From: Bacteroidota bacterium
GTDB lineage: Bacteria; Bacteroidota; Bacteroidia; Flavobacteriales; Flavobacteriaceae
Direction of reading: 5' to 3'
Assembly: GCA_021793375.1 (NCBI GenBank)
Contig: JAJYSY010000005.1
Coordinates: 1-64,000, forward strand
DNA: 64,000 nt
In this document: positions 1 to 64,000 of the stretch, one piece after another
Layout of the letters: every line of letters begins with the position of its first letter
How positions within the stretch are numbered: the first letter of the stretch is position 1
Program-made: the position numbers and the translations under genes
Notes under the pieces: generated by a model
The model's database searches: none
Told to the model about the DNA's origin: nothing
What the model saw: the letters and a program-made list of their open reading frames with translations, nothing else

Positions 1-2
1 GC

Positions 3-194
3 GTAAAGTCAAGCGACAAAACAATCGATTCTCCCGGACCCCCTTGTGGCGCATGCAGGCAAGCTATAGCAGAATATGAATTTAAACAAAACCATAAAAT
101 TGAAATCTATATGAGAGGAGAAACAGGAGAAATCTTAAAAGCAGATTCCCTGTCAGATCTTCTCCCCTTAGCCTTTAATAACAGCTTCCTGTGA
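3..194 (+). CDS. cdd: Cytidine deaminase, C-terminal part (5' end outside window)
   Basis: An open frame enters from the left edge and ends at TGA 192-194. It encodes about 63 residues containing PGPPCGACRQ, the zinc-binding and active-site PCxxC motif of cytidine deaminases, which convert (deoxy)cytidine to (deoxy)uridine in pyrimidine salvage. The tail (IEIYMRGETGEI, then LLPLAF near the end) matches the usual family C-terminus. The upstream HAE zinc motif lies outside the window. It is on the same strand as pdhA, 91 bases upstream, but pdhA has its own promoter box in between. Confidence 0.88.
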   Translation, partial: VKSSDKTIDSPGPPCGACRQAIAEYEFKQNHKIEIYMRGETGEILKADSLSDLLPLAFNNSFL

Positions 195-244
195 TTTTAA
201 TTTATTTTTAATCTTAAAAGGTTTTTACATCGCATTTAAAATGT

Positions 245-252
245 TAATTTTG
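245..252 (+). promoter_or_regulatory. -7 promoter box for pdhA-pdhC
   Basis: TAATTTTG matches the Bacteroidota -7 consensus TAnnTTTG. It shows that the open frame beginning at ATG 241 cannot be translated from that codon, because the transcript would start near 256. No clear TTTG -33 box is visible. Confidence 0.6.
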
Positions 253-285
253 CGAGATGCTTTTGTTGAGCAAAACTTTATGAAT

Positions 286-1284
286 ATGAAAAAAATAACC
301 AAAGAAACTTACCTTAGTTGGTATGAAGACATGTTGTTTTGGCGCAAGTTTGAAGATAAACTTGCTCAAGTATATCTTCAGCAGAAAGTAAGAGGATTCT
401 TACATTTATATAACGGACAAGAAGCTGTATTAGCTGGAGCTATGCACGTTTTAGATAAGAAAAAAGATCGTATGATTACCTCTTATCGAAATCACGTTCA
501 ACCCATCGCTTTAGGACTCGATCCTAAAAAAGTAATGGCAGAACTTTACGGTAAAAAAACCGGAAGCTCTTTAGGCTTAGGAGGTTCTATGCACATATTT
601 TCCAAAGAACACAACTTTTTTGGAGGACACGGAATTGTGGGCGGGCAAATTGCTTTAGGAGCAGGAATTGCTTTTGCTGATAAATTCCATAAACGCGACA
701 GTGTTACTATCACCTATTTAGGAGATGGTGCTGTACGTCAAGGCGCTTTTCACGAAACCCTGAACTTGGCAATGATTTGGAAACTTCCTGTGGTTTTCTG
801 TATTGAAAATAACGGATATGCTATGGGAACCTCAACTGCCAGAACCTCAAACCAAACTGAGCTTTGGAAATTGGGTTTAGGATATGATATGCCAAGCGGA
901 CCGGTAGATGGTATGGACCCTGCAAAAGTTGCCAAAGCCATGCATGAAGCTATGGAAAGAGCAAGAGCAGGAAAAGGGCCTACCTTAATCGAATTGATTA
1001 CTTACAGATATAGAGGACACTCCATGAGTGATGCACAAAAATATCGTACCAAAGAAGAAATCAAAGAATATCAAAAACTGGACCCTATTCTTACAGTAAA
1101 AGATAAAATATTACAAGAAGAATGGGCCACAGAAGAAGAAATCAAAGAAATTGATAATCGCGTAAAAGCTTTGGTAAAAGAATGCGAAGAGTTTGCAGAT
1201 GCTTCAGATTTCCCTGAAGTTGATGTAATGTATGATTCTGTATATGAACAGGAAGATTATCCTTTTTTACCACATAAATTATAA
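286..1284 (+). CDS. pdhA: Pyruvate dehydrogenase E1 component, alpha subunit
   Basis: This is the alpha subunit of the thiamine-diphosphate E1 enzyme, which decarboxylates pyruvate and passes the acetyl group to lipoyl-E2. The ThDP/Mg motif runs GDGAVRQG (about 147-154) to ENNGYAM (about 174-180); the family hallmarks RGFLHLYNGQEAV and YRYRGHSMSD are also present. With the start at ATG 286 the protein is 332 residues, the usual length. ATG 280 is a close alternative; ATG 241 overlaps the promoter. The pdhC start lies 9 bases downstream, so the two are surely one operon. The E1 beta and E3 subunits are not in this window. Confidence 0.95.
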   Translation: MKKITKETYLSWYEDMLFWRKFEDKLAQVYLQQKVRGFLHLYNGQEAVLAGAMHVLDKKKDRMITSYRNHVQPIALGLDPKKVMAELYGKKTGSSLGLGGSMHIFSKEHNFFGGHGIVGGQIALGAGIAFADKFHKRDSVTITYLGDGAVRQGAFHETLNLAMIWKLPVVFCIENNGYAMGTSTARTSNQTELWKLGLGYDMPSGPVDGMDPAKVAKAMHEAMERARAGKGPTLIELITYRYRGHSMSDAQKYRTKEEIKEYQKLDPILTVKDKILQEEWATEEEIKEIDNRVKALVKECEEFADASDFPEVDVMYDSVYEQEDYPFLPHKL

Positions 1285-1293
1285 TAAGAAATT

Positions 1294-2928
1294 ATGGCTG
1301 AGATAGTAAAAATGCCTCTGTTGAGCGATACTATGGAAGAAGGAACCATAGCAAAATGGCTCATCAAAGAGGGAGAAAAAGTAGAAGAAGGAGACATATT
1401 AGCCGAGATTGAATCGGATAAAGCCACTTTAGAGTTTGAATCCTTTTATGAAGGAGTTTTATTAAAAATTATCGTTCAAGAAGGAGATTCAACCGAAATC
1501 AATAAACCTATTGCAATAATCGGAGAGGAAGGAGAAGATATTGAAGGCTTGTTAGACGATGATAAAGATTCTTCTGAAGAAAAAACAGCAGACAAAAAAG
1601 AGGAAAAAGAAGAATCTTCTGATGAATCTAAAGAGGAAAACACAACACCATCAAAAGAAATTCCTGAAGGAGTAGAAGTTATCACCATGCCTTTGCTTTC
1701 TGACACTATGGAGGAAGGAACCATAGCCACTTGGATGAAAAAAGAAGGAGATGCTGTAGAAGAAGGAGATATTTTGGCAGAAATAGAAAGTGATAAAGCT
1801 ACTTTAGAGTTCGAATCCTTTTATGAAGGAACGCTGCTCAAAATTATTATAGAAGAAGGAGACAGCACCCCAATTGATAAACCCATTGCAATTATTGGTC
1901 CTGAAGGAACTGATGTTGACAGGGTTTTAGAAGCTTTTAATTCTAAAGGAGAGAAAAAAGAAAAACCTGCGACAGAAGAAAAAACTGAAGAAAAGAAAGA
2001 AACTTCTTCAGAAAAATCTTCTGAGAAGAAAGAAAAAACATCTTCTGACAAAAAAGGCGGACGTATTTTTGCTTCTCCATTAGCCAAAAGAATGGCTGAA
2101 GACAAAGGAATTGATTTAGCAGATGTGGAAGGTTCCGGTGAAAATGGTAGAATTATCAAAAGAGATATAGAAAACTATAAACCGGTTGAAAAACCAAAAC
2201 AAGAAGAGAAACAAACTGCTGCTCAAGCTTATATTCCTGCAGGAGAAGAACATTTTGAAGAGGTTAAAAACTCTCAAATGCGTAAAACTATTGCAAAAAG
2301 ATTGACAGCTTCTCAGTTTGGCGCTCCGCATTTTTATTTAACAGTAGAAGTGGATATGGAAAACTCCATGAATTCTCGAAAAGCCATCAACGCTATGCCG
2401 GACACCAAAATATCTTTCAACGATATGGTAATCAAAGCATCTGCTATGGCTTTGCGCAAACATCCACAAGTAAATTCTCAATGGGCAGACGATATCACAA
2501 AAATAGCTAAACACATCCATATTGGAGTGGCTGTAGCAGTTGAAGACGGATTAGTTGTTCCGGTATTAAAATTTACCGATCAGCAAACCCTGACGCAAAT
2601 CAATGCGAATGTGAAAGAATTAGCCGGAAAAGCACACGACAAAAAAATTACACCCGCAGAAATGGAAGGAAGTACTTTCACCGTTTCTAACTTAGGAATG
2701 TTTGGTATTCAAGAATTTACAAGTATTATCAATCAACCTAACTCTTGTATTTTATCCGTAGGAACTATAGTAGAAAAACCTGTGGTTAAAAACGGAGAAA
2801 TTGTTGTCGGACACACTATGAAATTAACTTTGGCTTGCGACCACAGAACTGTAGATGGCGCAACCGGAGCTAAATTTTTACAAACTTTAAAAACCTACTT
2901 AGAAAACCCGGTAACTATGCTGGCTTAA
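1294..2928 (+). CDS. pdhC: Pyruvate dehydrogenase E2 (dihydrolipoamide acetyltransferase), two lipoyl domains
   Basis: This is the core acetyltransferase of the pyruvate dehydrogenase complex, 544 residues. Two lipoyl domains are visible, with the modified lysines in ESDKATLEF at K43 and K168. They are joined by charged Glu/Lys/Ser linkers (about 88-125 and 215-255). A peripheral-subunit-binding domain follows at about 257-292 (ASPLAKRMAEDKGIDL). The catalytic domain spans about 323-544 and contains DHRTVDG (516-522), with catalytic His517 and Asp521. The two lipoyl domains are about 80% identical by eye, which suggests internal duplication. A hairpin terminator follows the gene. Confidence 0.96.
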   Translation: MAEIVKMPLLSDTMEEGTIAKWLIKEGEKVEEGDILAEIESDKATLEFESFYEGVLLKIIVQEGDSTEINKPIAIIGEEGEDIEGLLDDDKDSSEEKTADKKEEKEESSDESKEENTTPSKEIPEGVEVITMPLLSDTMEEGTIATWMKKEGDAVEEGDILAEIESDKATLEFESFYEGTLLKIIIEEGDSTPIDKPIAIIGPEGTDVDRVLEAFNSKGEKKEKPATEEKTEEKKETSSEKSSEKKEKTSSDKKGGRIFASPLAKRMAEDKGIDLADVEGSGENGRIIKRDIENYKPVEKPKQEEKQTAAQAYIPAGEEHFEEVKNSQMRKTIAKRLTASQFGAPHFYLTVEVDMENSMNSRKAINAMPDTKISFNDMVIKASAMALRKHPQVNSQWADDITKIAKHIHIGVAVAVEDGLVVPVLKFTDQQTLTQINANVKELAGKAHDKKITPAEMEGSTFTVSNLGMFGIQEFTSIINQPNSCILSVGTIVEKPVVKNGEIVVGHTMKLTLACDHRTVDGATGAKFLQTLKTYLENPVTMLA

Positions 2929-2955
2929 AACAAATAAGTTTTTAAATCTTATATC

Positions 2956-2988
2956 AACCTCAGGTTTTTAAAAATCTGAGGTTTTTTT
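2956..2988 (+). terminator. Rho-independent terminator after pdhC
   Basis: AACCTCAG (2956-2963) pairs with CTGAGGTT (2976-2983), and a T run extends to 2988. It separates the pdh operon from the peroxiredoxin gene. Confidence 0.85.
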
Positions 2989-3126
2989 ATGCCAATTATT
3001 TCCTACTTCCCCAACCAACAATGCAAATAATTCATTTTTATAGGTTTTAATCATCATCATAAATTTCATCTATAGCAGTATAAATTAATACAAACAAAAA
3101 ACTATAGCAACAAAGGAAGTAAAACT

Positions 3127-3134
3127 TATCTTTG
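3127..3134 (+). promoter_or_regulatory. -7 promoter box for the peroxiredoxin gene
   Basis: TATCTTTG matches TAnnTTTG and lies 42 bases before the peroxiredoxin ATG at 3177. No good -33 TTG is placed at the usual distance. Confidence 0.55.
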
Positions 3135-3176
3135 TAAGCGTAAAAAGAATAATTAACAACTTAAATTAAAAAACAC

Positions 3177-3815
3177 ATGACATTTGTAGGAAAACAATTT
3201 CCAAACTTGGAAGTAGATGCGATGAACGAAATGGGAGATACTTTTAAAATCAACGTTTTAGAAGAAGCAAAAAAGAACAACAAAAAAGTTCTTCTATTTT
3301 GGTACCCAAAAGATTTCACTTATGTGTGTCCAACTGAATTACATGCTTTTCAAGAAGCATTAAAAGAATTTGAAGACAGAAACACTATCGTAATTGGCGC
3401 TTCTTGTGATACACCTGAAGTTCACTTTGCTTGGTTAAACACTTCAAAAGACAATGGTGGAATTGAAGGAGTTACTTATCCTATTCTTGCAGACTCTAAC
3501 AGAAACCTAAGCTCCAGACTTGGAATCTTAGATATCACTGAAGAGCACTACGACGAAGAAACAGGATTTGTAACAGTAAAAGGAGATAATGTTACTTACC
3601 GTGCAACTTATTTGATTGACGAAGAAGGTAAAGTTTTCCACGAAAGTGTAAACGATATGCCTGTTGGACGTAACGTAAACGAATACTTAAGAATGATCGA
3701 TGCTTATGCACACGTACAAAAGCACGGTGAAGTTTGCCCGGCAAACTGGGAAGAAGGAAAAGATGCTATGAAAGCAGACAGCAAAGGAGTTGCTTCATAC
3801 TTATCTTCTCACTAA
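3177..3815 (+). CDS. 2-Cys peroxiredoxin (AhpC/TSA family)
   Basis: This is a thiol peroxidase that reduces H2O2 and organic peroxides, 212 residues. The peroxidatic cysteine is Cys51 in FTYVCPTEL and the resolving cysteine is Cys187 in GEVCPANW, as in typical 2-Cys (Prx1/AhpC) enzymes. No AhpF reductase gene is adjacent. A thioredoxin gene lies 87 bases downstream and is the likely electron donor. Start ATG 3177 fits the family N-terminus. The gene has its own promoter box upstream and a strong hairpin downstream that may only partly terminate, because the thioredoxin gene shows no separate clear promoter. Confidence 0.93.
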   Translation: MTFVGKQFPNLEVDAMNEMGDTFKINVLEEAKKNNKKVLLFWYPKDFTYVCPTELHAFQEALKEFEDRNTIVIGASCDTPEVHFAWLNTSKDNGGIEGVTYPILADSNRNLSSRLGILDITEEHYDEETGFVTVKGDNVTYRATYLIDEEGKVFHESVNDMPVGRNVNEYLRMIDAYAHVQKHGEVCPANWEEGKDAMKADSKGVASYLSSH

Positions 3816-3851
3816 ACAAATTTTAGCAAAACAATTGCTTAAATAAACATC

Positions 3852-3889
3852 ATCCGAGTTGATGATAAAAAGTCAACTCGGATATTTTT
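3852..3889 (+). terminator. Hairpin between peroxiredoxin and thioredoxin genes
   Basis: ATCCGAGTTGA (3852-3862) and TCAACTCGGAT (3873-3883) form a perfect 11-bp stem followed by ATTTTTA. It could be a terminator or attenuator that sets the peroxiredoxin:thioredoxin ratio. The T run is short, so read-through is likely. Confidence 0.65.
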
Positions 3890-3902
3890 AAAAATTAGTA
3901 TT

Positions 3903-4217
3903 ATGACAAAGGAATTAGATCAAGATAACTTAGCTGAAGTAGTAAACAATCACGATACAGTGGTTGTACAATATATGGCTACTTGGTGCGGAAATTGCCG
4001 CCTGATGAAGCCAAAATTTAAAAAATTAGCCAGAGAAACTGAAGGAGTTGAATTTGTATATGTAGATGCAGAAAAGTTTCCTGAATCAAGAAAATTAGCT
4101 ACAGTTGATAATTTACCAACTTTTGCTACTTTCAAAAATGGAAAGTTTGTCAACCAAGTACAAACCAATAAATTTGAATCTTTAAAAAATTTAGTAGATG
4201 AAGTTACCAGTAATTAG
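3903..4217 (+). CDS. Thioredoxin family protein
   Basis: A small thioredoxin-fold protein of 104 residues without a signal peptide. The active site is WCGNC (Cys29 and Cys32), a variant of the classical WCGPC. The cis-proline loop is NLPTF. It probably recycles the neighbouring peroxiredoxin. Its last 20 bases overlap the start of the next gene (4198), indicating translational coupling. Confidence 0.9.
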   Translation: MTKELDQDNLAEVVNNHDTVVVQYMATWCGNCRLMKPKFKKLARETEGVEFVYVDAEKFPESRKLATVDNLPTFATFKNGKFVNQVQTNKFESLKNLVDEVTSN

Positions 4218-4449
4218 ACATTTACAGAAAAACAATCAGAAAGAGCAATTATTACATACTGCAGAAGTATTAGAGTCTCTTTGTGAACACAGATCTGTAA
4301 AAGAAGAGGAGATGGATATGATTGGAGAATTATTAACCAATATCTATGGAGCTGTAGAAGTTCATAACTTAGTAGAAAACGAAGGAATGTCTCAAATCGA
4401 TGCCGCTAACGCTTTTGTGAAAAAAGTAATGGGCTCTATAGATCGCTAA
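4198..4449 (+). CDS. Small conserved flavobacterial protein (DUF6952-like)
   Basis: An 83-residue cytoplasmic, acidic, mostly helical protein (MKLPVIRHL at the start, IGELLTNIYGAVEVH in the middle). It resembles the small DUF6952 proteins that I recall beside thioredoxin and peroxiredoxin genes in flavobacteria; that assignment is from memory and unchecked. Function is unknown. It overlaps the thioredoxin gene by 20 bases in another frame, and a strong terminator follows, so it closes the redox operon. Confidence 0.75.
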   Translation: MKLPVIRHLQKNNQKEQLLHTAEVLESLCEHRSVKEEEMDMIGELLTNIYGAVEVHNLVENEGMSQIDAANAFVKKVMGSIDR

Positions 4450-4480
4450 TAAAATGTCTGTAAAGAATATTGAAATTTAA

Positions 4481-4516
4481 AAAAGCCTACTTATTTCTTT
4501 TAAGTAGGCTTTTTTA
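4481..4516 (+). terminator. Rho-independent terminator of the peroxiredoxin-thioredoxin operon
   Basis: GCCTACTTA (4485-4493) pairs with TAAGTAGGC (4501-4509), flanked by an A run and a T run. Confidence 0.88.
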
Positions 4517-4560
4517 TAGAACTTAAGATTTGTTTATTTTAAAAACAACTTCTTCATTTT

Positions 4561-4691
4561 CTCGCTGGTGCCCCCGAACTTATTTCTATGTTTACTTTAA
4601 ACTTATAAAATAGGAAAAAAGAAATTATTATAGATTAAAAAAGTAATGTCTTACTTAACAAAACACGCGAAAGGATTCGCGCGCCAGCGAG
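4561..4691. repeat. 131-base intergenic element with 11-base inverted ends
   Basis: CTCGCTGGTGC (4561-4571) is matched by GCGCCAGCGAG (4681-4691), the reverse complement with one mismatch. Just inside the right end, CGCGAA (4666-4671) and TTCGCG (4676-4681) form a second hairpin. No ORF, transposase or obvious target duplication is present. It lies between convergent genes. It could be a miniature inverted-repeat element or a dispersed intergenic repeat. Confidence 0.5.
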
Positions 4692-4711
4692 GGACTGAAA
4701 AAACTACTTTT

Positions 4712-5299
4712 TTATTTAAATCGATAATGTCCTATGATTTTATAATTAAATAAAATATCTTCTAATACTTGACCTTTACCTATATTATGAACAATTAACA
4801 ATCGATTTTCGTCTTTTGATTTGTATTTACTGACTATTCCAATATGTGTCATTCCATTACCTAAATCCCAGGTAACCATATCTCCAGGCTTATAATCTTT
4901 AGCGTATTCACTTATAGGAAGAGAAGCTTTTTGACGTTCAAAGTAAACCATTAAATTAGGAACACGTCGGTGATCTATGTTTGTATCTGGACGCTGTAAT
5001 CCCCATATATTCGGGTATTCTTCAAAATGATTTGTCATATCTTTATGTACTAATTTTTGGAGGTCAACTCCTACTTTTCGATAAGCTCTAATCACCACAT
5101 CTGTACAAACCCCACGATTAGCCGGCACATCTCCATTAGGATAAGCTATACTAAAATAAGACGGGTCATATTTCACCTCTTGATATATTAAGGTAGCAGC
5201 CGAATCGGCCAATTCTTTATAAAAAGAGGTTTGTGCCTTAACAGAAGAAAAGGCTAATAGGACCAAAACGAAAAACAACAGACCTTTATTCACAAACAT
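4712..5299 (-). CDS. DUF1287 family exported protein (NlpC/P60-like candidate hydrolase)
   Basis: 195 residues with an N-terminal signal peptide ending near SSVKAQ, so it is probably periplasmic. It carries the DUF1287 hallmarks: DVPANRGVCTDVVIRAYR (candidate nucleophile Cys), GDMVTWDL, MTHIGIVS (candidate His) and the end IIGHYRFK. The Cys-then-His order with GDxVxW resembles papain-like NlpC/P60 hydrolases, so a peptidoglycan role is plausible but unproven. It lies 68 bases downstream of a small lipoprotein gene on the same strand but has its own -7 box. No enzymatic function is established for the family as far as I know. Confidence 0.78.
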   Translation of the reverse strand: MFVNKGLLFFVLVLLAFSSVKAQTSFYKELADSAATLIYQEVKYDPSYFSIAYPNGDVPANRGVCTDVVIRAYRKVGVDLQKLVHKDMTNHFEEYPNIWGLQRPDTNIDHRRVPNLMVYFERQKASLPISEYAKDYKPGDMVTWDLGNGMTHIGIVSKYKSKDENRLLIVHNIGKGQVLEDILFNYKIIGHYRFK

Positions 5300-5342
5300 A
5301 AAATCAATTATTTAAACTCATCTAACGAAACCCTTGAACTTT

Positions 5343-5350
5343 CAAAAATA
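5343..5350 (-). promoter_or_regulatory. -7 promoter box for the DUF1287 gene
   Basis: CAAAAATA on the plus strand reads TATTTTTG on the minus strand, matching TAnnTTTG, 43 bases before the ATG at 5299. It suggests the gene can be expressed independently of the upstream lipoprotein genes. Confidence 0.5.
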
Positions 5351-5367
5351 GGTCCTAAGCTTATGCT

Positions 5368-5829
5368 TCATGGTTCAATACGAACACTTTTTTTAAATTC
5401 AAAACCACCATCTTCTTTTTGTTGGGCAATTTGGATCAACTTATCGTTGTCCCGAAAAGAGTGTTTTCCTTGTCTTACACAAATCACCAAATCATCAAAC
5501 ACAAACATCTCACCCTCTAAAAACACAGTATCCTTTTTATGCTCAAAAGTATGTCTTTGTCCTTTTATTTCACATCCCAACACTTGTTGGTCTTTATAAT
5601 ATAATCTTTTGATTGTTAGAATAACCGGAAGAGAATCTCCTTCTTCCACCCATTCAAAAGTATCAAAATTTCCGGGTTCCTTAAATTCTGATTTTGGCCC
5701 GTGAACAAGCTCCCAGCGGGTTATTTTTTCATATTTTACATCATACTTAAAACCATTCATTTTAAGCTTTGAGGAAGAACAACTCATAAAAAGTAAAACA
5801 ATAATTCCTGAATAAATATATTTTTTCAT
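5368..5829 (-). CDS. Small lipoprotein, candidate partner or immunity protein of the Tae4-like amidase
   Basis: 153 residues with a lipoprotein signal peptide (GIIVLLFMSC; lipidated Cys17). The residues after Cys are SSSKL, without the acidic surface-export signal, so it should face the periplasm. The rest looks beta-rich and I recognise no family. Its ATG overlaps the stop of the upstream amidase gene by 4 bases (5826-5829), so the two are co-translated. Tight coupling to a predicted peptidoglycan amidase, together with periplasmic placement, makes an immunity role an attractive inference, but no similarity to Tai4 immunity proteins is evident. Confidence 0.7.
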   Translation of the reverse strand: MKKYIYSGIIVLLFMSCSSSKLKMNGFKYDVKYEKITRWELVHGPKSEFKEPGNFDTFEWVEEGDSLPVILTIKRLYYKDQQVLGCEIKGQRHTFEHKKDTVFLEGEMFVFDDLVICVRQGKHSFRDNDKLIQIAQQKEDGGFEFKKSVRIEP

Positions 5830-7343
5830 GGTTTCTTAGTTTGAGAGTTCCCAGAAATAAATTTCTTTAGCATGTCCAAAATAACATCTTGAAAAAGATC
5901 AGCATGTCCGCTGGCAGTAAATCCTGTTCCTGATTTAGGTAACATAATATAAATTCCCCATTTTCCTTTTATAGCATTGAGATATTCTTCTTGAGTTTTA
6001 TTTTTTAAATGAATTGGCTCTACATTAGGATATGCTTTTTTCATATAAGCCAACATTGCAGATACATTCAAAACATAATTTTTATTATCTCCACCTTTTT
6101 GAGTTTTTTGATTTCCATTATCATCATAAAAAACAGGAATTGGTTGATCACTATAATTCAAACCTCGAGACACTCTGATTGTACAAGCATTTTTCGCTAA
6201 CATTTCCCCTCCAGTATCAGGATTTTTAGGAAAAGCTGCATAAAAATCATTTAAAGAAGGTAAAGAAGAATAAGTTTCAGGATCAACTTGTGAATAATCA
6301 TTTATATTAAAAACATCACCACTATCATTAGGTGGAACCTCGGATCCAAACCAATTATCATAAAGCTCTACTCCTCCATCAGATTCATTCTTCAAAACTT
6401 CTACTTGCCATATAGCTAACTCTATGCTTTCCTCACTAAAATTATTTCTTATTAAGTAATTAAATATATTATTTTTTAAATCTTCATTTGAAGGAAAACT
6501 CCAAAATTCTTTTAACTCTACCGGTAAATCATAATAGAAATCTGGCTTATCTTTTGGGGTTGTTGGCATTTCCTCAACTGAACCAGAGCTTCCTCCTCCT
6601 GAGCCTGAACCTCCTCCACCTCCGGGAAGTCCTGATAGGTCTCCATCTCCCGGGATACTCCCGTCATCTCCTCCCCAATTCCAACCTCCTCCATTATCTC
6701 CATCACCGTTTCCTGAGTCTCCTGAATCTCCAGAGCTTCCTCCTCCAGAACTTTCTTCACATCCTGTAGTTTCTTCTACATAAGAAAGCACTACTTCCTC
6801 ACCACTTTCCAAAACCAATCCATGAACATGAACAAATCTAAAGCAAGGTATATCTCCTTCATTTGTTGTATATGTTAAGTTTCCTTGATTCGTATTTTCC
6901 GCTTTAAAACCTAATAAATTAACTTTATCTGTTAAAGGTATATTATTACCTTGATTAAAGCTCTCTCTTTCCTTTTCTGTAAAATCATATTCAAAAATCA
7001 TCATCACATCCCCTTCAGGATTAGTTACTAAATTTAAAAAACGAGAAGGATTTTCCGGATCTTTTAATATAAAAGTATAACTTTTTTCCTCTCCTTCATG
7101 TTGAATTACAGTAGCCTCTTCAATATCAATTATAAAATTTGTCCCTGCTAAATAATCAAAAGAGGTATTTTTACCTGTGTTATTTACTTGAATATTTAAT
7201 TGTTCTTTAAGTTGATAAGCATTTTCTATCTCCTCAAAAGGTATGGTTTGAGAGCTTAAATTTGTATATTCATTTTCTACATTTCCTCCTTCCTCATACA
7301 AATCATCTGTTTGACAACTGAAAAGAAATAACATAAAAATCAT
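5826..7343 (-). CDS. Lipoprotein with C-terminal Tae4-like peptidoglycan amidase domain
   Basis: 505 residues from ATG 7343. The lipobox is FLFSC (Cys10), followed by QTDDL, which resembles the acidic export signal of surface lipoproteins in Bacteroidota. Residues about 25-195 form an unknown N-terminal region. Residues 198-255 are a Gly/Ser/Asp-rich linker. The C-terminal part has NACTIRVSRGLNYS (Cys387), KNYVLNVSAMLAYMKK, and GFTASGHADLF (His480, Asp482). This order matches Tae4, a type VI secretion amidase of the NlpC/P60 superfamily that cleaves peptide stems. No type VI secretion gene is nearby. The signal peptide from this ATG is unusually short and uncharged; in-frame codons upstream of it encode a better one but have no start codon (see findings). 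The downstream lipoprotein gene overlaps by 4 bases. Confidence 0.72.
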   Translation of the reverse strand: MIFMLFLFSCQTDDLYEEGGNVENEYTNLSSQTIPFEEIENAYQLKEQLNIQVNNTGKNTSFDYLAGTNFIIDIEEATVIQHEGEEKSYTFILKDPENPSRFLNLVTNPEGDVMMIFEYDFTEKERESFNQGNNIPLTDKVNLLGFKAENTNQGNLTYTTNEGDIPCFRFVHVHGLVLESGEEVVLSYVEETTGCEESSGGGSSGDSGDSGNGDGDNGGGWNWGGDDGSIPGDGDLSGLPGGGGGSGSGGGSSGSVEEMPTTPKDKPDFYYDLPVELKEFWSFPSNEDLKNNIFNYLIRNNFSEESIELAIWQVEVLKNESDGGVELYDNWFGSEVPPNDSGDVFNINDYSQVDPETYSSLPSLNDFYAAFPKNPDTGGEMLAKNACTIRVSRGLNYSDQPIPVFYDDNGNQKTQKGGDNKNYVLNVSAMLAYMKKAYPNVEPIHLKNKTQEEYLNAIKGKWGIYIMLPKSGTGFTASGHADLFQDVILDMLKKFISGNSQTKKP

Positions 7344-7390
7344 TATACTTCCGTATAATAGCCTTTTAGTAGAAAATAAATAATTTATAA

Positions 7391-7418
7391 GTTGGTGGTT
7401 GGTGATTGGTGATTGGTG
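7391..7418 (-). repeat. Heptanucleotide tandem repeat, 4 units, upstream of the amidase gene
   Basis: Read on the minus strand, four perfect-length units of CACCAAY follow each other (CACCAAT, CACCAAT, CACCAAC, CACCAAC). They lie between a possible ATG at 7434-7432 and the first good signal-peptide codons of the amidase gene. A change of one unit shifts the reading frame. Confidence 0.85.
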
Positions 7419-7535
7419 GTTTAAAACTGTTCATTTTACATTAAGTTTAAAGATTAATTGTCTGAACTTAATAAAAATTAACGCATTAACCTAATAATAA
7501 CATAAAAATTATTTTCAACTTATTATTTCTTCTTT

Positions 7536-8786
7536 TTATTCTTCTTCCGCATCAGCATTATAATCTTTAAATTCTTCCATGAGTTTATCCAAATCCGGGT
7601 ATAAGAAATCATTATAAGGATAGCGTTTTACGTGAATTTTTCTAACCGCTTGGTAAACTTTCTTTCTTAGCTCTTCTATATTTTCTTCTTCTAAAGCAGA
7701 GATAAACAACACATTATCTCTCATTTTATTCATCCAAGTTTGTTTCCAATCTTCTAAAGTATAATGATTTTTGGTGCGTTCTGTAATCAAATCATCCTCT
7801 TCTATTTTCTCCGGAACATAAGCGTCAATTTTATTAAAAATCATCACCGTAGGTTTATCTTTACTATCGATTTCATCTAAAATCTTATTAACAGATTCAA
7901 TATGATCTTCAAAACTGGGATGTGAAATATCTACTACATGCAACAACAAATCTGCTTCTCTAACTTCATCTAAAGTAGATTTAAAAGATTCCACCAATTG
8001 TGTGGGGAGTTTTCTGATAAATCCTACTGTATCTGTCAACAAAAAAGGTAAATTTCTAATCACCACTTTTCTAACAGTGGTGTCTAAAGTTGCAAAGAGT
8101 TTATTTTCTGCAAAAACCTCACTTTTACTGATTAAATTCATCAAAGTAGATTTTCCCACATTGGTATATCCCACCAAAGCCACGCGAATCATACTTCCTC
8201 GGTTTCCGCGTTGCACCGCCATTTGTTTATCAATGGCTTTTAATTTTCTTTTTAATCGGGTAATTTTTTTTCTTACAATTCTTCGGTCGGTTTCAATAGC
8301 GCGTTCTCCGGGTCCTCTTGTTCCAATTCCTCCTTGCTGTCTTTCCAAGTGCGTCCACAATCCTGCCAATCTTGGCATTAAATATTGGTATTGTGCCAAT
8401 TCTACCTGAGTTCTTGCATAACTGGTTTTTGCTCTTTGTGCAAAAATGTCAAGAATCAGATATGTACGATCTATCACTTTACATTTTAATATCCTTTCAA
8501 TATTCTTTTGTTGCGCAGGACTGAGTTCATCATCAAAAATTGCAGTATCTATTTTATTTTCTTTGATATATTCTTTTACCTCCTCCATTTTTCCGGTTCC
8601 AATAAAAGTTTTAGGATGCGGAGCTTCTAATTTTTGAGTAAATCTTTTCTTTACTTCCCCTCCGGCCGTAAAAGTCAAAAATGCCAATTCATCTAAATAC
8701 TCCTTTGACTTTTCTTCTGTTTGAAATTGGGTAATAATTCCGATTAACACGGATTTTTCATAAATAATTTTCTCAGTTTCTATCAT
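7536..8786 (-). CDS. hflX: GTPase HflX
   Basis: A ribosome-associated GTPase of the Obg-HflX superfamily, 416 residues, which in other bacteria splits stalled or stress-inactivated ribosomes. The N-terminal HflX domain contains FDDELSPAQQKNIE and a glycine-rich GGIGTRGPGE segment. The G domain shows the P-loop GYTNVGKS (206-213), DTVGFI (252-257) and NKID (318-321). It is divergent from glnS across 180 bases, with its own -7 box at 8813-8820. The gene begins at ATG 8786. Confidence 0.95.
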   Translation of the reverse strand: MIETEKIIYEKSVLIGIITQFQTEEKSKEYLDELAFLTFTAGGEVKKRFTQKLEAPHPKTFIGTGKMEEVKEYIKENKIDTAIFDDELSPAQQKNIERILKCKVIDRTYLILDIFAQRAKTSYARTQVELAQYQYLMPRLAGLWTHLERQQGGIGTRGPGERAIETDRRIVRKKITRLKRKLKAIDKQMAVQRGNRGSMIRVALVGYTNVGKSTLMNLISKSEVFAENKLFATLDTTVRKVVIRNLPFLLTDTVGFIRKLPTQLVESFKSTLDEVREADLLLHVVDISHPSFEDHIESVNKILDEIDSKDKPTVMIFNKIDAYVPEKIEEDDLITERTKNHYTLEDWKQTWMNKMRDNVLFISALEEENIEELRKKVYQAVRKIHVKRYPYNDFLYPDLDKLMEEFKDYNADAEEE

Positions 8787-8812
8787 ACATATCCTCTTCT
8801 GATTTTAATATA

Positions 8813-8820
8813 CAAACTTA
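8813..8820 (-). promoter_or_regulatory. -7 promoter box for hflX
   Basis: CAAACTTA on the plus strand reads TAAGTTTG on the minus strand, matching TAnnTTTG, 26 bases upstream of the hflX ATG. Confidence 0.55.
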
Positions 8821-8935
8821 ATATAAGAATCTTTTATCAATTAACTCTTTTTAGAATAAAACTACTCAAAATAAGCAATAATAAATTTTATCTTATTAAT
8901 CCTTTAAGACCTAAAGTTAGCTTTCTAAATTTTAC

Positions 8936-8943
8936 TAACTTTG
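8936..8943 (+). promoter_or_regulatory. -7 promoter box for glnS
   Basis: TAACTTTG matches TAnnTTTG and lies 23 bases upstream of the glnS ATG at 8967. Confidence 0.55.
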
Positions 8944-8966
8944 GGGGTTCCTATTTAATTTTAATT

Positions 8967-10637
8967 ATGATAGAAAAAGGACCTAATTTTCTCGAACAAA
9001 TTATTGAAAAAGACCTCAAAGAAGGATATTCTAAAGAAGAGTTGAAATTTCGTTTTCCGCCGGAGCCCAATGGATATTTACATATTGGACATGCTTCTGC
9101 AATTCATTTAAATTTCGGCTTTGGAAAAAAATACAATGCCCCTGTCAATTTAAGATTTGACGACACCAACCCGACCAAAGAAGAACAAGAGTATGTTGAT
9201 GCGATTAAAGAAGACATCAAATGGTTGGGCTATGAATGGGATCAAGAATTATATGCTTCTGATTACTTTCAACAGCTTTATGAATGGGCGGTAGAGATGA
9301 TTAAAAACGGAGATGCTTATGTGGACAGCCAGACTTCTGAAGAAATTGCTCAGCAGAAAGGAACTCCTACGCAACCCGGAACAAACAGTCCTTACAGAGA
9401 TAGATCTGTAGAAGAAAACTTAAGGCTTTTTGAAGCCATGAAAAATGGAGAAACTCCGGAAGGAAAAGATGTTTTAAGAGCTAAAATAGATATGAGTTCT
9501 CCTAATATGTTGATGCGTGATCCTATTATGTATCGCAGTTTACACAAACCGCATTTACGCACCGGAGAAGAATGGAAAATTTATCCGATGTATGATTGGG
9601 CACACGGAGAAAGTGATTTTATTGAAGATATTTCTCATTCTTTTTGTACGCTTGAATTTTTGCCACACCGAGAATTATACAATTGGTTTTTGGAAAAAAT
9701 CGGTAAAGAAGGAGAATTAAAACCTAAACAACGCGAATTTGCACGCAGAAACTTAAGCCATAGTGTGGTCAGTAAGAGAAAACTTGCTCAATTGGTTGAA
9801 AACGGAATTGTAGAATCTTGGGATGACCCGAGAATGCCGACAATTTCAGGTTTACGCAGAAGAGGATATTCCCCTGAAAGCATTAAAAATTTTGCAGAAT
9901 CCATCGGAATTGCCAAACGTGAAAACCTTATTGACATGGCACATTTGGAATTCTGCGCGCGCGAAGACCTCAACAAAACTTCTCCGCGTGTGATGGCAGT
10001 TTTAGATCCGGTGAGAGTGGTGATTGAAAATTATGAAAAAGAAGAAGAATGGTTAGAAACAGAAAATAATCCGGAAGATGAATCTGCCGGAACACGTAAA
10101 ATTCCTTTTTCAAAAGAATTATTTATCGAAAGAGAAGATTTTAGAGAAGAAGCCGGAAGAAAGTTTTTTAGATTAAAATTAGGCAAAGAAGTTCGTTTAA
10201 AAAGTGCTTACATCATCAAAGCAGAACGCGTAGATAAAGATGAAGTAGGAAATATCATGACCATTTATTGCACTTATGATCCAAAAAGCAGAAGCGGAAG
10301 CGGAACACCCGAAAGCAAAAGAAGAGTAAAAGGAACTTTACACTGGGTTTCTGCCAAACATGCCATTCCTGCCGAAATCAGATTATACGATCGTTTATTT
10401 ACAGTTCCTGACCCGGAAGCAGACAAAGAAAAAACGTTTTTAGATTTCATCAATCCAGATTCTTTAAAAGTTGTTACCGGATTTATTGAACCAAGTTTAA
10501 AAACAGCTAAAGTTTTAGAACGTTATCAATTTCAAAGAAAAGGATATTTCTGTGTAGATAAAGACAGTACAGAAGAAAAGTTAGTTTTTAACAGAACAGT
10601 TCCGCTAAGAGATTCTTGGAAAAAGATTGACGCTTAA
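8967..10637 (+). CDS. glnS: Glutamine-tRNA ligase
   Basis: A class I aminoacyl-tRNA synthetase that charges tRNA-Gln directly, 556 residues. The HIGH-type motif is PPEPNGYLHIGHA near the N-terminus and the KMSKS-type motif is VVSKRKL (around 267). The C-terminal anticodon-binding barrel contains GTLHWVSAKHA and the family end RDSWKKI. The length is normal for GlnRS. Its presence suggests that Gln-tRNA is made directly rather than only by the transamidation route. gltX is also in this window, at 11900-13423. Confidence 0.96.
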   Translation: MIEKGPNFLEQIIEKDLKEGYSKEELKFRFPPEPNGYLHIGHASAIHLNFGFGKKYNAPVNLRFDDTNPTKEEQEYVDAIKEDIKWLGYEWDQELYASDYFQQLYEWAVEMIKNGDAYVDSQTSEEIAQQKGTPTQPGTNSPYRDRSVEENLRLFEAMKNGETPEGKDVLRAKIDMSSPNMLMRDPIMYRSLHKPHLRTGEEWKIYPMYDWAHGESDFIEDISHSFCTLEFLPHRELYNWFLEKIGKEGELKPKQREFARRNLSHSVVSKRKLAQLVENGIVESWDDPRMPTISGLRRRGYSPESIKNFAESIGIAKRENLIDMAHLEFCAREDLNKTSPRVMAVLDPVRVVIENYEKEEEWLETENNPEDESAGTRKIPFSKELFIEREDFREEAGRKFFRLKLGKEVRLKSAYIIKAERVDKDEVGNIMTIYCTYDPKSRSGSGTPESKRRVKGTLHWVSAKHAIPAEIRLYDRLFTVPDPEADKEKTFLDFINPDSLKVVTGFIEPSLKTAKVLERYQFQRKGYFCVDKDSTEEKLVFNRTVPLRDSWKKIDA

Positions 10638-10688
10638 GATGAGAAAAGAAATTTAAAGAGATTTAACATAATTTCAATCATAATATCA

Positions 10689-10696
10689 TAACTTTG
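10689..10696 (+). promoter_or_regulatory. -7 promoter box for the YtxH-holin-like trio
   Basis: TAACTTTG matches TAnnTTTG, 34 bases before ATG 10731. The three following genes have small spacings and no other clear box. Confidence 0.55.
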
Positions 10697-10730
10697 TTAG
10701 GAACCTTTAATTTTTTAAACCAATCAAAAT

Positions 10731-11198
10731 ATGAGCAAAACAAGATATAATATTTTAGCTTTTCTTTCCGGTGCTGCAATTGGAGCCGGAATCGGTCTTT
10801 TATACGCTCCTGAAAAAGGAGAGAAAACCCGTAAAATCATAAGTGATGAAGCGGAAAAAACAAAAGACAAAGTAAAAACTCAATGGGATAAAACTTCTGC
10901 AAATTTAAGTGAATCTGCCAAAAAAACTTTAAGCGAAATGGAAAGTAAATTAGACCATACGCTTAGTGTTGCAAGCGATAGGGCAGAAGATCTTTTGACT
11001 TCTTTGCAAAAACGCTTGGATGAATTGCGTGAGCAAACCAAAAACATGCAAGACAAAAGCGAAGCAGCCATAAGCAAAGCGGAAGATAAAGTTGAAGAAA
11101 CAGAAAAAAAAGCAAAGAAAACCGCTGAGAAAACAAAAGAAAAAGCAGAAGAAAAAATCGATGAAGCGGAAGAAAAAGTCAATTCTTCAAAAAAATAA
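10731..11198 (+). CDS. YtxH domain protein
   Basis: 155 residues. The N-terminus holds one glycine-rich hydrophobic segment (ILAFLSGAAIGAGIGLLYAPEKG), the YtxH signature. A long, highly charged Lys/Glu/Ala coiled-coil tail fills the rest. YtxH proteins are general-stress or envelope-associated and have no known enzymatic role. It is followed by a holin-like membrane protein and a small helical protein, a trio often seen together in flavobacteria as I recall. Confidence 0.85.
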   Translation: MSKTRYNILAFLSGAAIGAGIGLLYAPEKGEKTRKIISDEAEKTKDKVKTQWDKTSANLSESAKKTLSEMESKLDHTLSVASDRAEDLLTSLQKRLDELREQTKNMQDKSEAAISKAEDKVEETEKKAKKTAEKTKEKAEEKIDEAEEKVNSSKK

Positions 11199-11236
11199 TT
11201 TTAAACTGCTCTTTAAATCTTTAATTTATCTAAACT

Positions 11237-11602
11237 ATGGGTTTTTCTAAAGTCAACGAACATTTTTCTGAATTTAAAGAAGAAATTCAATCTTATGTAA
11301 AAACGAGATTTAACTTGCTTCAACTTCAGTTGTTGAAGCAAGTTACTGATTTTTCTTCCAGATTGTTAAAGTTGATAATAGGAGCAGTTACTTTTACTTT
11401 TTTTATCTTATTTACTTCCTTCGGAGCAGCTTTTCTAATCGGAGAATATTTAGATAATATAAGCTATGGGTTTTTTATTGTAGGCGGATTTTATTTGTTC
11501 GTTTTCCTCTTGATTATCTTATTTGGAAAATACTTACTCCGAACACAATTGGTGAGAGCTTTTTCTTTTAAAATCATTAAAATCTCAAAAATTAAATTTT
11601 AA
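11237..11602 (+). CDS. Holin-like / phage-holin-family small membrane protein
   Basis: 121 residues. An amphipathic N-terminal helix (EFKEEIQSYVKTRFNLLQLQ) is followed by two membrane segments at about 48-70 and 80-105. This arrangement matches the putative Actinobacterial Holin-X / DUF1469 group. There is no phage context, so a lytic role is unlikely; an envelope-stress role with the neighbouring YtxH protein is more plausible. The gap to the YtxH gene is 38 bases, and only 4 bases separate it from the next gene. Confidence 0.75.
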   Translation: MGFSKVNEHFSEFKEEIQSYVKTRFNLLQLQLLKQVTDFSSRLLKLIIGAVTFTFFILFTSFGAAFLIGEYLDNISYGFFIVGGFYLFVFLLIILFGKYLLRTQLVRAFSFKIIKISKIKF

Positions 11603-11606
11603 AACT

Positions 11607-11819
11607 ATGGGTTTTTATAAAAGCATAGAAGAAATCGAAAAAGATATTGAAATTCTTAAACTGAAGAGTGATATCCAAGAAGAAAAACTCAAATTGCGTA
11701 TGTATCACGCAAAAGAGGATTTAGCTCCTCAAAATTTATTTAGAGAACTTCTTGCGCAAACTTCCATAGGAATTTCTGTCATAAAACTTATAGGACGGTT
11801 TTTAAGAAGAAAAAAATAA
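11607..11819 (+). CDS. Small helical protein of the YtxH trio (DUF6327-like)
   Basis: 70 residues, rich in charged helices (SIEEIEKDIEILKLKSDIQ), with a hydrophobic stretch before a basic end (GRFLRRKK). It resembles small proteins that accompany YtxH/holin genes in flavobacteria; I relate it to DUF6327 from memory only. It lies four bases after the holin-like gene and is followed by a bidirectional terminator. Confidence 0.7.
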   Translation: MGFYKSIEEIEKDIEILKLKSDIQEEKLKLRMYHAKEDLAPQNLFRELLAQTSIGISVIKLIGRFLRRKK

Positions 11820-11843
11820 ATTTTTTAAAGTTTATTAAAAATT

Positions 11844-11881
11844 AAAAAGCTCAGAAATCATATTGATTTCTGAGCTTTTTT
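11844..11881. terminator. Bidirectional terminator between the YtxH trio and gltX
   Basis: A perfect 17-bp stem, AAAAAGCTCAGAAATCA (11844-11860) with its complement at 11864-11880, has a 3-base loop and T runs on both strands. Confidence 0.9.
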
Positions 11882-11899
11882 GATGCTGTAAAATAAATT

Positions 11900-13423
11900 T
11901 TAAGCCAAAGTTTGAATGGCAAAATCTATACGGTTTAAAGTATCTTCTTTGCCAATCATTTCCATGATTTCAAAAATATCCGGGCCCATCATTTTTCCTA
12001 CTAAACACAAACGCAAAGGACTCATTACTTTTCCAAATCCTATTTCTTGACTTTTAATCCAAGTTTTGACTTTTTCTTCAAGATTATTTTGCTTGAAATC
12101 TTCAATTTCTGCAATTACTGTTTTCACCTCTTTCATGATTTCAGCTGTATCAGTTTTCCAAGCTTTTTTTGCAGATTTTTTATCAAATTCTTGTGGAGCT
12201 TGAAAATAAAAACTACTCAAATCCCAGAAATCACTTAAAAAATTAGCTCTTTCTTTTATGGATTTTACTACTTTTTCCACATAATCAGCTGAAGTATTGA
12301 TCTCTTTTTCAGCTAAGATTTTCATGAATTCTTTTGTCAAAAATGCATCGCTTGTTTGCTGCATATAATGATGTTGAAACCATTTTGTTTTATCGAAATC
12401 AAATCTTGCTCCTGCTTTTGAAACTTTTTCTAAAGAAAATTGTTCAATCAATTCTTCTAAATTAAAAATCTCTTGTTCTGATCCTTTTCCGGGATTCCAA
12501 CCCAACAACACCAACATATTGATTACAGCTTCAGGAAAATAACCGGATTCTCTATATCCTGAAGCAATTTCTCCGGTTTTAGGATCTTTCCATTCTAAAG
12601 GAAAAACAGGAAATCCTAATTTATCTCCATCTCTTTTACTTAATTTTCCTTTTCCCGTAGGTTTTAAAATCAACGGTAAATGTGCAAATTGTGGAGTTTT
12701 CCAATTTAAAGCTTTATATAATAAAACGTGTAATCCTAAAGAAGGCAACCACTCCTCTCCTCTAATTACATGAGTGATTTCCATCAAATGATCATCGATG
12801 ATATTTGCCATATGATAAGTCGGCAGACCATCACTTTTGTAAAGCACTTTATCGTCAATTACATCTGTGTTGACTTTGATTTTTCCTCTTACAATATCTT
12901 CTAAAATAAGTTCTTCATTACGCGGAGGCATAAATCGGATTACATATTTTTCTCCTTTTTCCAATCTTTGTTTTACCTCTTCTTCAGAAAGATGAAGAGA
13001 ATTGTTCAACTTTTCTCGGGTTTCCCAGTTATAGCTAAAAGTTTTTCCTTCTTTTTCAAATTCGTTTCTTATTTCAGCTAATTCTTCTGCTGTATCAAAA
13101 GCATAATAAGCTTGACCGGAATCTAAAAGTTGATTTACATAAGTTTTGTAAATTTCTTTTCTTGCACTTTGATGATAAGGTCCAAACCCTTTGTCTTTTC
13201 CCGGTCCTTCATCAAAAGGAATTCCACTCCAATTTAAAGCTTCTATAATATATTCTTCTGCTCCTTCCACAAATCTTTTTTGATCCGTATCTTCAATACG
13301 TAAAATGAAATCTCCTCCATTTTTTTTTGCAAACAAATAATTATATAATGCTGTCCTTAAACCACCAATATGCAATGGACCAGTAGGACTTGGCGCAAAC
13401 CTTACTCGAACTTTTGATGTCAT
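11900..13423 (-). CDS. gltX: Glutamate-tRNA ligase
   Basis: A class I synthetase charging tRNA-Glu, 507 residues from ATG 13423. The HIGH motif region is FAPSPTGPLHIGG near the N-terminus, and KLSKRDG at about 259-265 is the KMSKS loop. The frame opens earlier at a TTG (13441), but that codon lies inside the -7 box, so the ATG giving MTSKVRVRFAPSPTG is preferred. The C-terminal helical anticodon-binding region is complete (DFAIQTLA end). Confidence 0.96.
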   Translation of the reverse strand: MTSKVRVRFAPSPTGPLHIGGLRTALYNYLFAKKNGGDFILRIEDTDQKRFVEGAEEYIIEALNWSGIPFDEGPGKDKGFGPYHQSARKEIYKTYVNQLLDSGQAYYAFDTAEELAEIRNEFEKEGKTFSYNWETREKLNNSLHLSEEEVKQRLEKGEKYVIRFMPPRNEELILEDIVRGKIKVNTDVIDDKVLYKSDGLPTYHMANIIDDHLMEITHVIRGEEWLPSLGLHVLLYKALNWKTPQFAHLPLILKPTGKGKLSKRDGDKLGFPVFPLEWKDPKTGEIASGYRESGYFPEAVINMLVLLGWNPGKGSEQEIFNLEELIEQFSLEKVSKAGARFDFDKTKWFQHHYMQQTSDAFLTKEFMKILAEKEINTSADYVEKVVKSIKERANFLSDFWDLSSFYFQAPQEFDKKSAKKAWKTDTAEIMKEVKTVIAEIEDFKQNNLEEKVKTWIKSQEIGFGKVMSPLRLCLVGKMMGPDIFEIMEMIGKEDTLNRIDFAIQTLA

Positions 13424-13438
13424 AATTTTATTTTTTCG

Positions 13439-13446
13439 CAAAGATA
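13439..13446 (-). promoter_or_regulatory. -7 promoter box for gltX
   Basis: CAAAGATA on the plus strand reads TATCTTTG on the minus strand, 15 bases before ATG 13423. It overlaps the upstream TTG and so decides the start. Confidence 0.6.
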
Positions 13447-13504
13447 AACTTCTTAAGAAGAAATTTGATAAGCTTTCTGAAAGGAATTGCAGATTTTATC
13501 TTTC

Positions 13505-14317
13505 TCACATCAAGTAAAGCAATAAAAACCAAACTATGGGAATAGATTCTCCCCAAAAAGCAGTGTAATATGCTGAATTATATTTTTTTGAAAACTTTAA
13601 AAACAGAAAAACCAATCCGCTTATTATTAGGCAAATCAACTTCTCTTTCCACAACATATTTGGATTTAAAAAACTACACAAAAGAAAAATTCCTAAAAAA
13701 ATATATCCCAATTTTCGGGTATTGGAAATTCCAAAACGCTGTGGGAAAGTTCCTAATTTTGGATCATCAAATTGTAGATCTCTAATTTCAAAAGGAAGGA
13801 TTAAAGCCAATACAAAAGCAAAATAACTTATGCTTCTTAAATACACTTCTATACTGAAAATTTTCACTTGATCTATCAACAAAAGCCAAAGTGTAGTTCC
13901 TGTCCACACTAAAGCGATGATAAATATTTTAAAACTTTTTAATTCTCTCAATCGATATTTCGAAGGAATAAAAGGCAGATTATATAAAAGCGTCAACAAA
14001 GCCAGCAAACTTGCGATGAAAATAAATTTTAAACTTTGTTGAAAAACAGCATATCCTAAAAAAAGAAAACACAACAAGGAAAAAACCTGAATAGCTTTTA
14101 ACTCAGAAGATAAGTTTTTGTGTTGAAAACCAGCTTTTTGTGCAAACTTAGAAAAGTTATAAGCAGAAATTGTGGCAAAAAACACAAAAATAAATTTCCA
14201 TTTTTGAAAAGGCAAATCATAAGATAAAGTTCCCACGCCCATCAAGGCAGAAATGCAAACAGCCACATGAATACTGCTATGAATATAAAATCGGAAAGCA
14301 TTTTTCAGAAAATTCAT
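13505..14317 (-). CDS. UbiA-like integral membrane protein with a degenerate first Asp motif
   Basis: 270 residues with about eight hydrophobic segments. The segment LPFEIRDLQFDDPKLGTFPQRFG (about 174-196) is the second Asp-rich motif of UbiA prenyltransferases, which attach isoprenoid chains to aromatic or other acceptors. The first motif, normally NDxxDxxxD, is replaced by YNFSKFAQ (53-60), which lacks the Mg-binding aspartates. It may therefore be a non-canonical UbiA or have lost transferase activity. The -7 box is only 4 bases before the ATG. Confidence 0.65.
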   Translation of the reverse strand: MNFLKNAFRFYIHSSIHVAVCISALMGVGTLSYDLPFQKWKFIFVFFATISAYNFSKFAQKAGFQHKNLSSELKAIQVFSLLCFLFLGYAVFQQSLKFIFIASLLALLTLLYNLPFIPSKYRLRELKSFKIFIIALVWTGTTLWLLLIDQVKIFSIEVYLRSISYFAFVLALILPFEIRDLQFDDPKLGTFPQRFGISNTRKLGYIFLGIFLLCSFLNPNMLWKEKLICLIISGLVFLFLKFSKKYNSAYYTAFWGESIPIVWFLLLYLM

Positions 14318-14321
14318 TTTG

Positions 14322-14329
14322 CAAAGTTA
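14322..14329 (-). promoter_or_regulatory. -7 promoter box 4 bases before the UbiA-like ATG
   Basis: CAAAGTTA on the plus strand reads TAACTTTG on the minus strand; the start codon follows after CAAA. Transcription would begin at or next to the ATG, giving a leaderless mRNA. Confidence 0.6.
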
Positions 14330-14486
14330 AAAGTAAATGATTTTACTTCTCTAATTTTTTCTGTTTTTAGCTAAAGTATTTCCATAAAAATATTTCTCAC
14401 AAAAACAATGACTTAAAACAGGATAATCAACTTAATTTTAAACTTTAATCTTTCCTATTTAAGGTCGAAAATCTCATATAATAATG

Positions 14487-14494
14487 TATTTTTG
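14487..14494 (+). promoter_or_regulatory. -7 promoter box for gcvP
   Basis: TATTTTTG matches TAnnTTTG. It lies 13 bases before ATG 14508 and 31 bases before the preferred ATG 14526. Confidence 0.55.
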
Positions 14495-14525
14495 CAAGCC
14501 ATAAACCATGCAATTTTACTTCGTT

Positions 14526-17381
14526 ATGAATACAGATATTTTTGCGTTGAGACATATTGGTCCTCGCCCCGAAAACACTCCGGAAATGTTAAAAACTATT
14601 GGAGTTGATTCTATTGAACAATTGATGTATGAAACCATCCCTGATGATATTAGAATTGAGGGGGAACTCGATTTACCGGAAGGACTTTCTGAGCAAGATT
14701 TTGCTGAACACATTGACCGTTTAGCGCAAAAAAACAAAAGATTTAAAACCTATATAGGTTTAGGTTATCACGCCACAAATCTACCGGCTGTTATCCAAAG
14801 AAATATTTTAGAAAACCCGGGTTGGTACACAGCTTACACTCCTTATCAAGCTGAAATTGCACAAGGGAGATTAGAAGCCTTACTGAATTTCCAAACTATG
14901 GTAAGCGATTTAACCGGTTTAGAATTAGCCAACGCTTCTTTATTGGATGAGGGAACTGCAGCAGCAGAAGCAATGACTATGCTTTATTCTGTTCGTGATA
15001 GAGCAAAAAAGAAAGCAAAAGCCTCTAAATTCTTTGTTTCAAAAGAAATTCTTCCACAAACTTTAGCAATTTTAAAAACAAGAGCGCTTCCTTTAGCAAT
15101 TACATTAGAAGTTGGAAATCACGAAGATTTTGACTTTTCTGAAGAATACTTTGGAGCTATTTTACAGTATCCGGGGGTTTCAGGAAAAGTATATGATTAC
15201 GCCGGCTTTATTGAAAAAGCGAATGAAAACAACATTAAAGTTGCAGTTGCAGCAGATATCTTAAGCTTAGTAAAATTACGCGCTCCGGGAGAAATGGGCG
15301 CTGATGTAGTAGTGGGAACCACCCAAAGATTTGGAATTCCTATGGGATATGGAGGTCCACACGCTGCTTATTTTGCCACAAAAACTGAATACCAAAGACA
15401 TGTTCCGGGAAGAATCATCGGAGTTACCAAAGATAAAGATGGAAACTTCGCCTTAAGAATGGCTCTGCAAACAAGAGAACAACACATCAAAAGAGCTCGT
15501 GCAACTTCTAATATTTGTACCGCTCAAGTGTTATTGGCTGTAATGGCAGGAATGTATGCAGTTTATCACGGTCCTAAAGGATTAAAACATATTGCAGATA
15601 AAGTTCATTTATCAGCGGTAAGATTAAGCGAAACTTTAAAAAACATAGGATTTGAACAACTTAACGATTCTTATTTTGATACAATTCGCATAAAAACAGA
15701 TGCAGAAAAAATCAGAGAAATTGCAGAAGCTTCAGAAATAAACTTTTATTACCCTGATAAAAACACAGTTTCAATTGCTTTAAACGAAACTACCTCTGAA
15801 AATGATCTCAACAATATTATAGCAGTTTTCACACAAGCTGCCGGAAAAACTTCTATCAAACTTAAAGAAGGAAAAGATATTTTAGAAAATTCTGCTATAG
15901 CAAGAAAAACAGATTATTTAACCCACGATATTTTTAATAGCTACCGCTCAGAAACAGAATTGATGCGTTATATTAAAAAACTGGAAAGAAAAGATTTATC
16001 TTTAACGCATTCCATGATTGCTTTGGGATCTTGTACTATGAAGTTAAATGCAGCTTCTGAAATGTTGGCCATCAGCAATCCACAGTGGGGAAACATACAC
16101 CCTTTTGTTCCTTTTGATCAAGCAGAAGGATATCAGGAGATGATCAAAAACTTAGAAAATCAACTTAGTACAATCACCGGACTTTCTGCAACTTCTTTGC
16201 AACCAAACTCAGGTGCACAAGGAGAGTTTGCAGGCTTGATGACCATTCGTGCTTATCATGAATCTCGCGGAGAGACTCATCGTAATGTGTGTTTAATTCC
16301 GGCTTCAGCTCACGGTACTAATCCGGCGAGTGCTTCCATGGCAGGAATGAAAGTTGTAGTAGTGAAATCGGAAGACAACGGAAATATCGATGTAGAAGAT
16401 TTACGTAAAAAAGCAGAAAAACACAAAGATAATCTTTCTGCTATTATGGTAACTTATCCTTCTACACACGGAGTTTTTGAATCTGCAATCAGAGAAATCA
16501 CCAAAATTGTTCATGACAACGGCGGTCAAGTTTACTTAGATGGTGCTAATATGAACGCTAAAGTCGGATATTCTCATCCCGGAAAAATCGGAGCAGATGT
16601 TTGTCATTTAAACTTACACAAAACTTTTGCTATCCCCCACGGAGGAGGCGGTCCTGGAGTAGGTCCTATTTGTGTTGCTGAACACTTAAAGCCATTTTTA
16701 CCTTCCAATCCATTTGTAAAAACAGGAGGAGAAAAAAGCTTAGATTCTATTTCTTCTGCTCCTTACGGATCAGCTTTAGTTTGCTTGATTTCTTATGGAT
16801 ATATCACTATGCTTGGAAAAACAGGATTAAGAAAAGCAACTGAATATGCAATCATCAATGCCAATTATGTAAAAGAAAGATTAAACAAACATTACACCAC
16901 TTTATATTCCGGAGAACGCGGAAGAGCTGCTCACGAAATGATTATCGATTGTCGTGAGTTTAAAGCAAAAGGAATTGACGTAATGGACATTGCAAAACGT
17001 TTAATTGATTATGGTTTTCATGCGCCAACTGTTTCTTTCCCGGTAGCCGGAACTTTAATGGTTGAACCAACAGAAAGTGAAAGCAAAGCAGAATTAGATC
17101 GTTTTTGTGAAGCGATGATTTCTATCCGAAAAGAAATTGAAGAATCTACAGCAGAAGACGCCAACAACGTATTAAAAAATGCCCCACACACCATGGAAAT
17201 GCTAACTTCTGATGAATGGAATTTACCTTATTCTCGTGAAAAAGCAGCTTTCCCTGTTGATTATGTAAAAGAAAATAAATTCTGGCCGGCAGTAAGAAGA
17301 GTTGATGAAGCTTATGGAGACAGAAACTTAATGTGTACTTGTCCGCCTATTGAATTATATATGGAAAAAGTGGAAGCTTAA
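14526..17381 (+). CDS. gcvP: Glycine dehydrogenase (decarboxylating), P protein
   Basis: The PLP-dependent P protein of the glycine cleavage system, which decarboxylates glycine and transfers the aminomethyl group to H protein. It is 951 residues, the normal length of the single-chain form with both half-domains. The PLP lysine is Lys699 in LNLHKTFAIPHGGGGPG. ATG 14526 (MNTDIFALRHIGPR) fits family N-termini better than ATG 14508, six codons upstream. No gcvT or gcvH is adjacent. A hairpin terminator overlaps the stop codon. Confidence 0.96.
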   Translation: MNTDIFALRHIGPRPENTPEMLKTIGVDSIEQLMYETIPDDIRIEGELDLPEGLSEQDFAEHIDRLAQKNKRFKTYIGLGYHATNLPAVIQRNILENPGWYTAYTPYQAEIAQGRLEALLNFQTMVSDLTGLELANASLLDEGTAAAEAMTMLYSVRDRAKKKAKASKFFVSKEILPQTLAILKTRALPLAITLEVGNHEDFDFSEEYFGAILQYPGVSGKVYDYAGFIEKANENNIKVAVAADILSLVKLRAPGEMGADVVVGTTQRFGIPMGYGGPHAAYFATKTEYQRHVPGRIIGVTKDKDGNFALRMALQTREQHIKRARATSNICTAQVLLAVMAGMYAVYHGPKGLKHIADKVHLSAVRLSETLKNIGFEQLNDSYFDTIRIKTDAEKIREIAEASEINFYYPDKNTVSIALNETTSENDLNNIIAVFTQAAGKTSIKLKEGKDILENSAIARKTDYLTHDIFNSYRSETELMRYIKKLERKDLSLTHSMIALGSCTMKLNAASEMLAISNPQWGNIHPFVPFDQAEGYQEMIKNLENQLSTITGLSATSLQPNSGAQGEFAGLMTIRAYHESRGETHRNVCLIPASAHGTNPASASMAGMKVVVVKSEDNGNIDVEDLRKKAEKHKDNLSAIMVTYPSTHGVFESAIREITKIVHDNGGQVYLDGANMNAKVGYSHPGKIGADVCHLNLHKTFAIPHGGGGPGVGPICVAEHLKPFLPSNPFVKTGGEKSLDSISSAPYGSALVCLISYGYITMLGKTGLRKATEYAIINANYVKERLNKHYTTLYSGERGRAAHEMIIDCREFKAKGIDVMDIAKRLIDYGFHAPTVSFPVAGTLMVEPTESESKAELDRFCEAMISIRKEIEESTAEDANNVLKNAPHTMEMLTSDEWNLPYSREKAAFPVDYVKENKFWPAVRRVDEAYGDRNLMCTCPPIELYMEKVEA

Positions 17382-17396
17382 TTCTTCCACTTTTTT
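17365..17396 (+). terminator. Terminator overlapping the gcvP stop codon
   Basis: AAAAAGTGGAAG (17365-17376) pairs with CTTCCAC (17384-17390) plus T17391-17396. The stop codon TAA at 17379-17381 is in the loop, so coding and terminator share sequence. Confidence 0.8.
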
Positions 17397-17492
17397 GAAT
17401 TTTTCTTAAAAAAATAAAAAACAAATCTATATTTTTGATTTTATATTTATTTAATTCCTAACTTGAACCCTTAATAAGCAATATTTATACGT

Positions 17493-18554
17493 ATGTCGAT
17501 TGTCATTACAGGAGTAGGAAGCTACATTCCTGAAGTTATTGTAAAAAACTCCAATTTTCTAAAAAACGTATTTGTCAATAAAGATGGATCTTTAATTGAT
17601 CAGCCCAATGAGGTAACTGTTGAAAAACTTAAAAACATTACCGGAATTGAAGAACGCCGTTATGTAGAAGATGATAAAGTTACCTCTGACATTGCTACAA
17701 TAGCTGCAGAGCGCGCAATTAAAGACGCCGGAATTGATCCTGAAGAATTGGATTATATCATTGTTGGTCAAAATTTCGGAGATGTAAGAAAAGGATCTAA
17801 TCAAACTGATCAGGTTCCAAATATTGCTGCTCGAGTAAAACATAAACTCAGAATTAAAAATCCTTCTTGTGTAACTTATGACGTGATTTTTGGTTGCCCG
17901 GGATGGTTAGAAGGGGTTATTCAAGCCCAAGCTTTTATCAAAGCCGGAATGGCAAAAAAATGCTTGATTATCGGAGCAGAAACCCTTTCGCGAGTAGTAG
18001 ATCCGCATGACCGCGACAGTATGATTTTTGCTGATGGCGCCGGAGCAACTATAATAGAAAAGTCTGATCAACCCGGAGGAATATTAGCCCACGAAACAGC
18101 TTCTTACACTTATAGCGAAGCCCCTTATTTGGATTACAATATTTCTGAACACAAAGAAGAGGCGAAAAGCAATATCCAATATGTGAAAATGTCAGGCAGA
18201 AGAATTTATAATTTTGCTTTAACAAAAGTTCCACAAGCTATGAAAAGCTGTTATGACAAAAGTGGAAAATCCATTGGAGAACTAAAGAAGATATTCCTGC
18301 ATCAAGCCAATGAAAAAATGGATGACGCAATGTGTGAACGTTTCTTTAAACTTTATGATAAAGAAGCTCCGGAAAATGTGATGCCGATGAATATTCATAA
18401 ATTAGGAAACAGCTCTGTGGCTACTCTTCCTACTTTATTAGATCAAGTCAGAAAAGGAGAAATCGAAGGACATCAGCTTGAAAAAGGAGATATTTTAATT
18501 TTTGCCAGCGTAGGAGCAGGTATGAATATAAACGCAATGGTTTACCAATATTGA
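17493..18554 (+). CDS. Beta-ketoacyl-ACP synthase III family enzyme
   Basis: 353 residues of the FabH/KAS III thiolase fold. The Cys-His-Asn triad is complete: Cys135 in FGCPGW, His270 in LHQANEKM and Asn306 in GNSSVATLPT. KAS III enzymes condense acyl-CoA with malonyl-ACP; this longer subgroup (about 353 residues) is not in a fatty-acid operon here, so its substrate is uncertain. The glycosyltransferase gene follows 21 bases downstream on the same strand and may be co-transcribed. No clear -7 box was found. Confidence 0.88.
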   Translation: MSIVITGVGSYIPEVIVKNSNFLKNVFVNKDGSLIDQPNEVTVEKLKNITGIEERRYVEDDKVTSDIATIAAERAIKDAGIDPEELDYIIVGQNFGDVRKGSNQTDQVPNIAARVKHKLRIKNPSCVTYDVIFGCPGWLEGVIQAQAFIKAGMAKKCLIIGAETLSRVVDPHDRDSMIFADGAGATIIEKSDQPGGILAHETASYTYSEAPYLDYNISEHKEEAKSNIQYVKMSGRRIYNFALTKVPQAMKSCYDKSGKSIGELKKIFLHQANEKMDDAMCERFFKLYDKEAPENVMPMNIHKLGNSSVATLPTLLDQVRKGEIEGHQLEKGDILIFASVGAGMNINAMVYQY

Positions 18555-18575
18555 TAATTTTCTAAATCTTATTTT

Positions 18576-19448
18576 ATGTCTGAAAAACAACATAACAAAC
18601 TCATTTTTTATATTGTTATTCCGGCATATAATGAAGAAGAATTTATTGGAAAAACCCTTGATTCTCTTATAAATCAAACACAAACCCCTGATAAAATCAT
18701 TGTTGTTGATGATAATTCTACAGATAATACTGCAGATATTGTCACTGAATTTTGTCAACAATATGATTTTATAGATTTAGTGCAAACCAACTCTCTTGCA
18801 GAACATCAGCCGGGAAGTAAGGTTGTGAGGGCTTTTTATAAAGGATTGGCAGAACTCGATCAAGATTTTGATATTCTTTGCAAGTTTGATGCTGATCTTA
18901 TTTTTCCGGAAAATTACATCAAAACTTTAAACCAAGCTTTTCAGGAAAACCCTAAACTTGGAATGGCCGGCGGATTTTGTTATATCCAAAAAAACAATAC
19001 TTGGGAGTTGGAAAATTTAACCAATAAAGATCATCTCCGCGGAGCTTTAAAAACTTATAGAAAAGATTGTTTTAAAGACATTGACGGTTTAAAAGAAGCT
19101 ATGGGTTGGGATACACTTGATGAACTTTTGGCACAATATCATAATTGGGAGGTAAAAACCTTTGAAAATTTAAAAGTAAAACACCTCAGACCCACCGGGA
19201 AATCTTATCAAGAAAAAGCAAAACTCATTTCCGGAGAAGCTTTATATCGCATGCAATATGGAAGCCTAATCAGTTTTATTTCTTCTGCAAAAATGGCTTG
19301 GTTAAAAAAAGATTTCAAAGTATTAACCAATAATATGAAGGGTTTTTATACTGCTAAAAAAGAAAAAACCTCCCCCTTGGTTTCCCAAGAAGAAGGTAAA
19401 TGGATTAGAAAACATAGATGGAAAAATATGTTTAAAAAACTCTTTTAA
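18576..19448 (+). CDS. Glycosyltransferase family 2
   Basis: 290 residues with a GT-A fold start (IVIPAYNEEEFIGKTLDSL), the nucleotide-binding region VVDDNSTDNT and the metal-binding stretch CKFDADLIFP. No transmembrane segment is evident. Donor and acceptor are unknown. It follows the KAS III gene by 21 bases. Its last 4 bases overlap the 3' end of the convergent phosphatase gene (19445-19448). Confidence 0.88.
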   Translation: MSEKQHNKLIFYIVIPAYNEEEFIGKTLDSLINQTQTPDKIIVVDDNSTDNTADIVTEFCQQYDFIDLVQTNSLAEHQPGSKVVRAFYKGLAELDQDFDILCKFDADLIFPENYIKTLNQAFQENPKLGMAGGFCYIQKNNTWELENLTNKDHLRGALKTYRKDCFKDIDGLKEAMGWDTLDELLAQYHNWEVKTFENLKVKHLRPTGKSYQEKAKLISGEALYRMQYGSLISFISSAKMAWLKKDFKVLTNNMKGFYTAKKEKTSPLVSQEEGKWIRKHRWKNMFKKLF

Positions 19449-21142
19449 TCTATTACTTCATACAATACTTCTCCTGTTGCAGCACTTGGAAAACTAATTC
19501 CCAATAAAGCTGAAATCGTAGGAGCAATATCAACTATCTTCACTTCTTTTGTTGAAGCTCCTTTATTAATTCCTTTTCCATAAAAAAGCATAGGAATATG
19601 TGTGTCATAAGTATAAGGACTTCCATGAGTTGATCCTTGTCTTGAATAGCTAATTTCTGAAGGTGCTAAAACATAAGCAACATCTCCACTTCTTTTGGGG
19701 TGAAATCCGTTTTTTACTTTTTCTCCAATTTTATCATGGTAAGCTCCTTTTTCTATCATTTCTCTGGTATAAACTTCTGAAATCTTAGGATAATCCATCA
19801 TAAAAGTATAAACCTCTTTTTCAAGTTCAGTACGCTCTATATTTTTTTCTTTAAGTTTTTCATAATCAAAAAACACTTGGAAATTACTGATATTTGAAAT
19901 CAAGTCTTCTGTTTTATATTTTTCTTCCACATGTTTTTTTAAATCTTTTCTCAACTCTTTTGTACTAAAATATCCTCCGGGAATATTTTTAGAATTTAAA
20001 TAAGCCGGCACATGAACTCCCGCATGATCTGCTGTTAAAAAAACTGTGTATTCTCCTTCTCCAACTTTTTTGTCTAATTCTTTTAATAGTTTTGCAATTT
20101 CTTGATCCAATCTTAAGTAAGTATCTTGAGCTTCTTTTGAATTTACTCCAAATTTATGTCCTACATAATCTGTTGCAGAATAACTTACCGTCAACACATC
20201 TGTAATTTCGTCTTTCCCAAGCTCTTCTCCTTCTAATGCTGCAAGGGTAAAATCTGTTGTGATGCTATTTCCATAAGCAGTATAAAGAAAAACTCCATAA
20301 CCGCTTTTTCCTTCTTCTTTCAGCTTTTTTAAGTTGTAAGGAAAGGTTTTCCTCCCTTGAATATCTCCTTCAAAATCTGTTGAATCCGGACCACTTTCCA
20401 CATAAGTTTCAATAGGATATAAAGTTTCCCAATTTTTTAAGTAAGAATCTACTTTACCAGAAGCGTTAAAATCTTCTACCCATTTCGGTAACTCCTCCAT
20501 ATAGTAAGAACTCGAAACAAATTTACCTTCCTCTCCACCAGCAAACCAATAAGCTGCATTTGCTGCATGCCCTGCCGGCAAAACAGACCCTCTGTCTTTT
20601 AAAGAAATTCCTATAGTTTTTCCTTTAAACTGCGTGGCCAACCTGTTTTCATCTCCAAAAGTTGAAGCCAATAAATATTTAGGAGATCTTTCTCCTTCAC
20701 TTCCTTCTGTTCCTAAAGATGAAACTTCATTATTTTCTACAGGAACAACTTTTTCTCCGGTAGTTTTATCATAAAAACTATTTCCAATCACACCGTGATA
20801 TCTGGGCGTGGTTCCGGTAAAAATAGAAGCATGTCCCGGAGCTGTATAAGTAGGCATATAATTATAATGTGCATTTTTTAAATTATAACCTTCATTTATT
20901 AAGCGTTTAAAACCATCTTCTCCATATCTTTCCCAAAAACGCGTGAGATAATCATAACGCATTTGATCTACTACAATTCCAACTACTAATTTTGGTTTAG
21001 TATAAATTTCTGTAGAATCTTTTTGATTTTCAAAAAAAGTATTTGCGTTTTCAACTTCTGACTTTACAGTCGAACAAGAAACCAAACCTATGCTTAAAAA
21101 AAGTAATAGATTAAAAAAAGGATTAATTTTAAGGATTTTCAT
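19445..21142 (-). CDS. PafA-type alkaline phosphatase, lipoprotein
   Basis: About 565 residues of the alkaline phosphatase superfamily. The signal peptide ends in a lipobox (LSIGLVSC), so it is predicted membrane-anchored outside the cytoplasm. Motifs are VVGIVVDQMRYDYL (metal ligand Asp), NYMPTYTAPGHASIFTGT (nucleophilic Thr), TADHAGVHVPAYL and STHGSPYTYDTHIPMLFYG. PafA is the calcium-dependent, phosphate-insensitive phosphatase of flavobacteria that releases phosphate from organic esters. ATG 21142 is preferred over the upstream ATG at 21178 because it gives a compact signal peptide (MKILKINPFF). Confidence 0.88.
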   Translation of the reverse strand: MKILKINPFFNLLLFLSIGLVSCSTVKSEVENANTFFENQKDSTEIYTKPKLVVGIVVDQMRYDYLTRFWERYGEDGFKRLINEGYNLKNAHYNYMPTYTAPGHASIFTGTTPRYHGVIGNSFYDKTTGEKVVPVENNEVSSLGTEGSEGERSPKYLLASTFGDENRLATQFKGKTIGISLKDRGSVLPAGHAANAAYWFAGGEEGKFVSSSYYMEELPKWVEDFNASGKVDSYLKNWETLYPIETYVESGPDSTDFEGDIQGRKTFPYNLKKLKEEGKSGYGVFLYTAYGNSITTDFTLAALEGEELGKDEITDVLTVSYSATDYVGHKFGVNSKEAQDTYLRLDQEIAKLLKELDKKVGEGEYTVFLTADHAGVHVPAYLNSKNIPGGYFSTKELRKDLKKHVEEKYKTEDLISNISNFQVFFDYEKLKEKNIERTELEKEVYTFMMDYPKISEVYTREMIEKGAYHDKIGEKVKNGFHPKRSGDVAYVLAPSEISYSRQGSTHGSPYTYDTHIPMLFYGKGINKGASTKEVKIVDIAPTISALLGISFPSAATGEVLYEVID

Positions 21143-21223
21143 AGTAATTATATTAGTTTTCAGATTGAAATTGCGCACAATATAATTATTTCTGCTGGGA
21201 AAAGCGCAAGTAATTATTTTTAG

Positions 21224-21231
21224 TATTTTTG
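21224..21231 (+). promoter_or_regulatory. -7 promoter box for the mlaE-mlaF pair
   Basis: TATTTTTG matches TAnnTTTG, 18 bases upstream of ATG 21250. Confidence 0.55.
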
Positions 21232-21249
21232 TGTTTCAAAATTCACTGA

Positions 21250-21987
21250 ATGAAATACCTTCATAACATTGGGCAATATTTTATAATGCTTAAAGAAGCT
21301 TTTGGAAGAATGACAAAAAGATCAGTTCTTTATGAGCGTTCTTTAAAGGAGATAGATGAGCTAATCATTGATTCTCTTGGAATTGTTTGTTTTCTGTCTT
21401 TCTTTATTGGTGGAGTTTTAACTATTCAGACTTCTTTAAACTTATCTAACCCTTTAATTCCAAGAAGTTTAATTGGTTATGCCACAAAACAAGGAATTAT
21501 CTTAGAGTTTTCGCCTACTTTAGTTTCTATAATTATGGCAGGAAAAGCTGGTTCTTATATCACTTCAAGTATTGGAACAATGCGTGTTACAGAACAAATT
21601 GATGCTTTAGAAATTATGGGGATCAACTCTATTAATTACTTGGTTTTCCCAAAGATTGTGGCCATGTTGTTTTATCCTTTCTTAATTGCTATTTCTATGT
21701 TTATGGGAATTTTAGGAGGATATGTTACCGGTTCGTTAGGAGGATATATTTCTACAGATGATTTTATTATAGGTCTTCAAACCGATTTTGAAGCTTTTCA
21801 AATATTTTATGCTTTTATCAAAACTTTTTTCTTCGGATTAGTTTTGGCAACTATGCCTGCTTATTTTGGATATTATCTTAAAGGTGGTTCTTTAGAAGTT
21901 GGAAAAGCAAGCACAGCCTCTTTTGTCTGGACCAGTATAGTACTCATTCTTATCAATTATGTATTGACTCAATTATTATTAAGCTAA
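21250..21987 (+). CDS. mlaE: ABC transporter permease, MlaE family
   Basis: 245 residues with about five membrane segments. The MlaE signature is visible: LSFFIGGVLTIQTSL, FSPTLVSIIMAGKAGSYITSSIGTMRVTEQIDALEIMGI, and the C-terminal GGSLEVGKAST. MlaE is the inner-membrane permease of the retrograde phospholipid transport system that keeps the outer membrane asymmetric. The ATPase gene starts on the base after its stop. The MCE (MlaD) protein is not adjacent. Confidence 0.92.
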   Translation: MKYLHNIGQYFIMLKEAFGRMTKRSVLYERSLKEIDELIIDSLGIVCFLSFFIGGVLTIQTSLNLSNPLIPRSLIGYATKQGIILEFSPTLVSIIMAGKAGSYITSSIGTMRVTEQIDALEIMGINSINYLVFPKIVAMLFYPFLIAISMFMGILGGYVTGSLGGYISTDDFIIGLQTDFEAFQIFYAFIKTFFFGLVLATMPAYFGYYLKGGSLEVGKASTASFVWTSIVLILINYVLTQLLLS

Positions 21988-22749
21988 ATGATTAAAGTAA
22001 AAAATCTACATAAAAGTTTTGGAGATCACCACGTTTTAAAAGGAATTTCTGCGGAATTTTCTAAAGGAAAAACCAATTTAATCATCGGGCAATCGGGATC
22101 GGGAAAAACAGTTTTCTTAAAATGTTTATTGGGACTTTTAAAACCTGAAGAAGGTTCTATCACTTATGATAAGGAAGATTTCCTAAAAATGACTGAAGAA
22201 GAACAACAGATTTTTCGTCAACAATTGGGAATGGTTTTTCAAGGAAGTGCACTTTTTGACACCATGAATGTTGGTGATAATGTAATGTTTCCTTTACGCA
22301 TGTTTTCTTCTATGAATCCGGAAGAGCGATATGACAGAATGATTGAGGTTTTAAAACGCGTGGGATTAGAAAATGTTGAAGACAAAGCTCCTTCAGAACT
22401 CAGTGGAGGAATGCAAAAACGTGTGGCTATTGCCAGAGCTATTGCCAATAATCCAAAATATTTATTTTGTGATGAACCCAACTCAGGTTTAGATCCTGAA
22501 ACTGCCACAATGATAGATAATTTAATTCAAGAAATCACCCATGAATATGATATCACCACAGTGATAAATACGCATGATATGAATTCTGTTTTAGAAATTG
22601 GAGAAAATATTATTTTCTTAAAATTTGGAGAAATAAAATGGCAAGGAACTAATAAAGAAGTATTTAGAACAGATAACAAAGCAATTTCAGAATATATTTA
22701 CTCTTCTGATTTGTTTAAAGAAGTTAGAAAAGCTCATTTAAATAAATAG
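21988..22749 (+). CDS. mlaF: ABC transporter ATP-binding protein, MlaF family
   Basis: 253 residues. Walker A is GQSGSGKT (34-41), the signature is ELSGGMQKRVA, Walker B is YLFCDEPNSGLDP and the H-loop is INTHDMN. The protein begins immediately after mlaE, so both are translated from one mRNA. It powers phospholipid movement through MlaE. It is convergent with the mannose-1-phosphate guanylyltransferase gene, with only 3 bases between. Confidence 0.92.
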   Translation: MIKVKNLHKSFGDHHVLKGISAEFSKGKTNLIIGQSGSGKTVFLKCLLGLLKPEEGSITYDKEDFLKMTEEEQQIFRQQLGMVFQGSALFDTMNVGDNVMFPLRMFSSMNPEERYDRMIEVLKRVGLENVEDKAPSELSGGMQKRVAIARAIANNPKYLFCDEPNSGLDPETATMIDNLIQEITHEYDITTVINTHDMNSVLEIGENIIFLKFGEIKWQGTNKEVFRTDNKAISEYIYSSDLFKEVRKAHLNK

Positions 22750-22752
22750 TTT

Positions 22753-23832
22753 TTACCCTAAATCTTTTCCAAACTTTTCTTGTACTTTTTGTCGAGTTTC
22801 TTTGATTTCTTGCTCAGCAGATTTAGGGTAAATCATTAAGATTTTTTCATTTTCTACAATAACAAAATTGTTTAAATCTTTTACTACAACTATTTTTCCT
22901 TTTGGTGCTCTGATAATGTTTTCTCGAGAATTTTCAAGTAATACTTCTGTGTTTACAATCACATTTTCTTCTTCATCTTTTTCTAATTTATCATATAAAG
23001 ATCCCCAAGATCCCAAATCATTCCAATCAAAATAAACAGGTAAAACTTCTACATTTGTAGCTTTTTCCATAATTCCATAATCGATGGAAATATTTTCTGC
23101 TTCTGGATAAGCAGTTTTCAAAAAAGCTTCTTCTTCTGAAGTATTTAAATAAGAAAACCCTTGGTTTAACAATTCATACATTTCCGGAAGATAAGTTTCA
23201 AAAGCTTTGCTCAAACATTGTGTCCCGGAAATAAAAATTCCGGCATTCCACAGGTAATTTCCGGCTTTTAAAAATGTTTTTGCTGTATCATAATCTGGTT
23301 TTTCTGTAAATTTTTCTACTTTTTTTACAGTTGAAACATCTTCTTTATCATATTTAATATATCCATAACCCGTGTGAGGAAAACTCGGTTGAATTCCCAA
23401 AGTCATGATGGTGTTATCTTTTTTACTAACATCAAAAGCGGTTTTCACATCTTCTGCAAATTTTTCTTCATCTTCTATCCAATGATCACTTGGCGCAACA
23501 ATCATCATTGCATTTGGATTTTCTTTTTGAATTTTTAAAGCTGATAATAAAATACAAGGTGCAGTATTTCTCATCTCCGGTTCAAGAACAATTTGTCTGT
23601 CCGTAATTTGAGGTAAATTTTCTTTTACCAATTCTTCATACAAATCATTGGTAAGAATAAATATATTTTCCTGTGGAATAATTTTTGCTAAACGATCATA
23701 AGTTTTTTGTATTAAAGTTTGACCGGTTCCCAACAAATCTAAAAACTGTTTAGGAAGTGCTTTTCTGCTCAAAGGCCAAAATCTTGAACCCACTCCACCG
23801 GCCATAATTACTGCATAATAATCAGTATTCAT
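22753..23832 (-). CDS. manC: Mannose-1-phosphate guanylyltransferase
   Basis: 359 residues; it makes GDP-mannose from mannose-1-P and GTP for polysaccharide and glycan synthesis. The nucleotidyltransferase motif is MAGGVGSRFWPLSRKALPKQF near the N-terminus; other family landmarks are VAPSDHWI, FTEKPD and WNAGIFI. It lacks the C-terminal phosphomannose isomerase domain of the longer bifunctional enzymes, so it is the short monofunctional form. The SprT-like gene starts 30 bases upstream on the same strand. Confidence 0.93.
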   Translation of the reverse strand: MNTDYYAVIMAGGVGSRFWPLSRKALPKQFLDLLGTGQTLIQKTYDRLAKIIPQENIFILTNDLYEELVKENLPQITDRQIVLEPEMRNTAPCILLSALKIQKENPNAMMIVAPSDHWIEDEEKFAEDVKTAFDVSKKDNTIMTLGIQPSFPHTGYGYIKYDKEDVSTVKKVEKFTEKPDYDTAKTFLKAGNYLWNAGIFISGTQCLSKAFETYLPEMYELLNQGFSYLNTSEEEAFLKTAYPEAENISIDYGIMEKATNVEVLPVYFDWNDLGSWGSLYDKLEKDEEENVIVNTEVLLENSRENIIRAPKGKIVVVKDLNNFVIVENEKILMIYPKSAEQEIKETRQKVQEKFGKDLG

Positions 23833-23861
23833 AAATTCATTTTTGATTAATATATTTTATT

Positions 23862-24464
23862 TTATGGTGTTTTGATCACCTCTACCTCAGCATTGGGTTG
23901 AAAAACATAAACCCTTCCGGTTTTCAACTCTACACACTCATATCGCTTTATGCGTTTTCTTCCTTTTTTGAATACTTTTCCGTTATAAATCCGAAAAGTT
24001 GTTCCCAAAGGAATTTCAAATATATAATTTTTCCCGTTTTTAGGGTCATAACTTCTTAAAGCAATTGATAAATGTGCATCTGTATCACTACTGGCTTTCG
24101 GATTTTTGAAATGTCTTGCCAAAAGTGGTAATAAATCTGAAGGAAAAACTTCCGGTGTCAAAAAAGGAATCATCAAGTGCTGAAAAGTATATTTCCATTC
24201 TTTTCCGTGTGGTTTTATAAATCTGCCGTACTTTTGAAAAGCCACTAAATGTGCTATTTCATGAATTAAAGTCACCAAAAATCGATAAGGATTCAAATTT
24301 GCATTTACAGTAATTTGATGCTGTCCATTCGGCAATCTTCTATAATCTCCATGTCTGGTTTTGCGTTCATTGACAATTTTTAAATATACCTGATGCTGTT
24401 TAATCATCTTAAAAACAGGATCAACAGCTCGTTCAGGAAGATATTTAGAAAGAATGTTTTTCAT
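23862..24464 (-). CDS. SprT-like zinc metalloprotease-fold protein
   Basis: About 200 residues from ATG 24464; the frame opens at a TTG five codons earlier. The motif TLIHEIAHLVAFQ (HExxH zinc site) with a following HGKEWK is the SprT pattern, related to the Spartan domain that cleaves DNA-protein crosslinks in eukaryotes. The bacterial role is unclear. No signal peptide is seen. It sits between an SDR and manC on the same strand. Confidence 0.82.
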   Translation of the reverse strand: MKNILSKYLPERAVDPVFKMIKQHQVYLKIVNERKTRHGDYRRLPNGQHQITVNANLNPYRFLVTLIHEIAHLVAFQKYGRFIKPHGKEWKYTFQHLMIPFLTPEVFPSDLLPLLARHFKNPKASSDTDAHLSIALRSYDPKNGKNYIFEIPLGTTFRIYNGKVFKKGRKRIKRYECVELKTGRVYVFQPNAEVEVIKTP

Positions 24465-24530
24465 ATTTTGGAACAACAATAATACATAAAAGCAAGCTGA
24501 TTTTCAACCTCTTCCTTTTCTAATTATCTT

Positions 24531-25214
24531 TTAAGGTGTGGAATTGGAAACTTGTAAAACTTTTCCGTTAAAAACTTTATTTCCATTTAAAGCAAAATCA
24601 TAAATATAATTTGCCATTTCCACAGGTTGCAATCTGGCTTCTGCTCCGGGAAAAGCTTCTTCAAACATTTCCGTTTGCACTGCTCCTAAAGCCAACGCGT
24701 TAAAAACAGGACCTTTTTCTTTATACTCTTCTGCCAGAATTTCCATGAGATTTATCACCGCTGCTTTACTCGAACTATATGCAGTTAAACCCGGAAATTT
24801 CACACTTCCTTGAATTCCACCCATACTGCTGATGGCAATCACATGCCCATCTTTCTTCATAAAAGGCAATAAACTTTGTGTCAATCCATACACGCCAAAA
24901 ATGTTTGTTTCATAAACTTCTCTTACTTTCTCCAATGAAATATTTTCAAAATCTCCTTTTAAAAACTGTCCTGCATTATGAATTAAAACATCTACTTTTT
25001 GCCATTTTTCCTTTACATAATCTTTTACTTTTTGAATGTCTTCAGGTTTTCCAATATCAAAAGAAAAACTTTCTAAGTTTTCTAATTTCAACTCTTGAAC
25101 AGGTTTTTCATTTCTGGATAAAGCCAAAACTTGGTGGGCATTTTCTGCGAACTTTTTAGCCAATTCAAATCCAATCCCTCTACTGGTTCCGGTGATAATT
25201 ATATTTTTTTTCAT
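24531..25214 (-). CDS. Short-chain dehydrogenase/reductase
   Basis: 227 residues with a classical Rossmann start (ITGTSRGIGFELAKKF), NNAG-type IHNAGQ, and the catalytic ISSMGG...YSSSKAA (Ser, Tyr, Lys). It is an NAD(P)-dependent oxidoreductase of unknown substrate. Length is slightly below the usual 250, with a short C-terminus. The M28 peptidase gene lies 28 bases upstream on the same strand. Confidence 0.88.
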   Translation of the reverse strand: MKKNIIITGTSRGIGFELAKKFAENAHQVLALSRNEKPVQELKLENLESFSFDIGKPEDIQKVKDYVKEKWQKVDVLIHNAGQFLKGDFENISLEKVREVYETNIFGVYGLTQSLLPFMKKDGHVIAISSMGGIQGSVKFPGLTAYSSSKAAVINLMEILAEEYKEKGPVFNALALGAVQTEMFEEAFPGAEARLQPVEMANYIYDFALNGNKVFNGKVLQVSNSTP

Positions 25215-25242
25215 TTTCTTTATATTACATATTTCATTAAAA

Positions 25243-26193
25243 TCAATTGTTTTGACGCAATTGAATTTCTTTTCTTTCTGAATCTACTAAATTATGAATT
25301 CCGGGAATACTCTCTTGGATTAATTCTTCCATAAAATCAAAATCTAATAAATCTATCTCATCACTAACTTTATGATAATGCTGATAATTATCAAAAGTAA
25401 AAGTTGATAACGTATGCGCAGGAATAAAAAACTTCAAATAAAACGGATAATTATCACTTCTTGCAAAAAGCTGTTGCTTTTCTTCTCCTTCAAAAAATCC
25501 CAACGTATTTTTTTGTGTGGATTTATTAAAAACTTCCGAAAAATTAGAGATATGAAATCCGGTGAGATAAGCTTTGTATTCCGAATGATTTTGAGGAACG
25601 CCAATCATTTCAAAATTCAACATAGTATATAAGTCAATTTCTTCTTTTTTTAATTTTTCTGCCAGATGAGTAGAACCTTTCAGCCCTTTTTCTTCTGCTG
25701 AAAAAAGAATAAAAAGCATACTTCTTTTAGTTTCTTTTGCAGCAAAATATTTTGCCAATTCTAAAACTGCAGAAGTCCCAGAGGCATTGTCATTTGCTCC
25801 ATTATAAACAGGATTTTCTTTATTTAAAACAGAAGTCCCCAAATGATCATAATGTGCTCCTAAAATCACAAATTCATTTTTTAATTCCGGATCTTTTCCT
25901 TCTTTAAAAGCAATTAAATTATAAGCGGTTTTATTTTCTACAAAAAAACTATCTCTATAAGTTTTAAAATAGGGAGATAATTGAGCTTCTTCAAATTGTT
26001 TTTCTATATAACGAGCAGCTTTTTCAATTCCTTCTGTTCCGATTTCTCTGCCTTTCAATTCATCAGCTGCTAAAAATGCTATGTTTTTTTTAATGTTTTC
26101 AGCTTTTATTTCATAAGATTTTTGAGTTGTTTTCAAATCTTGAACTTGACAACTCATCAAAAGAATTAATATGATAAAACTGATTTTTTTCAT
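25243..26193 (-). CDS. M28 family metallopeptidase, lipoprotein
   Basis: 316 residues with a lipoprotein signal peptide (IILILLMSCQ). The M28 zinc ligands are visible: LGAHYDHLG (His), NDNASGTSAVLEL (Asp), SAEEKGLKGS (Glu-Glu) and DNYQHYHKVSDEID (His). It is an extracytoplasmic aminopeptidase or carboxypeptidase. After the lipidated Cys the residues are QVQDL, with only one acid, so surface export is uncertain. The SDR gene lies downstream on the same strand. Confidence 0.88.
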   Translation of the reverse strand: MKKISFIILILLMSCQVQDLKTTQKSYEIKAENIKKNIAFLAADELKGREIGTEGIEKAARYIEKQFEEAQLSPYFKTYRDSFFVENKTAYNLIAFKEGKDPELKNEFVILGAHYDHLGTSVLNKENPVYNGANDNASGTSAVLELAKYFAAKETKRSMLFILFSAEEKGLKGSTHLAEKLKKEEIDLYTMLNFEMIGVPQNHSEYKAYLTGFHISNFSEVFNKSTQKNTLGFFEGEEKQQLFARSDNYPFYLKFFIPAHTLSTFTFDNYQHYHKVSDEIDLLDFDFMEELIQESIPGIHNLVDSERKEIQLRQNN

Positions 26194-26241
26194 AATAATA
26201 GAAATATACTTTCAGCAATTTACTGTTTTAAATACTGCTAT

Positions 26242-26278
26242 AAAAAAAGGACTATTTCCTCTTTTAGAAATAATCCTT
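26242..26278 (-). terminator. Terminator after the sugar nucleotidyltransferase gene
   Basis: On the minus strand AAGGATTATTTC pairs with GAAATAGTCCTT (one G-U), followed by a T run. It closes the flippase-dut-nucleotidyltransferase group. Confidence 0.8.
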
Positions 26279-26302
26279 TATACTGTTATTTTTATAAAAA
26301 TC

Positions 26303-27313
26303 TTATTCTAAAACAGAATAATCACCAATACTAATTGCGGTGAAATCTCCATCATATTTAGCATGATTTCCAATCATGGCATTATCTAATTTTGCATTTA
26401 AAATTTCAGAATTCGTTTGGATTAAGCTATTTTTTATAGTTGAATTTTCAACTTTTGTATGATTTCCTATAGAAACATTTGGACCTACAGTGCTGTTTTT
26501 AAGCTCCACATTTTCTCCGATAAAACAAGGAGGAATTATTTTAGAATTTTCCAACTTAGCAGATTCAGCTACTAACTCTTCCCCTTCTTCATGAAGGAAA
26601 TTCAACATTCTTCCATTGGTTTCTACAGCTACATTTTTATTTCCGCAATCCATCCAAGCATCAACTTTTCCGGGTTTAAAAACATATCCTTTAGCCCACA
26701 TTTTTTTGATTCCGTCATTGATTTGGTATTCTCCGCCGTGCATTAAATTCTCATCTAAAACTTCTTGCAACTGCTCTTTTAAAATCCCTACATCTTTGAA
26801 ATAATAAATTCCAATTACTGCTAAATCCGAAACTTTTTCTGTTGGTTTTTCTACTAAATCTGTGATTTCTTCAGCTTCGTTAAGTTTTACCACTCCATAA
26901 GCTTCCGGATTTTCCACTTGTTTTACCCACATCACTCCATCTGCAGAAGTGTCTAAAGTAAAATCAGCTTTAAAAAGTGTGTCTGCATAAGCCACCACTG
27001 CCGGACCCTGTAAAGAATCCTGTGCACACATAATAGCATGCCCTGTTCCTAAAGGTTTATCTTGAATATAAACACTTCCTTTAGCTCCAAGATTTTCAGC
27101 AATTTTTATCAAATCTTTTTCTACTTCTTCTCCAAAATCTTTTCCGATGATAAAAGCAATTTCTTCTACTTTTTCTTCTAAAACTTTTGCAATATCTTCA
27201 ACCAAACGATGAACGATAGGTTTTCCTGCAATCGGAATTAATGGTTTTGGAACTGTTAAAGTATGCGGACGAAGTCGAGAACCACGACCGGCCATAGGAA
27301 CAATTATTTTCAT
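26303..27313 (-). CDS. Sugar-1-phosphate nucleotidyltransferase with left-handed beta-helix domain
   Basis: 336 residues. The N-terminal nucleotidyltransferase motif is MAGRGSRLRPHTLTVPKPLIPIAGKP. The C-terminal third shows hexapeptide-like repeats (CFIGENVELKNSTVGPNVSIGNHTKVENSTI). It resembles glucose-1-phosphate thymidylyl/uridylyltransferases; the exact sugar cannot be told. It has its own -7 box at 27350-27357, although dut and a flippase lie upstream on the same strand. A cell-surface glycan role is likely. Confidence 0.88.
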   Translation of the reverse strand: MKIIVPMAGRGSRLRPHTLTVPKPLIPIAGKPIVHRLVEDIAKVLEEKVEEIAFIIGKDFGEEVEKDLIKIAENLGAKGSVYIQDKPLGTGHAIMCAQDSLQGPAVVAYADTLFKADFTLDTSADGVMWVKQVENPEAYGVVKLNEAEEITDLVEKPTEKVSDLAVIGIYYFKDVGILKEQLQEVLDENLMHGGEYQINDGIKKMWAKGYVFKPGKVDAWMDCGNKNVAVETNGRMLNFLHEEGEELVAESAKLENSKIIPPCFIGENVELKNSTVGPNVSIGNHTKVENSTIKNSLIQTNSEILNAKLDNAMIGNHAKYDGDFTAISIGDYSVLE

Positions 27314-27349
27314 GATATTTTATTTTTTGCTGATAATTTATAATTCGGG

Positions 27350-27357
27350 CAAAGATA
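27350..27357 (-). promoter_or_regulatory. -7 promoter box for the sugar nucleotidyltransferase gene
   Basis: CAAAGATA on the plus strand reads TATCTTTG on the minus strand, 36 bases before ATG 27313, within the gap after dut. Confidence 0.5.
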
Positions 27358-27370
27358 TAAAAAACATTTT

Positions 27371-27805
27371 TTAGTGCTTGCCTGTACTCCCAAAACCTCC
27401 TGCTCCTCTTTCGCTTTCTTCTAAAGTTTCCACTTCTTTCCAATCCACTTTTTCATGTTTGGCAATTATCATTTGAGCAATTCTTTCTCCATCTTTTATG
27501 ATAAAATCTTCTTCTGATAAATTCACCAAAATCACACCGATTTCTCCTCTGTAATCCGCATCAATTGTTCCTGGAGAATTCAACACTGTAACCCCGCTTT
27601 TTATAGCCAATCCACTTCGCGGACGAACTTGCGCTTCATATCCAACCGGTAATTCTATAAACAATCCGGTTTTTACAATAGTTCTTCCCATTGGTTTTAA
27701 AGTGATTTCTCCTTCAAGGTTTGCTCTCAAGTCCATTCCGGCTGAAGCAGGCGTTGAATAATGTGGTAAATCGTGTTTTGATTTACTGATGATTTTTACT
27801 TTCAT
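27371..27805 (-). CDS. dut: dUTP diphosphatase
   Basis: 144 residues, the normal trimeric dUTPase length. All five motifs are seen: [42 protein letters not shown] and [11 protein letters not shown]. It hydrolyses dUTP to dUMP, keeping uracil out of DNA and feeding dTMP synthesis. The flippase gene ends 12 bases upstream, so the two are co-transcribed. Confidence 0.96.
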
Positions 27806-27817
27806 AATTTTAATTTT

Positions 27818-29263
27818 TTATGTTTTTATAATTCGTTGTAGCTCTTCTTTTTCTCCTAAATAAATAATTCCCATAAAAATAATCAATAAGCTTATTCCTA
27901 CGAAATAGTTTTCTCTAAATCCGTAAAAGGAAATCATAGAAAAAGCAACAGCCAAAAAGAGGTAAGCCAATATTTTTTTAGTGTGATAAGGAATCGGGTA
28001 GTATTTTTGTCCCCAATAAAAAGACAAAAACATCATTGATCCATAAGCTGCCAAGGTGGAAATTGCTGCACCTATATACCCAATACTCGGAATGAGTAAA
28101 AAGTTTGCAACAATAGTAATCGTGGCTGCAATCATAGAAATAAATCCTCCGAATTTTGTTTTATCTGTCACTTTATACCACACAGAAAGGTTGTAATAAA
28201 TTCCTAAAAAAAGATTTGCCAATAAGATAATCGGAACAATATCCATAGCTTCCCAATAAGCTTCATCACTGATTAAAAGTTTTTTCAATAAATCTGAAAA
28301 AACCATAACCATCACCAAGATAAAAGATCCGAAAATAGTAAAGTATTTTGTGATATCTGCATAGGTTTTTTTCGCGTTTTTATTTTCTGCATGACTAAAG
28401 AAAAAAGGTTCTATTCCCAATCTAAAAGCAGTAGAAAACAAAGTCATGAAAATACTGAGTTTATAACAAGCTGCATAAATTCCCAATTCACTTTTAGCGA
28501 TATCTTTTGGCAAAAGATATTTCATCATAATTCGATCTGAAGCTTCATTAATTGCATAAGCCAATCCGGCAATTAAAACCGGAAAAGCATAACGCATAAT
28601 TCTTTTCCAAAGTTGTGTGTTGAATTTGAATTTGAGTTTAAGATAAAAATCCATCAACAAAAACAAAGTAAATAAGCTGGCGATAAAATTTGCTATAAAT
28701 ATATATTCTATCTGGAAATCAGGCAGATATATCTTTTGTAGAAATGTTGAATTTACAGACCAATCTTTTAAATAAGCCAAGAAAAAAATGTTTAATCCCA
28801 CATTAATCATCACATTGATGATTTTCAGAAAAGCATATTTTATGGGTTTTTCTTTGGCTCTCAACCAAGCAAAAGGAATAACTACCAAAGCATCCAACAC
28901 TAAAATTCCTATTCCCAACCGGACAACTTCTACAGAAATATCTGCGATATAAGCAAGTTGATGCTGAAACAACAATCCTAAAATTAGAAAAAACAAAGAA
29001 CTTCCAATCAATGACCAAGCAGAAGTATTGATGACTTCTTCTTGATCTTCTTCTTTATGAAAAAACCTAAAAAAAGCGGTTTCCATTCCGTAAGAAAGAA
29101 TTACATTGAAAACCACAAAATAAGCAAACACATTAGAAACTTCTCCATAACTTTCTGTGGGAAGATAACGGGTGTGAAGTCTTACCAACAAATAATTTAA
29201 AATTCTTGGCAAAACTGTTGCTACACCGTAAATAAAGGTTTGTTTGAATAATTTTTTGAACAC
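27818..29263 (-). CDS. Oligosaccharide flippase family membrane protein (Wzx/MATE-like)
   Basis: 481 residues with about 12-14 hydrophobic segments and the N-terminal pattern FIYGVATVLPRILNYLLVRLHTRYLP, typical of polysaccharide biosynthesis/flippase proteins. It likely moves lipid-linked glycans across the inner membrane. It is the first gene of a group with dut and a sugar nucleotidyltransferase. No capsule cluster surrounds it, so the substrate is unknown. Confidence 0.88.
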   Translation of the reverse strand: MFKKLFKQTFIYGVATVLPRILNYLLVRLHTRYLPTESYGEVSNVFAYFVVFNVILSYGMETAFFRFFHKEEDQEEVINTSAWSLIGSSLFFLILGLLFQHQLAYIADISVEVVRLGIGILVLDALVVIPFAWLRAKEKPIKYAFLKIINVMINVGLNIFFLAYLKDWSVNSTFLQKIYLPDFQIEYIFIANFIASLFTLFLLMDFYLKLKFKFNTQLWKRIMRYAFPVLIAGLAYAINEASDRIMMKYLLPKDIAKSELGIYAACYKLSIFMTLFSTAFRLGIEPFFFSHAENKNAKKTYADITKYFTIFGSFILVMVMVFSDLLKKLLISDEAYWEAMDIVPIILLANLFLGIYYNLSVWYKVTDKTKFGGFISMIAATITIVANFLLIPSIGYIGAAISTLAAYGSMMFLSFYWGQKYYPIPYHTKKILAYLFLAVAFSMISFYGFRENYFVGISLLIIFMGIIYLGEKEELQRIIKT

Positions 29264-29374
29264 TACAAAAAACGAACTTATTTTTACGGCTAAAGTATTA
29301 ATTTTAAACCGCTTTTCTATTTTTATTTAGGAAATTATTAAAGCTGAAAGTCCATAGACTTCTTTTAATTGCTT

Positions 29375-29382
29375 TAATTTTG
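29375..29382 (+). promoter_or_regulatory. -7 promoter box for alr
   Basis: TAATTTTG matches TAnnTTTG, 54 bases before ATG 29437. Confidence 0.5.
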
Positions 29383-29436
29383 CTTTTTAAAGGAGTTTTA
29401 AAAAATTTTAATCTTTAAATAATCAATTCGGGATTT

Positions 29437-30543
29437 ATGGCAAAAATCAATGAAACTACTCTTGAAATTAATTTACAAGCTTTAGCGCATAATTATCATT
29501 TTTTTCGAAATAATATTTCTCAGAAAATTAAATTTATGGGCGTGGTAAAAGCTTCTGCTTATGGTAGTCACACGGTTGAAATTGCTAAAAAACTAACAGA
29601 TTTAGGTGCAGATTATTTAGCGGTGGCTTATACTCAAGAAGGTATAAAATTGAGAAAAGCAAATCTTAAAATTCCCATTCTTGTTTTTCATCCTCTTCCC
29701 ATACATTTTGAAGAAATTATTACACATAAACTAACTCCTTCTATTTTTAGTAAAAGAAATTTATCCGCTTTTATAAAAACTGCAGAAAAATTAAAATTGG
29801 AAAATTACCCTATTCATTTAAAACTCAACACCGGAATGAATCGTTTGGGTTTTAATGAAAATGATTTGGATTTTATTTTGGAAAAAATCACCAAAACAAA
29901 AGCGATAAAAGTAGAAGGTGTTTTTTCTCATCTTGCGGCAAGTGAAGATAAAAACGAAAAAGAATTCACTTTAAATCAATTGGAAAAATTTCAAATTTTC
30001 TGCAAAAAAATTTCTTCTTATTTAAATTATCGATTCACAAAACATATTTGCAATACTTCAGGAATATTAAATTACCCTCAAGCTCACTTTGATATGGTGC
30101 GCTGCGGAATTGGTTTATATGGATATGGAAATGCAGTTGAAATAGACAAGAAACTAAAACCCATCGCTTCTTTAAAAACTATTATTTCTCAAATTCATTA
30201 TCTTAAAAAAGGAGATTCTGTAAGCTATAACAGAAAATTTAAAGCAGAAAAATCTATGAAAATCGCTACTCTTCCTTTGGGTTATGCAGATGGAATTCAT
30301 CGCGATTTCGGCAACAAAAACATTAAATTTTATTTCAAAGAAAAACCCGTTCCTATCATCGGAGATATTTGTATGGATATGATAATGATAGATATTTCCG
30401 GAATTGATGGCAAAGAAGGAGAAGAAGTTTTAATTTTTGATGCACAACAAAATGCAGAAAAATTAGCACAAACCGTAAACACCATTTCTTATGAATTACT
30501 CACCGGAATTTCTTCACGGGTGAAAAGAGTTGTTTTGGCATAG
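29437..30543 (+). CDS. alr: Alanine racemase
   Basis: 368 residues. It interconverts L- and D-alanine for peptidoglycan. PLP lysine is Lys38 in VVKASAYG (VVKANAYG in most homologues, with Ser for Asn here). The opposing catalytic Tyr is in DSVSYNRKF. Other landmarks are THICNTSGI, MVRCGIGLYGY and GYADGIHR. The N-terminal barrel and C-terminal beta domain are both complete. The gene stands alone between divergent and co-directional neighbours. Confidence 0.95.
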   Translation: MAKINETTLEINLQALAHNYHFFRNNISQKIKFMGVVKASAYGSHTVEIAKKLTDLGADYLAVAYTQEGIKLRKANLKIPILVFHPLPIHFEEIITHKLTPSIFSKRNLSAFIKTAEKLKLENYPIHLKLNTGMNRLGFNENDLDFILEKITKTKAIKVEGVFSHLAASEDKNEKEFTLNQLEKFQIFCKKISSYLNYRFTKHICNTSGILNYPQAHFDMVRCGIGLYGYGNAVEIDKKLKPIASLKTIISQIHYLKKGDSVSYNRKFKAEKSMKIATLPLGYADGIHRDFGNKNIKFYFKEKPVPIIGDICMDMIMIDISGIDGKEGEEVLIFDAQQNAEKLAQTVNTISYELLTGISSRVKRVVLA

Positions 30544-30570
30544 AACAAAGAATTTCTAAAAAACAACCTT

Positions 30571-30578
30571 TAACTTTG
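30571..30578 (+). promoter_or_regulatory. -7 promoter box for the aldehyde dehydrogenase gene
   Basis: TAACTTTG matches TAnnTTTG, 86 bases before ATG 30665, which gives a fairly long leader. Confidence 0.45.
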
Positions 30579-30664
30579 CTTAAAAACGAGGTAATTTAAA
30601 GAGATTTTCTTAAATTCGGCAACCTCATAAAATTAAGATTTAAATACAATAAAAAAATACAATA

Positions 30665-32221
30665 ATGAGTAAAAACATTGCTAAAGAGTTTGGTATAGAA
30701 GAAGCTTTAAAAGAATTAGGAATAGGCAAAGAAATCAATGGAACAGCTATTGGAAATGATTTTTTTGCAAGCGGAGAAACCATAGAATCATATTCTCCTG
30801 TTGATGGACAGTTAATCGGAACGGTAAAATGCACAACAAAAGAAGATTATGAAAAAGTTGTGGAAGCTGCCGAAAAAGCTTTTAAAGAATGGAGAATGAT
30901 TCCTGCGCCAAAACGCGGAGAAGTCGTTCGTCAGTTTAATGAAGAATTACGCAGATTAAAGGAACCTTTAGGGAAATTGGTTTCTTATGAAATGGGGAAA
31001 TCTTATCAAGAAGGATTAGGAGAAGTTCAAGAAATGATTGACATCTGTGATTTTGCTGTGGGACTTTCCAGACAACTTTACGGATTAACCATGAAAAGTG
31101 AACGTCCGGGACATAGAATGTTTGAACAATACCATCCTTTAGGAATTGTTGGTGTCATCACTGCTTTTAACTTCCCTGTTGCTCCTTGGGCTTGGAATGT
31201 TGCTTTGGCTTGGGTTTGTGGAGATCCATCTATTTGGAAAGGATCAGAAAAAACTCCTATCACTACTTTAGCTTGTCAAAAAATTATTGCTAATGTATTA
31301 GAGAAAAATAATATGCCTGCAGGTATTTCTTGTGTAGTTACCGGAAATGCTGAAGTAGGTAAATTTATGACAAAAGATACTCGTCTTCCTTTAATTTCTG
31401 CTACAGGATCTACTCCAATGGGAAGAGCTGTTGGACAAGACGTAGCTGCTCGACTTGGAAAATCTTTGTTAGAATTAGGAGGAAACAACGCAATTATCGT
31501 AACGCCAAATGCAAATATTAAAAACACTGTTATCGGAGCTGTTTTCGGAGCTGTAGGAACGGCAGGACAACGCTGTACTTCAACACGTCGTTTGATTATC
31601 CATGAAGAGGTTTATGATGAAGTGAAAAATGCTATTGTCAATGCTTATAAACAAATTCGCATTGGAAATCCATTAGATGAAAACAACCACGTTGGACCGC
31701 TAATTGATACAGATGCAGTAAAAATGTATCAAGATGCCATTGAAAAAGTAAAACAAGAAGGCGGAAAAATGTTGGTAGAAGGAAAAGTTCTTGATGGAGA
31801 AGGTTATGAATCCGGATGTTATGTTGAACCTTCTATTGCAGAAGTTACCAATGAATTACAAATTGTTCAAGATGAAACATTTGCACCTTTATTATACTTA
31901 ATCAAATATTCAGGAGATTTACAAAATGCTATCGATTTACAAAATGGTGTAAAACAAGGATTATCTTCTGCTATTATGACCGACAGCTTACGTGATTCTG
32001 AGCGTTTCTTATCTGCTGAAGGTTCTGATTGTGGAATTGCAAACGTAAACATCGGTACTTCAGGTGCTGAAATCGGTGGTGCTTTTGGAGGAGAAAAAGA
32101 CACTGGTGGTGGTCGTGAATCAGGTTCTGATGCTTGGAAAATCTATATGCGTCGTCAAACCAACACGATTAATTATACTACAGAATTACCTTTAGCACAA
32201 GGAATTAAATTCGACCTTTAA
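30665..32221 (+). CDS. Aldehyde dehydrogenase, antiquitin/ALDH7 type (probable alpha-aminoadipate semialdehyde dehydrogenase)
   Basis: 518 residues. The catalytic Cys304 is in GQRCTSTRR and the general base Glu270 is in LELGGNN; FNFPVAPWAWN is the substrate/NAD region. The N-terminus (KEFGIEEALKELGI) and the C-terminal region EIGGAFGGEKDTGGGRESGSD match ALDH7 (antiquitin), which oxidises alpha-aminoadipate semialdehyde in lysine catabolism. The substrate is inferred from the subfamily only. A terminator follows. Confidence 0.9.
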   Translation: MSKNIAKEFGIEEALKELGIGKEINGTAIGNDFFASGETIESYSPVDGQLIGTVKCTTKEDYEKVVEAAEKAFKEWRMIPAPKRGEVVRQFNEELRRLKEPLGKLVSYEMGKSYQEGLGEVQEMIDICDFAVGLSRQLYGLTMKSERPGHRMFEQYHPLGIVGVITAFNFPVAPWAWNVALAWVCGDPSIWKGSEKTPITTLACQKIIANVLEKNNMPAGISCVVTGNAEVGKFMTKDTRLPLISATGSTPMGRAVGQDVAARLGKSLLELGGNNAIIVTPNANIKNTVIGAVFGAVGTAGQRCTSTRRLIIHEEVYDEVKNAIVNAYKQIRIGNPLDENNHVGPLIDTDAVKMYQDAIEKVKQEGGKMLVEGKVLDGEGYESGCYVEPSIAEVTNELQIVQDETFAPLLYLIKYSGDLQNAIDLQNGVKQGLSSAIMTDSLRDSERFLSAEGSDCGIANVNIGTSGAEIGGAFGGEKDTGGGRESGSDAWKIYMRRQTNTINYTTELPLAQGIKFDL

Positions 32222-32247
32222 TTCTTTAAGTGTTTTTATCACTATAA

Positions 32248-32285
32248 AAAAATCCGTTTTTCTGAGTTTAGAAAAACGGATTTTT
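32248..32285. terminator. Bidirectional terminator after the aldehyde dehydrogenase gene
   Basis: AAAAATCCGTTTTTCT (32248-32263) pairs with AGAAAAACGGATTTTT (32270-32285), a 16-bp stem that serves both convergent genes. Confidence 0.9.
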
Positions 32286-32307
32286 ATTTGTTGATTATTT
32301 TTCTGAC

Positions 32308-32934
32308 TTAATTTTCCAAAAGCTTCAACAGCTCTTTTGTAGCAGTTTGTCCTTTGTCTTTATTATACCAAGTTTGTAAATCTTTTTCATAAGTTTCAAA
32401 ATCCACTTCTTTTTCTCTGGCTTCCAAAAATATATCTTGTGCAGGTTTAGGACGTGGTCCCCAAGTTCCTTCCACAGTTTTTTCTTTAGGATTAAAAGCG
32501 ATTAATTTAGGAATAGATTTTCCTCCATTCGTTAGAAAATCATTCATCAAGTCAAGATTTTCTTCACGCAAAACAATTTTCAATTCAATGTTTTCATTTG
32601 CTTCCGCAATTTTATTGATAATCGGAATACTGTGCGCCGCATCTCCACACCAACCTTCAGACAATACCACCCAAATGATATTTTTCTTGTATTTTTTTAT
32701 TTGTTCAAGTTGTTCTACAGAAAGTTTAAAAGTTTTATCCCAACGCTTCATTCTTCTGATTCCCAATTTTGAATAATGAACAAAATCTTCTCCGGCATCT
32801 TTTGTAGTAGATTTATTTTCTTTTAATAAGTCTTCAATTAATTTTTCATATTCTATATAATTATAAGCTTTTTCTAAACTTTCTTCTATGTGTTGAACTG
32901 TATTTTCTTTTACTTCTATAATTTTATTCATCAT
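32308..32934 (-). CDS. Thioredoxin family protein with WCGD site
   Basis: 208 residues, no signal peptide. The thioredoxin-fold region centres on VVLSEGWCGDAAHSIPIINKI, where only one Cys is present at the site normally CxxC. A cis-Pro region SIPKLIAF follows. Such WCGDAxxxxP proteins are common in Bacteroidota; the missing second Cys rules out ordinary dithiol chemistry. The function is unknown. Two adjacent ATGs (32934 and 32931) could start it. Confidence 0.82.
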   Translation of the reverse strand: MMNKIIEVKENTVQHIEESLEKAYNYIEYEKLIEDLLKENKSTTKDAGEDFVHYSKLGIRRMKRWDKTFKLSVEQLEQIKKYKKNIIWVVLSEGWCGDAAHSIPIINKIAEANENIELKIVLREENLDLMNDFLTNGGKSIPKLIAFNPKEKTVEGTWGPRPKPAQDIFLEAREKEVDFETYEKDLQTWYNKDKGQTATKELLKLLEN

Positions 32935-32969
32935 TTATAAGATTTTTCACAAAGTTGGATAAAACTTAA

Positions 32970-32977
32970 TATATTTG
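32970..32977 (+). promoter_or_regulatory. -7 promoter box for tag
   Basis: TATATTTG matches TAnnTTTG, 21 bases before ATG 32999. It overlaps an in-frame upstream TTG (32975), which is therefore not the start. Confidence 0.55.
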
Positions 32978-32998
32978 ATCAAATTTACTGCTAAATAT

Positions 32999-33559
32999 AT
33001 GTCAAAAATACGTTGTGCTTGGTGTGAAGGAAATGATTTATATCAACAATATCATGATGAAGAATGGGGTGTTCCTGTTTATGATGATAATGTATTTTTT
33101 GAATTTCTTCTTTTAGAAAGTTTTCAAGCCGGATTAAGTTGGATTACTATCCTCAAAAAAAGAGAAAATTTTAGAAAAGCTTTTGATGATTTTAATTATC
33201 ATAAAATCGCAAAATATACCGATGAAAAGATTGAAAAACTACAGCAAGACAAAGGAATAATTAGAAATAAATTAAAGATAAATGCAGCAGTAAATAATGC
33301 AAAACGTTTTATGGAAATCCAAAAAGAATTTGGAAGTTTCAGTAAATATATTTGGAAATTTGTAGGAGGAAAACCTATAAAAAATAAAGTTGAAAACTAT
33401 AAAAACCATCAAACCACTTCTCCGGAAAGCGATAATCTAAGCAAAGATTTAAAAAAACGTGGTTTCAAATTTGTAGGTTCTATTATGGTTTACTCTTTAA
33501 TGCAAGCCACAGGATTAGTCAATGATCATGAAGAAAGATGCTTTAAAACACAGCATTAA
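32999..33559 (+). CDS. tag: DNA-3-methyladenine glycosylase I
   Basis: 186 residues. It removes 3-methyladenine from alkylated DNA. The family signature RCAWCEGNDLYQQYHDEEWG is at the N-terminus, supplying a zinc-ligand Cys and His; the C-terminal HEERC supplies the remaining ligands. ESFQAGLSWITIL and KKRGFKFVGS are also typical. Start ATG 32999 is chosen because the upstream TTG lies in the promoter. Confidence 0.94.
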   Translation: MSKIRCAWCEGNDLYQQYHDEEWGVPVYDDNVFFEFLLLESFQAGLSWITILKKRENFRKAFDDFNYHKIAKYTDEKIEKLQQDKGIIRNKLKINAAVNNAKRFMEIQKEFGSFSKYIWKFVGGKPIKNKVENYKNHQTTSPESDNLSKDLKKRGFKFVGSIMVYSLMQATGLVNDHEERCFKTQH

Positions 33560-33580
33560 ATTAAAGTTATTTCAAAAATT

Positions 33581-34204
33581 TTAAAAATTCCCTACGCGGA
33601 ATTTCTTCTGCCCCCAAAAACTTTCCAAATGTTTGCTGTAAACTTGACAATCTATTAATTTAACTCCTTCTGATTGAAGTTTTTCAACCAAGCTGATAAA
33701 TCCATATTTTGAAGCATTACTTTGTTTGCTAAACATACTTTCTCCACAAAAAACTTTTTTCTCTTTTAAATAAACCCCATACAATCCACCTACTAATTCT
33801 GTGTTTCTCCATACCTCAACAGAATGAGCAAATCCTAATTTATGAAGTTGATTATAAGCTTTTTTAATAGCAGAAGTAATCCAAGTTCCCTCTTGATTAG
33901 GTCGATAAATTTCTGCACAATTTTCTATAACCTTTTTAAAGTCTTGGTTATAAGTTACCTTAAAAGCTTGATTTCTAAAAAGTTTTTTCATGCTTTTAGA
34001 AACTTTAATTTTCTCCGGAAATAAAACCATTCTCGGATCGGGAGACCACCATAAAATCGGTTGATTTTCTGAATACCATGGAAAAATTCCCAAATGATAA
34101 GCAACCCATAACCTCTCCGGGTGAAGATCTCCACCCACAGCGAGTAAACCTTCTTCATCAGCAAATTCAGGATCGGGAAAATGATATTTAGCTTTCTTTT
34201 TCAC
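33581..34204 (-). CDS. aat: Leucyl/phenylalanyl-tRNA-protein transferase
   Basis: 207 residues. It adds Leu or Phe from aminoacyl-tRNA to N-terminal Arg/Lys residues, marking proteins for ClpAP in the N-end rule pathway. Signatures include [44 protein letters not shown] and [13 protein letters not shown]. The DUF3127 gene lies 69 bases upstream, with a hairpin terminator between them. Confidence 0.94.
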
Positions 34205-34220
34205 AACAAGTTTTTAAAAT

Positions 34221-34250
34221 AGAAAATCCGGAAAATCTCCGGATTTCTAT
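34221..34250 (-). terminator. Hairpin after the DUF3127 gene
   Basis: GAAAATCCGGA and TCCGGATTTC form a stem with a short loop; on the minus strand it is followed by a T-rich stretch. It separates DUF3127 from aat. Confidence 0.6.
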
Positions 34251-34273
34251 CAATTCAATTTATAAATTTCTTT

Positions 34274-34666
34274 TTAGAATGGCAAATCATCTTCTTCATC
34301 TCCATCTAAATCAAAATCAGTTCCCGATGCCGGTTCAAAATCATTTTCAGCCGGTGGTGGTGGCATACTTCCTCCTTGTGATGCTGCAGGTTGTAAAGCT
34401 TCAATTCTCCATCCATTAATAGAGTTGAAAAATTTAGTTTCTCCTTGCGGACTCACCCAATCTCTACCTCTTAAATTAATTCCAATTTTCACCATTTGTC
34501 CTTTTCTGAAATTATCTAACAAATTGGTTTTATCTTGGATAAATTCAATCAATAAATGCTGAGGATATTGCTCTTGTGTTGTGATTACCATCTCTCTTTT
34601 TCGAAACCCATTATTTCCATATTCTTTGGTTTCAAAAATCTCTCTGATCTTTCCTTCTACTTCCAT
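34274..34666 (-). CDS. DUF3127 domain protein (OB-fold-like)
   Basis: 130 residues starting MEVEGKIREIFETKEYGNNGFRKREMVI, the DUF3127 pattern common in Bacteroidota. The C-terminal third is a Pro/Gly-rich tail ending in DLDGDEEDDLPF. That acidic tail with terminal DDLPF resembles the C-terminal tip of single-stranded DNA-binding proteins. A nucleic-acid role is a guess from fold and tail. The flavin reductase gene ends 6 bases upstream, so they share a transcript. Confidence 0.82.
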   Translation of the reverse strand: MEVEGKIREIFETKEYGNNGFRKREMVITTQEQYPQHLLIEFIQDKTNLLDNFRKGQMVKIGINLRGRDWVSPQGETKFFNSINGWRIEALQPAASQGGSMPPPPAENDFEPASGTDFDLDGDEEDDLPF

Positions 34667-34672
34667 AACTAC

Positions 34673-35557
34673 TTATATTGTTTTTACTGTTTTTGCTAAT
34701 AAAATGCTCCAAGCTTCATAGATTTTATCCTCTCTTAGATATTCTTGAGCTTTTGCATGAATTTCTTTAATTGTACTATTATTTATAAAGTTCTCCAAAT
34801 TATTTTCATCTACATATTGATCTGCAACAGTCAATTCGGGTTGTTTTTCTATTCCGGCTAATTTTGCCAAATCATTTCCTGTCAAAACTTCACTGGTTCT
34901 GATATTTTCTGGTAGCTGATCTACTCCCATTCCGGTAATCCCTAAAGGTTTTGGCAATTCAAACATCCCATTTTGAGCACGGGTGTACCAGCTTCCTCCC
35001 ATTCGAGCTACTTGATCTAATTTATATTGATCGATTTTATCATCATCAAACATGACATTTTTATCAATATGAATTTTTACCACCTCACAAACCACCAGAT
35101 TTGCTGCTCCCGGATTTTCTGTGATGTAAACAATTTCTCTTACTTTACATTCAAACTGCACCGGAGATTCTGCTACGCGTTTGGCTTTTACCAAATCCGA
35201 ATCCAACATGGTTAACCCCACTTTATCAAATTCATTGATTTCTGCTGCATAATCAGTACTTGCCAAAGAACTTTGCTGAACCATATCATAATTTACGATA
35301 TTTATCACCACTTCTTTTATTTCTTCTACATTTCGCAAAGTGTCTTTTGTTGTTCCATCACTGATGCGTCTCATAGGCGAAAAAACCAAAATCGGCGGAT
35401 TTGCTCCAAAGAAATTAAAACAACTAAAAGGCGTAAGATTAGAAATCCCGTCTTTGCTTATTGTGCTCACCAAAGCTATAGGACGAGGACCTACAGAACT
35501 TGCCATTAAGCCGTAAAATTTTTTAATTGGAATATCTTGTGGAGTAACTGAATACAT
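34673..35557 (-). CDS. Flavin reductase family protein
   Basis: 294 residues. The N-terminal flavin-reductase-like domain shows KKFYGLMASSVGPRPIALVSTIS and GISNLTPFSCFNFFGANPPILVFSP. The C-terminal extension (about 210-294) is a helical tail of unknown role. It probably binds FMN. It is divergent from the histidine kinase gene and co-transcribed with DUF3127. Confidence 0.87.
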   Translation of the reverse strand: MYSVTPQDIPIKKFYGLMASSVGPRPIALVSTISKDGISNLTPFSCFNFFGANPPILVFSPMRRISDGTTKDTLRNVEEIKEVVINIVNYDMVQQSSLASTDYAAEINEFDKVGLTMLDSDLVKAKRVAESPVQFECKVREIVYITENPGAANLVVCEVVKIHIDKNVMFDDDKIDQYKLDQVARMGGSWYTRAQNGMFELPKPLGITGMGVDQLPENIRTSEVLTGNDLAKLAGIEKQPELTVADQYVDENNLENFINNSTIKEIHAKAQEYLREDKIYEAWSILLAKTVKTI

Positions 35558-35578
35558 TTGAAAATAATTTATTTTTTA

Positions 35579-35586
35579 CAAAGATA
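35579..35586 (-). promoter_or_regulatory. -7 promoter box for the flavin reductase-DUF3127 genes
   Basis: CAAAGATA on the plus strand reads TATCTTTG on the minus strand, about 21 bases upstream of ATG 35557. Confidence 0.5.
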
Positions 35587-35666
35587 AAAATTCCAAACAG
35601 AATGAAAGAGTTTCGCTATAAACTTGATTTTAAAAATCCTTATCTTTCTGCTTTCAAATAGATTTT

Positions 35667-36818
35667 ATGGCTTTTTCAGATAAAAAAAATTTACTCCGCT
35701 GGATTATTATTCTTACTTCTATTGCATTTTTAGGCTTATTTTTATGGAGTATTACTTCTTTTTTTAACGAACTTAAAAAAGAAGAACGCAAAAAAATGGA
35801 AATTTATGTGGATGCTTTAACCGAGCTGAGCAAAGAAGATAATCCTGATCATTTCAATACTTTTTCTTTAGCTATTATTGAAAAAAACACCACTACCCCG
35901 ATGATAATGTATTCGGTAAAAGGAGAAGTATATCAAGCTAAAAACATTTCAGATGAAGAAGAATTATCTCAAGAGGAATTAAAGTCTTTGGCAGAAACAT
36001 TTTCCCAACAATATGATCCTATAGAAGTGAAAAGTCAAGGTGAACTTTTTGATATTGTTTATTATGGAAACTCAAGCTTTATCAATAAAACAAAGTATTT
36101 TCCTTTAATCATATTTGCGGTGATTTTAGTGTTTTCAGGAATTCTTTATTTTTTCTATACCATCTCTAAATCCAATGAACAAAACAAACTTTGGGCAGGA
36201 ATGGCAAAAGAAACTGCACACCAAATCGGGACGCCTTTATCTTCTTTAGTGGGTTGGATTGAAATTTTAAAAACCGAAGATGTAGATCCTGATTATTTGA
36301 TGGAAATGGAAAAAGATATCGAAAGATTTAAAACCATAACTGATCGTTTTTCTAAAATTGGCTCTATTCCTACTTTAGAAAAAGCAGATTTGGTAGAAAC
36401 TGCCACTAATTCTTTTGAATATTTAAAAAATAGAAGTTCTAAACTGATTAATTTTTCTTTAGAAAAACCCGATGACCCGATTTTTGTTTATTTAAACAAG
36501 CAACTTTTAAACTGGACCATAGAAAATTTAGTCAAAAATGCTATAGATGCAGTTCGTGGAAAAGGAAAAATAAAATTAACGATTACAGCAGATAATAAAT
36601 GGGCTTATTTATTAATCAGCGACACCGGAAAAGGAATTTCAAAAAGGAATTACAAAAGAATTTTTAAACCCGGAGAAACTTCCAAAAAAAGAGGTTGGGG
36701 TTTAGGGTTATCTTTAGCAAAAAGAATTGTTGAGCAATATCACAACGGAAGAATAAAAGTTCTAAAAAGTGAAATCGGAAAAGGAACCACTTTTGAAATC
36801 AGAATAAGAAAAGCTTAA
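35667..36818 (+). CDS. Sensor histidine kinase, orphan
   Basis: 383 residues. Two membrane segments (about 11-30 and 146-165) flank a small extracytoplasmic sensor region. The dimerisation helix contains the phospho-acceptor His185 in ETAHQIGTPLSSLVGW. The ATPase domain shows NWTIENLVKNAIDAV (N box), ISDTGKGIS (G1) and GWGLGLSLAKRIV (G2). No response regulator gene is adjacent, so its partner is elsewhere. The sensor region has no domain I recognise. Confidence 0.9.
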   Translation: MAFSDKKNLLRWIIILTSIAFLGLFLWSITSFFNELKKEERKKMEIYVDALTELSKEDNPDHFNTFSLAIIEKNTTTPMIMYSVKGEVYQAKNISDEEELSQEELKSLAETFSQQYDPIEVKSQGELFDIVYYGNSSFINKTKYFPLIIFAVILVFSGILYFFYTISKSNEQNKLWAGMAKETAHQIGTPLSSLVGWIEILKTEDVDPDYLMEMEKDIERFKTITDRFSKIGSIPTLEKADLVETATNSFEYLKNRSSKLINFSLEKPDDPIFVYLNKQLLNWTIENLVKNAIDAVRGKGKIKLTITADNKWAYLLISDTGKGISKRNYKRIFKPGETSKKRGWGLGLSLAKRIVEQYHNGRIKVLKSEIGKGTTFEIRIRKA

Positions 36819-36822
36819 AATG

Positions 36823-37260
36823 TTATTTCTTTAATAATTTCTCACAAGCTTCTTGTTCAAATCCGGCAATGATGATTGGAGGTTTTGACCAGCTTTTGAC
36901 ATCATTTGCAGTTAAAATCGGATAAGCAGAACTGTCTCCGCCTGCAGGAGTTGTTGCTCCATAAACCACTTGTTTTATTTTTGTTTGTCTGATGAGGTAA
37001 GCACACATAAAACAAGGTTCTACTGTTGTATATAAAACAGCCTCAGAAAGATTTCGATGTCCTAATTTTTCTATGGCTTTCAAAATTGCCAAATTTTCTG
37101 CGTGGCTCATTATAGCCGGCAAAAAATCTTCTCCTTCCATAGCTTCTGCAAGAATTTCATCTTTTAAAACCAATACAGAACCCACTGCTGTTTTATGATT
37201 TGCTTTTGCTTCAGCAGCGAGTTCTATACAGCGTTTCATATATTTTTGATGATTTTCCAT
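36823..37260 (-). CDS. Nucleoside/nucleobase deaminase (TadA/guanine-deaminase-like)
   Basis: 145 residues of the zinc-dependent deaminase fold. The zinc motifs are SHAENLAI (HAE) and EPCFMCAYLIR (PCxxC). The whole chain is one domain without a signal peptide. The substrate cannot be told from sequence; guanine or a related purine is possible. It lies 7 bases after the HIT gene on the same strand, downstream of trpS, and is convergent with the kinase gene. Confidence 0.85.
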   Translation of the reverse strand: MENHQKYMKRCIELAAEAKANHKTAVGSVLVLKDEILAEAMEGEDFLPAIMSHAENLAILKAIEKLGHRNLSEAVLYTTVEPCFMCAYLIRQTKIKQVVYGATTPAGGDSSAYPILTANDVKSWSKPPIIIAGFEQEACEKLLKK

Positions 37261-37267
37261 CTAAAAA

Positions 37268-37672
37268 CTAAGCATTCATTTCTTCAAAAGTTTTACCAAT
37301 ACTTTCTGCTGTTTCTTTAAACTCCGTTTCGCTCAACTCTGTGATTTGTTTGAAGTCAATATCTTTCATTTCATTTAACGGAATCAAATGCACATGCACA
37401 TGAGGGACTTCTAAACCTACTACAGCCAATCCTACTCTATTGCAAGAAATCGTTTTTTCTATGGCTAAAGCCACTTTTCTTGAAAAACGCATCAGCTCCA
37501 TATAAGTTTCTTCTTTTAAATCCCAAACCTTATCTACTTCTTCTTTTGTAATACATAAAGTGTGTCCTTTTGTGTTGGGCCTGATATCTAAAAAAGCGTA
37601 AAATTTTTCTGTTTCTGCTACTTTATATGAAGGGATTTCGCCTTTTACTATTTTGGTAAATATTGATGACAT
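37268..37672 (-). CDS. HIT family protein
   Basis: 134 residues. The histidine triad HVHVHLIPL is intact, preceded by FLDIRPNTKGHTLCI. HIT proteins hydrolyse nucleotide phosphoramidates or dinucleoside polyphosphates. The gene lies 18 bases after trpS and 7 bases before the deaminase, which suggests a trpS-HIT-deaminase transcript. Confidence 0.92.
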   Translation of the reverse strand: MSSIFTKIVKGEIPSYKVAETEKFYAFLDIRPNTKGHTLCITKEEVDKVWDLKEETYMELMRFSRKVALAIEKTISCNRVGLAVVGLEVPHVHVHLIPLNEMKDIDFKQITELSETEFKETAESIGKTFEEMNA

Positions 37673-37690
37673 CTTGATTTTTTTATAAAA

Positions 37691-38662
37691 TTAATATCCT
37701 AATACCGTTCTCACTCTTTCTAAGGTTGACTGAGCAACTACTTTAGCTTTGTTTGCTCCTTTTTCAAGTGCGGCATCTATTTCATTTTTATTCTCCATAA
37801 AATAAGCAAATTTCTCACGTTGATCTTTATATTTTTCTAAAATCAACTCATATAAAGCTGTTTTGGCATGACCATATCCAAAACCTCCAGCTTCGTATTT
37901 TTGACGCATTTCTTTTATTTGCTCTTCTGAAGCGATAAGTTTATAAATATTAAAAACATTACAAGTATCCGGATTTTTAGGTTCTTCAAGTGGTGTACTA
38001 TCGGTTTGAATACTCATCACTTGTTTTCTCATCTTTTTATCAGATTGGAAAATATTGATGAAATTCCCTCTTGATTTACTCATTTTTTCTCCATCTGTTC
38101 CGGGAATTATTTGTGTGTTTTCTACAATTTTAGCTTCCGGTAAAACAAAAATTTCTTTTCCTATTTGAGCATGAAATCTTGAAGCTACATCTCGCGTCAT
38201 TTCTATGTGCTGCATCTGATCTTTCCCCACAGGAATATATTTGGCGTCATACAATAAAATATCTGCTGCCATCAACATAGGGTAGGTAAACAATCCTGCG
38301 TTTACATCATCTAATCTTCCCGCTTTATCTTTAAAAGAATGTGCTAAGGTTAATCTTTGATAAGGAAAAAAACAATTTAAATACCAAGTTAATTCAGTGG
38401 TTTCAGGCACATCACTTTGTCTGTAAAAAACTGTTTTTTCGGTATTTAATCCAAAAGACAACCAAGCAGCGGCAACAGCATAAGTATTTTCTTTTAAAAT
38501 TTTTGCATCTTTGATTTGTGTCAAAGTGTGTAAGTTTGCAATAAATAAAAAAGAATCATTTTCTGAAGCATTTGCCATCTCAATAGCTGGAATAATTGCT
38601 CCTAAAAGATTGCCTAAATGAGGAACTCCTGTACTTTGAACTCCGGTGAGAATACGAGACAT
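37691..38662 (-). CDS. trpS: Tryptophan-tRNA ligase
   Basis: 323 residues from ATG 38662; the frame opens three codons earlier at a TTG. HIGH-type motif TGVPHLGNLLGAI and KMSKS loop GEKMSKSRGN are present. The length is normal for bacterial TrpRS. It is the first gene of a minus-strand group with HIT and deaminase genes. Confidence 0.95.
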   Translation of the reverse strand: MSRILTGVQSTGVPHLGNLLGAIIPAIEMANASENDSFLFIANLHTLTQIKDAKILKENTYAVAAAWLSFGLNTEKTVFYRQSDVPETTELTWYLNCFFPYQRLTLAHSFKDKAGRLDDVNAGLFTYPMLMAADILLYDAKYIPVGKDQMQHIEMTRDVASRFHAQIGKEIFVLPEAKIVENTQIIPGTDGEKMSKSRGNFINIFQSDKKMRKQVMSIQTDSTPLEEPKNPDTCNVFNIYKLIASEEQIKEMRQKYEAGGFGYGHAKTALYELILEKYKDQREKFAYFMENKNEIDAALEKGANKAKVVAQSTLERVRTVLGY

Positions 38663-38762
38663 ATTTTTCAATTTTTGGTAAATATAATTTATTTCTTTTG
38701 AAACTGAAGTTGAAGTTTAAATCGTTCTTAAAATGAAGATTTATTTTCTGATTCTAAATTAT

Positions 38763-38770
38763 TAATTTTG
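38763..38770 (+). promoter_or_regulatory. -7 promoter box 6 bases before plsC
   Basis: TAATTTTG matches TAnnTTTG, and ATG 38777 follows after CCGACT. An in-frame TTG at 38768 lies inside the box and is not a start. Confidence 0.55.
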
Positions 38771-38776
38771 CCGACT

Positions 38777-39520
38777 ATGAATTGGTTTTTAAAAATAATA
38801 AATGCTTTATATCGCGTTTGGTTTTATATGCTTGTTGCTATAGCCACTTTTGTGTTATTTCCTTTTCTGTTTATTTTTACCATTAAAGAAACTCATTATG
38901 CTACTTTTTATAAAGTTGCTCGCATCTGGGGCGGAATTATTCTTTATGGAATGGGTTTTTATCCTGTGGTAAAAAGACTTGAAAAACTCGAGAAAGGAAA
39001 AAGCTATATTCTGATTGCCAATCACAGTTCTATGTTAGATATTATGCTGATGTATTGCGTGATTCGCACACCTTTTGTATTTGTGGGCAAAAAAGAATTG
39101 ACAAAAATCCCTGTTTTTGGATTTTTCTATAAACGTTCTTCCATAATAGTGGATCGCAGTAATTTACGCAGTAGAAATGCAGTTTTTGCACAAGCACAAA
39201 GAAGAATTGACCAAGGAAACAGTATCTGTCTTTTTCCTGAAGGAGGAGTTCCAAAAAATTATAATCTCATATTAGATCGTTTTAAAGATGGTCCTTTCAG
39301 AATGGCTATAGATCATCAAATTCCAATTGTTCCCATTGTTTTTTATGACAATAAAAAAGCTTTTCCTTATTCTTTTAGAAAAGCTCATCCGGGAAAATTA
39401 AGAGTAAAGATATTCCCTCCTATTTCTACTAAAAACCTTAAAGTTCAAGAAGATAAATCAAAACTCAAAGAACAAACAAGAACTTTGATTTACAACGAAT
39501 TAAAAAAACCTGAATTTTAA
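38777..39520 (+). CDS. plsC: 1-acyl-sn-glycerol-3-phosphate acyltransferase family protein
   Basis: 247 residues with two N-terminal hydrophobic segments and the acyltransferase motifs NHSSMLD (HX4D catalytic site), GKKELTKIPVFG, and FPEGG. It makes phosphatidic acid or acylates a related lipid at the inner membrane. Its 3' end is 1 base from the convergent barrel protein gene. The predicted transcript has almost no leader. Confidence 0.9.
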   Translation: MNWFLKIINALYRVWFYMLVAIATFVLFPFLFIFTIKETHYATFYKVARIWGGIILYGMGFYPVVKRLEKLEKGKSYILIANHSSMLDIMLMYCVIRTPFVFVGKKELTKIPVFGFFYKRSSIIVDRSNLRSRNAVFAQAQRRIDQGNSICLFPEGGVPKNYNLILDRFKDGPFRMAIDHQIPIVPIVFYDNKKAFPYSFRKAHPGKLRVKIFPPISTKNLKVQEDKSKLKEQTRTLIYNELKKPEF

Positions 39521-39521
39521 T

Positions 39522-40907
39522 TTAAAACTTAAAACTCACTCCGGAATAAACTCCTAAATAATAAGGTCTGAATCCGGCAGTTTTTCCGCTGAATCCATTT
39601 ATTTGATATTTAAATGAAGGCTCTAAATTAAGGATGAACATTTCTGTGAGTTTATAATCAAATCCCAACCCAATATTGGTGGTAAAACTTACTCCATTTA
39701 CATTTTCTGCTCTTCCCAGCTCTGTAGATCCCATATCGGAATTAATTCTGACTGCATCATCACTCAACAATAAAGTGCTGGCTCCTCCAACAATATTAAT
39801 TCCAAAGCGTTTTTCTAATAAAGCATATTCTATCTCTACCGGAATTTCAAGATATTCTAATTGTTGATTTAATTTTCCTTGCGTAAAAGGAGTCTCATTT
39901 TGAGTTAAAAATTCTTCCGGTTTTGCAATATTTTGTTGATTTTTTAAAACCTTGATGTTTTGTGCTTGTATATTATTTTCTACTCCTTTTAAAGATTTTC
40001 CCTGTGCAGAAGAGGTGAAGGCAACATCAGCAGTGTTATAACTCATATTTATTTTACTGATTCCAGTTCTGACTTTTATTTTTTCATTTACAGCATAAGA
40101 AAACCCTATTCCGTATGCCATGGTTACTTCTCCTGAAGATTTATTGTCAGAAAGAATAGGATCTACGGCACTTCCTCCGCTTAAACTATTGTAATAAACC
40201 GGCGCAACATTTGGCGTAATCGCCATCCTGTTTTGGATTTTCTCTTTTGTTTCTTCTTTTTCTGTTGATTTTGCTATTTCTTCTAAAAGAGATTGCTCTT
40301 CTTTTTCTTGAAAATTATCTTCATCAAGTGAAAAATCAATTTTTTCTTCTATTGAATTCTTATTGTTTTTCGTCAAAAAACGCTTAAAATCGAGATAGTA
40401 ATCTCCTTGATTTTCTGGTTTTTCTTCTTTCAAGAAATCTTCTATATTTTTTGAAAAATATGTTTTATCACTAATGATTTGATTTTTTTCTTCTTTTGAA
40501 GCAGTAGTTTTTTCTTCAAAATTTTCTTCTGAAGAAATAGCTATTTCAATTTCTTCTTCCGGTTTTAAATCCGCATTTTGTTTCTTTTTTGTATTTTCTT
40601 TTTCTGTTTCATCAGTAATAAAACCCGGATTTTCAATCTCATTTTTAATTTCTTTGTTATTTCTTTCAGTTGAAGAAACTACATTTTCTTGTTGGGTAAT
40701 ATTCCATAAACTTCCTATTAAAGTTATTCCAACAAATAATGCGGCCACTCCTACTGCTCTGAGCCAAAAAGGGAAAAAGATGGTTTTATTTTTTTCTTCT
40801 TTTAATTCTTTTTCAATTTTTTCCCAAACCTCTTTGCTTGGAGAAGCTTCAAAATCTCTGAATTTCTCCTGAAATAAACGATCTATATTTTTCTTTTCAT
40901 CTTTCAT
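39522..40907 (-). CDS. Anti-sigma-like protein with C-terminal outer-membrane beta-barrel
   Basis: 461 residues. The N-terminus (KNIDRLFQEKFRDFEASPSKEVWEKIEKEL) is cytoplasmic-looking and resembles the anti-sigma region of flavobacterial sigma partners. A single membrane segment follows (LRAVGVAALFVGITLIGSLW, about 49-68), then a long acidic low-complexity stretch, then from about 210 a beta-barrel-like region ending in GVYSGVSFKF with a terminal Phe. Its ATG overlaps the sigma factor stop by 4 bases (40904-40907). It may link an outer-membrane barrel to sigma factor control. Confidence 0.8.
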   Translation of the reverse strand: MKDEKKNIDRLFQEKFRDFEASPSKEVWEKIEKELKEEKNKTIFFPFWLRAVGVAALFVGITLIGSLWNITQQENVVSSTERNNKEIKNEIENPGFITDETEKENTKKKQNADLKPEEEIEIAISSEENFEEKTTASKEEKNQIISDKTYFSKNIEDFLKEEKPENQGDYYLDFKRFLTKNNKNSIEEKIDFSLDEDNFQEKEEQSLLEEIAKSTEKEETKEKIQNRMAITPNVAPVYYNSLSGGSAVDPILSDNKSSGEVTMAYGIGFSYAVNEKIKVRTGISKINMSYNTADVAFTSSAQGKSLKGVENNIQAQNIKVLKNQQNIAKPEEFLTQNETPFTQGKLNQQLEYLEIPVEIEYALLEKRFGINIVGGASTLLLSDDAVRINSDMGSTELGRAENVNGVSFTTNIGLGFDYKLTEMFILNLEPSFKYQINGFSGKTAGFRPYYLGVYSGVSFKF

Positions 40908-41446
40908 TTCACAAATCTCAACAGTTTTTTACTTTCTTCCAGTTTCTCTTTTAAATTCTGTCTTGCTCTTGCTAAGTTAGATTTTGAAGTTCCTACTGAA
41001 ATATTTAATAATTCTGCTATTTCTTTATGAGAATATCCATCAAGCACATATAAATTAAAAACCATGCGATAACGGTCAGGGAGTTCTTGAATAATTTTCA
41101 ACAAAAAATCCAAACTAACCTCTTCTTCTCTCAAACTTACTTCTTCTGATTCTTCAATAGCATTTTCATCAACAATTCTAAAAACAGTTTGTTTTCTATA
41201 GGTTTGTAAAGCTGTGTTTATGGTGATTCGTTTCATCCAACCTTCAAAAGATCCTTTGTTTTTATACTGTTCTATCTTTTTAAAAATAGTGATAAAAGCT
41301 TCTTGAAGATTATCTTCTGCTTCCTGATAATTCCGGGAATACTTTAAACTGACTGCAAATAATTTTCCTGCAAAAAGACGGTATAATTCTTCTTGTGCTT
41401 GAAGATCTCCTTTTTTACAGCGTTTAATTATTTTTTTAAGCCCCAA
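40904..41446 (-). CDS. ECF-type RNA polymerase sigma factor
   Basis: 180 residues. Region 2 shows YSRNYQEAEDNLQEAFITIFKKIEQYKNKGSFEGWMKRITINTAL and region 4 shows ELPDRYRMVFNLYVLDGYSHKEIAELLNISVGTSKSNLARAR. No ATG is available at the N-terminus; TTG 41446 gives the expected homologous start. It is followed by an overlapping anti-sigma-like barrel gene. Confidence 0.9.
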   Translation of the reverse strand: MGLKKIIKRCKKGDLQAQEELYRLFAGKLFAVSLKYSRNYQEAEDNLQEAFITIFKKIEQYKNKGSFEGWMKRITINTALQTYRKQTVFRIVDENAIEESEEVSLREEEVSLDFLLKIIQELPDRYRMVFNLYVLDGYSHKEIAELLNISVGTSKSNLARARQNLKEKLEESKKLLRFVK

Positions 41447-41459
41447 AACAACAGTTTTT

Positions 41460-41915
41460 TTACCTAACTTCTATTCTCTTTGTTAAATATATAGGTTTAT
41501 TTAAAGAATCTATGCCTTGCCAGAATTTCAAAATATAATAATCATCTCTTCTTACCGAAAATTCAAAATTTTCGATTTCCGTTTTTGGAGATTTATATTT
41601 CTGACAAGTATTATCTACATCAACTACACTACTTATCACACTGATAATTCTTTCGTTTTCATTTTCTCCTATCTTAAAATCAAAACCGGAAAAACTATAA
41701 CAATCAGCAGATTTTTTAAACTCAATTTCCAAGTCATAAATTCCGTTTTCTCTGACAGTATCAGGGATTTCTACACTTATAATTTCATTCAATTTATAAG
41801 AAAAATTTACATTGCTTTTTCCATCATCCACACTACAGCCCATCAACAAATAACTAAATCCAATAATTAATATGACATTATATATTCCTATAGTTTTCAT
41901 CAATACCTTTTTCAT
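41460..41915 (-). CDS. Lipoprotein of unknown function
   Basis: 151 residues with a lipoprotein signal peptide (GFSYLLMGC; Cys27). The following SVDDG is acidic and resembles a surface-lipoprotein export signal. The remainder looks like beta strands and I recognise no family. It is 13 bases upstream of the sigma factor gene on the same strand, so it may be co-transcribed and could be part of the same signalling unit. Confidence 0.68.
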   Translation of the reverse strand: MKKVLMKTIGIYNVILIIGFSYLLMGCSVDDGKSNVNFSYKLNEIISVEIPDTVRENGIYDLEIEFKKSADCYSFSGFDFKIGENENERIISVISSVVDVDNTCQKYKSPKTEIENFEFSVRRDDYYILKFWQGIDSLNKPIYLTKRIEVR

Positions 41916-42060
41916 GAGATGTTTTTACCCTTAAAAGGTTGCGCCAATTCAAGTTTTATTAAAGAGAAAGCTTAAATTTAAGCATAAATCATCTTTAAAT
42001 CACAGATATTTAGTTTTTTAGCATTTTAAATGTTTAAAAATCTTCTTTAATTTTATACTT

Positions 42061-42705
42061 ATGAGAAAACTTTTTTTAACGTCAATCGCAAAAATTATTT
42101 TATTATTTATTGGAATAAATATTTTTAGCAGTGTAAATTCAACTGCTCATCAAACTTCAATAAATCCTAATTTTTTAAAACCCTCAACTATGAATCAAGA
42201 AAACCCTGATAAAGACAAAGAACTCACCAAAAAAGATTACGAATATTTACGTCGTTGTTTAGAATTGGCAGAAGAAGCTTATTTAGCCGGCGATGAACCT
42301 TTCGGGTCGATTTTGGTAAATGCAAAAGGAGATATTATTGCTGAAGCAAGAAATCGTGTAAATGAAATTAATGTTTTAGCTCACCCGGAATATGAATTAG
42401 CAAAATGGGCGGTAGAAAATCTTTCTGTGGAAGAAAGAAAACAAACCAAAATGTACACCACAGGAGAACATTGCCCAATGTGTGCAGGAGCTCACGGATG
42501 GGTTGGTTTAGGAGATTTGATTTATTTAAGTTCTGCAAAACAACTCATTTCATGGCTGAAAGAAGAAGGAGCAACCGGTTCTGCAATTCAATTTACGCCT
42601 TCTGAAGAAATCATCAACAACATCACCATAAAAGGACCGGGAGAAGGAGACTTATTAAAGAGAATTCAAGAACTTCAAATCAAAAGTTTTCGTAGAAATC
42701 AATAA
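42061..42705 (+). CDS. Nucleoside deaminase-family protein with N-terminal export-like segment
   Basis: 214 residues. The deaminase fold is complete: HPE (108-110, instead of the common HAE) and GEHCPMCAGA (Cys138 and Cys141). The N-terminus (KLFLTSIAKIILLFIGINIFSS) is a positively charged, hydrophobic segment like a signal peptide or anchor, unusual for a nucleobase deaminase. An internal ATG at 42190 (MNQENPDKDKEL) would give a normal cytosolic enzyme of about 171 residues. Which start is used cannot be settled here. Confidence 0.78.
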   Translation: MRKLFLTSIAKIILLFIGINIFSSVNSTAHQTSINPNFLKPSTMNQENPDKDKELTKKDYEYLRRCLELAEEAYLAGDEPFGSILVNAKGDIIAEARNRVNEINVLAHPEYELAKWAVENLSVEERKQTKMYTTGEHCPMCAGAHGWVGLGDLIYLSSAKQLISWLKEEGATGSAIQFTPSEEIINNITIKGPGEGDLLKRIQELQIKSFRRNQ

Positions 42706-42806
42706 GGGAATTGATTTTATCGACTTTTAATTTTATCACATTTAAAAACAATAAAGTTTTATACGGCTTTTCTTAAAAAAAGTAAATAGATACGCTATAA
42801 AACTTG

Positions 42807-42814
42807 TATTTTTG
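42807..42814 (+). promoter_or_regulatory. -7 promoter box for menB
   Basis: TATTTTTG matches TAnnTTTG, 24 bases before ATG 42839. Confidence 0.55.
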
Positions 42815-42838
42815 TAAGAAATAATCTTTTAAAGAAAA

Positions 42839-43681
42839 ATGGAAAAAATTCAGTGGAAAACCGCTAAAGAATATACAGATATCACTTATAAAAAATGTAA
42901 TCACGTAGCGCGAATTGCATTCAACAGACCGGAAGTAAGAAATGCTTTTAGACCGCACACCACTTCTGAGTTAATCGATGCTTTCAGAGATGCTCAAGAA
43001 GATACTTCTATCGGAGTTGTTTTACTTTCCGGAGAAGGACCTTCTCCAAAAGACGGAGGTTGGGCTTTTTGTAGTGGTGGAGATCAAAAAGCAAGAGGAC
43101 ACAAAGGATATGTTGGCGATGATGGTATGCACAGACTTAATATTTTAGATGTTCAGCGTCAAATTCGTTTTATGCCAAAAGTTGTCATTGCTGTTGTGCC
43201 GGGTTGGGCAGTTGGTGGTGGTCATAGCTTGCATGTGGTTTGTGATATGACAATCGCCAGTAAAGAACACGCTATTTTTAAACAAACCGATGCAGATGTA
43301 ACCAGTTTTGACGCCGGATACGGATCTGCTTATTTGGCAAAAATGATCGGTCAAAAAAGAGCAAGAGAAATATTTTTCTTAGGAAGAAATTATTCTGCTC
43401 AAGAAGCTTTTGAAATGGGGATGGTCAATAAAGTTGTTCCACACGATGAGTTAGAAAAAACAGCTTATGAATGGGCACAAGAAATCATCAATACCAAATC
43501 TCCTACAGCGATTAAAATGTTGAAATATGCTATGAACTTAACAGACGACGGCATGGTTGGTCAGCAAGTTTTTGCCGGAGAAACCACACGTTTAGCATAT
43601 ATGACAGACGAAGCTAAAGAAGGACGTGACGCATTTTTAGAAAAACGCAAACCTAATTTTGAAAAAAAATGGCTTCCATAA
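42839..43681 (+). CDS. menB: 1,4-dihydroxy-2-naphthoyl-CoA synthase
   Basis: 280 residues of the crotonase family. It closes the second ring in menaquinone synthesis. MenB features include FNRPEVRNAFRPHT, LSGEGPSPKDGGWAFCSGGDQ, VVPGWAVGGGHSLHVVCDMTIAS and the C-terminal EGRDAFLEKRKPNF. It is isolated from other men genes here. The next gene starts inside its last 13 bases. Confidence 0.95.
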   Translation: MEKIQWKTAKEYTDITYKKCNHVARIAFNRPEVRNAFRPHTTSELIDAFRDAQEDTSIGVVLLSGEGPSPKDGGWAFCSGGDQKARGHKGYVGDDGMHRLNILDVQRQIRFMPKVVIAVVPGWAVGGGHSLHVVCDMTIASKEHAIFKQTDADVTSFDAGYGSAYLAKMIGQKRAREIFFLGRNYSAQEAFEMGMVNKVVPHDELEKTAYEWAQEIINTKSPTAIKMLKYAMNLTDDGMVGQQVFAGETTRLAYMTDEAKEGRDAFLEKRKPNFEKKWLP

Positions 43682-44151
43682 AACACAACTTTAAAGAAAT
43701 TCAAAAATTTCGCCAATGGTGGTTTTGGATAATTATAGCTTTGATTTTCCTTTCCCCTTTTATCATTAAATTCAACAGTATTATAACTAATGGTTTTTGG
43801 GGAACTTTCAGCAAAGGGATTTTAACTCATATTGCTTCTTTAGGATTAATCATGATTTTATTACTTCTGATAAAAGTAAAAACAGAAATAAACCAAACAG
43901 GAATTCATTTAAATTATATTCCCTTATTTAAAAAAGATTTCCCTTGGGAAGAAATTTCTGAAACAAGACTAATCAACTATGAAGCAAAAGAAATCAGAGG
44001 AAGAAATGGTGTTTTTTGGAGACATTATGGTTCTATCAGAAAAATGAAAAATAACCAAGGACTTTTTCTCAAATTAAAAAACGGAAAAAATTATTTAATC
44101 AGCACACAAAAACCTGCTGAGCTGAAAAAAGCTATTGCTTATCATCAATAA
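43669..44151 (+). CDS. Small membrane protein with PH-like C-terminal domain
   Basis: 160 residues. Two membrane segments (about 18-34 and 50-66) are followed by a beta-rich soluble part (TEINQTGIHLNYIPLFKKDFPWEEISETRL) typical of bacterial PH-like (bPH) membrane proteins. The function is unknown. It overlaps menB by 13 bases and precedes the PLP decarboxylase gene by 27 bases, so the three are likely co-expressed. Confidence 0.72.
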   Translation: MASIKHNFKEIQKFRQWWFWIIIALIFLSPFIIKFNSIITNGFWGTFSKGILTHIASLGLIMILLLLIKVKTEINQTGIHLNYIPLFKKDFPWEEISETRLINYEAKEIRGRNGVFWRHYGSIRKMKNNQGLFLKLKNGKNYLISTQKPAELKKAIAYHQ

Positions 44152-44178
44152 AAAAACACTTTAAAACAGCTAAAGTAT

Positions 44179-45570
44179 ATGAGTAAAAAAGGCATGCACG
44201 ATTTAGATATGGATCTAATCGAAATGACAATGGATATAATGAAATATGTCATTGCTCGTGTAAGCGATACCCAACCGGAATTAGGATATCCTAAAAAAGA
44301 AAAAGAATTACAAGATTTCATCGGCGAGACCATCACCGAAGAAGGAATTGGCGGACAAACAGCTTTTAACTTATTCAAAGAAAAAATGCTGAAAGCTACT
44401 GTTCCTTCAGATCATCCTCGACATTTAGCTTTTGTTCCGGCAGCTCCCACAAAAGCAGCAACTTTATTTGATGTAGTTGTTTCTGCAACAAGAGTTCACG
44501 GTGCATACTGGATGACCGGAGCCGGTGGAATTTATGGGGAAAATCAAGCCATGCAATGGTTGGTAAATCTTACCGGACTTCCTAAACCGGCTTTTGGCGT
44601 TTTTACCAGCGGAGGAACTTCAGCAAATTTATCGGCTATGGTGGCAGCAAGAGAAACTTGGCGTGATAAAAATGAAGAAAACAAAGCTTTAAGAGGATTG
44701 ATTATCACTTCACAAGGGGCACATTCTTCTATTAAAAGTATGGCAAAAGTGATTGATGCAGATATTGTTTTGGTCGATGATGATGAAGAAGATAAGTTAA
44801 ACGGAAAATGGTTGCAGAAAAAAATAGATGAACTTTCACCAACTGATCGCAACCGCCTTTTTGCAGTGATTGCCACTGCGGGGACCACAAACGCCGGAAT
44901 TATTGATAATCTTGAAACGGTGGCCGATGTTTGTGAAAAAGAAAACTTATGGTTTCACGTAGATGCCGCTTATGGCGGAGGAGCTTTGGCCGCTCCTTCG
45001 GTGAGACATCTTTTCAAAGGAATTGAAAGAGCAGACAGCATCACCATTGATCCGCATAAATGGTTTTTCTCTCCTTATGATTGCGGAGCAATTATTTATA
45101 AAAACCCGGAATTAGCAAGAAAAGCTCATGCACAACAAGGTTCTTATTTAGATGTAGTTTATCAAGATTCCAGCGGATTTAATCCTTCAGAATATCAAAC
45201 CCAACTTTCCAGACGTTTACGCGGATTACCATTATGGTTTTCTTTGGCCATGCACGGCACAAAACGCTATACACAAGCCATTGAACGTGGATTGGAATTA
45301 GCACAAATCGCTGCAGAAAAAATTAGAAATAGTAAACATTTAGAATTGGTGAGAGATCCCAGTTTATCTTGTGTTTTGTACAGAAGAAAAAACTGGAATC
45401 CGGAAGATTACAGCAAATGGACGATAAAAAATCAACAAGAAGGTTTTGCTTTGGTCACACCAACTCAATGGACAAAAAATGGAATTTCAGAAACAGTTTC
45501 AAGATTCTGTTTTATCAATCCGGAAACAACAGAAGAAGATATTGATGCAATTTTAAAATCAATGGAATAA
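44179..45570 (+). CDS. PLP-dependent group II decarboxylase family protein
   Basis: 463 residues. The PLP lysine is in TIDPHKWFFSPYDCG. FTSGGTSANLSAMVAARE and HVDAAYGGGALAAPS are the cofactor-binding segments. The family includes aromatic amino acid, glutamate and diaminobutyrate decarboxylases; the exact amino acid cannot be told. guaA follows 25 bases downstream. Confidence 0.88.
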   Translation: MSKKGMHDLDMDLIEMTMDIMKYVIARVSDTQPELGYPKKEKELQDFIGETITEEGIGGQTAFNLFKEKMLKATVPSDHPRHLAFVPAAPTKAATLFDVVVSATRVHGAYWMTGAGGIYGENQAMQWLVNLTGLPKPAFGVFTSGGTSANLSAMVAARETWRDKNEENKALRGLIITSQGAHSSIKSMAKVIDADIVLVDDDEEDKLNGKWLQKKIDELSPTDRNRLFAVIATAGTTNAGIIDNLETVADVCEKENLWFHVDAAYGGGALAAPSVRHLFKGIERADSITIDPHKWFFSPYDCGAIIYKNPELARKAHAQQGSYLDVVYQDSSGFNPSEYQTQLSRRLRGLPLWFSLAMHGTKRYTQAIERGLELAQIAAEKIRNSKHLELVRDPSLSCVLYRRKNWNPEDYSKWTIKNQQEGFALVTPTQWTKNGISETVSRFCFINPETTEEDIDAILKSME

Positions 45571-45595
45571 TTTAACCTAACAACACTCAATTCTT

Positions 45596-47122
45596 ATGCA
45601 AAATACAGTTCTTATTATCGATTTTGGTTCAAAATATACACAGCTCATCGCCAGAAGAGTACGAGAACAAAACATTTACTGTGAAATTCATCCTTTTAAT
45701 AATCTTCCTGAAAATCTAACGCATTTTAAAGCTGTGATTCTTTCCGGTAGCACAGCTTCTATTTCTGATAAAGCAGAACCTTGGATTGATTTATCTGTTT
45801 TTGAAAAACAAACTCCTATTTTAGCTATTGGCTATAGCGCAGCAAAAATGCTGAAATCAACAGGAGGAAAAATTAAATTAAATCAAAAAGATCATTTTTA
45901 TACTACAACATTAAATATTTTAAAAGAAGAAAAGCTTTTTTCCGGAGTTTCAAAAAAATCTGAAGTTTGGACAAACAATGAAAAACTTTTTGTTCATCTT
46001 CCTGAAAATTTTATCGCTTTAGCTGAAAATTCTAAAGGAAATACTGCTGCTTATCAATTAAAAAACAGTTCAACTTATGGGTTAAGTTTTCATCCGGAAG
46101 TATTTCAATCTGCTGAAGGCGCAAAAATTATTCAAAACTTTTTACTTAAAATTGCTGATCTTAAACAAACTTGGACGCCTGCTGCTTTTATAAGTTCTGC
46201 AGTAAAACAATTACAAACAAAAATTGGAGATCAAAAAGTAGTTTTAGGATTAAGTGGTGGAGTAGATTCCACAGTTACTGCTGTTTTATTAAACAAAGCC
46301 ATCGGCAAAAACCTTTATTGTATTTTTGTCAACAATGGATTATTACGTAAAAATGAATTTCAATCTGTCTTAGAAAATTATAAAGACATGGGATTGAATG
46401 TAAAAGGAGTTGATGCTTCAGAGAATTTTTTAAATGCTTTATCGGAGGTTTCAGACCCTGAACAAAAAAGAAAAATAATTGGAAAATTATTTATAGAAAC
46501 CTTTGATCAGGAAGCTCAAAAAATTGAAAATGTAAAATTTTTAGGACAAGGAACTATTTATCCTGATGTGATAGAATCCGTTTCTATAGACGGAAAATCT
46601 GTAGCCATAAAATCTCATCATAATGTAGGCGGATTACCGGAAAAAATGGATTTAAAAATTGTGGAACCCCTGCGCAATTTATTTAAAGATGAAGTCAGAA
46701 AAGTCGGTAAAGAATTAGGAATTAAACAAGAATTAATCGGTCGTCATCCTTTTCCTGGACCGGGTTTAGCCATTAGAATTTTAGGAGATATTACTAAAGA
46801 AAAAGTAAAAATCATTCAAGAAGTGGATGCTATTTTTATCAATGCTTTAAAAGAGGAAAAACTCTATGATAAAATCTGGCAAGCCGGAGCAATTTTACTT
46901 CCCATTCAATCTGTTGGTGTTACTAATGATGAGAGAACTTATGAAAGAGTGGTAGCTTTACGCGCGGTAAATTCCATAGACGGAATGACAGCAGACTGGA
47001 TTGATTTACCTTATGAATTTTTGAGAAAAATATCTACTAAAATTATCACAGAAGTAAAAGGAGTAAACAGAGTTGTTTATGACATCAGCTCAAAACCCCC
47101 GGCAACAATTGAGTGGGAATAA
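45596..47122 (+). CDS. guaA: GMP synthase with degenerate glutaminase domain
   Basis: 508 residues. The C-terminal ATP pyrophosphatase ([14 protein letters not shown]-loop 219-226) and dimerisation parts ([14 protein letters not shown]) are complete and should aminate XMP to GMP. The N-terminal class I glutaminase begins normally ([19 protein letters not shown]), but the nucleophile elbow reads [10 protein letters not shown] where functional enzymes read L(A/G)(I/V)CYG(A/M)Q. Residue 79 is Gly (codon GGC, 45830-45832) instead of Cys. His166 and Glu168 in FHPEV remain. It is predicted to depend on ammonia or a separate glutaminase. Confidence 0.9.
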
Positions 47123-47220
47123 CAGCAGAAAAATATATATTTTTAACAAAACAGAAGTAAATTTTAAAAGATGATCAATACTTTATTTCCTTTCTGTGCC
47201 TGAAATATTGGTTAATTCTT

Positions 47221-47228
47221 TAAATTTG
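47221..47228 (+). promoter_or_regulatory. -7 promoter box for serS
   Basis: TAAATTTG matches TAnnTTTG, 22 bases before ATG 47251. Confidence 0.55.
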
Positions 47229-47250
47229 CAGGTTATAAAAGAAATTCAAG

Positions 47251-48534
47251 ATGTTACAACCTCATTTAATCAAAGAACACAAAGAAGAATATATCAAAGC
47301 TTTACAAAAAAGAAATTTTGATGCAGCTTCTTTATTTGATCAAGTTTTAGAATATGATGAAGAGCGTAGATCTACGCAAGCACAATTGGATGAAACTTTG
47401 GCGGAATCCAATAAATTATCCAGAGAAATCGGTGTTTTATTTAAAAACGGAGAAGCGGAAAAAGCTAATCAATTGAAAGAACAAAGTGCTAAGCTTAAAA
47501 AAATAGCACAAGATCTTTCTGCTCAGTTAAATGAGGCCTCAAAAAACATGAATGAAATTCTTTATCTCATTCCTAATATTCCTCATGATTCTGTTCCTGC
47601 AGGAAAAAGTGATGAAGATAATGAAGAGGTTTTTAGAGAAGGAAATATTCCTGAATTAAGTGCTGATGCTCTTCCGCATTGGGAATTGGCAAAAAAATAT
47701 GACCTGATAGATTTTGAATTAGGAAACAAAGTAACCGGAGCCGGTTTTCCTGTTTATAAAGGAAAAGGAGCAAGATTACAAAGAGCTTTAATCGCTTATT
47801 TCTTGGATAAAAATATTCAAGCCGGATACACAGAATACCAAGTTCCTTTGGTGGTCAATGAAGAATCCGGATTTGGAACAGGACAACTCCCTGATAAAGA
47901 AGGACAAATGTATGAGATTCCTAAAGATAATTTATATCTCATTCCAACTTCAGAAGTTCCTCTAACGAATATGTTTCGCGATGAAATTTTAGAAGAAAAA
48001 GATTTTCCGATTGCTTGTACAGCTTACACGCCAAATTTCAGAAGAGAAGCCGGTTCTTATGGTTCTCATGTTCGCGGATTAAATCGTTTACATCAGTTTG
48101 ATAAAGTTGAATTGGTCAACATCACAAAAGCAGAAAGTTCTTATCATAAACTCGATGAAATGGTGGAACACGTAAAAGTTATTTTACGAGAACTAAATTT
48201 ACCTTTCCGAATTTTAAGACTTTGTGGAGGAGATTTAGGTTTTACCTCAGCTTTGACTTATGATTTTGAAGTTTATTCAACAGCTCAAAAACGTTGGTTA
48301 GAGATTTCTTCTGTTTCTAACTTTGAGACTTTCCAAAGTAACAGAATGAAAATCAGATATAGAACTCCGGATGGAAAAAGAAAATTAGCACACACTTTAA
48401 ATGGAAGCAGTTTAGCTTTACCACGTGTGATTGCTGGAATTTTAGAAAACTATCAAACCGAAGATGGCATTGAAATTCCTGAAGTTCTTCAACCTTACAC
48501 CGGATTTTCAAAAATATCTTTAGAAGATTTATAA
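47251..48534 (+). CDS. serS: Serine-tRNA ligase
   Basis: 427 residues. The N-terminal long antiparallel coiled-coil arm (about 30-105) binds the tRNA-Ser variable arm. The class II core shows motif 2 TPNFRREAGSYG and motif 3 LNGSSLALPRVIAGILENYQ. Length is normal. Confidence 0.96.
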   Translation: MLQPHLIKEHKEEYIKALQKRNFDAASLFDQVLEYDEERRSTQAQLDETLAESNKLSREIGVLFKNGEAEKANQLKEQSAKLKKIAQDLSAQLNEASKNMNEILYLIPNIPHDSVPAGKSDEDNEEVFREGNIPELSADALPHWELAKKYDLIDFELGNKVTGAGFPVYKGKGARLQRALIAYFLDKNIQAGYTEYQVPLVVNEESGFGTGQLPDKEGQMYEIPKDNLYLIPTSEVPLTNMFRDEILEEKDFPIACTAYTPNFRREAGSYGSHVRGLNRLHQFDKVELVNITKAESSYHKLDEMVEHVKVILRELNLPFRILRLCGGDLGFTSALTYDFEVYSTAQKRWLEISSVSNFETFQSNRMKIRYRTPDGKRKLAHTLNGSSLALPRVIAGILENYQTEDGIEIPEVLQPYTGFSKISLEDL

Positions 48535-48606
48535 GAAATTCTAAAGCATTATAATCAGGAAAACAATTTAAGATTAAGCAGTATAATTTTATTATATTAG
48601 TCAATT

Positions 48607-50394
48607 ATGCGCTATATATTCTACATTTTTGTTTTCCTTTTTTTCTCTTTTTCTGTCAGCGGACAAGACTTAAATTTAGCTAAGGATTATCTTAAACGCG
48701 GAGAATATGAAAAAGCAGAATCTCTATATAAAAAACTGTTTGAAAACAGAAAAAACAGTTTTAATTATTTAGAAGGTTTAACCCAAGCACTTCAAGAACA
48801 AGAAAAATATCAAGCAGCAGAAAAATACTTAAAAGAATTTCAACAACGCTCTTCTCATTTTCCTGTTATTTATATTGAACTTGGTAATAATTACGATTTA
48901 CAAGGCGAAAAAGAAAAAGCGATTTCTTTTTATGACCAAGCGATTGCTTTATTGGAAGAAAATTTAGCTTATACTCTTCAAACCGGAAGAAAATTCCACA
49001 AATATAACTTGCTGGAATACGCTGCAAAATCCTATGAAAAAGCTTTAGAAAAAGAAGCCAAAACAGCTTATATTTTACCGCTTGCCAGAGTGTACGGCGA
49101 ACAAGGAAAATTAGAAAAAATGTTTGCTACTTATATGGATTTGATTTTTGAAAATCCAAGGTATAGATATGCGGTAAACAAAAGTTTTTCTGATTATATC
49201 ACACAGGATTCAGAAAATGAAGCCAATAAAATTTTACGAAAATTATTATTAAAACGCGTTCAAGAAGATCCGGAAATACTGTACAATGAATTTTTAAGTT
49301 GGCTTTTTATACAAGAAAATGATTTTGCTAAAGCTTTTATTCAAGAAAAAGCTATTTATCAACGAGTTGAAGACAAAAACATTTCAGGTTTGATGCAATT
49401 AGCTAAAGCTGCTGACGAAAAAGATCACTCAAAAATCGCCAAAGAAGTTTTAAATTATACTGTTAAAAATGCTTACACCAATGAACAAAAAATCAAAGCT
49501 TATGAAGCTTTAATGGAAGTAAAAATAAATTCTTCTGCCCCTAAAGATTATAAAAATATCGATGAAGATTTCAAAGAGATTTTAGAGGAATTCGGGCGAG
49601 ATAAAAACACTTTGGAAATTCAGCTGCAATACACAAGATTTATGGCTTTCAGACAAACAAAAACCCGAGAGGCAAAAACATTGTTGCAAGATTTATTATC
49701 TGCCAGAATCAATCAGTTTGAAGAAGCAAAAATCAAAATGCAATTAGCAGATATCTTAGCCGCAGAAGAAAACTTTAATCAAGCTTTAATATATTATAGT
49801 CAAATCAAATCTTTGGTGAAAAATACGCCTTTAGCACAAGAAGCTTTGTTTAAAGTTGCCCAAACCAGTTATTATAAAGGAGATTTTGATTGGGCGCAAA
49901 CACAGTTAAAAATTTTAAAACAATCCACTTCTGAACTCACCGCAAATGATGCAATGGCTTTAAATCTTCTTATTGAAGACAACATCAGTATGGATTCTAC
50001 ACAAACTGCTTTAAAACTTTTTGCCAAAGCAGATTTATTGATTTTACAAGAAAGAGATGAAGAGGCTTTATCTATTTTAAATCAAATTTTAACAGAACAT
50101 GAAGGAGAAAAAATTGAGGATGAAGCTCTATTAAGAAGTGCTAAACTTCACGAAAAACAAGAGAATTATGGAAAAGCTGAAAAAGCTTATTTAAAAATAA
50201 TTCAAGATTTTGAAGAAGGAATTTTAGCTGATGATGCTTATTATTTTTTAGCTGAACTCTATAGAACAAAATTAGAGGATAAAGAAAAAGCTATGGAAAA
50301 TTACAAGAAAATCATCTTTGAATATGCTGATAGTATTTTCTTTGTAGAAGCACGGAAAAAATACAGGCAACTCCGTGGAGATGATGTTTTGTAA
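48607..50394 (+). CDS. Exported tetratricopeptide-repeat protein
   Basis: 595 residues. A signal peptide (FYIFVFLFFSFSVSGQ) is followed by TPR-like helical pairs across nearly the whole chain, e.g. AKDYLKRGEYEKAESLYKKL, EKAISFYDQAIALL, YGKAEKAYLKIIQDFEEG and EKAMENYKKIIFEYADS. Probably a periplasmic or outer-membrane scaffold. Its last codons (KKYRQLRGDDVL) are part of a 35-base sequence repeated 555 bases downstream, on the far side of the VapD module. Confidence 0.85.
   Translation: MRYIFYIFVFLFFSFSVSGQDLNLAKDYLKRGEYEKAESLYKKLFENRKNSFNYLEGLTQALQEQEKYQAAEKYLKEFQQRSSHFPVIYIELGNNYDLQGEKEKAISFYDQAIALLEENLAYTLQTGRKFHKYNLLEYAAKSYEKALEKEAKTAYILPLARVYGEQGKLEKMFATYMDLIFENPRYRYAVNKSFSDYITQDSENEANKILRKLLLKRVQEDPEILYNEFLSWLFIQENDFAKAFIQEKAIYQRVEDKNISGLMQLAKAADEKDHSKIAKEVLNYTVKNAYTNEQKIKAYEALMEVKINSSAPKDYKNIDEDFKEILEEFGRDKNTLEIQLQYTRFMAFRQTKTREAKTLLQDLLSARINQFEEAKIKMQLADILAAEENFNQALIYYSQIKSLVKNTPLAQEALFKVAQTSYYKGDFDWAQTQLKILKQSTSELTANDAMALNLLIEDNISMDSTQTALKLFAKADLLILQERDEEALSILNQILTEHEGEKIEDEALLRSAKLHEKQENYGKAEKAYLKIIQDFEEGILADDAYYFLAELYRTKLEDKEKAMENYKKIIFEYADSIFFVEARKKYRQLRGDDVL
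50358..50392 (+). repeat. Left direct repeat flanking the VapD module (end of the TPR gene)
   Basis: 35 bases with the core CAACTCCGTGGAGATGATG. It is identical to 50913-50947 except for two adjacent positions (GG versus AA). It encodes the C-terminus of the TPR protein. Confidence 0.9.
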
Positions 50395-50428
50395 AGACCA
50401 TATTATAAAGTTTATTTCTTTTAATTTG

Positions 50429-50436
50429 TATCTTTG
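50429..50436 (+). promoter_or_regulatory. -7 promoter box for the VapD module
   Basis: TATCTTTG matches TAnnTTTG, 14 bases before ATG 50451, and lies within the segment bounded by the direct repeats. The module therefore carries its own promoter. Confidence 0.55.
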
Positions 50437-50450
50437 ATAAAAACAAAATT

Positions 50451-50645
50451 ATGAAAAAAGGAGATAGAGTTTTAATTTCTCCTCAAGTAACAGGGAGATC
50501 AAACTGGACAGAAGCTACAATTACTTTAGTTGAGGAAAACCCTTATGTTGGCACTGTTATTACAGCAAAGTCTGACGATGGTGAAGTCTTTTTTGAAAAA
50601 GAAGATATGTTCAAACTTATAGACAATCAGGTATGTATGCAATAG
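50451..50645 (+). CDS. Small protein upstream of VapD, candidate antitoxin
   Basis: 64 residues, beta-rich, with no signal peptide and no family that I recognise firmly ([12 protein letters not shown], then [24 protein letters not shown]). The order, small size and 13-base overlap with vapD mimic the VapX-VapD arrangement of Haemophilus, but the sequence need not be related to VapX. An antitoxin role is an inference from position only. Confidence 0.65.
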
Positions 50646-50914
50646 CTTTTGATTTAACTATTTCAGATTTAGAAAAGTATTATGGTAAACAATATCATAA
50701 CGCATATTCTGAAATTAAAAACTTAATGGAAAAAAACGGTTTTTTTTGGATTCAAGGCAGTACTTATATTACTGAAGAAAGTTTGATTTCAGTAACTAAA
50801 ACTATTAACACTTTAAATAAAGTTGATTGGTTTAAAAAATCTGTAAGAGATATTCGTGCTTTCAGAATTGAAGATTGGTCTGATTTTACCCCTATATTTA
50901 AAGAAGATTTATAA
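50633..50914 (+). CDS. vapD: VapD family endoribonuclease toxin
   Basis: 93 residues. It begins [18 protein letters not shown] and continues [26 protein letters not shown] and [13 protein letters not shown], the VapD pattern (a Cas2-like ferredoxin fold). Asp7 and Ser43 are at the positions reported as important in Helicobacter VapD. VapD is an mRNA-cleaving endoribonuclease, and in Haemophilus it works with an antitoxin. Its stop codon overlaps the right direct repeat by 2 bases. Confidence 0.85.
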
Positions 50915-50947
50915 AATACAAACAACTCCGTGGAGATGATGTTTTGT
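50913..50947 (+). repeat. Right direct repeat flanking the VapD module
   Basis: A second copy of the 35-base sequence at 50358-50392, 33 of 35 identical. It repeats the last codons of the upstream TPR gene but is no longer in a gene. Confidence 0.9.
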
Positions 50948-50953
50948 GATTTT

Positions 50954-53191
50954 TTAAAACCAAAAACCTAAACTTACAAACCATCTACTTTGCGTAATTT
51001 CAGGAGAGAAAGAATAATACACTTCTAAAGGTCCCAGCAGTGTTTCTAACCCATATCCGGCATAAAAAGCAGAATAATCCGGGAGATTAAATATTTTTCC
51101 ATTTTTATATAAATCCTCTCCTACATTTGCAATATTATAGCCCAAAACAACGTGATTTTTATTGTAAATTTCATAATCTGCTTCTATAGAAGATTTTATA
51201 TAACTGTTTCCTGATTCAGCCAAAAAAGAGTACCCAAAAAAGGGAACAATATTATTTACATAATCATTTCCATATCCACCAAGGAAAAAATCTTGCGCTT
51301 TCATGTCTGTATTTCCGATATGAAGTCCTAATTCAGCATCAAGTCTTACCGAAAACTTTGAAAAAGGAGAAGTTGCTCCTCCTATTTTTCCTTTAAGTAC
51401 AGAAAAGCGATTAAAATTAAAAGTAGATTGAGCATCAAAAAGATAAGCATGAATATCTCCTCTGAAATAAAGCCCTTTTGAAGGAAAATATCCATGATCA
51501 TAACTATCATATTCCAAATACGCATAAGGACCAAAAGTATGAGTTCTTTCTTTATCTACCGGAGTTTCAATATCTTCTTCCAACATTTCTGCTATTGCTC
51601 CTGATTTTATTTTTGTGTATTTATGTTCTAATCCTGCTCTAAAACTTAAAGCATTAAAATTGATGAAAAATGTTTCTATATAAAACTGATTGGTCAAATC
51701 TAAATAATCTAAAGGCAGTTTACTTTTACTGAAATTACTTTCATTATCATTGACCAAAACTCTATATCTAACATTTCTGTCAAATTGATTTAACGCACTT
51801 CGCACACCTATACTCCAATGCACTCCTTTATCAATAAAATAATTGAGTTTATACCTTGAGTTTTCTCCAGGAATAAGATCTACAGAGAGAATATCATTAT
51901 CAAATATAAATCTCTTGTGTGTAAAGTTTACCAAAGCAGCACTTTTATACAATCCGTCATAATGCAGTCCAAAACGTAAATTTGTTCTGTTGTTGGTTTC
52001 TTTTAAAATAAGTTTCAAATCATTTTCATCTTCTCGTGGAGATAATTCATATTGAATCCTTTCAAAGTCTCCGGTAGCCGATAAATTATTCAGCCCATCA
52101 TTTAATCGATTATAACTGATTTTTTCATGCGTGGGAATTTTAAGTTTTCCGCGGATAAAATTTCTTTTATATATTTCATTCCCTGTAATATGAATATCCC
52201 CAATAGCAATAGAATCCGGAGTTTTCAGGTTTTTTATATTCCCTTTTTTGTTTTGCTTTGCTGCTAAAGCGCTCAGTTTTTCTTTAAATTTTAGGGCTGC
52301 ATCTTCTCCTGACTTTACAATTTCATCTCCCTTATCAAAAGAAAGAATGGTGAATTCTGAAATATCCGGTTTAATATATAAATCAGTTTTTCCTCTTTTA
52401 TCTTTCATTGCTTCAATAGTTCGGAAATTGCTGACTTGCGTCATAATTTCAAAAACAGATGTCAGTTTACTTCTATCTACTAAACTGTCTTGCACATCAA
52501 CTCCGATGATATAATCCATTCCTCTTTTTTGCAATTCTTCAATCGGATAATTATCTGCTATTCCTCCATCGCTGACCATTTTATCATCTATCAAAACTGG
52601 TTTAAAAACTGAGGGAATAGCTGAGCTTGCTGCTACTGCTTGCACAAGTGATCCTTTTTCCAACAACATTCGTTCTCCTGTTTCAATATCTGCTCCAATA
52701 CAGAAAAAGGGAATAGGCAATTCACTAAAATCTTCTATTTCTTTCACCGGATACATCAGTTGTGCCAATAAATTATAGATGTTTTGCCCTTTGCTTAATC
52801 CGGAAGGAAATTTTAATTTGAAATCATCAAAAGGCAAAGTAACCACATAACGATCAGACCCTTCTTTTTTATAAGGGTTTTTTGCTCTTCTGGGTAAATC
52901 ATCTTGAATTAAAGTTCTAAAATTTGTTTGTCTAAAGATAGAATCCAACTGATCTGCAGAATATCCTGAAGCATATAAAGAACCGATGATGGCACCCATA
53001 CTGGTTCCGCCGATATAATCTATATGAATTCCTGAATCTTCAATTACTTTTAAAGCGCCTATATGTGCTAAACCTTTTGCTCCTCCACCACTTAAAACCA
53101 ATCCTATTTTAGGGTTTTCTTCTTGTCCAAAAACACTGATATGCACAAGAATAAGCAAAAAAAACAAGTATTTTACTTTACAGAAATTCAC
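50954..53191 (-). CDS. Patatin-like phospholipase with POTRA and outer-membrane beta-barrel (type Vd-like)
   Basis: 745 residues. A signal peptide ends near SVFGQ. The patatin domain (about 27-230) has GLVLSGGGAKGLAHIGAL (oxyanion hole), the Ser64 elbow GGTSMGAI and Asp208 in SDGGIADNYP. A POTRA-like segment (about 335-395) precedes a C-terminal barrel of the BamA/Omp85 type, ending RWFVSLGFWF with terminal Phe. The arrangement is that of type Vd autotransporters such as PlpD, which show a lipase on the cell surface or release it. It is convergent with the VapD module. Confidence 0.88.
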   Translation of the reverse strand: MNFCKVKYLFFLLILVHISVFGQEENPKIGLVLSGGGAKGLAHIGALKVIEDSGIHIDYIGGTSMGAIIGSLYASGYSADQLDSIFRQTNFRTLIQDDLPRRAKNPYKKEGSDRYVVTLPFDDFKLKFPSGLSKGQNIYNLLAQLMYPVKEIEDFSELPIPFFCIGADIETGERMLLEKGSLVQAVAASSAIPSVFKPVLIDDKMVSDGGIADNYPIEELQKRGMDYIIGVDVQDSLVDRSKLTSVFEIMTQVSNFRTIEAMKDKRGKTDLYIKPDISEFTILSFDKGDEIVKSGEDAALKFKEKLSALAAKQNKKGNIKNLKTPDSIAIGDIHITGNEIYKRNFIRGKLKIPTHEKISYNRLNDGLNNLSATGDFERIQYELSPREDENDLKLILKETNNRTNLRFGLHYDGLYKSAALVNFTHKRFIFDNDILSVDLIPGENSRYKLNYFIDKGVHWSIGVRSALNQFDRNVRYRVLVNDNESNFSKSKLPLDYLDLTNQFYIETFFINFNALSFRAGLEHKYTKIKSGAIAEMLEEDIETPVDKERTHTFGPYAYLEYDSYDHGYFPSKGLYFRGDIHAYLFDAQSTFNFNRFSVLKGKIGGATSPFSKFSVRLDAELGLHIGNTDMKAQDFFLGGYGNDYVNNIVPFFGYSFLAESGNSYIKSSIEADYEIYNKNHVVLGYNIANVGEDLYKNGKIFNLPDYSAFYAGYGLETLLGPLEVYYSFSPEITQSRWFVSLGFWF

Positions 53192-53235
53192 TATTTATTT
53201 CTTTTTATAATTGATGCAACTAAGATAAGTTTTAA

Positions 53236-55053
53236 TTATTTGTTTGCTGTACTTTTATCTTTTTTCTGTTGAAAATAATCATATACCAATTTTGCTTTTG
53301 CCGGACCAATCACTTCTGCTAATTCTCTTTCTTTTGTTTCTGCAATTTTATTTACAGATCTGAAAACTTTTAATAATTCTACAGAAGTTTTTTCTCCAAT
53401 TCCGCGTATGCTTTGCAACTCTGTTCCTAAAGCTGCTTTACTTCTTTTATTTCTATGAAAAGAAATTCCAAAACGATGTGCTTCATTTCTTGCTCTTTGG
53501 ATAATCTTTAATGTTTCAGATTTTTTATCTAAATATAAAGGAATAGAATCTCCCGGATAATAAATTTCTTCCAAACGTTCAGCAATCCCGATAATAGCAA
53601 TTTTTCCTCTTAACTTTAATTTTTCCAAAGCTTTTAATGCAGAAGACAATTGTCCTTTTCCGCCATCGATAATAATTAATTGCGGCAAGTCTTTTTCTTC
53701 TTTTAAAACTCTTTTATATCTTCTGTAAACTACTTCTTCCATAGAAGCGAAATCATCCGGACCTTCTACAGTTTTAATATTGAATTTCCTATAATCTTTT
53801 TTACTGGGTTTTCCATTTTTAAAAACCACACAAGCCGCTACCGGATTTGTACCTTGAATATTTGAATTGTCAAAACATTCAATATGGCGGGGTTCTGCTG
53901 TCAATCTTAAATCCTCTTTCATTTGTGCCATCACTCGATTGGTGTGTGCATCAGGATCAACAAATTGCATTTGCTTAAATCTTTCTTGACGAAAATATTT
54001 AGCATTTCTTGTCGATAAATCTACAATAGCTTTTTTATCTCCAATTTTAGGAACTGTAACTTTTATTTTTTCTCCCACATTTACTTTAAAAGGAACATAA
54101 ATCTCATCGGAATTACAATCAAATCTTTGGCGGATTTCCGTAATTCCTAATTCCAATAATTCCTTGTCAGATTCTTCTAAACGTTTTTTCATTTCAATGG
54201 TATGCGAACGAATAATCGCTCCATGAGAAATCTGTAAAAAATTCACATATCCATAACCTTCATCGCTCACAATAGAATATACATCTACATTGTTTATTTT
54301 TGGATTTACCACAGTAGATTTTGCTTGGTATTTTTCTAAAACTTCAATTTTTTCTTTGATTTCTTGCGCGGCTTCAAACTCTAAATTCTCTGCATAAATT
54401 TTCATTTTGTCTCTGAATCTTTGCAAAGAATCTTTAAAATTTCCTTTTAAAATCTGGCGAATTTGCTCAATATTAGCATTATATCCTTTTTCTGTTTTCC
54501 ATTCATCAGAAATTTGAAAAGCATTGCGAATTTGATAAACCACCGTGTTTTTGTATTTTCCGGTTTTGATATTTCTCTCCCATTCTTTTAAGCTTCCTCT
54601 TCTCAAAGGAAATAATTCATTGATTAATTCCAATAAAACACGAACAGTTCTCACACTCGGATAAGGACCAAAATATTCTGAACCATCTTTTTCTATTTTT
54701 CTGGTTAAAAAAACCCTGGGGAATTTTTCGTTTTTAATACACAGCCAAGGATAGGTTTTATCATCTTTCAACATTACATTATAGCGAGGTTGATATTTTT
54801 TTATCAAATTATTTTCCAGCAATAATGCATCGGTTTCCGTATTAACCACAATATGTCTGATTTCTACTATTTTTTTTACCAACAAAGCAGTTTTTCTGTT
54901 GTCGTGGTTTTTATGAAAATAAGAAGAAACTCTTTTTTTAAGATTTTTAGCTTTTCCTACATATAAGATTTTCCCGTTTTTATCAAAATACTGATAAACT
55001 CCCGGACCGGTAGGCAAAGTTTTTAATTGTATGTCAATAGAAGATCTACTCAT
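53236..55053 (-). CDS. uvrC: Excinuclease ABC subunit C
   Basis: 605 residues from ATG 55053. The N-terminal GIY-YIG nuclease shows GVYQYFDKNGKILYVGKAKNLKKR. The UvrB-binding helical pair includes EFEAAQEIKEKIEVLEKY. The C-terminal RNase-H-like nuclease shows FDNSNIQGTNPVAACVVFKNG and IIDGGKGQL. A terminal HhH region ends the chain (SIRGIGEKTSVELLKVF). It makes both incisions in nucleotide excision repair. The in-frame upstream TTG lies inside the -7 box, so it is not the start. Confidence 0.96.
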   Translation of the reverse strand: MSRSSIDIQLKTLPTGPGVYQYFDKNGKILYVGKAKNLKKRVSSYFHKNHDNRKTALLVKKIVEIRHIVVNTETDALLLENNLIKKYQPRYNVMLKDDKTYPWLCIKNEKFPRVFLTRKIEKDGSEYFGPYPSVRTVRVLLELINELFPLRRGSLKEWERNIKTGKYKNTVVYQIRNAFQISDEWKTEKGYNANIEQIRQILKGNFKDSLQRFRDKMKIYAENLEFEAAQEIKEKIEVLEKYQAKSTVVNPKINNVDVYSIVSDEGYGYVNFLQISHGAIIRSHTIEMKKRLEESDKELLELGITEIRQRFDCNSDEIYVPFKVNVGEKIKVTVPKIGDKKAIVDLSTRNAKYFRQERFKQMQFVDPDAHTNRVMAQMKEDLRLTAEPRHIECFDNSNIQGTNPVAACVVFKNGKPSKKDYRKFNIKTVEGPDDFASMEEVVYRRYKRVLKEEKDLPQLIIIDGGKGQLSSALKALEKLKLRGKIAIIGIAERLEEIYYPGDSIPLYLDKKSETLKIIQRARNEAHRFGISFHRNKRSKAALGTELQSIRGIGEKTSVELLKVFRSVNKIAETKERELAEVIGPAKAKLVYDYFQQKKDKSTANK

Positions 55054-55059
55054 AAAATG

Positions 55060-55067
55060 CAAAGTTA
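55060..55067 (-). promoter_or_regulatory. -7 promoter box 6 bases before uvrC
   Basis: CAAAGTTA on the plus strand reads TAACTTTG on the minus strand; the ATG at 55053 follows after CATTTT. Confidence 0.6.
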
Positions 55068-55241
55068 AGATTTTTAATCGGCTCTGAAATCAGTTAATTT
55101 CTTATAATTGATTTTATTGTTTTTCATTTCATCTTTAAAAAATTTTATCTCACAAATAATGTTAACTCCTTGTTATTTAGATTTTTATTTAAGGTGTTTT
55201 CTATAAATAAACTTATTTTCATCTTTAAAATAACTTAAAAT

Positions 55242-55895
55242 ATGGAAACAATACTTGTGGCCGGAGCAAACGGCAAAACCGGAAGAGAAATCATTGAAAT
55301 ATTAAAAGGAACTCCCGGATATAAACCCTTGGCAATGATCAGAAAAGAAGAACAAAAAGCTACTTTTGATTTGATGGAAGTTGACACGATTTTAGCAGAT
55401 TTGGAAGGAGATTTGAGAGCAGCTGCAAAAAAAGCAGATAAAATTATTTTTGCAGCAGGATCAGGCGGGCACACCCCTCCTGAAAAAACCATAGATGTTG
55501 ATCAAAATGGGGCGATTAATTTGATTGATCAAGCCAAAGCAGCAGGAGTTAAAAAATTTGTAATGCTCAGTTCTATGGGAGTTGCAGATCCCAAAAATGG
55601 TCCAGAAGATTTACGTCATTATTTGGAAGCCAAAAAAGTTGCCGACGATCATTTAAAAGCTTGCTTTATGGAATATTCCATTGTCAGACCTGGATATTTA
55701 ACAACAGGAGATAAAACCAATAAAATCAGAGCAGGAGAAAGCTTAGGTGAATTTGGAAAAATTTCCAGAAAAGATGTGGCTCAAGTTTTAGTGGATTGTT
55801 TAGAAGATGGAATTGCACAAAATCGTGCTTTTGAAATTTTAAGCGGAGATATAGGAATTGAATTTGCTTTGAGAGAAATTCCCAACAACCGATAA
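55242..55895 (+). CDS. NAD(P)H-binding SDR family protein (atypical, YwnB/HSCARG-like)
   Basis: 217 residues. The extended-type Rossmann start is ILVAGANGKTGREIIEIL; IFAAGSGGHTPPEKTIDVDQNGAINLIDQAKAAGVKKFVMLSSMGV is the typical mid-region. It lacks the usual YxxxK pair in a clear position. It is a putative NAD(P)-dependent epimerase/reductase of unknown substrate. The preceding gap (55068-55241) holds only AT-rich sequence and no clear promoter box. Confidence 0.85.
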   Translation: METILVAGANGKTGREIIEILKGTPGYKPLAMIRKEEQKATFDLMEVDTILADLEGDLRAAAKKADKIIFAAGSGGHTPPEKTIDVDQNGAINLIDQAKAAGVKKFVMLSSMGVADPKNGPEDLRHYLEAKKVADDHLKACFMEYSIVRPGYLTTGDKTNKIRAGESLGEFGKISRKDVAQVLVDCLEDGIAQNRAFEILSGDIGIEFALREIPNNR

Positions 55896-55980
55896 TTATT
55901 CGCTTTAAAAACAAATAAAATACCTGTAGTTTTTGCTATGGGTATTTTTTATTTAACTCAACTTAGCAAACAGAATTTAT

Positions 55981-55988
55981 TATTTTTG
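55981..55988 (+). promoter_or_regulatory. -7 promoter box 4 bases before dinB
   Basis: TATTTTTG matches TAnnTTTG. ATG 55993 follows after TGCA. The mRNA should begin at or next to the start codon. Confidence 0.65.
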
Positions 55989-55992
55989 TGCA

Positions 55993-57078
55993 ATGCTGGC
56001 TCAAAGAAAAATAATACATATTGATATGGATGCTTTTTATGCTTCTGTAGAACAACGAGATCGGCCCGATCTTCGTGGAAAAGCTATTGCTGTTGGCGGA
56101 AATCATCAACGCGGCGTGATTTCTACAGCAAGTTATGAAGCAAGAAAATATGGAGTAGGCAGTGCAATGAGCAGCGTAATCGCCAAAAAAAAATGTCCGC
56201 ATTTAATATTTGTTCCTCCTGATTTTAAAAAATATAAAGCGGTTTCTCAACAAATCAGAGCCATATTTTTTGAATACACCGATTTGGTGGAACCACTTTC
56301 TTTAGATGAAGCTTATTTAGACGTCACAAAAAATAAAAAAGGAAATCCAAGTGCTACTTTAATTGCTCAAGAAATCCGAGAAAAAATTAAAGAAAAAACC
56401 GGATTAACTGCTTCTGCCGGAATTTCTATCAATAAATTTTTAGCAAAAACAGCCAGCGATATTCACAAACCCAACGGTCAAAAAACTATAGAACCCGAAG
56501 AAGTAAATGAAATTTTAGAAAACATGGAAATCTATAAATTTCATGGAATCGGAAAAGTGACTACACAAAAGATGTATAAATTAGGCATTTTTACCGGCAG
56601 AGATTTAAAAGTAAAATCCTTGGAGTTTTTAGAAAAACATTTCGGAAAATCCGGAAAACACTTCTATAATATGGTAAGAGGAATTGATTTAAGTCCTGTT
56701 CGTGCACATCGTACCCCTAAATCTTTGAGTGCAGAACATACTTTTTCTGAAAACATTTCTTCTGAAATATTTATGTTTGAACGTTTAAAAAGAATTGCTG
56801 CTGATGTTGAAAAGAGATTATCCAAAAGAAATCTTGCCGGGAGAACATTGACTTTAAAAATAAAATACAGCGATTTTAAAATACAAACAAGAAGCAAAAC
56901 TATTGAAGAATATATTTCTTCTAAAACCGTAATTTTAAGCATTGCCAAAGAACTGCTTTACCAAGAAAAAATGAGAGATTCTGTCAGACTTCTTGGAATT
57001 GCAGTTTCAAATTTTAATATAGCCGAGAATCAAAAAGAAAAAAAAGAAGTTTATGTGCAATTAAAATTTGATTTTTAA
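55993..57078 (+). CDS. dinB: DNA polymerase IV
   Basis: 361 residues. It is a Y-family translesion polymerase. Catalytic acids are Asp11 in HIDMDAFYASVEQRD and Asp105/Glu106 in LSLDEAYLDV. The thumb HhH motif and little-finger domain are present. The last residues VYVQLKFDF resemble a beta-clamp-binding motif. ATG 55993 is the only start upstream of the first catalytic Asp, and the -7 box is just 4 bases away, so the transcript is probably leaderless. hpt follows 19 bases downstream. Confidence 0.94.
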   Translation: MLAQRKIIHIDMDAFYASVEQRDRPDLRGKAIAVGGNHQRGVISTASYEARKYGVGSAMSSVIAKKKCPHLIFVPPDFKKYKAVSQQIRAIFFEYTDLVEPLSLDEAYLDVTKNKKGNPSATLIAQEIREKIKEKTGLTASAGISINKFLAKTASDIHKPNGQKTIEPEEVNEILENMEIYKFHGIGKVTTQKMYKLGIFTGRDLKVKSLEFLEKHFGKSGKHFYNMVRGIDLSPVRAHRTPKSLSAEHTFSENISSEIFMFERLKRIAADVEKRLSKRNLAGRTLTLKIKYSDFKIQTRSKTIEEYISSKTVILSIAKELLYQEKMRDSVRLLGIAVSNFNIAENQKEKKEVYVQLKFDF

Positions 57079-57097
57079 ATTAAAAAACGCATTGATT

Positions 57098-57652
57098 ATG
57101 AAAAGTATTAAAGTACACGATAAAATTTTTAAACCTTATATAGAAGAAAAGGAGTTACAAAAAATTGTCAAGAAAGTAGCTTTGGAAATTTATGAAGATT
57201 ACAAAGATAAAACTCCAGTTTTTATTGGAGTTTTAAACGGAGTTTTTATGTTTTTTGCAGATTTATTAAAATATTATCCCGGAGATTGTGAAGTTGCTTT
57301 TTTACAAATGAGTTCTTATTCCGGAACCCAATCTACCGGTGTGGTTTACAAAAAAATGGATTTGACAAAAGAAGTAAAAAACCGACATATCATCTTGATG
57401 GAAGATATTGTGGACACCGGAAATACCATTGCTTCTTTATTTGAATATTTTCAAAATACACAACGTCCAAAATCTGTAAAGGTTGCCAGTTTACTAATTA
57501 AACCTGAGGTGTATAATAAAGAGTTTAAAATCGATTATGTGGGCATAGAAATCCCAGACAAATTTGTGTTGGGTTATGGATTGGATTATGATGAATTAGG
57601 CAGAAATTTAAAAGATCTTTATCAGCTGGATGAGGGGAGAATCAATCATTAA
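57098..57652 (+). CDS. hpt: Hypoxanthine phosphoribosyltransferase
   Basis: 184 residues from ATG 57098 (MKSIKVHDKIF). It salvages hypoxanthine and guanine to IMP and GMP with PRPP. The PRPP loop is ILMEDIVDTGNTI; VFIGVLNGVFMFFADL is the typical N-terminal segment and IPDKFVLGYGLDYDE the C-terminal substrate loop. The frame opens earlier inside dinB, but homologues start at this ATG. A hairpin follows. Confidence 0.93.
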   Translation: MKSIKVHDKIFKPYIEEKELQKIVKKVALEIYEDYKDKTPVFIGVLNGVFMFFADLLKYYPGDCEVAFLQMSSYSGTQSTGVVYKKMDLTKEVKNRHIILMEDIVDTGNTIASLFEYFQNTQRPKSVKVASLLIKPEVYNKEFKIDYVGIEIPDKFVLGYGLDYDELGRNLKDLYQLDEGRINH

Positions 57653-57672
57653 TTGTAATTTTTCAAAATAAA

Positions 57673-57710
57673 AAAACTGCCTTTCCTTATTTGGTCAGGC
57701 AGTTTTCAAC
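57673..57710. terminator. Bidirectional terminator between hpt and the DsrE-like gene
   Basis: AAAACTGCCT (57673-57682) pairs with AGGCAGTTTT (57697-57706). The T run is longer on the minus strand. Confidence 0.8.
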
Positions 57711-57728
57711 ATAAACTTCTCTTTATAT

Positions 57729-58133
57729 TTAAGGTTCTAAACCAATATATCCCTTTGCTTTTAAACGCAAAATATGAACAAATGCATTTTCTACTGTTTG
57801 CATTTCTGCGGGAATATATTTTTTATCCGTATTCGTCTTCTCTATAGCAATATCACAAACTGCGAAACGAATTTTTTCATGTTTTATATTTTTTAACCAA
57901 GTTTCCACTGTTTTTTCCTCTTCCAACTTTTTTACAGCAGGACCATATAAAACAATTTGGATTTCTCCCAAGTTATTTTCAAATTCTTCTGCAATAGTAT
58001 TCGCTGTTTCAATAATCACCCCAACTTGATGAGGTTTTTCAGTAGAAATCACAAAGTTTTTTTCCTGTGCAAAAACTTGATTAAAAATAGTTGTAGACAA
58101 AAACAGACTGAGAAATAAGATTATTTTTTTCAT
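57729..58133 (-). CDS. Exported DsrE-like protein
   Basis: 134 residues with a signal peptide ending near QVFAQ. The mature part resembles the DsrE/DsrF fold (VVISTEKPHQVGVIIETANTI-like start, EIQIVLYGPAVKKL, RFAVCDIAIEKTN). Cys in FAVCDIAI occupies a position often used by DsrE-type sulfur carriers. It starts one base after the TlpA-like gene, so they are co-translated. A periplasmic sulfur or redox role is inferred. Confidence 0.78.
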   Translation of the reverse strand: MKKIILFLSLFLSTTIFNQVFAQEKNFVISTEKPHQVGVIIETANTIAEEFENNLGEIQIVLYGPAVKKLEEEKTVETWLKNIKHEKIRFAVCDIAIEKTNTDKKYIPAEMQTVENAFVHILRLKAKGYIGLEP

Positions 58134-58134
58134 T

Positions 58135-58653
58135 TTATTTTGCTTTTAACTCTTCTAAGAAATCTTTAAACTTCTGTGTATTATAATTTCCCATTCCCAT
58201 TCTTTTATATTCAATTTCTCCTGTTTTTCCTAAAACATAAGTATTGGGAATTCCTCTGGTATTAAATATTCTCGGAATACTTCCCAAAGGTTCTTGAATG
58301 TCAAAGGCATATCCTTTCTTTTCTAAAAAATCTATAGCAGTATCAAATTTCTTATCCAATGAAATCATTAAAAACACCACTTGATCATCATCTTTATATT
58401 GTTCTGCCAGCTTGCTGATATTTGGCATTTCGGCAATACAAGGCGGACACCAAGTGGCCCAAAAGTTGATAAACACAACTTTTCCTTCCATGTCTTTTAG
58501 GTTTACTTTTTCTCCGTTTTGATTTTTTAAAGCTAAAGCCGGAGCTTTATAAGGATCTTTTACCGGTTTTCCTTTAGCTGATAAGGTTGAGGTGAAGAGC
58601 AAAACAATAAATAAACTCATCACTCCATATTTTAAATATTCTTTTAGTCTCAT
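58135..58653 (-). CDS. TlpA-like thiol-disulfide oxidoreductase
   Basis: 172 residues. A signal peptide (GVMSLFIVLLFTSTLSAKG) is followed by a thioredoxin fold with the active site NFWATWCPPCIAEMP and cis-Pro GIPNTYVLG. It acts in the periplasm as a disulfide reductase. The next gene on the strand encodes a DsrE-like protein. Confidence 0.92.
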   Translation of the reverse strand: MRLKEYLKYGVMSLFIVLLFTSTLSAKGKPVKDPYKAPALALKNQNGEKVNLKDMEGKVVFINFWATWCPPCIAEMPNISKLAEQYKDDDQVVFLMISLDKKFDTAIDFLEKKGYAFDIQEPLGSIPRIFNTRGIPNTYVLGKTGEIEYKRMGMGNYNTQKFKDFLEELKAK

Positions 58654-58751
58654 AATATAATTACTTTATTAAAAATTGATAATCAATTTATTAAACAAAC
58701 ACAATTCTTCTTTTTTACGCAAGAACTGCAATAATAATTTCGGAAAGTAAA

Positions 58752-59105
58752 TTATACTATTTTTGGAGGAGGATTTTGAAGATCTATATAAATACAGTTT
58801 TTTAGCTTATCGATATAGAAAAAATCCTGGGGTGTAAAATCTTCGAGAGATTTTGCTTCAAAACTTTGATTTTCATAATAATACACCACAAAAGCATGAG
58901 ATGTACAATTCATTAAAGGTGTAGTAGAATTATCTTCTGAAGTTTTGTTTTGATCGGGAAAACTTTCTTTTTTATTTTTACAATAAGTTTTTACAATAGC
59001 AAAATCATCTCCAAAAAACAAAGTTCCCAAAGCTTGATTGGCGACCATAAATTTACTGCAGAAAAGCAGTATAAAAAACAAAGCTATGTTTTTAGTATTC
59101 CACAT
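58752..59105 (-). CDS. Small exported protein of unknown function
   Basis: 117 residues from ATG 59105. The signal peptide is IALFFILLFCSKFMVA. The mature part has three Cys (TYCKNKKE, LMNCTSH, LKNCIYI) and ends in NPPPKIV. I recognise no family; short exported proteins with a terminal PP motif do occur in flavobacteria. An earlier in-frame TTG at 59201 lies in the left DUF4160 direct repeat and is upstream of the -7 box, so it is not the start. Upstream of TlpA on the same strand by 98 bases. Confidence 0.65.
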   Translation of the reverse strand: MWNTKNIALFFILLFCSKFMVANQALGTLFFGDDFAIVKTYCKNKKESFPDQNKTSEDNSTTPLMNCTSHAFVVYYYENQSFEAKSLEDFTPQDFFYIDKLKNCIYIDLQNPPPKIV

Positions 59106-59110
59106 CTTTT

Positions 59111-59118
59111 CAAAGATA
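59111..59118 (-). promoter_or_regulatory. -7 promoter box 5 bases before the small exported protein gene
   Basis: CAAAGATA on the plus strand reads TATCTTTG on the minus strand; ATG 59105 follows after AAAAG. Confidence 0.6.
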
Positions 59119-59180
59119 AGCAAGAATTTATAAACACAGAAAAAGAAGAACTTAATATAACAATTCTTTAAGTAAAGGAT

Positions 59181-59255
59181 ATTTAAAAATCTTGTTAGCA
59201 AGCGAAGATTTTGCGGGATTTCAAAAAAACAGTTTTATAAATTATTCAAAATTCC
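59181..59255 (+). repeat. Left imperfect direct repeat flanking the DUF4160-DUF2442 pair
   Basis: It begins ATTTAAAAATCTTGTTAGCA and shares 34 of its first 42 bases with 60111-60152; similarity continues through AAAACAGTT and ATAAATT to about 59255. Confidence 0.75.
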
Positions 59256-59318
59256 GATAAGCGATTTTTTTTTCATTTAGAAATTGAAAAATCAAAAAAA
59301 ACAGGGTATTCCATAAAC

Positions 59319-59349
59319 TTTGAGGTTATAAAAATATACCCTATATTTG
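59319..59349 (+). promoter_or_regulatory. Complete promoter (-33 and -7) for the DUF4160-DUF2442 pair
   Basis: TTTG (59319-59322), 19 bases, then TATATTTG (59342-59349) is an exact match to the Bacteroidota TTTG-N19-TAnnTTTG consensus, the best in this window. ATG 59371 follows 21 bases later. Confidence 0.7.
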
Positions 59350-59370
59350 ATATGCGATTAATTATCTCTT

Positions 59371-59610
59371 ATGCCTACTGTATTTCGTTTTATGGGGTTT
59401 CGGTTTTCATTTTTCTCTAACGATCATGAACCTATTCATATTCACGTTACAAAAGGCGGAGACGCAGCCAAATTTAATGTAATACCACAAGTTAAGCTTG
59501 TAAAAAACATTGGATTTAAAAAATCAGAATTGAAAATGGTAGAATCCATTATTGAAGAAAACAAGGAAATAATCATTAATCGATGGAAAGAATTTTTCTC
59601 GGAAGAATAA
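59371..59610 (+). CDS. DUF4160 family protein (toxin-antitoxin-like pair)
   Basis: 79 residues. It starts MPTVFRFMGFRFSFFSNDHEPIHIHV, the DUF4160 signature (PxxHxHV). Biochemical function is not established. DUF4160 genes are usually next to DUF2442 genes, as here with a 7-base gap, and the pair is generally regarded as toxin-antitoxin-like. It has a perfect promoter of its own and lies between direct repeats. Confidence 0.9.
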   Translation: MPTVFRFMGFRFSFFSNDHEPIHIHVTKGGDAAKFNVIPQVKLVKNIGFKKSELKMVESIIEENKEIIINRWKEFFSEE

Positions 59611-59617
59611 TAAGTTT

Positions 59618-60043
59618 ATGGAATTAACAGTAAAAGATATTGAACGAATTTGGGTGACCGAAGACGCAATTCACCTTAAAACCAAAGATGGGAAAACTGC
59701 TTATGAATTATTTGCAGATTACCCTCGATTGGCCAAAGCAACTCCTAAAGAACGAAAAGATTATCAAAAAACCCCTTTTGGATTATATTGGAAAAAAATA
59801 GACGAAGACTTGAGTTACGCCGGATTTTTTAAAACTAAAAATAAACGGTCAATGTTAGGCGAACTTTTTGATTTTTTAGAAGTCCTCAATATATCGGCCT
59901 TTGCAAGACGATTGGGGATTTCTCAGCCTTTAATGGCAGCTTATCTTAATGGATCTAAAAGACCGGGAAAAAAACGACGAAAACAAATAACTGAAGAATT
60001 ACATAAAATTGGCAAAGAACTAAGTAATGTTAAATTACCATAA
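59618..60043 (+). CDS. DUF2442 protein with C-terminal helix-turn-helix
   Basis: 141 residues. The N-terminal DUF2442 part (about 1-82) includes VTEDAIHLKTKDGKTAYELFADYPRLAKATPKERKDYQ. The C-terminal part (about 83-141) reads LEVLNISAFARRLGISQPLMAAYLNGSKRPGKKRRKQI, a Cro/XRE-like helix-turn-helix. Fusion of DUF2442 to a DNA-binding domain fits an antitoxin that represses its own operon. It follows DUF4160 by 7 bases. Confidence 0.88.
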   Translation: MELTVKDIERIWVTEDAIHLKTKDGKTAYELFADYPRLAKATPKERKDYQKTPFGLYWKKIDEDLSYAGFFKTKNKRSMLGELFDFLEVLNISAFARRLGISQPLMAAYLNGSKRPGKKRRKQITEELHKIGKELSNVKLP

Positions 60044-60110
60044 CAACAGCGAAGAATCCTTTCCTCATGTAATTTGTTTAAAATGTGAGTAAGCGAATTC
60101 TTTCGTTATT

Positions 60111-60188
60111 ATTTAAAAATCTTGTTGACAAGCGAATATTTTATAAGTTTTCATTTTAAAACAGTTGAATATAAATTGTTTAAAATCC
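60111..60188 (+). repeat. Right imperfect direct repeat flanking the DUF4160-DUF2442 pair
   Basis: It begins ATTTAAAAATCTTGTTGACA and corresponds to 59181-59255. The two copies are 930 bases apart and bracket the whole two-gene unit with its promoter. Confidence 0.75.
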
Positions 60189-60267
60189 ACAATACAATCG
60201 CGGAACAACTGTAAGGCAAAAAACCTCACTAACATTCTTATTAGTAATTTGAATATGGAATACCACG

Positions 60268-60275
60268 TATTTTTG
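60268..60275 (+). promoter_or_regulatory. -7 promoter box for the YbjQ-like gene
   Basis: TATTTTTG matches TAnnTTTG, 42 bases before ATG 60318. A TTTG lies 16 bases upstream at 60248-60251, slightly closer than usual. Confidence 0.5.
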
Positions 60276-60317
60276 TAAATTCCCAAAAATATCTCAAGCT
60301 GCTAAAAACAAATTAAA

Positions 60318-60704
60318 ATGAAAGATATTATCATCACTACAAATGATTTAAAACAAGAATATGAAATCATCGGACCGGTTTATTATCATGTTTCCAACAA
60401 AGGATTTTTTACCAGTAGATTATCTAAATTAATCGATAAGTATAAAAAAGAATTAAAACAACTGCAATCAGAACAAATCCAAGGTCAAAGTTTAGATTGG
60501 AAAACTACTTTTGGTGCGCATGCTTTGACAGTTGACAACCGTTTTGACAAAGCATTTTATGTGGCCGCAAGAGAATTGCAAGAAATTGCAAAAAAAATGA
60601 ATGCAGATGCTATAATTGGAATGCGACAAAGTATAGAATTAGATCGGGTAGGTTTTCAATATTTCTATTTACAACTCTATGGCACAGCAGTAAAATTTAA
60701 ATAA
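60318..60704 (+). CDS. YbjQ/UPF0145-like small protein
   Basis: 128 residues, cytosolic. The C-terminal half (AARELQEIAKKMNADAIIGMRQSIELD, then LQLYGTAVKF) matches the YbjQ/UPF0145 heavy-metal-binding-like fold, a pentameric beta-barrel family of unknown function. The N-terminal part differs from standard YbjQ. It stands alone with its own promoter. Confidence 0.68.
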   Translation: MKDIIITTNDLKQEYEIIGPVYYHVSNKGFFTSRLSKLIDKYKKELKQLQSEQIQGQSLDWKTTFGAHALTVDNRFDKAFYVAARELQEIAKKMNADAIIGMRQSIELDRVGFQYFYLQLYGTAVKFK

Positions 60705-60786
60705 TAATTATTTTATAATTCTTTTTCTCTTTACCATTGAAAATGCTTATTTTAGTAGGCTAAATTCACTAACTCGTAATTGACTC

Positions 60787-61767
60787 ATGCCAACTATAAA
60801 AAAAATATTAGTCCCTACAGATTTTTCTGAAAATTCAGCTTTAATTTTTCCATTAGTAAGAAAAACTATCGAAAAGTTTGATGCAAAAGTAGATCTGATT
60901 CATGTGATCCCGGATTCTCCTTATCTTAAAGTTGCTCAAGAAGCTTTCAGCAGTTTATTTGGCAGCGGAAGCGAAAAAAAATCTGCTTCGGAACTCAAAA
61001 CACATTTAACCGAAAAAATTCAAGCAGAATTAACTCGAGAGATTCCTGAAAATCATCGAGGAGAAACCTTTATTATTGAAGGCGGAAGAACAGAGAAAAA
61101 AATCATTGAACACACCAAAAATAATTCTTATGATATGATTATGGTGGCTTCTCGCGGAATGGGAAATTCTCTTTTCAGCAGAGGAAGTGTAGCCGAAGGA
61201 TTAATTCAATTTTCTGATATTCCTGTTTTTAGCTCCAGCAAAGATATAGATGCCATTCCTACTATTATCTTCCCTACTGATGGATCAAAATTATCTTTTG
61301 AAGCTTTACCGCTTGCCCTCAAATTTGCAGAAAAATACGACGCTGCTGTTCAAATTTTAGGAATTGTAGTTTTTGATCGTCCTGATGCTACGCTAACCGG
61401 AAAAGGAGATAGAATTCAAACCTATGCTATAGATCATTTCAGAAAAGATATCATAGAAAATCTGGAAGAATATGTAGCAGAAAACCAATCCACTTTAAGC
61501 TTTGTTAAAAACCCTTCTGTAAGCGACCCCAATTTTCAATTAAAACTAAAAGAAGGAAAACCCATCAATTTATCTTTGCATTTCAAAGAAGGAGTTTCTG
61601 CTTACTCCTCTATTGTTGCTTATGCTTTAAGTTATGGGCAATTGGTGGTGATGACCACACACGGAAAAAGTGGCTTGGCTCATTTCTTTATCGGATCAAC
61701 CGCTGAAAAAGTAGCAAAAAACTTAGAAATGCCGGTCATTACCGTTAAGCCAAAAAACTTAAAATAG
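60787..61767 (+). CDS. Tandem universal stress protein
   Basis: 326 residues with two Usp domains. Domain 1 (about 1-150) starts IKKILVPTDFSENS and contains DMIMVASRGMGNSLFSRGSVAEGLIQFSDIPVF. Domain 2 (about 158-326) starts PTIIFPTDGSKLSFEAL and ends LVVMTTHGKSGLAHFFIGSTAEKVAKNLEMPVITVKP. Both retain the nucleotide-binding G-x2-G-x9-G(S/T) style loop. Role in stress is general. Confidence 0.92.
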   Translation: MPTIKKILVPTDFSENSALIFPLVRKTIEKFDAKVDLIHVIPDSPYLKVAQEAFSSLFGSGSEKKSASELKTHLTEKIQAELTREIPENHRGETFIIEGGRTEKKIIEHTKNNSYDMIMVASRGMGNSLFSRGSVAEGLIQFSDIPVFSSSKDIDAIPTIIFPTDGSKLSFEALPLALKFAEKYDAAVQILGIVVFDRPDATLTGKGDRIQTYAIDHFRKDIIENLEEYVAENQSTLSFVKNPSVSDPNFQLKLKEGKPINLSLHFKEGVSAYSSIVAYALSYGQLVVMTTHGKSGLAHFFIGSTAEKVAKNLEMPVITVKPKNLK

Positions 61768-61809
61768 ATAAGTTTTTTATAAAATTAAGTACACACTAAA
61801 TTTATAAGT

Positions 61810-61817
61810 TATTTTTG
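61810..61817 (+). promoter_or_regulatory. -7 promoter box for the LysM protein gene
   Basis: TATTTTTG matches TAnnTTTG, 33 bases before ATG 61851. Confidence 0.55.
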
Positions 61818-61850
61818 CGTTTGAAATAAAATAACAAGAACTGATCATTC

Positions 61851-63785
61851 ATGAAAAAGTCATTTTTTTTACTTCTTTTTACTTTATTTATTTCAGCAGG
61901 AGTTTTTGCTCAATACGCTACTTATCGTATTGAAAAAGGAGAATCTCTCTCTGATGTTGCAGAGAAATTTGAAGTAAGCCCTGAAGCGATAAAAAAACTT
62001 AATCCCGATTTAAAAGAAGGAAATTTAGAAAATAAAACCATTATTATTCCTTCTCGAGAAACTACAGAGAAAACAGAAAAAGCTTCGAGAATCAGGTTTA
62101 AGGAATATCGTGTAAAACCAAAAGAAACGCTTTATAGTCTTGCAAAACGAAATAATGTTGAAGTAGAAGACATCAAAAAATACAATCCTTATTTGTATGA
62201 TGAAGAGTTGGGAGAAAATGATATGATAAAAATTCCGGTGTATGAAAGTGAAATAGAAAGCTTCAACGCTTCTTTGCAAACTTCAACTTTTGAAAACATC
62301 ATTCATATTGTGATGCCAAAAGAAACAAAATATGGAATTTCAAAAAAATATGGAATCAGTGTAGAAAAATTGGATTCTTTAAATCCGATGATCAAAGAAT
62401 TAAAACCCGGTCAGTTTTTAAAAGTAATCAACCCCACAGCGGTTAAAAAAGAAATAGAAACCAAGTTTGAATATTATAAGGTTCAACCTAAAGAAACACT
62501 TTATAGTTTGACTAAAGAATTAGGTGTTTCTACTGATTCTTTAGAAAAACTAAATCCGATTTTAAAAGAATTAGGTCTTCAAGCCGGAATGGAACTCCGT
62601 ATTCCTATTGGTTCTGCAGAAGAAATTGAAGAATCTATCGACAAGAAGGTAGATTTAAGTAAAAATCTCAAAAACCTGTCTAAACAAGAAATTGCTATTT
62701 TTCTTCCTTTTAATTTGACTCAATTTGACGAACTGAAAAAGAAAAAAGAGGAAGATGAGGAGGAAGAAGAAAAAGAGGAAAAAGAAACCGAAGAAGATCT
62801 TTTAAAAAGAGATGCTTATCTTCAAATTGCTTTAGATTTATACAGCGGAATTAAAATCGCTTTAGATTCTGCTGATAAGATGGGGATTTCTGTAGATACA
62901 AAAGTTTTTGACACCCAAAGAAATTCTGCTAAAATTGATGAAATCTTGAGAAATAATAACTTCAAAGACACCAAAATAATTATTGGTCCTTTGATTTCTT
63001 CTCATATTGAAAAAGTTGCCAAACATTTAAGTCATCAAAACACAGCAATTTTTAGTCCATTGACCAGCAGTGAATTATCAGGAAGTGATAAGATTTTTCA
63101 AAGTCGTCCTTCTTCTGTCATAAAAGAACAAGTTTTAACAAAATACATCAAAGAAAATCAAACAGAAAAAAATCTATTGATTTTAAGCAATCAAAGCAGA
63201 GCGAGTTTTGTGCAAAAGCTTAGTTCAGAACTTTCTAATCTTCGAAAAATCAGTCAAGCAAACGAAGAATATTTACAAAGATCTGATTTGGAAAAAATGT
63301 TGGATAAAGACAGACCAAACTGGATAATTATTGAAACTGATGATTTGGGCGCAATCAACAATGCAATTTCAAACTTGAATGCGATTCGATCTAAATATGA
63401 AATCAGAATCTTTACTTCGGATTTAAGCAAAATCAACGACGCAGAAGTAGAAAGTGAATACCTCAGCCACTTAAACTTTACTTATGCTTCTGTGGATAGA
63501 AGTGATACCGCAAGGGAAAATGATTATTTTGTTCAAAAATATCTTTCAGAATATGGGGTAATGCCAAGTTCATACGCCATCAGAGGTTTTGATGTAACTT
63601 TGGATGCTATCCTCAGAGCTGCTTTTAATAAAGATATTTTTAAAGGAATCAAGAAAACAAAAGGATATACAGAATATGTAGAAAACAGATTTGATTACAA
63701 ATCTAAATCTAAGCAAGGTTTTTACAACAATGCTGTTTATCTGCTTCAATTTGATGAAGATTTACAATTAAAAGTAATCAACTAA
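61851..63785 (+). CDS. Exported protein with LysM repeats and periplasmic-binding-like domain
   Basis: 644 residues. A signal peptide ends near AGVFAQ. Four LysM-like repeats follow (YRIEKGESLSDVAEKF, YRVKPKETLYSLAKRN, IVMPKETKYGISKKYG, YKVQPKETLYSLTKEL; about 22-245). An acid-rich stretch (about 298-316) precedes a C-terminal type I periplasmic-binding-like domain (IALDLYSGIKIALDSADKMGI, IIGPLISSHIEKVAKHL). It should bind peptidoglycan and possibly a small ligand. The OsmC gene starts 3 bases after its stop. Confidence 0.88.
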   Translation: MKKSFFLLLFTLFISAGVFAQYATYRIEKGESLSDVAEKFEVSPEAIKKLNPDLKEGNLENKTIIIPSRETTEKTEKASRIRFKEYRVKPKETLYSLAKRNNVEVEDIKKYNPYLYDEELGENDMIKIPVYESEIESFNASLQTSTFENIIHIVMPKETKYGISKKYGISVEKLDSLNPMIKELKPGQFLKVINPTAVKKEIETKFEYYKVQPKETLYSLTKELGVSTDSLEKLNPILKELGLQAGMELRIPIGSAEEIEESIDKKVDLSKNLKNLSKQEIAIFLPFNLTQFDELKKKKEEDEEEEEKEEKETEEDLLKRDAYLQIALDLYSGIKIALDSADKMGISVDTKVFDTQRNSAKIDEILRNNNFKDTKIIIGPLISSHIEKVAKHLSHQNTAIFSPLTSSELSGSDKIFQSRPSSVIKEQVLTKYIKENQTEKNLLILSNQSRASFVQKLSSELSNLRKISQANEEYLQRSDLEKMLDKDRPNWIIIETDDLGAINNAISNLNAIRSKYEIRIFTSDLSKINDAEVESEYLSHLNFTYASVDRSDTARENDYFVQKYLSEYGVMPSSYAIRGFDVTLDAILRAAFNKDIFKGIKKTKGYTEYVENRFDYKSKSKQGFYNNAVYLLQFDEDLQLKVIN

Positions 63786-63788
63786 ATT

Positions 63789-64000
63789 ATGACTTCAAAA
63801 GCTGAATATATCGGAAATTTAAGAGTAAAAAACACACATTTAAAAAGTGGAAATTCTTATATAACCGATGCGCCAACAGATAATCATGGAAAAGGAGAAG
63901 CTTTTTCTCCAACAGACACCGTTGCCACAGCTTTAGGAAATTGTATTTTGACCACCATGGGTATTAAAGCCGAGCAAGCAAACTTAAATTTAAAAGGAGC
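63789..64000 (+). CDS. OsmC family protein, N-terminal part (3' end outside window)
   Basis: The first 70 residues from ATG 63789. It has the OsmC/Ohr mid-motif FSPTDTVATALGNCILTTMG, in which Cys is the first peroxidatic thiol. OsmC/Ohr proteins reduce organic hydroperoxides. It begins 3 bases after the LysM gene, so they are one transcript. Confidence 0.88.
   Translation, partial: MTSKAEYIGNLRVKNTHLKSGNSYITDAPTDNHGKGEAFSPTDTVATALGNCILTTMGIKAEQANLNLKG

What the first reader, a model, noticed from the sequence alone, without database searches (positions are those of the whole stretch)
7341..7434. Possible phase-variation switch: 7-base repeat between an ATG and the amidase signal peptide
On the minus strand, ATG 7434-7432 is followed by four CACCAAY units (7418-7391). 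In the present frame this ORF stops after 22 codons (TAA 7368-7366). In the amidase frame the codons just upstream of ATG 7343 read KRLLYGSIMIFMLFLFSC to the lipobox, a far better signal peptide than the 9 uncharged residues left when starting at 7343, yet that frame has no start codon before a TGA. Deleting one 7-base unit (or adding two) puts ATG 7434 in frame through the repeat into this signal peptide, giving a 37-residue signal with Cys38. Four units would be an OFF or low state. This is the classical design of slipped-strand phase variation, here controlling a predicted surface toxin.
Basis: seen in the sequence. Interest (0 to 1): 0.88.

Follow-up and report, generated by a model that had tools for sequence, protein, structure and literature searches.

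The report
Repeat switch on surface toxin lipoprotein
A short repeated DNA stretch sits between the start codon and the body of a bacterial surface-toxin gene so that a change in repeat number would turn the gene on or off, and about twenty relatives of this gene carry their own, different repeats at the same spot, which makes a genetic on/off switch the likeliest reading.

Summary
In detail: on the minus strand ATG 7434, four CACCAAY heptamers (7418-7391), an out-of-frame stop (7368-7366), and signal-peptide-like codons without a start codon upstream of ATG 7343. The array is the only one in the held genome, but it is short and impure, and similar heptamers in relatives can be plain intergenic repeats; alone it would be weak. 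Homologs decide it. The gene belongs to an apparently undescribed flavobacterial family: lipobox, CQKDD-type surface-export signal, shared N-terminal domain, Gly-rich linker, variable C-terminal toxin domains (here a Tae4 amidase), small ORF downstream. At the same spot, between ATG and hydrophobic core, 20 of 137 family genes carry non-triplet tandem repeats (2, 4, 5, 7, 8, 14 or 22 nt) with many unrelated units in 15 genera; control lipoproteins in the same loci have 0 of 93. Two tandem paralogs differ by exactly two repeat units. Nineteen of the 20 are out of frame, yet their downstream frames are open. Slipped-strand phase variation is the best explanation for the family and likely for this locus. 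Switching was not observed, no second allele of this array was available, and the excess of OFF alleles is unexplained.

The parts
7432..7434 (-). Proposed start codon ATG of the phase-variable reading frame (out of frame with the toxin in this assembly)
   Evidence: inferred start, no transcript data
7391..7418 (-). Tandem heptamer array, 4 x CACCAAY
7366..7368 (-). TAA that ends the reading from ATG 7434 after 22 codons (present OFF state)
7317..7376 (-). Signal-peptide coding stretch in the toxin frame (FSTKRLLYGSIMIFMLFLFS), followed by lipobox Cys at 7316-7314; no start codon upstream in frame
   Evidence: compared with 69 family genes
7341..7343 (-). ATG of the mechanical ORF (9 residues before Cys); unlikely to be an efficient start of a lipoprotein
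5826..7343 (-). Lipoprotein polymorphic toxin: CQTDD export-signal-like motif, family N-terminal domain (about 6650-7316), Gly-rich linker, C-terminal Tae4 amidase domain
5368..5829 (-). Small lipoprotein gene overlapping the toxin stop by 4 nt, candidate immunity protein
   Evidence: no family match, role inferred from position

Best explanation
A slipped-strand phase-variation switch on a surface-displayed polymorphic toxin lipoprotein. Translation starts at ATG 7434 and runs through the heptamer array, which codes for the hydrophilic n-region of the signal peptide. When the number of units keeps the frame, the ribosome enters the K-R / hydrophobic core / lipobox and makes a lipoprotein carrying a C-terminal Tae4-type amidase. 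When it does not (as with the four units here), translation stops after 22 codons and the toxin is OFF. Unit loss or gain by replication slippage flips the state heritably and reversibly. Shown: anatomy, frames, family-wide recurrence of such repeats at this position, copy-number difference between paralogs. Inferred: use of ATG 7434, slippage in this array, surface display, toxicity, and the advantage (stochastic display of a costly weapon).
For: (1) Anatomy and frames. (2) The family was defined by a protein profile, with no regard to repeats, and extended at order level. Non-triplet tandem repeats within 140 nt upstream of the lipobox Cys: 16 of 98 genes, then 4 of 39 in an out-of-sample set. 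Control lipoproteins in the same loci: 0 of 93 (Fisher p = 5e-5 under the same lipobox rule). Strict rule (at least 3 perfect units of 4-11 nt): family 16/137, other gene starts in the same loci 4/860, p = 2e-11. (3) In 1.14 Mb around family genes, 15 of 19 genuine arrays fall in the 1.2% of bases that are family signal regions; the other four lie 150-364 nt upstream of family Cys codons. (4) Units are unrelated in sequence (CAACACG, CTCAAAC, AACACCG, CAAACGC, AAATTCC, ACAAA, ACAA, AAAC, AC, a 14-mer and others) in 15 genera (genus labels), so they arose repeatedly at one position. (5) Tandem paralogs L113a/L113b, identical from the repeat into the mature coding sequence, differ by exactly two ACAAA units; copies within that genus have 2, 4, 6, 6 and 7 units. 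(6) Repeat-bearing genes are nearly all out of frame, yet 19 of 20 have open downstream frames. (7) L111 (about 10 CAACACG units) is in frame and reads ATG-repeat-signal peptide-lipobox. (8) ATG 7343 would give a signal peptide shorter than any of 69 ordinary-start family genes. (9) L240, another Tae4-bearing member, has five AAAC units after its ATG.
Against: The window array has only four units in two variants and would slip slowly; under the strict rule the window gene does not count. No second allele of this array was seen. CACCAAY arrays of four or more units occur in 6 of 299 family genomes, elsewhere at intergenic sites without a link to surface genes, so the heptamer could be an ordinary intergenic repeat. 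Only 1 of 20 repeat-bearing genes is in frame, fewer than the one third expected if states were random (binomial worked by hand, about 0.003), so long-term silencing in part of the family is possible. In the second set the array enrichment was weaker (3 inside, 5 outside). No promoter or transcript data.
Confidence: 0.72

Rival explanations
1. Ordinary intergenic heptamer repeat that happens to lie upstream of a gene translated from ATG 7343; no switch at this locus.
For: CACCAAY arrays in other genomes of the family lie between genes, including beside a housekeeping gene. The window array is short and impure.
Against: It is the only such array in this genome and lies where 19 other family genes carry their own repeats. 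ATG 7343 leaves a 9-residue uncharged signal peptide, outside the range of the family, while KR plus hydrophobic core are encoded just upstream of it.
Confidence: 0.13
2. Irreversibly silenced gene (pseudogene) whose start region has decayed; the repeat is a relic.
For: The present frame is OFF, and 19 of 20 repeat-bearing family genes are OFF, more than random frames predict. Member L146 also has a frameshift in its linker.
Against: The 500-codon ORF is intact with the Tae4 Cys and His motifs conserved, and 19 of 20 repeat-bearing genes have open frames. Decay does not create repeats of different sequence at one position in many genera.
Confidence: 0.1
3. The repeat acts at the promoter or RNA level (spacing, protein binding, leader peptide), not by reading frame.
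For: A few family members have repeats ahead of the start codon (L101 CTAT x6.5, L140 TG x8.5), as in the Haemophilus hmw promoters (PMC2651432).
Against: Most arrays follow the ATG and end 41-74 nt before the lipobox Cys, inside the n-region coding stretch, with periods that are not multiples of three.
Confidence: 0.05

Closest known systems
neuO of Escherichia coli K1 (heptanucleotide AAGACTC in the 5' coding region; PMC13001214)
   Same: Heptamer tandem repeat in the 5' coding region; unit number sets the reading frame; most sequenced genomes are OFF (65.6% of 64)
   Different: neuO is a prophage-borne capsule O-acetyltransferase with 3-53 units; here a flavobacterial lipoprotein toxin with four impure units and no allele series at this locus
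Haemophilus influenzae SSR contingency loci (PMC2651432)
   Same: Non-triplet SSRs (mono- to octanucleotide) at surface-structure genes, slipped-strand switching
   Different: There many unrelated genes of one species share mainly tetranucleotide repeats; here one toxin-lipoprotein family uses many different units across genera
Polymorphic toxin systems, incl. TANFOR toxins of Bacteroidetes (PMC3482391, PMC7073777)
   Same: Shared N-terminal domain, interchangeable C-terminal toxin domains (Tae4, AHH, Tox-MPTase3, M23, GH19), small downstream ORF
   Different: Different, unnamed N-terminal domain with lipobox and surface-export signal; TANFOR toxins are proposed T9SS substrates; no phase variation in the passages read
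Bacteroidetes surface lipoproteins with LES (PMC5080379)
   Same: Family consensus C-Q-K-D-D equals the Capnocytophaga signal C-X-K-(D/E)2-X
   Different: The window protein has CQTDD, nearer the alternative Q-A-(D/E)2 form; localization not tested
Tae4 T6SS amidase effectors (PF14113; PDB 4hfk, 4hff, 4j30)
   Same: NAC-x-IR and GH motifs, taken as the catalytic Cys and His, are aligned
   Different: Fused to a lipoprotein; no T6SS sheath gene (PF05943) found in this 88.9% complete genome

Membership tests
SSR (slipped-strand) translational phase-variable gene | Tandem repeat, period not a multiple of three, between start codon and coding body | tested here: met
SSR (slipped-strand) translational phase-variable gene | A change in unit number joins start codon and coding frame | tested here: met
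   91-nt offset between the frames and an open toxin frame back to the array,
SSR (slipped-strand) translational phase-variable gene | Unit number varies between strains or cells | tested here: inconclusive
   No second allele of this array available; paralogs elsewhere in the family differ by exactly two units
SSR (slipped-strand) translational phase-variable gene | Reversible switching of expression | not testable with these tools
   needs populations or reporters
Polymorphic toxin system | Conserved N-terminal domain with varying C-terminal toxin domains | tested here: met
   (L240 and L241: 84% identical over 288 N-terminal residues, different C-terminal halves)
Polymorphic toxin system | Immunity gene directly downstream | tested here: inconclusive
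   111 of 121 family genes have a 60-350 aa ORF starting at -35 to +160 nt, median 165 aa; no baseline computed, protection not tested
Surface lipoprotein (LES) | Lipobox plus C-X-K-(D/E)2 or Q-A-(D/E)2 | tested here: inconclusive
   Family consensus CQKDD, 75 of 99 with at least two acidic residues in the scored stretch; the window protein has CQTDD, an imperfect match
Tae4 amidase | Pfam PF14113 above cut-off with catalytic Cys/His motifs | tested here: met
   58.8 bits vs cut-off 27; alignment
Tae4 amidase | Delivered as a T6SS effector | tested here: not met
   PF05943 not found in the genome, which is 88.9% complete; the protein has a lipoprotein N-terminus instead

The most novel reading that the evidence does not exclude
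A widespread, undescribed family of surface-anchored polymorphic toxins in Flavobacteriales is a set of contingency loci: simple repeats arise again and again, with different units, in the signal-peptide n-region, so populations display these weapons stochastically and keep them mostly OFF.
Probability: 0.6. Interest if true: 0.8.

Novelty: new variant of a known kind. Interest (0 to 1): 0.72.

Why it matters
From background knowledge, phase variation in Bacteroidota is mostly described as DNA inversion. A family-wide repeat switch placed in the signal peptide of polymorphic toxins would add a second route and tie contingency-locus biology to interbacterial weapons. It makes testable why such toxins are mostly silent in sequenced genomes, and it warns that automatic annotation will truncate or misplace the starts of these genes.

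Tried and rejected
Common-intergenic-repeat reading: tested on 299 genomes; such arrays exist at intergenic sites but rarely; kept as a rival. Orthologous locus in the only other genome of the genus: toxin not found, hflX is followed by an aspartokinase-like ORF, so no allele series for this array. Scans of named genome contigs with the window protein and with a paralog found no relative, and the broad alignment had no usable block, so no organism names. Plasmid search: no match. Pfam, NCBIfam and PHROGs name no N-terminal domain. Literature searches found no report of this family or of repeat switching in it; the library is open-access only. A promoter was sought by eye only, inconclusive. 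Structure prediction with an alignment was not run because loci from the genome search are not on its list of allowed inputs.

Full report
Observation. The minus strand carries ATG 7434-7432, four CACCAAY units at 7418-7391, and TAA 7368-7366 in the ATG frame after 22 codons. In the toxin frame the stretch before ATG 7343 reads FSTKRLLYGSI followed by MIFMLFLFSC, with no ATG, GTG or TTG back to TGA 7433. The 91-nt offset between the two ATGs means that one unit fewer, or two more, joins the frames. The array is the only match in the window and in the held 2.34-Mb genome, even with 3 mismatches in 21 nt. It is short and impure: two T-type and two C-type units.

The gene. ORF 7343-5826 is a lipoprotein: CQTDD at the lipobox Cys, an N-terminal domain without any Pfam or NCBIfam name, a Gly-rich linker, and a C-terminal Tae4 amidase domain (58.8 bits against a cut-off of 27), aligned to solved Tae4 structures over the NAC-x-IR and GH motifs. 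A 153-codon lipoprotein gene overlaps its stop by four bases. No T6SS sheath gene was found in this 88.9% complete genome, so the amidase is probably not a T6SS cargo here.

The family. A protein search of 397 genomes found six distant relatives of the N-terminal half. A profile made from them found members in 94 of 397 genomes; a wider profile found more at order level, including a second taxonomic family. C-terminal halves are diverse: of 125 scanned, Tae4 in 5, Tox-MPTase3 in 3, AHH nuclease in 3, DUF6973 in 3, M23 in 2, GH19 in 2. Paralogs L240 and L241 are 84% identical over 288 N-terminal residues but have different C-terminal halves. 111 of 121 genes are followed at once by a small ORF, median 165 aa, though no baseline was computed. 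The consensus at the Cys is C-Q-K-D-D, which fits the surface-export signal defined in Capnocytophaga (C-X-K-(D/E)2-X, PMC5080379). This is the architecture of a surface-anchored polymorphic toxin system.

Repeats at the start of the family genes. The genes were collected without regard to repeats. In the first set 16 of 98 genes have a non-triplet tandem repeat within 140 nt upstream of the lipobox Cys; in an independent set 4 of 39. Control lipoprotein frames in the same loci: 0 of 93 (Fisher p = 5e-5 with the same lipobox rule); Markov-resampled regions give 0-3 per 100. With a strict rule of at least three perfect units of 4-11 nt, family 16/137, other gene starts in the same loci 4/860, p = 2e-11; the window itself fails this strict rule. 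In 1.14 Mb, 15 of 19 genuine arrays lie in the 1.2% of bases that are family signal regions, and the other four are 150-364 nt upstream of family Cys codons. In the second set the contrast is weaker, 3 inside and 5 outside, nominal P = 1e-4. Units differ from gene to gene (CAACACG, CTCAAAC, AACACCG, CAAACGC, AAATTCC, CAAACAA, ACAAA, ACAA, AAAC, AACACCAA, AC, a 14-mer, a 22-mer) and come from 15 genera by the handles. Most arrays end 41-74 nt before the Cys, that is in the n-region just ahead of the hydrophobic core. Homopolymer tracts (T9 in L127, A7 in L202, C8 in L236) stand in the same stretch of genes without an in-frame start.

Copy number and state. Tandem paralogs in one genome (L113a, L113b) are identical from the end of the repeat into the mature coding sequence compared, and differ by exactly two ACAAA units; copies in the genus have 2, 4, 6, 6 and 7 units. 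Only L111 of the 20 repeat-bearing genes has an in-frame ATG 14-50 codons before the Cys, against 100 of 118 genes without such repeats (counted). Nineteen of the 20 show no stop or frameshift downstream as far as the contig goes (L074 and L091 run off contig ends; L146 is frameshifted). Open but out-of-frame genes are what a reversible switch predicts. The excess of OFF over the two thirds expected from random frames (P about 0.003, worked by hand) is unexplained: selection for OFF in sampled clones, or partial permanent silencing.

Back to the window. The window gene sits in this pattern: repeat in the right place, OFF frame, intact ORF, and an ATG 7343 start that would leave 9 residues before Cys, against a minimum of 14 and a median of 24 in 69 ordinary family genes. 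Its array is among the weakest. CACCAAY arrays also exist as plain intergenic repeats in a few relatives, and I could find no second allele: the one sister genome lacks the gene. So the switch is well supported for the family, likely for this locus, and not yet observed in action in either.

Novelty. Frame switching by heptamers is known (neuO, PMC13001214; Haemophilus SSR loci, PMC2651432). Polymorphic toxins of Bacteroidetes are known (PMC3482391, PMC7073777). I found no report of this lipoprotein family or of repeat-driven switching of such toxins; the library is limited to open-access papers. I rate it a new variant of a known kind.

Noticed in passing
family genes, e.g. L135, L113, L152, L228 (signal regions): 19 of 20 repeat-bearing genes are out of frame, more than the two thirds expected by chance; of the two wrong frames one looked commoner than the other (rough count).
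   Followed up: partly
L101:5630-5655, L140:6046-6062: Repeats (CTAT x6.5, TG x8.5) about 150-167 nt upstream of the lipobox Cys, ahead of the start codon: possible promoter-located switches in the same family.
   Followed up: no
L113 (two tandem genes): Tandem paralogs with identical N-terminal coding starts, different small downstream ORFs and a two-unit repeat difference.
   Followed up: partly
L203-L220 (second taxonomic family of the order): Family members there have conserved signal peptides and CRN/CRT motifs but almost no repeats, so the switch looks limited to some lineages.
   Followed up: partly
L146, Gly-rich linker: A frameshift in the linker separates N- and C-terminal halves, in a gene that also has two heptamer arrays at its start.
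   Followed up: no
window 4712-5299: DUF1287 gene downstream of the toxin and small lipoprotein genes, same strand; relation to the toxin unknown.
   Followed up: no

Follow-up and report, generated by a model that had tools for sequence, protein, structure and literature searches.

The 64-kb stretch of Bacteroidota DNA analyzed here (the window) carries, at 59371..59610 on the + strand, a gene for a 79-aa DUF4160 protein (PF13711, E = 4.5e-20), a putative DhiT-type toxin. On the same strand, 7 bp downstream, lies the gene for a 141-aa DUF2442 antitoxin with a fused helix-turn-helix (59618..60043; PF10387, E = 1.9e-9). A DUF4160 gene followed directly by a DUF2442 gene, toxin first, is the arrangement of the DhiTA family, and assignment of the pair as a DhiTA-type toxin-antitoxin module with a helix-turn-helix joined to the antitoxin is well supported. 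Both domain matches and the C-terminal helix-turn-helix bear out the first-pass annotation, which had described a two-gene toxin-antitoxin-like unit with an antitoxin-like protein of this fused type. PADLOC returned no match.

In Dickeya dadantii 3937, the DUF4160/DUF2442 pair dhiTA was shown experimentally to be a toxin-antitoxin system, in which the toxin slows growth and coexpression of the antitoxin abolishes the effect; promoter activity is reduced by the antitoxin and by the complex (PMC8198452). The window pair shares with dhiTA the combination of domains, the toxin-first order, and the compact operon. Its toxin, in contrast, scores 28 bits, far under the 100-bit cutoff of the NCBIfam DhiT equivalog, making it a relative of DhiT and not an equivalog. 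Set beside dhiTA, the helix-turn-helix tail and a conserved operator are features described here for the window module and its relatives.

The toxin has invariant residues D18-H19-x-P21-x-H23-x-H25, possibly an active site or a metal site. Comparison of its predicted model with the PDB gave no informative match, which does not in itself imply a new fold. In the antitoxin, the DUF2442 domain spans aa 9-72 and the helix-turn-helix about aa 80-140, the final 60 residues matching the helix-turn-helix tails of HicB-type antitoxins. The predicted structure (mean pLDDT 87, pTM 0.54) has a DUF2442 fold followed by what is modeled as a repressor-type helix-turn-helix; the N-terminal domain of the model resembles 3k8r (Z of 8.5, rmsd of 2.3 over 71 residues). 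The best Foldseek match, extending across both domains (E = 4.5e-3), was NE0471 of Nitrosomonas europaea (PDB 2auw), a putative DNA-binding protein of two domains; with 12% identity and a poor global superposition (rmsd of 8.6 over 127 residues), its domain arrangement may differ from that of the antitoxin. Downstream of the antitoxin gene, a long imperfect hairpin at 60048..60107 on the + strand (RNA fold z of -2.68; 3 of 200 shuffles fold equally well) is possibly a terminator, and a terminator scan did not pick it up.

Upstream of the toxin gene, a match to TTTG-N19-TAnnTTTG starts at 59319 on the + strand, with a -33-like TTTG at 59319..59322, assigned by consensus match only, and a -7 box, TATATTTG, at 59342..59349. 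This promoter had been called the only one of its kind in the window, which is incorrect, as a second exact match begins at 4146. The accompanying suggestion of a regulatory site near 59319-59349 is backed by a conserved candidate operator, the 18-bp palindrome GGTTATAAAAATATACCC at 59324..59341, which is one mismatch from GGTWA-N8-TWACC and abuts the -7 box. The layout is repeated in relatives: the palindrome is found upstream of their toxin genes and abuts or adjoins the -7 box TAnnTTTG, reading GGTTATAATTTTATAACC in Pedobacter sp. BS3 and GGTAATAAAATAATTACC in phages. It also precedes hicAB operons whose HicB bears the same helix-turn-helix tail (GGTAAATAATTATTTACC is one example). These Bacteroidota HicAB systems have in common with the window module the tail and the operator palindrome by the -7 box but differ in having a HicA toxin and the toxin-binding part of HicB, where the window has DUF4160 and DUF2442. 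Among protein parts, the helix-turn-helix alone is common to both, and the window pair does not belong to HicAB.

When up to one mismatch from GGTWA-N8-TWACC was allowed, the palindrome was found upstream in 11 of 16 loci encoding the helix-turn-helix tail, against 1.1 expected from shuffles, and in 0 of 25 DUF2442 loci without the tail. All seven viral contigs found have it, three of them (L127, L128, and L130) being near-identical. A pooled Fisher test of palindrome against tail gave 2e-8, a value that serves as a guide only, because some loci defined the motif and others are related. The palindrome is absent from loci with remoter HicB tails (L102 and L104-L112). Since it accompanies either DUF2442 or HicB antitoxins, the tail and the operator appear to travel together. 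On this comparison of sequences, we infer that the tail binds the candidate operator and that toxin-antitoxin modules could cross-regulate one another.

The closest relative found is the module of Pedobacter sp. BS3, whose antitoxin is 57% identical to that of the window. DUF4160 together with the fused antitoxin is also present in phage record MT836146 and in seven IMG/VR contigs; a profile search of IMG/VR yielded these contigs, and searches of plasmids and IMG/VR with the window antitoxin alone yielded nothing. Judging by the relatives found, the window comes from Bacteroidota and from a Flavobacteriaceae-like family. No full-length antitoxin match was found in other genomes, with 98 relatives searched, and the phylum sample listed DUF2442 for no other member of the family; several of the genomes used are incomplete. 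The antitoxin's relatives in Pedobacter and in phages point to closest relatives outside the family. Family f32 includes two genera with many DUF2442 genes per genome (at least 14 scored matches), mostly without the helix-turn-helix. In Bacteroides phage BT-TP2 (PQ571279, L090:1917-2653), DUF4160 and DUF2442 genes are accompanied by a separate third gene for the helix-turn-helix, the latter two being fused in the window, and the upstream region contains two operator-like palindromes. Two relatives have a shortened or interrupted toxin gene beside an intact antitoxin gene: in viral contig L126 (2769-2903), the DUF4160 frame stops after 44 aa, and in Pedobacter sp. BS3 (L063:5639-5997), an early stop and an insert rich in GC interrupt the DUF4160 gene.

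The gene pair is flanked by direct repeats, a left copy at 59180..59252 (A) and a right copy at 60110..60186 (B), which are about 75 bp long and 78% identical with two small gaps. Over the first 44 bp, which align without a gap, identity is 82%. The local alignment score is 67, whereas 500 dinucleotide shuffles reached at most 43 and about 2,000 random window pairs at most 40, so that chance similarity is excluded; the first-pass annotation was right that imperfect direct repeats bracket the pair, and right about their coordinates. A search of the genome itself (a 2.34-Mb assembly in 101 contigs, 88.9% complete) with the repeat found just two copies (E = 6.6e-10), as did a search with the repeat core motif. 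In a search of the window at spacings of up to 2.5 kb, A/B was, as far as checked, the sole noncoding pair of such quality. Four other repeat families were listed; the pair at 62111-62516 lies inside a LysM gene, and the rest, those at 1312-2033 and 16841-17274 among them, look like repeats within genes. Shuffled sequences fold as well as the A/B repeats do.

Between A and B there are just the two genes and no transposase gene. On inspection by eye for integron attC ends (RYYYAAC/GTTRRRY), a matching pair was seen neither within the repeats nor downstream of the antitoxin gene. An inverted 21-bp near-repeat containing GGTATTCCATA is located at 59295-59315, before the toxin-antitoxin promoter, and at 60254-60274, at the likely promoter of YbjQ. 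It was considered as a pair of transposon ends and rejected: the copies are 86% identical over 21 bp, target duplication was not observed, and the likely YbjQ promoter overlaps with the copy on the right. The pair is possibly a regulator site common to the two promoters, or a chance occurrence.

Acquisition by insertion, as proposed in the first-pass annotation, is favored by the repeats, by the sporadic distribution in the family, and by the only congener, G001 (85% complete), in which the module is absent. This genome keeps the YbjQ gene (62% identical) and the LysM gene, with a different gene upstream and no Usp gene between. For the window, no empty site at base level was found in relatives: the congener is too distant, with 62% identity at the neighboring gene and a differing upstream region, and no clear trace of the window repeat was seen near its YbjQ gene.

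A better-resolved parallel is provided by Pedobacter sp. BS3, in which an exact 29-bp direct repeat, with only two copies in that genome, flanks the module. On the right, the repeat forms the 3' end of a bactofilin gene; on the left, it is an orphan. A congener (G487) has the same ahcY-bactofilin neighbors with about 360 bp between them and no module, the intervening sequence being too diverged to reveal the 29 bp. The antitoxin gene of BS3 is AT-rich, at 34.5% GC against 46% for the locus. Because one repeat copy belongs to a host gene and a congener lacks the module, this locus is best explained by insertion with a long target duplication, and that reading is well supported. Insertion with a long, variable target duplication has been described for restriction-modification systems (PMC3031569, citing Nobusato et al. 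2000, a study cited also in PMC2654758). On the reading given here, the likeness consists of an addiction-type gene pair between long direct repeats derived from the target; the window and Pedobacter inserts are, in contrast, toxin-antitoxin modules.

Most other toxin-antitoxin loci examined have no flanking repeats, so repeat-bracketed insertion is no general rule, and two further candidates were discarded. A HicAB pair in L111 scored 141 against 41 as a third flanking duplication, but that repeat is promoter-like and dispersed, occurring four times in the L111 genome and as an array in another. The repeat near the viral copy in L126 is a GC-rich, terminator-like sequence that occurs several times. 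In the Flavobacterium-like genomes of L148:138-5989 (G795) and L111:141-1081 (G416), a 60- to 90-bp promoter-like repeat precedes many small genes, one set of which is a nearly identical HicAB pair; this has the look of a phage or plasmid in which one promoter recurs.

For the window itself, an identity of only 78% between the repeats leaves room for an older duplication or another origin. From the analogy with Pedobacter, the window repeats would be an older target duplication of the same kind. The strongest competitor, which we consider unlikely, is that a regulatory or intergenic segment was duplicated locally, independently of the arrival of the module: both copies are intergenic and upstream of genes, their divergence permits an old event, and, as the L111 HicAB locus illustrates, the repeats that flank a module may be promoter-type sequences of the dispersed kind. 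Against it, the only two genome copies exactly flank the module, and the closest relative, Pedobacter BS3, is bracketed too. Still less probable is a small mobile cassette that uses the repeats for recombination and whose recombinase acts in trans. Such a cassette would account for a bracketed module with no recombinase gene of its own and for the similar repeat spacing in the two related modules (930 bp in the window and 951 bp in Pedobacter sp. BS3), but the two repeats share no sequence, that of Pedobacter coincides with a host gene's 3' end, neither is found elsewhere in its genome, and no common ends of the two modules were seen outside the genes. That the lineage inherited the pair from its ancestor, with losses elsewhere and incidental repeats, is very improbable, since it would fit the even GC content (32.7% for the module and 32.3% for the window) but not the exclusion of chance similarity or the 98 relatives without a full-length antitoxin match.

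We therefore consider it reasonably probable that the locus is a self-repressing DhiTA-type operon that was gained horizontally and inserted with a target duplication of about 75 bp; toxicity, neutralization, repression, and the origin of the repeats are the parts that we infer. The first gene of the operon would encode the small DUF4160 toxin and the second the antitoxin, whose DUF2442 part would bind and neutralize the toxin. The helix-turn-helix, probably as a dimer, would bind the palindrome at 59324-59341 and repress the operon's own promoter, more tightly when toxin is bound, as reported for Dickeya. Were the antitoxin to fall, the toxin would most likely act on a cellular target. The operon would have landed between a small, leftward-read gene and the YbjQ-Usp genes, duplicating about 75 bp of target DNA, and the copies would later have diverged to 78% identity.

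A broader proposal, which we advance tentatively and hold to be somewhat short of an even chance, is that in Bacteroidota a portable regulatory cassette, made up of the helix-turn-helix and its operator, is swapped among unrelated antitoxin folds (DUF2442, HicB, or a separate third gene) and that small toxin-antitoxin operons insert themselves with long target duplications, as is reported for restriction-modification systems. Unrelated toxin-antitoxin modules that share a cell could then repress one another. A precise candidate operator is now available for a little-studied toxin-antitoxin family, and unrelated families may have a swappable regulator in common. The two probable repeat-bracketed insertions offer material for understanding how toxin-antitoxin genes that lack a recombinase enter chromosomes.
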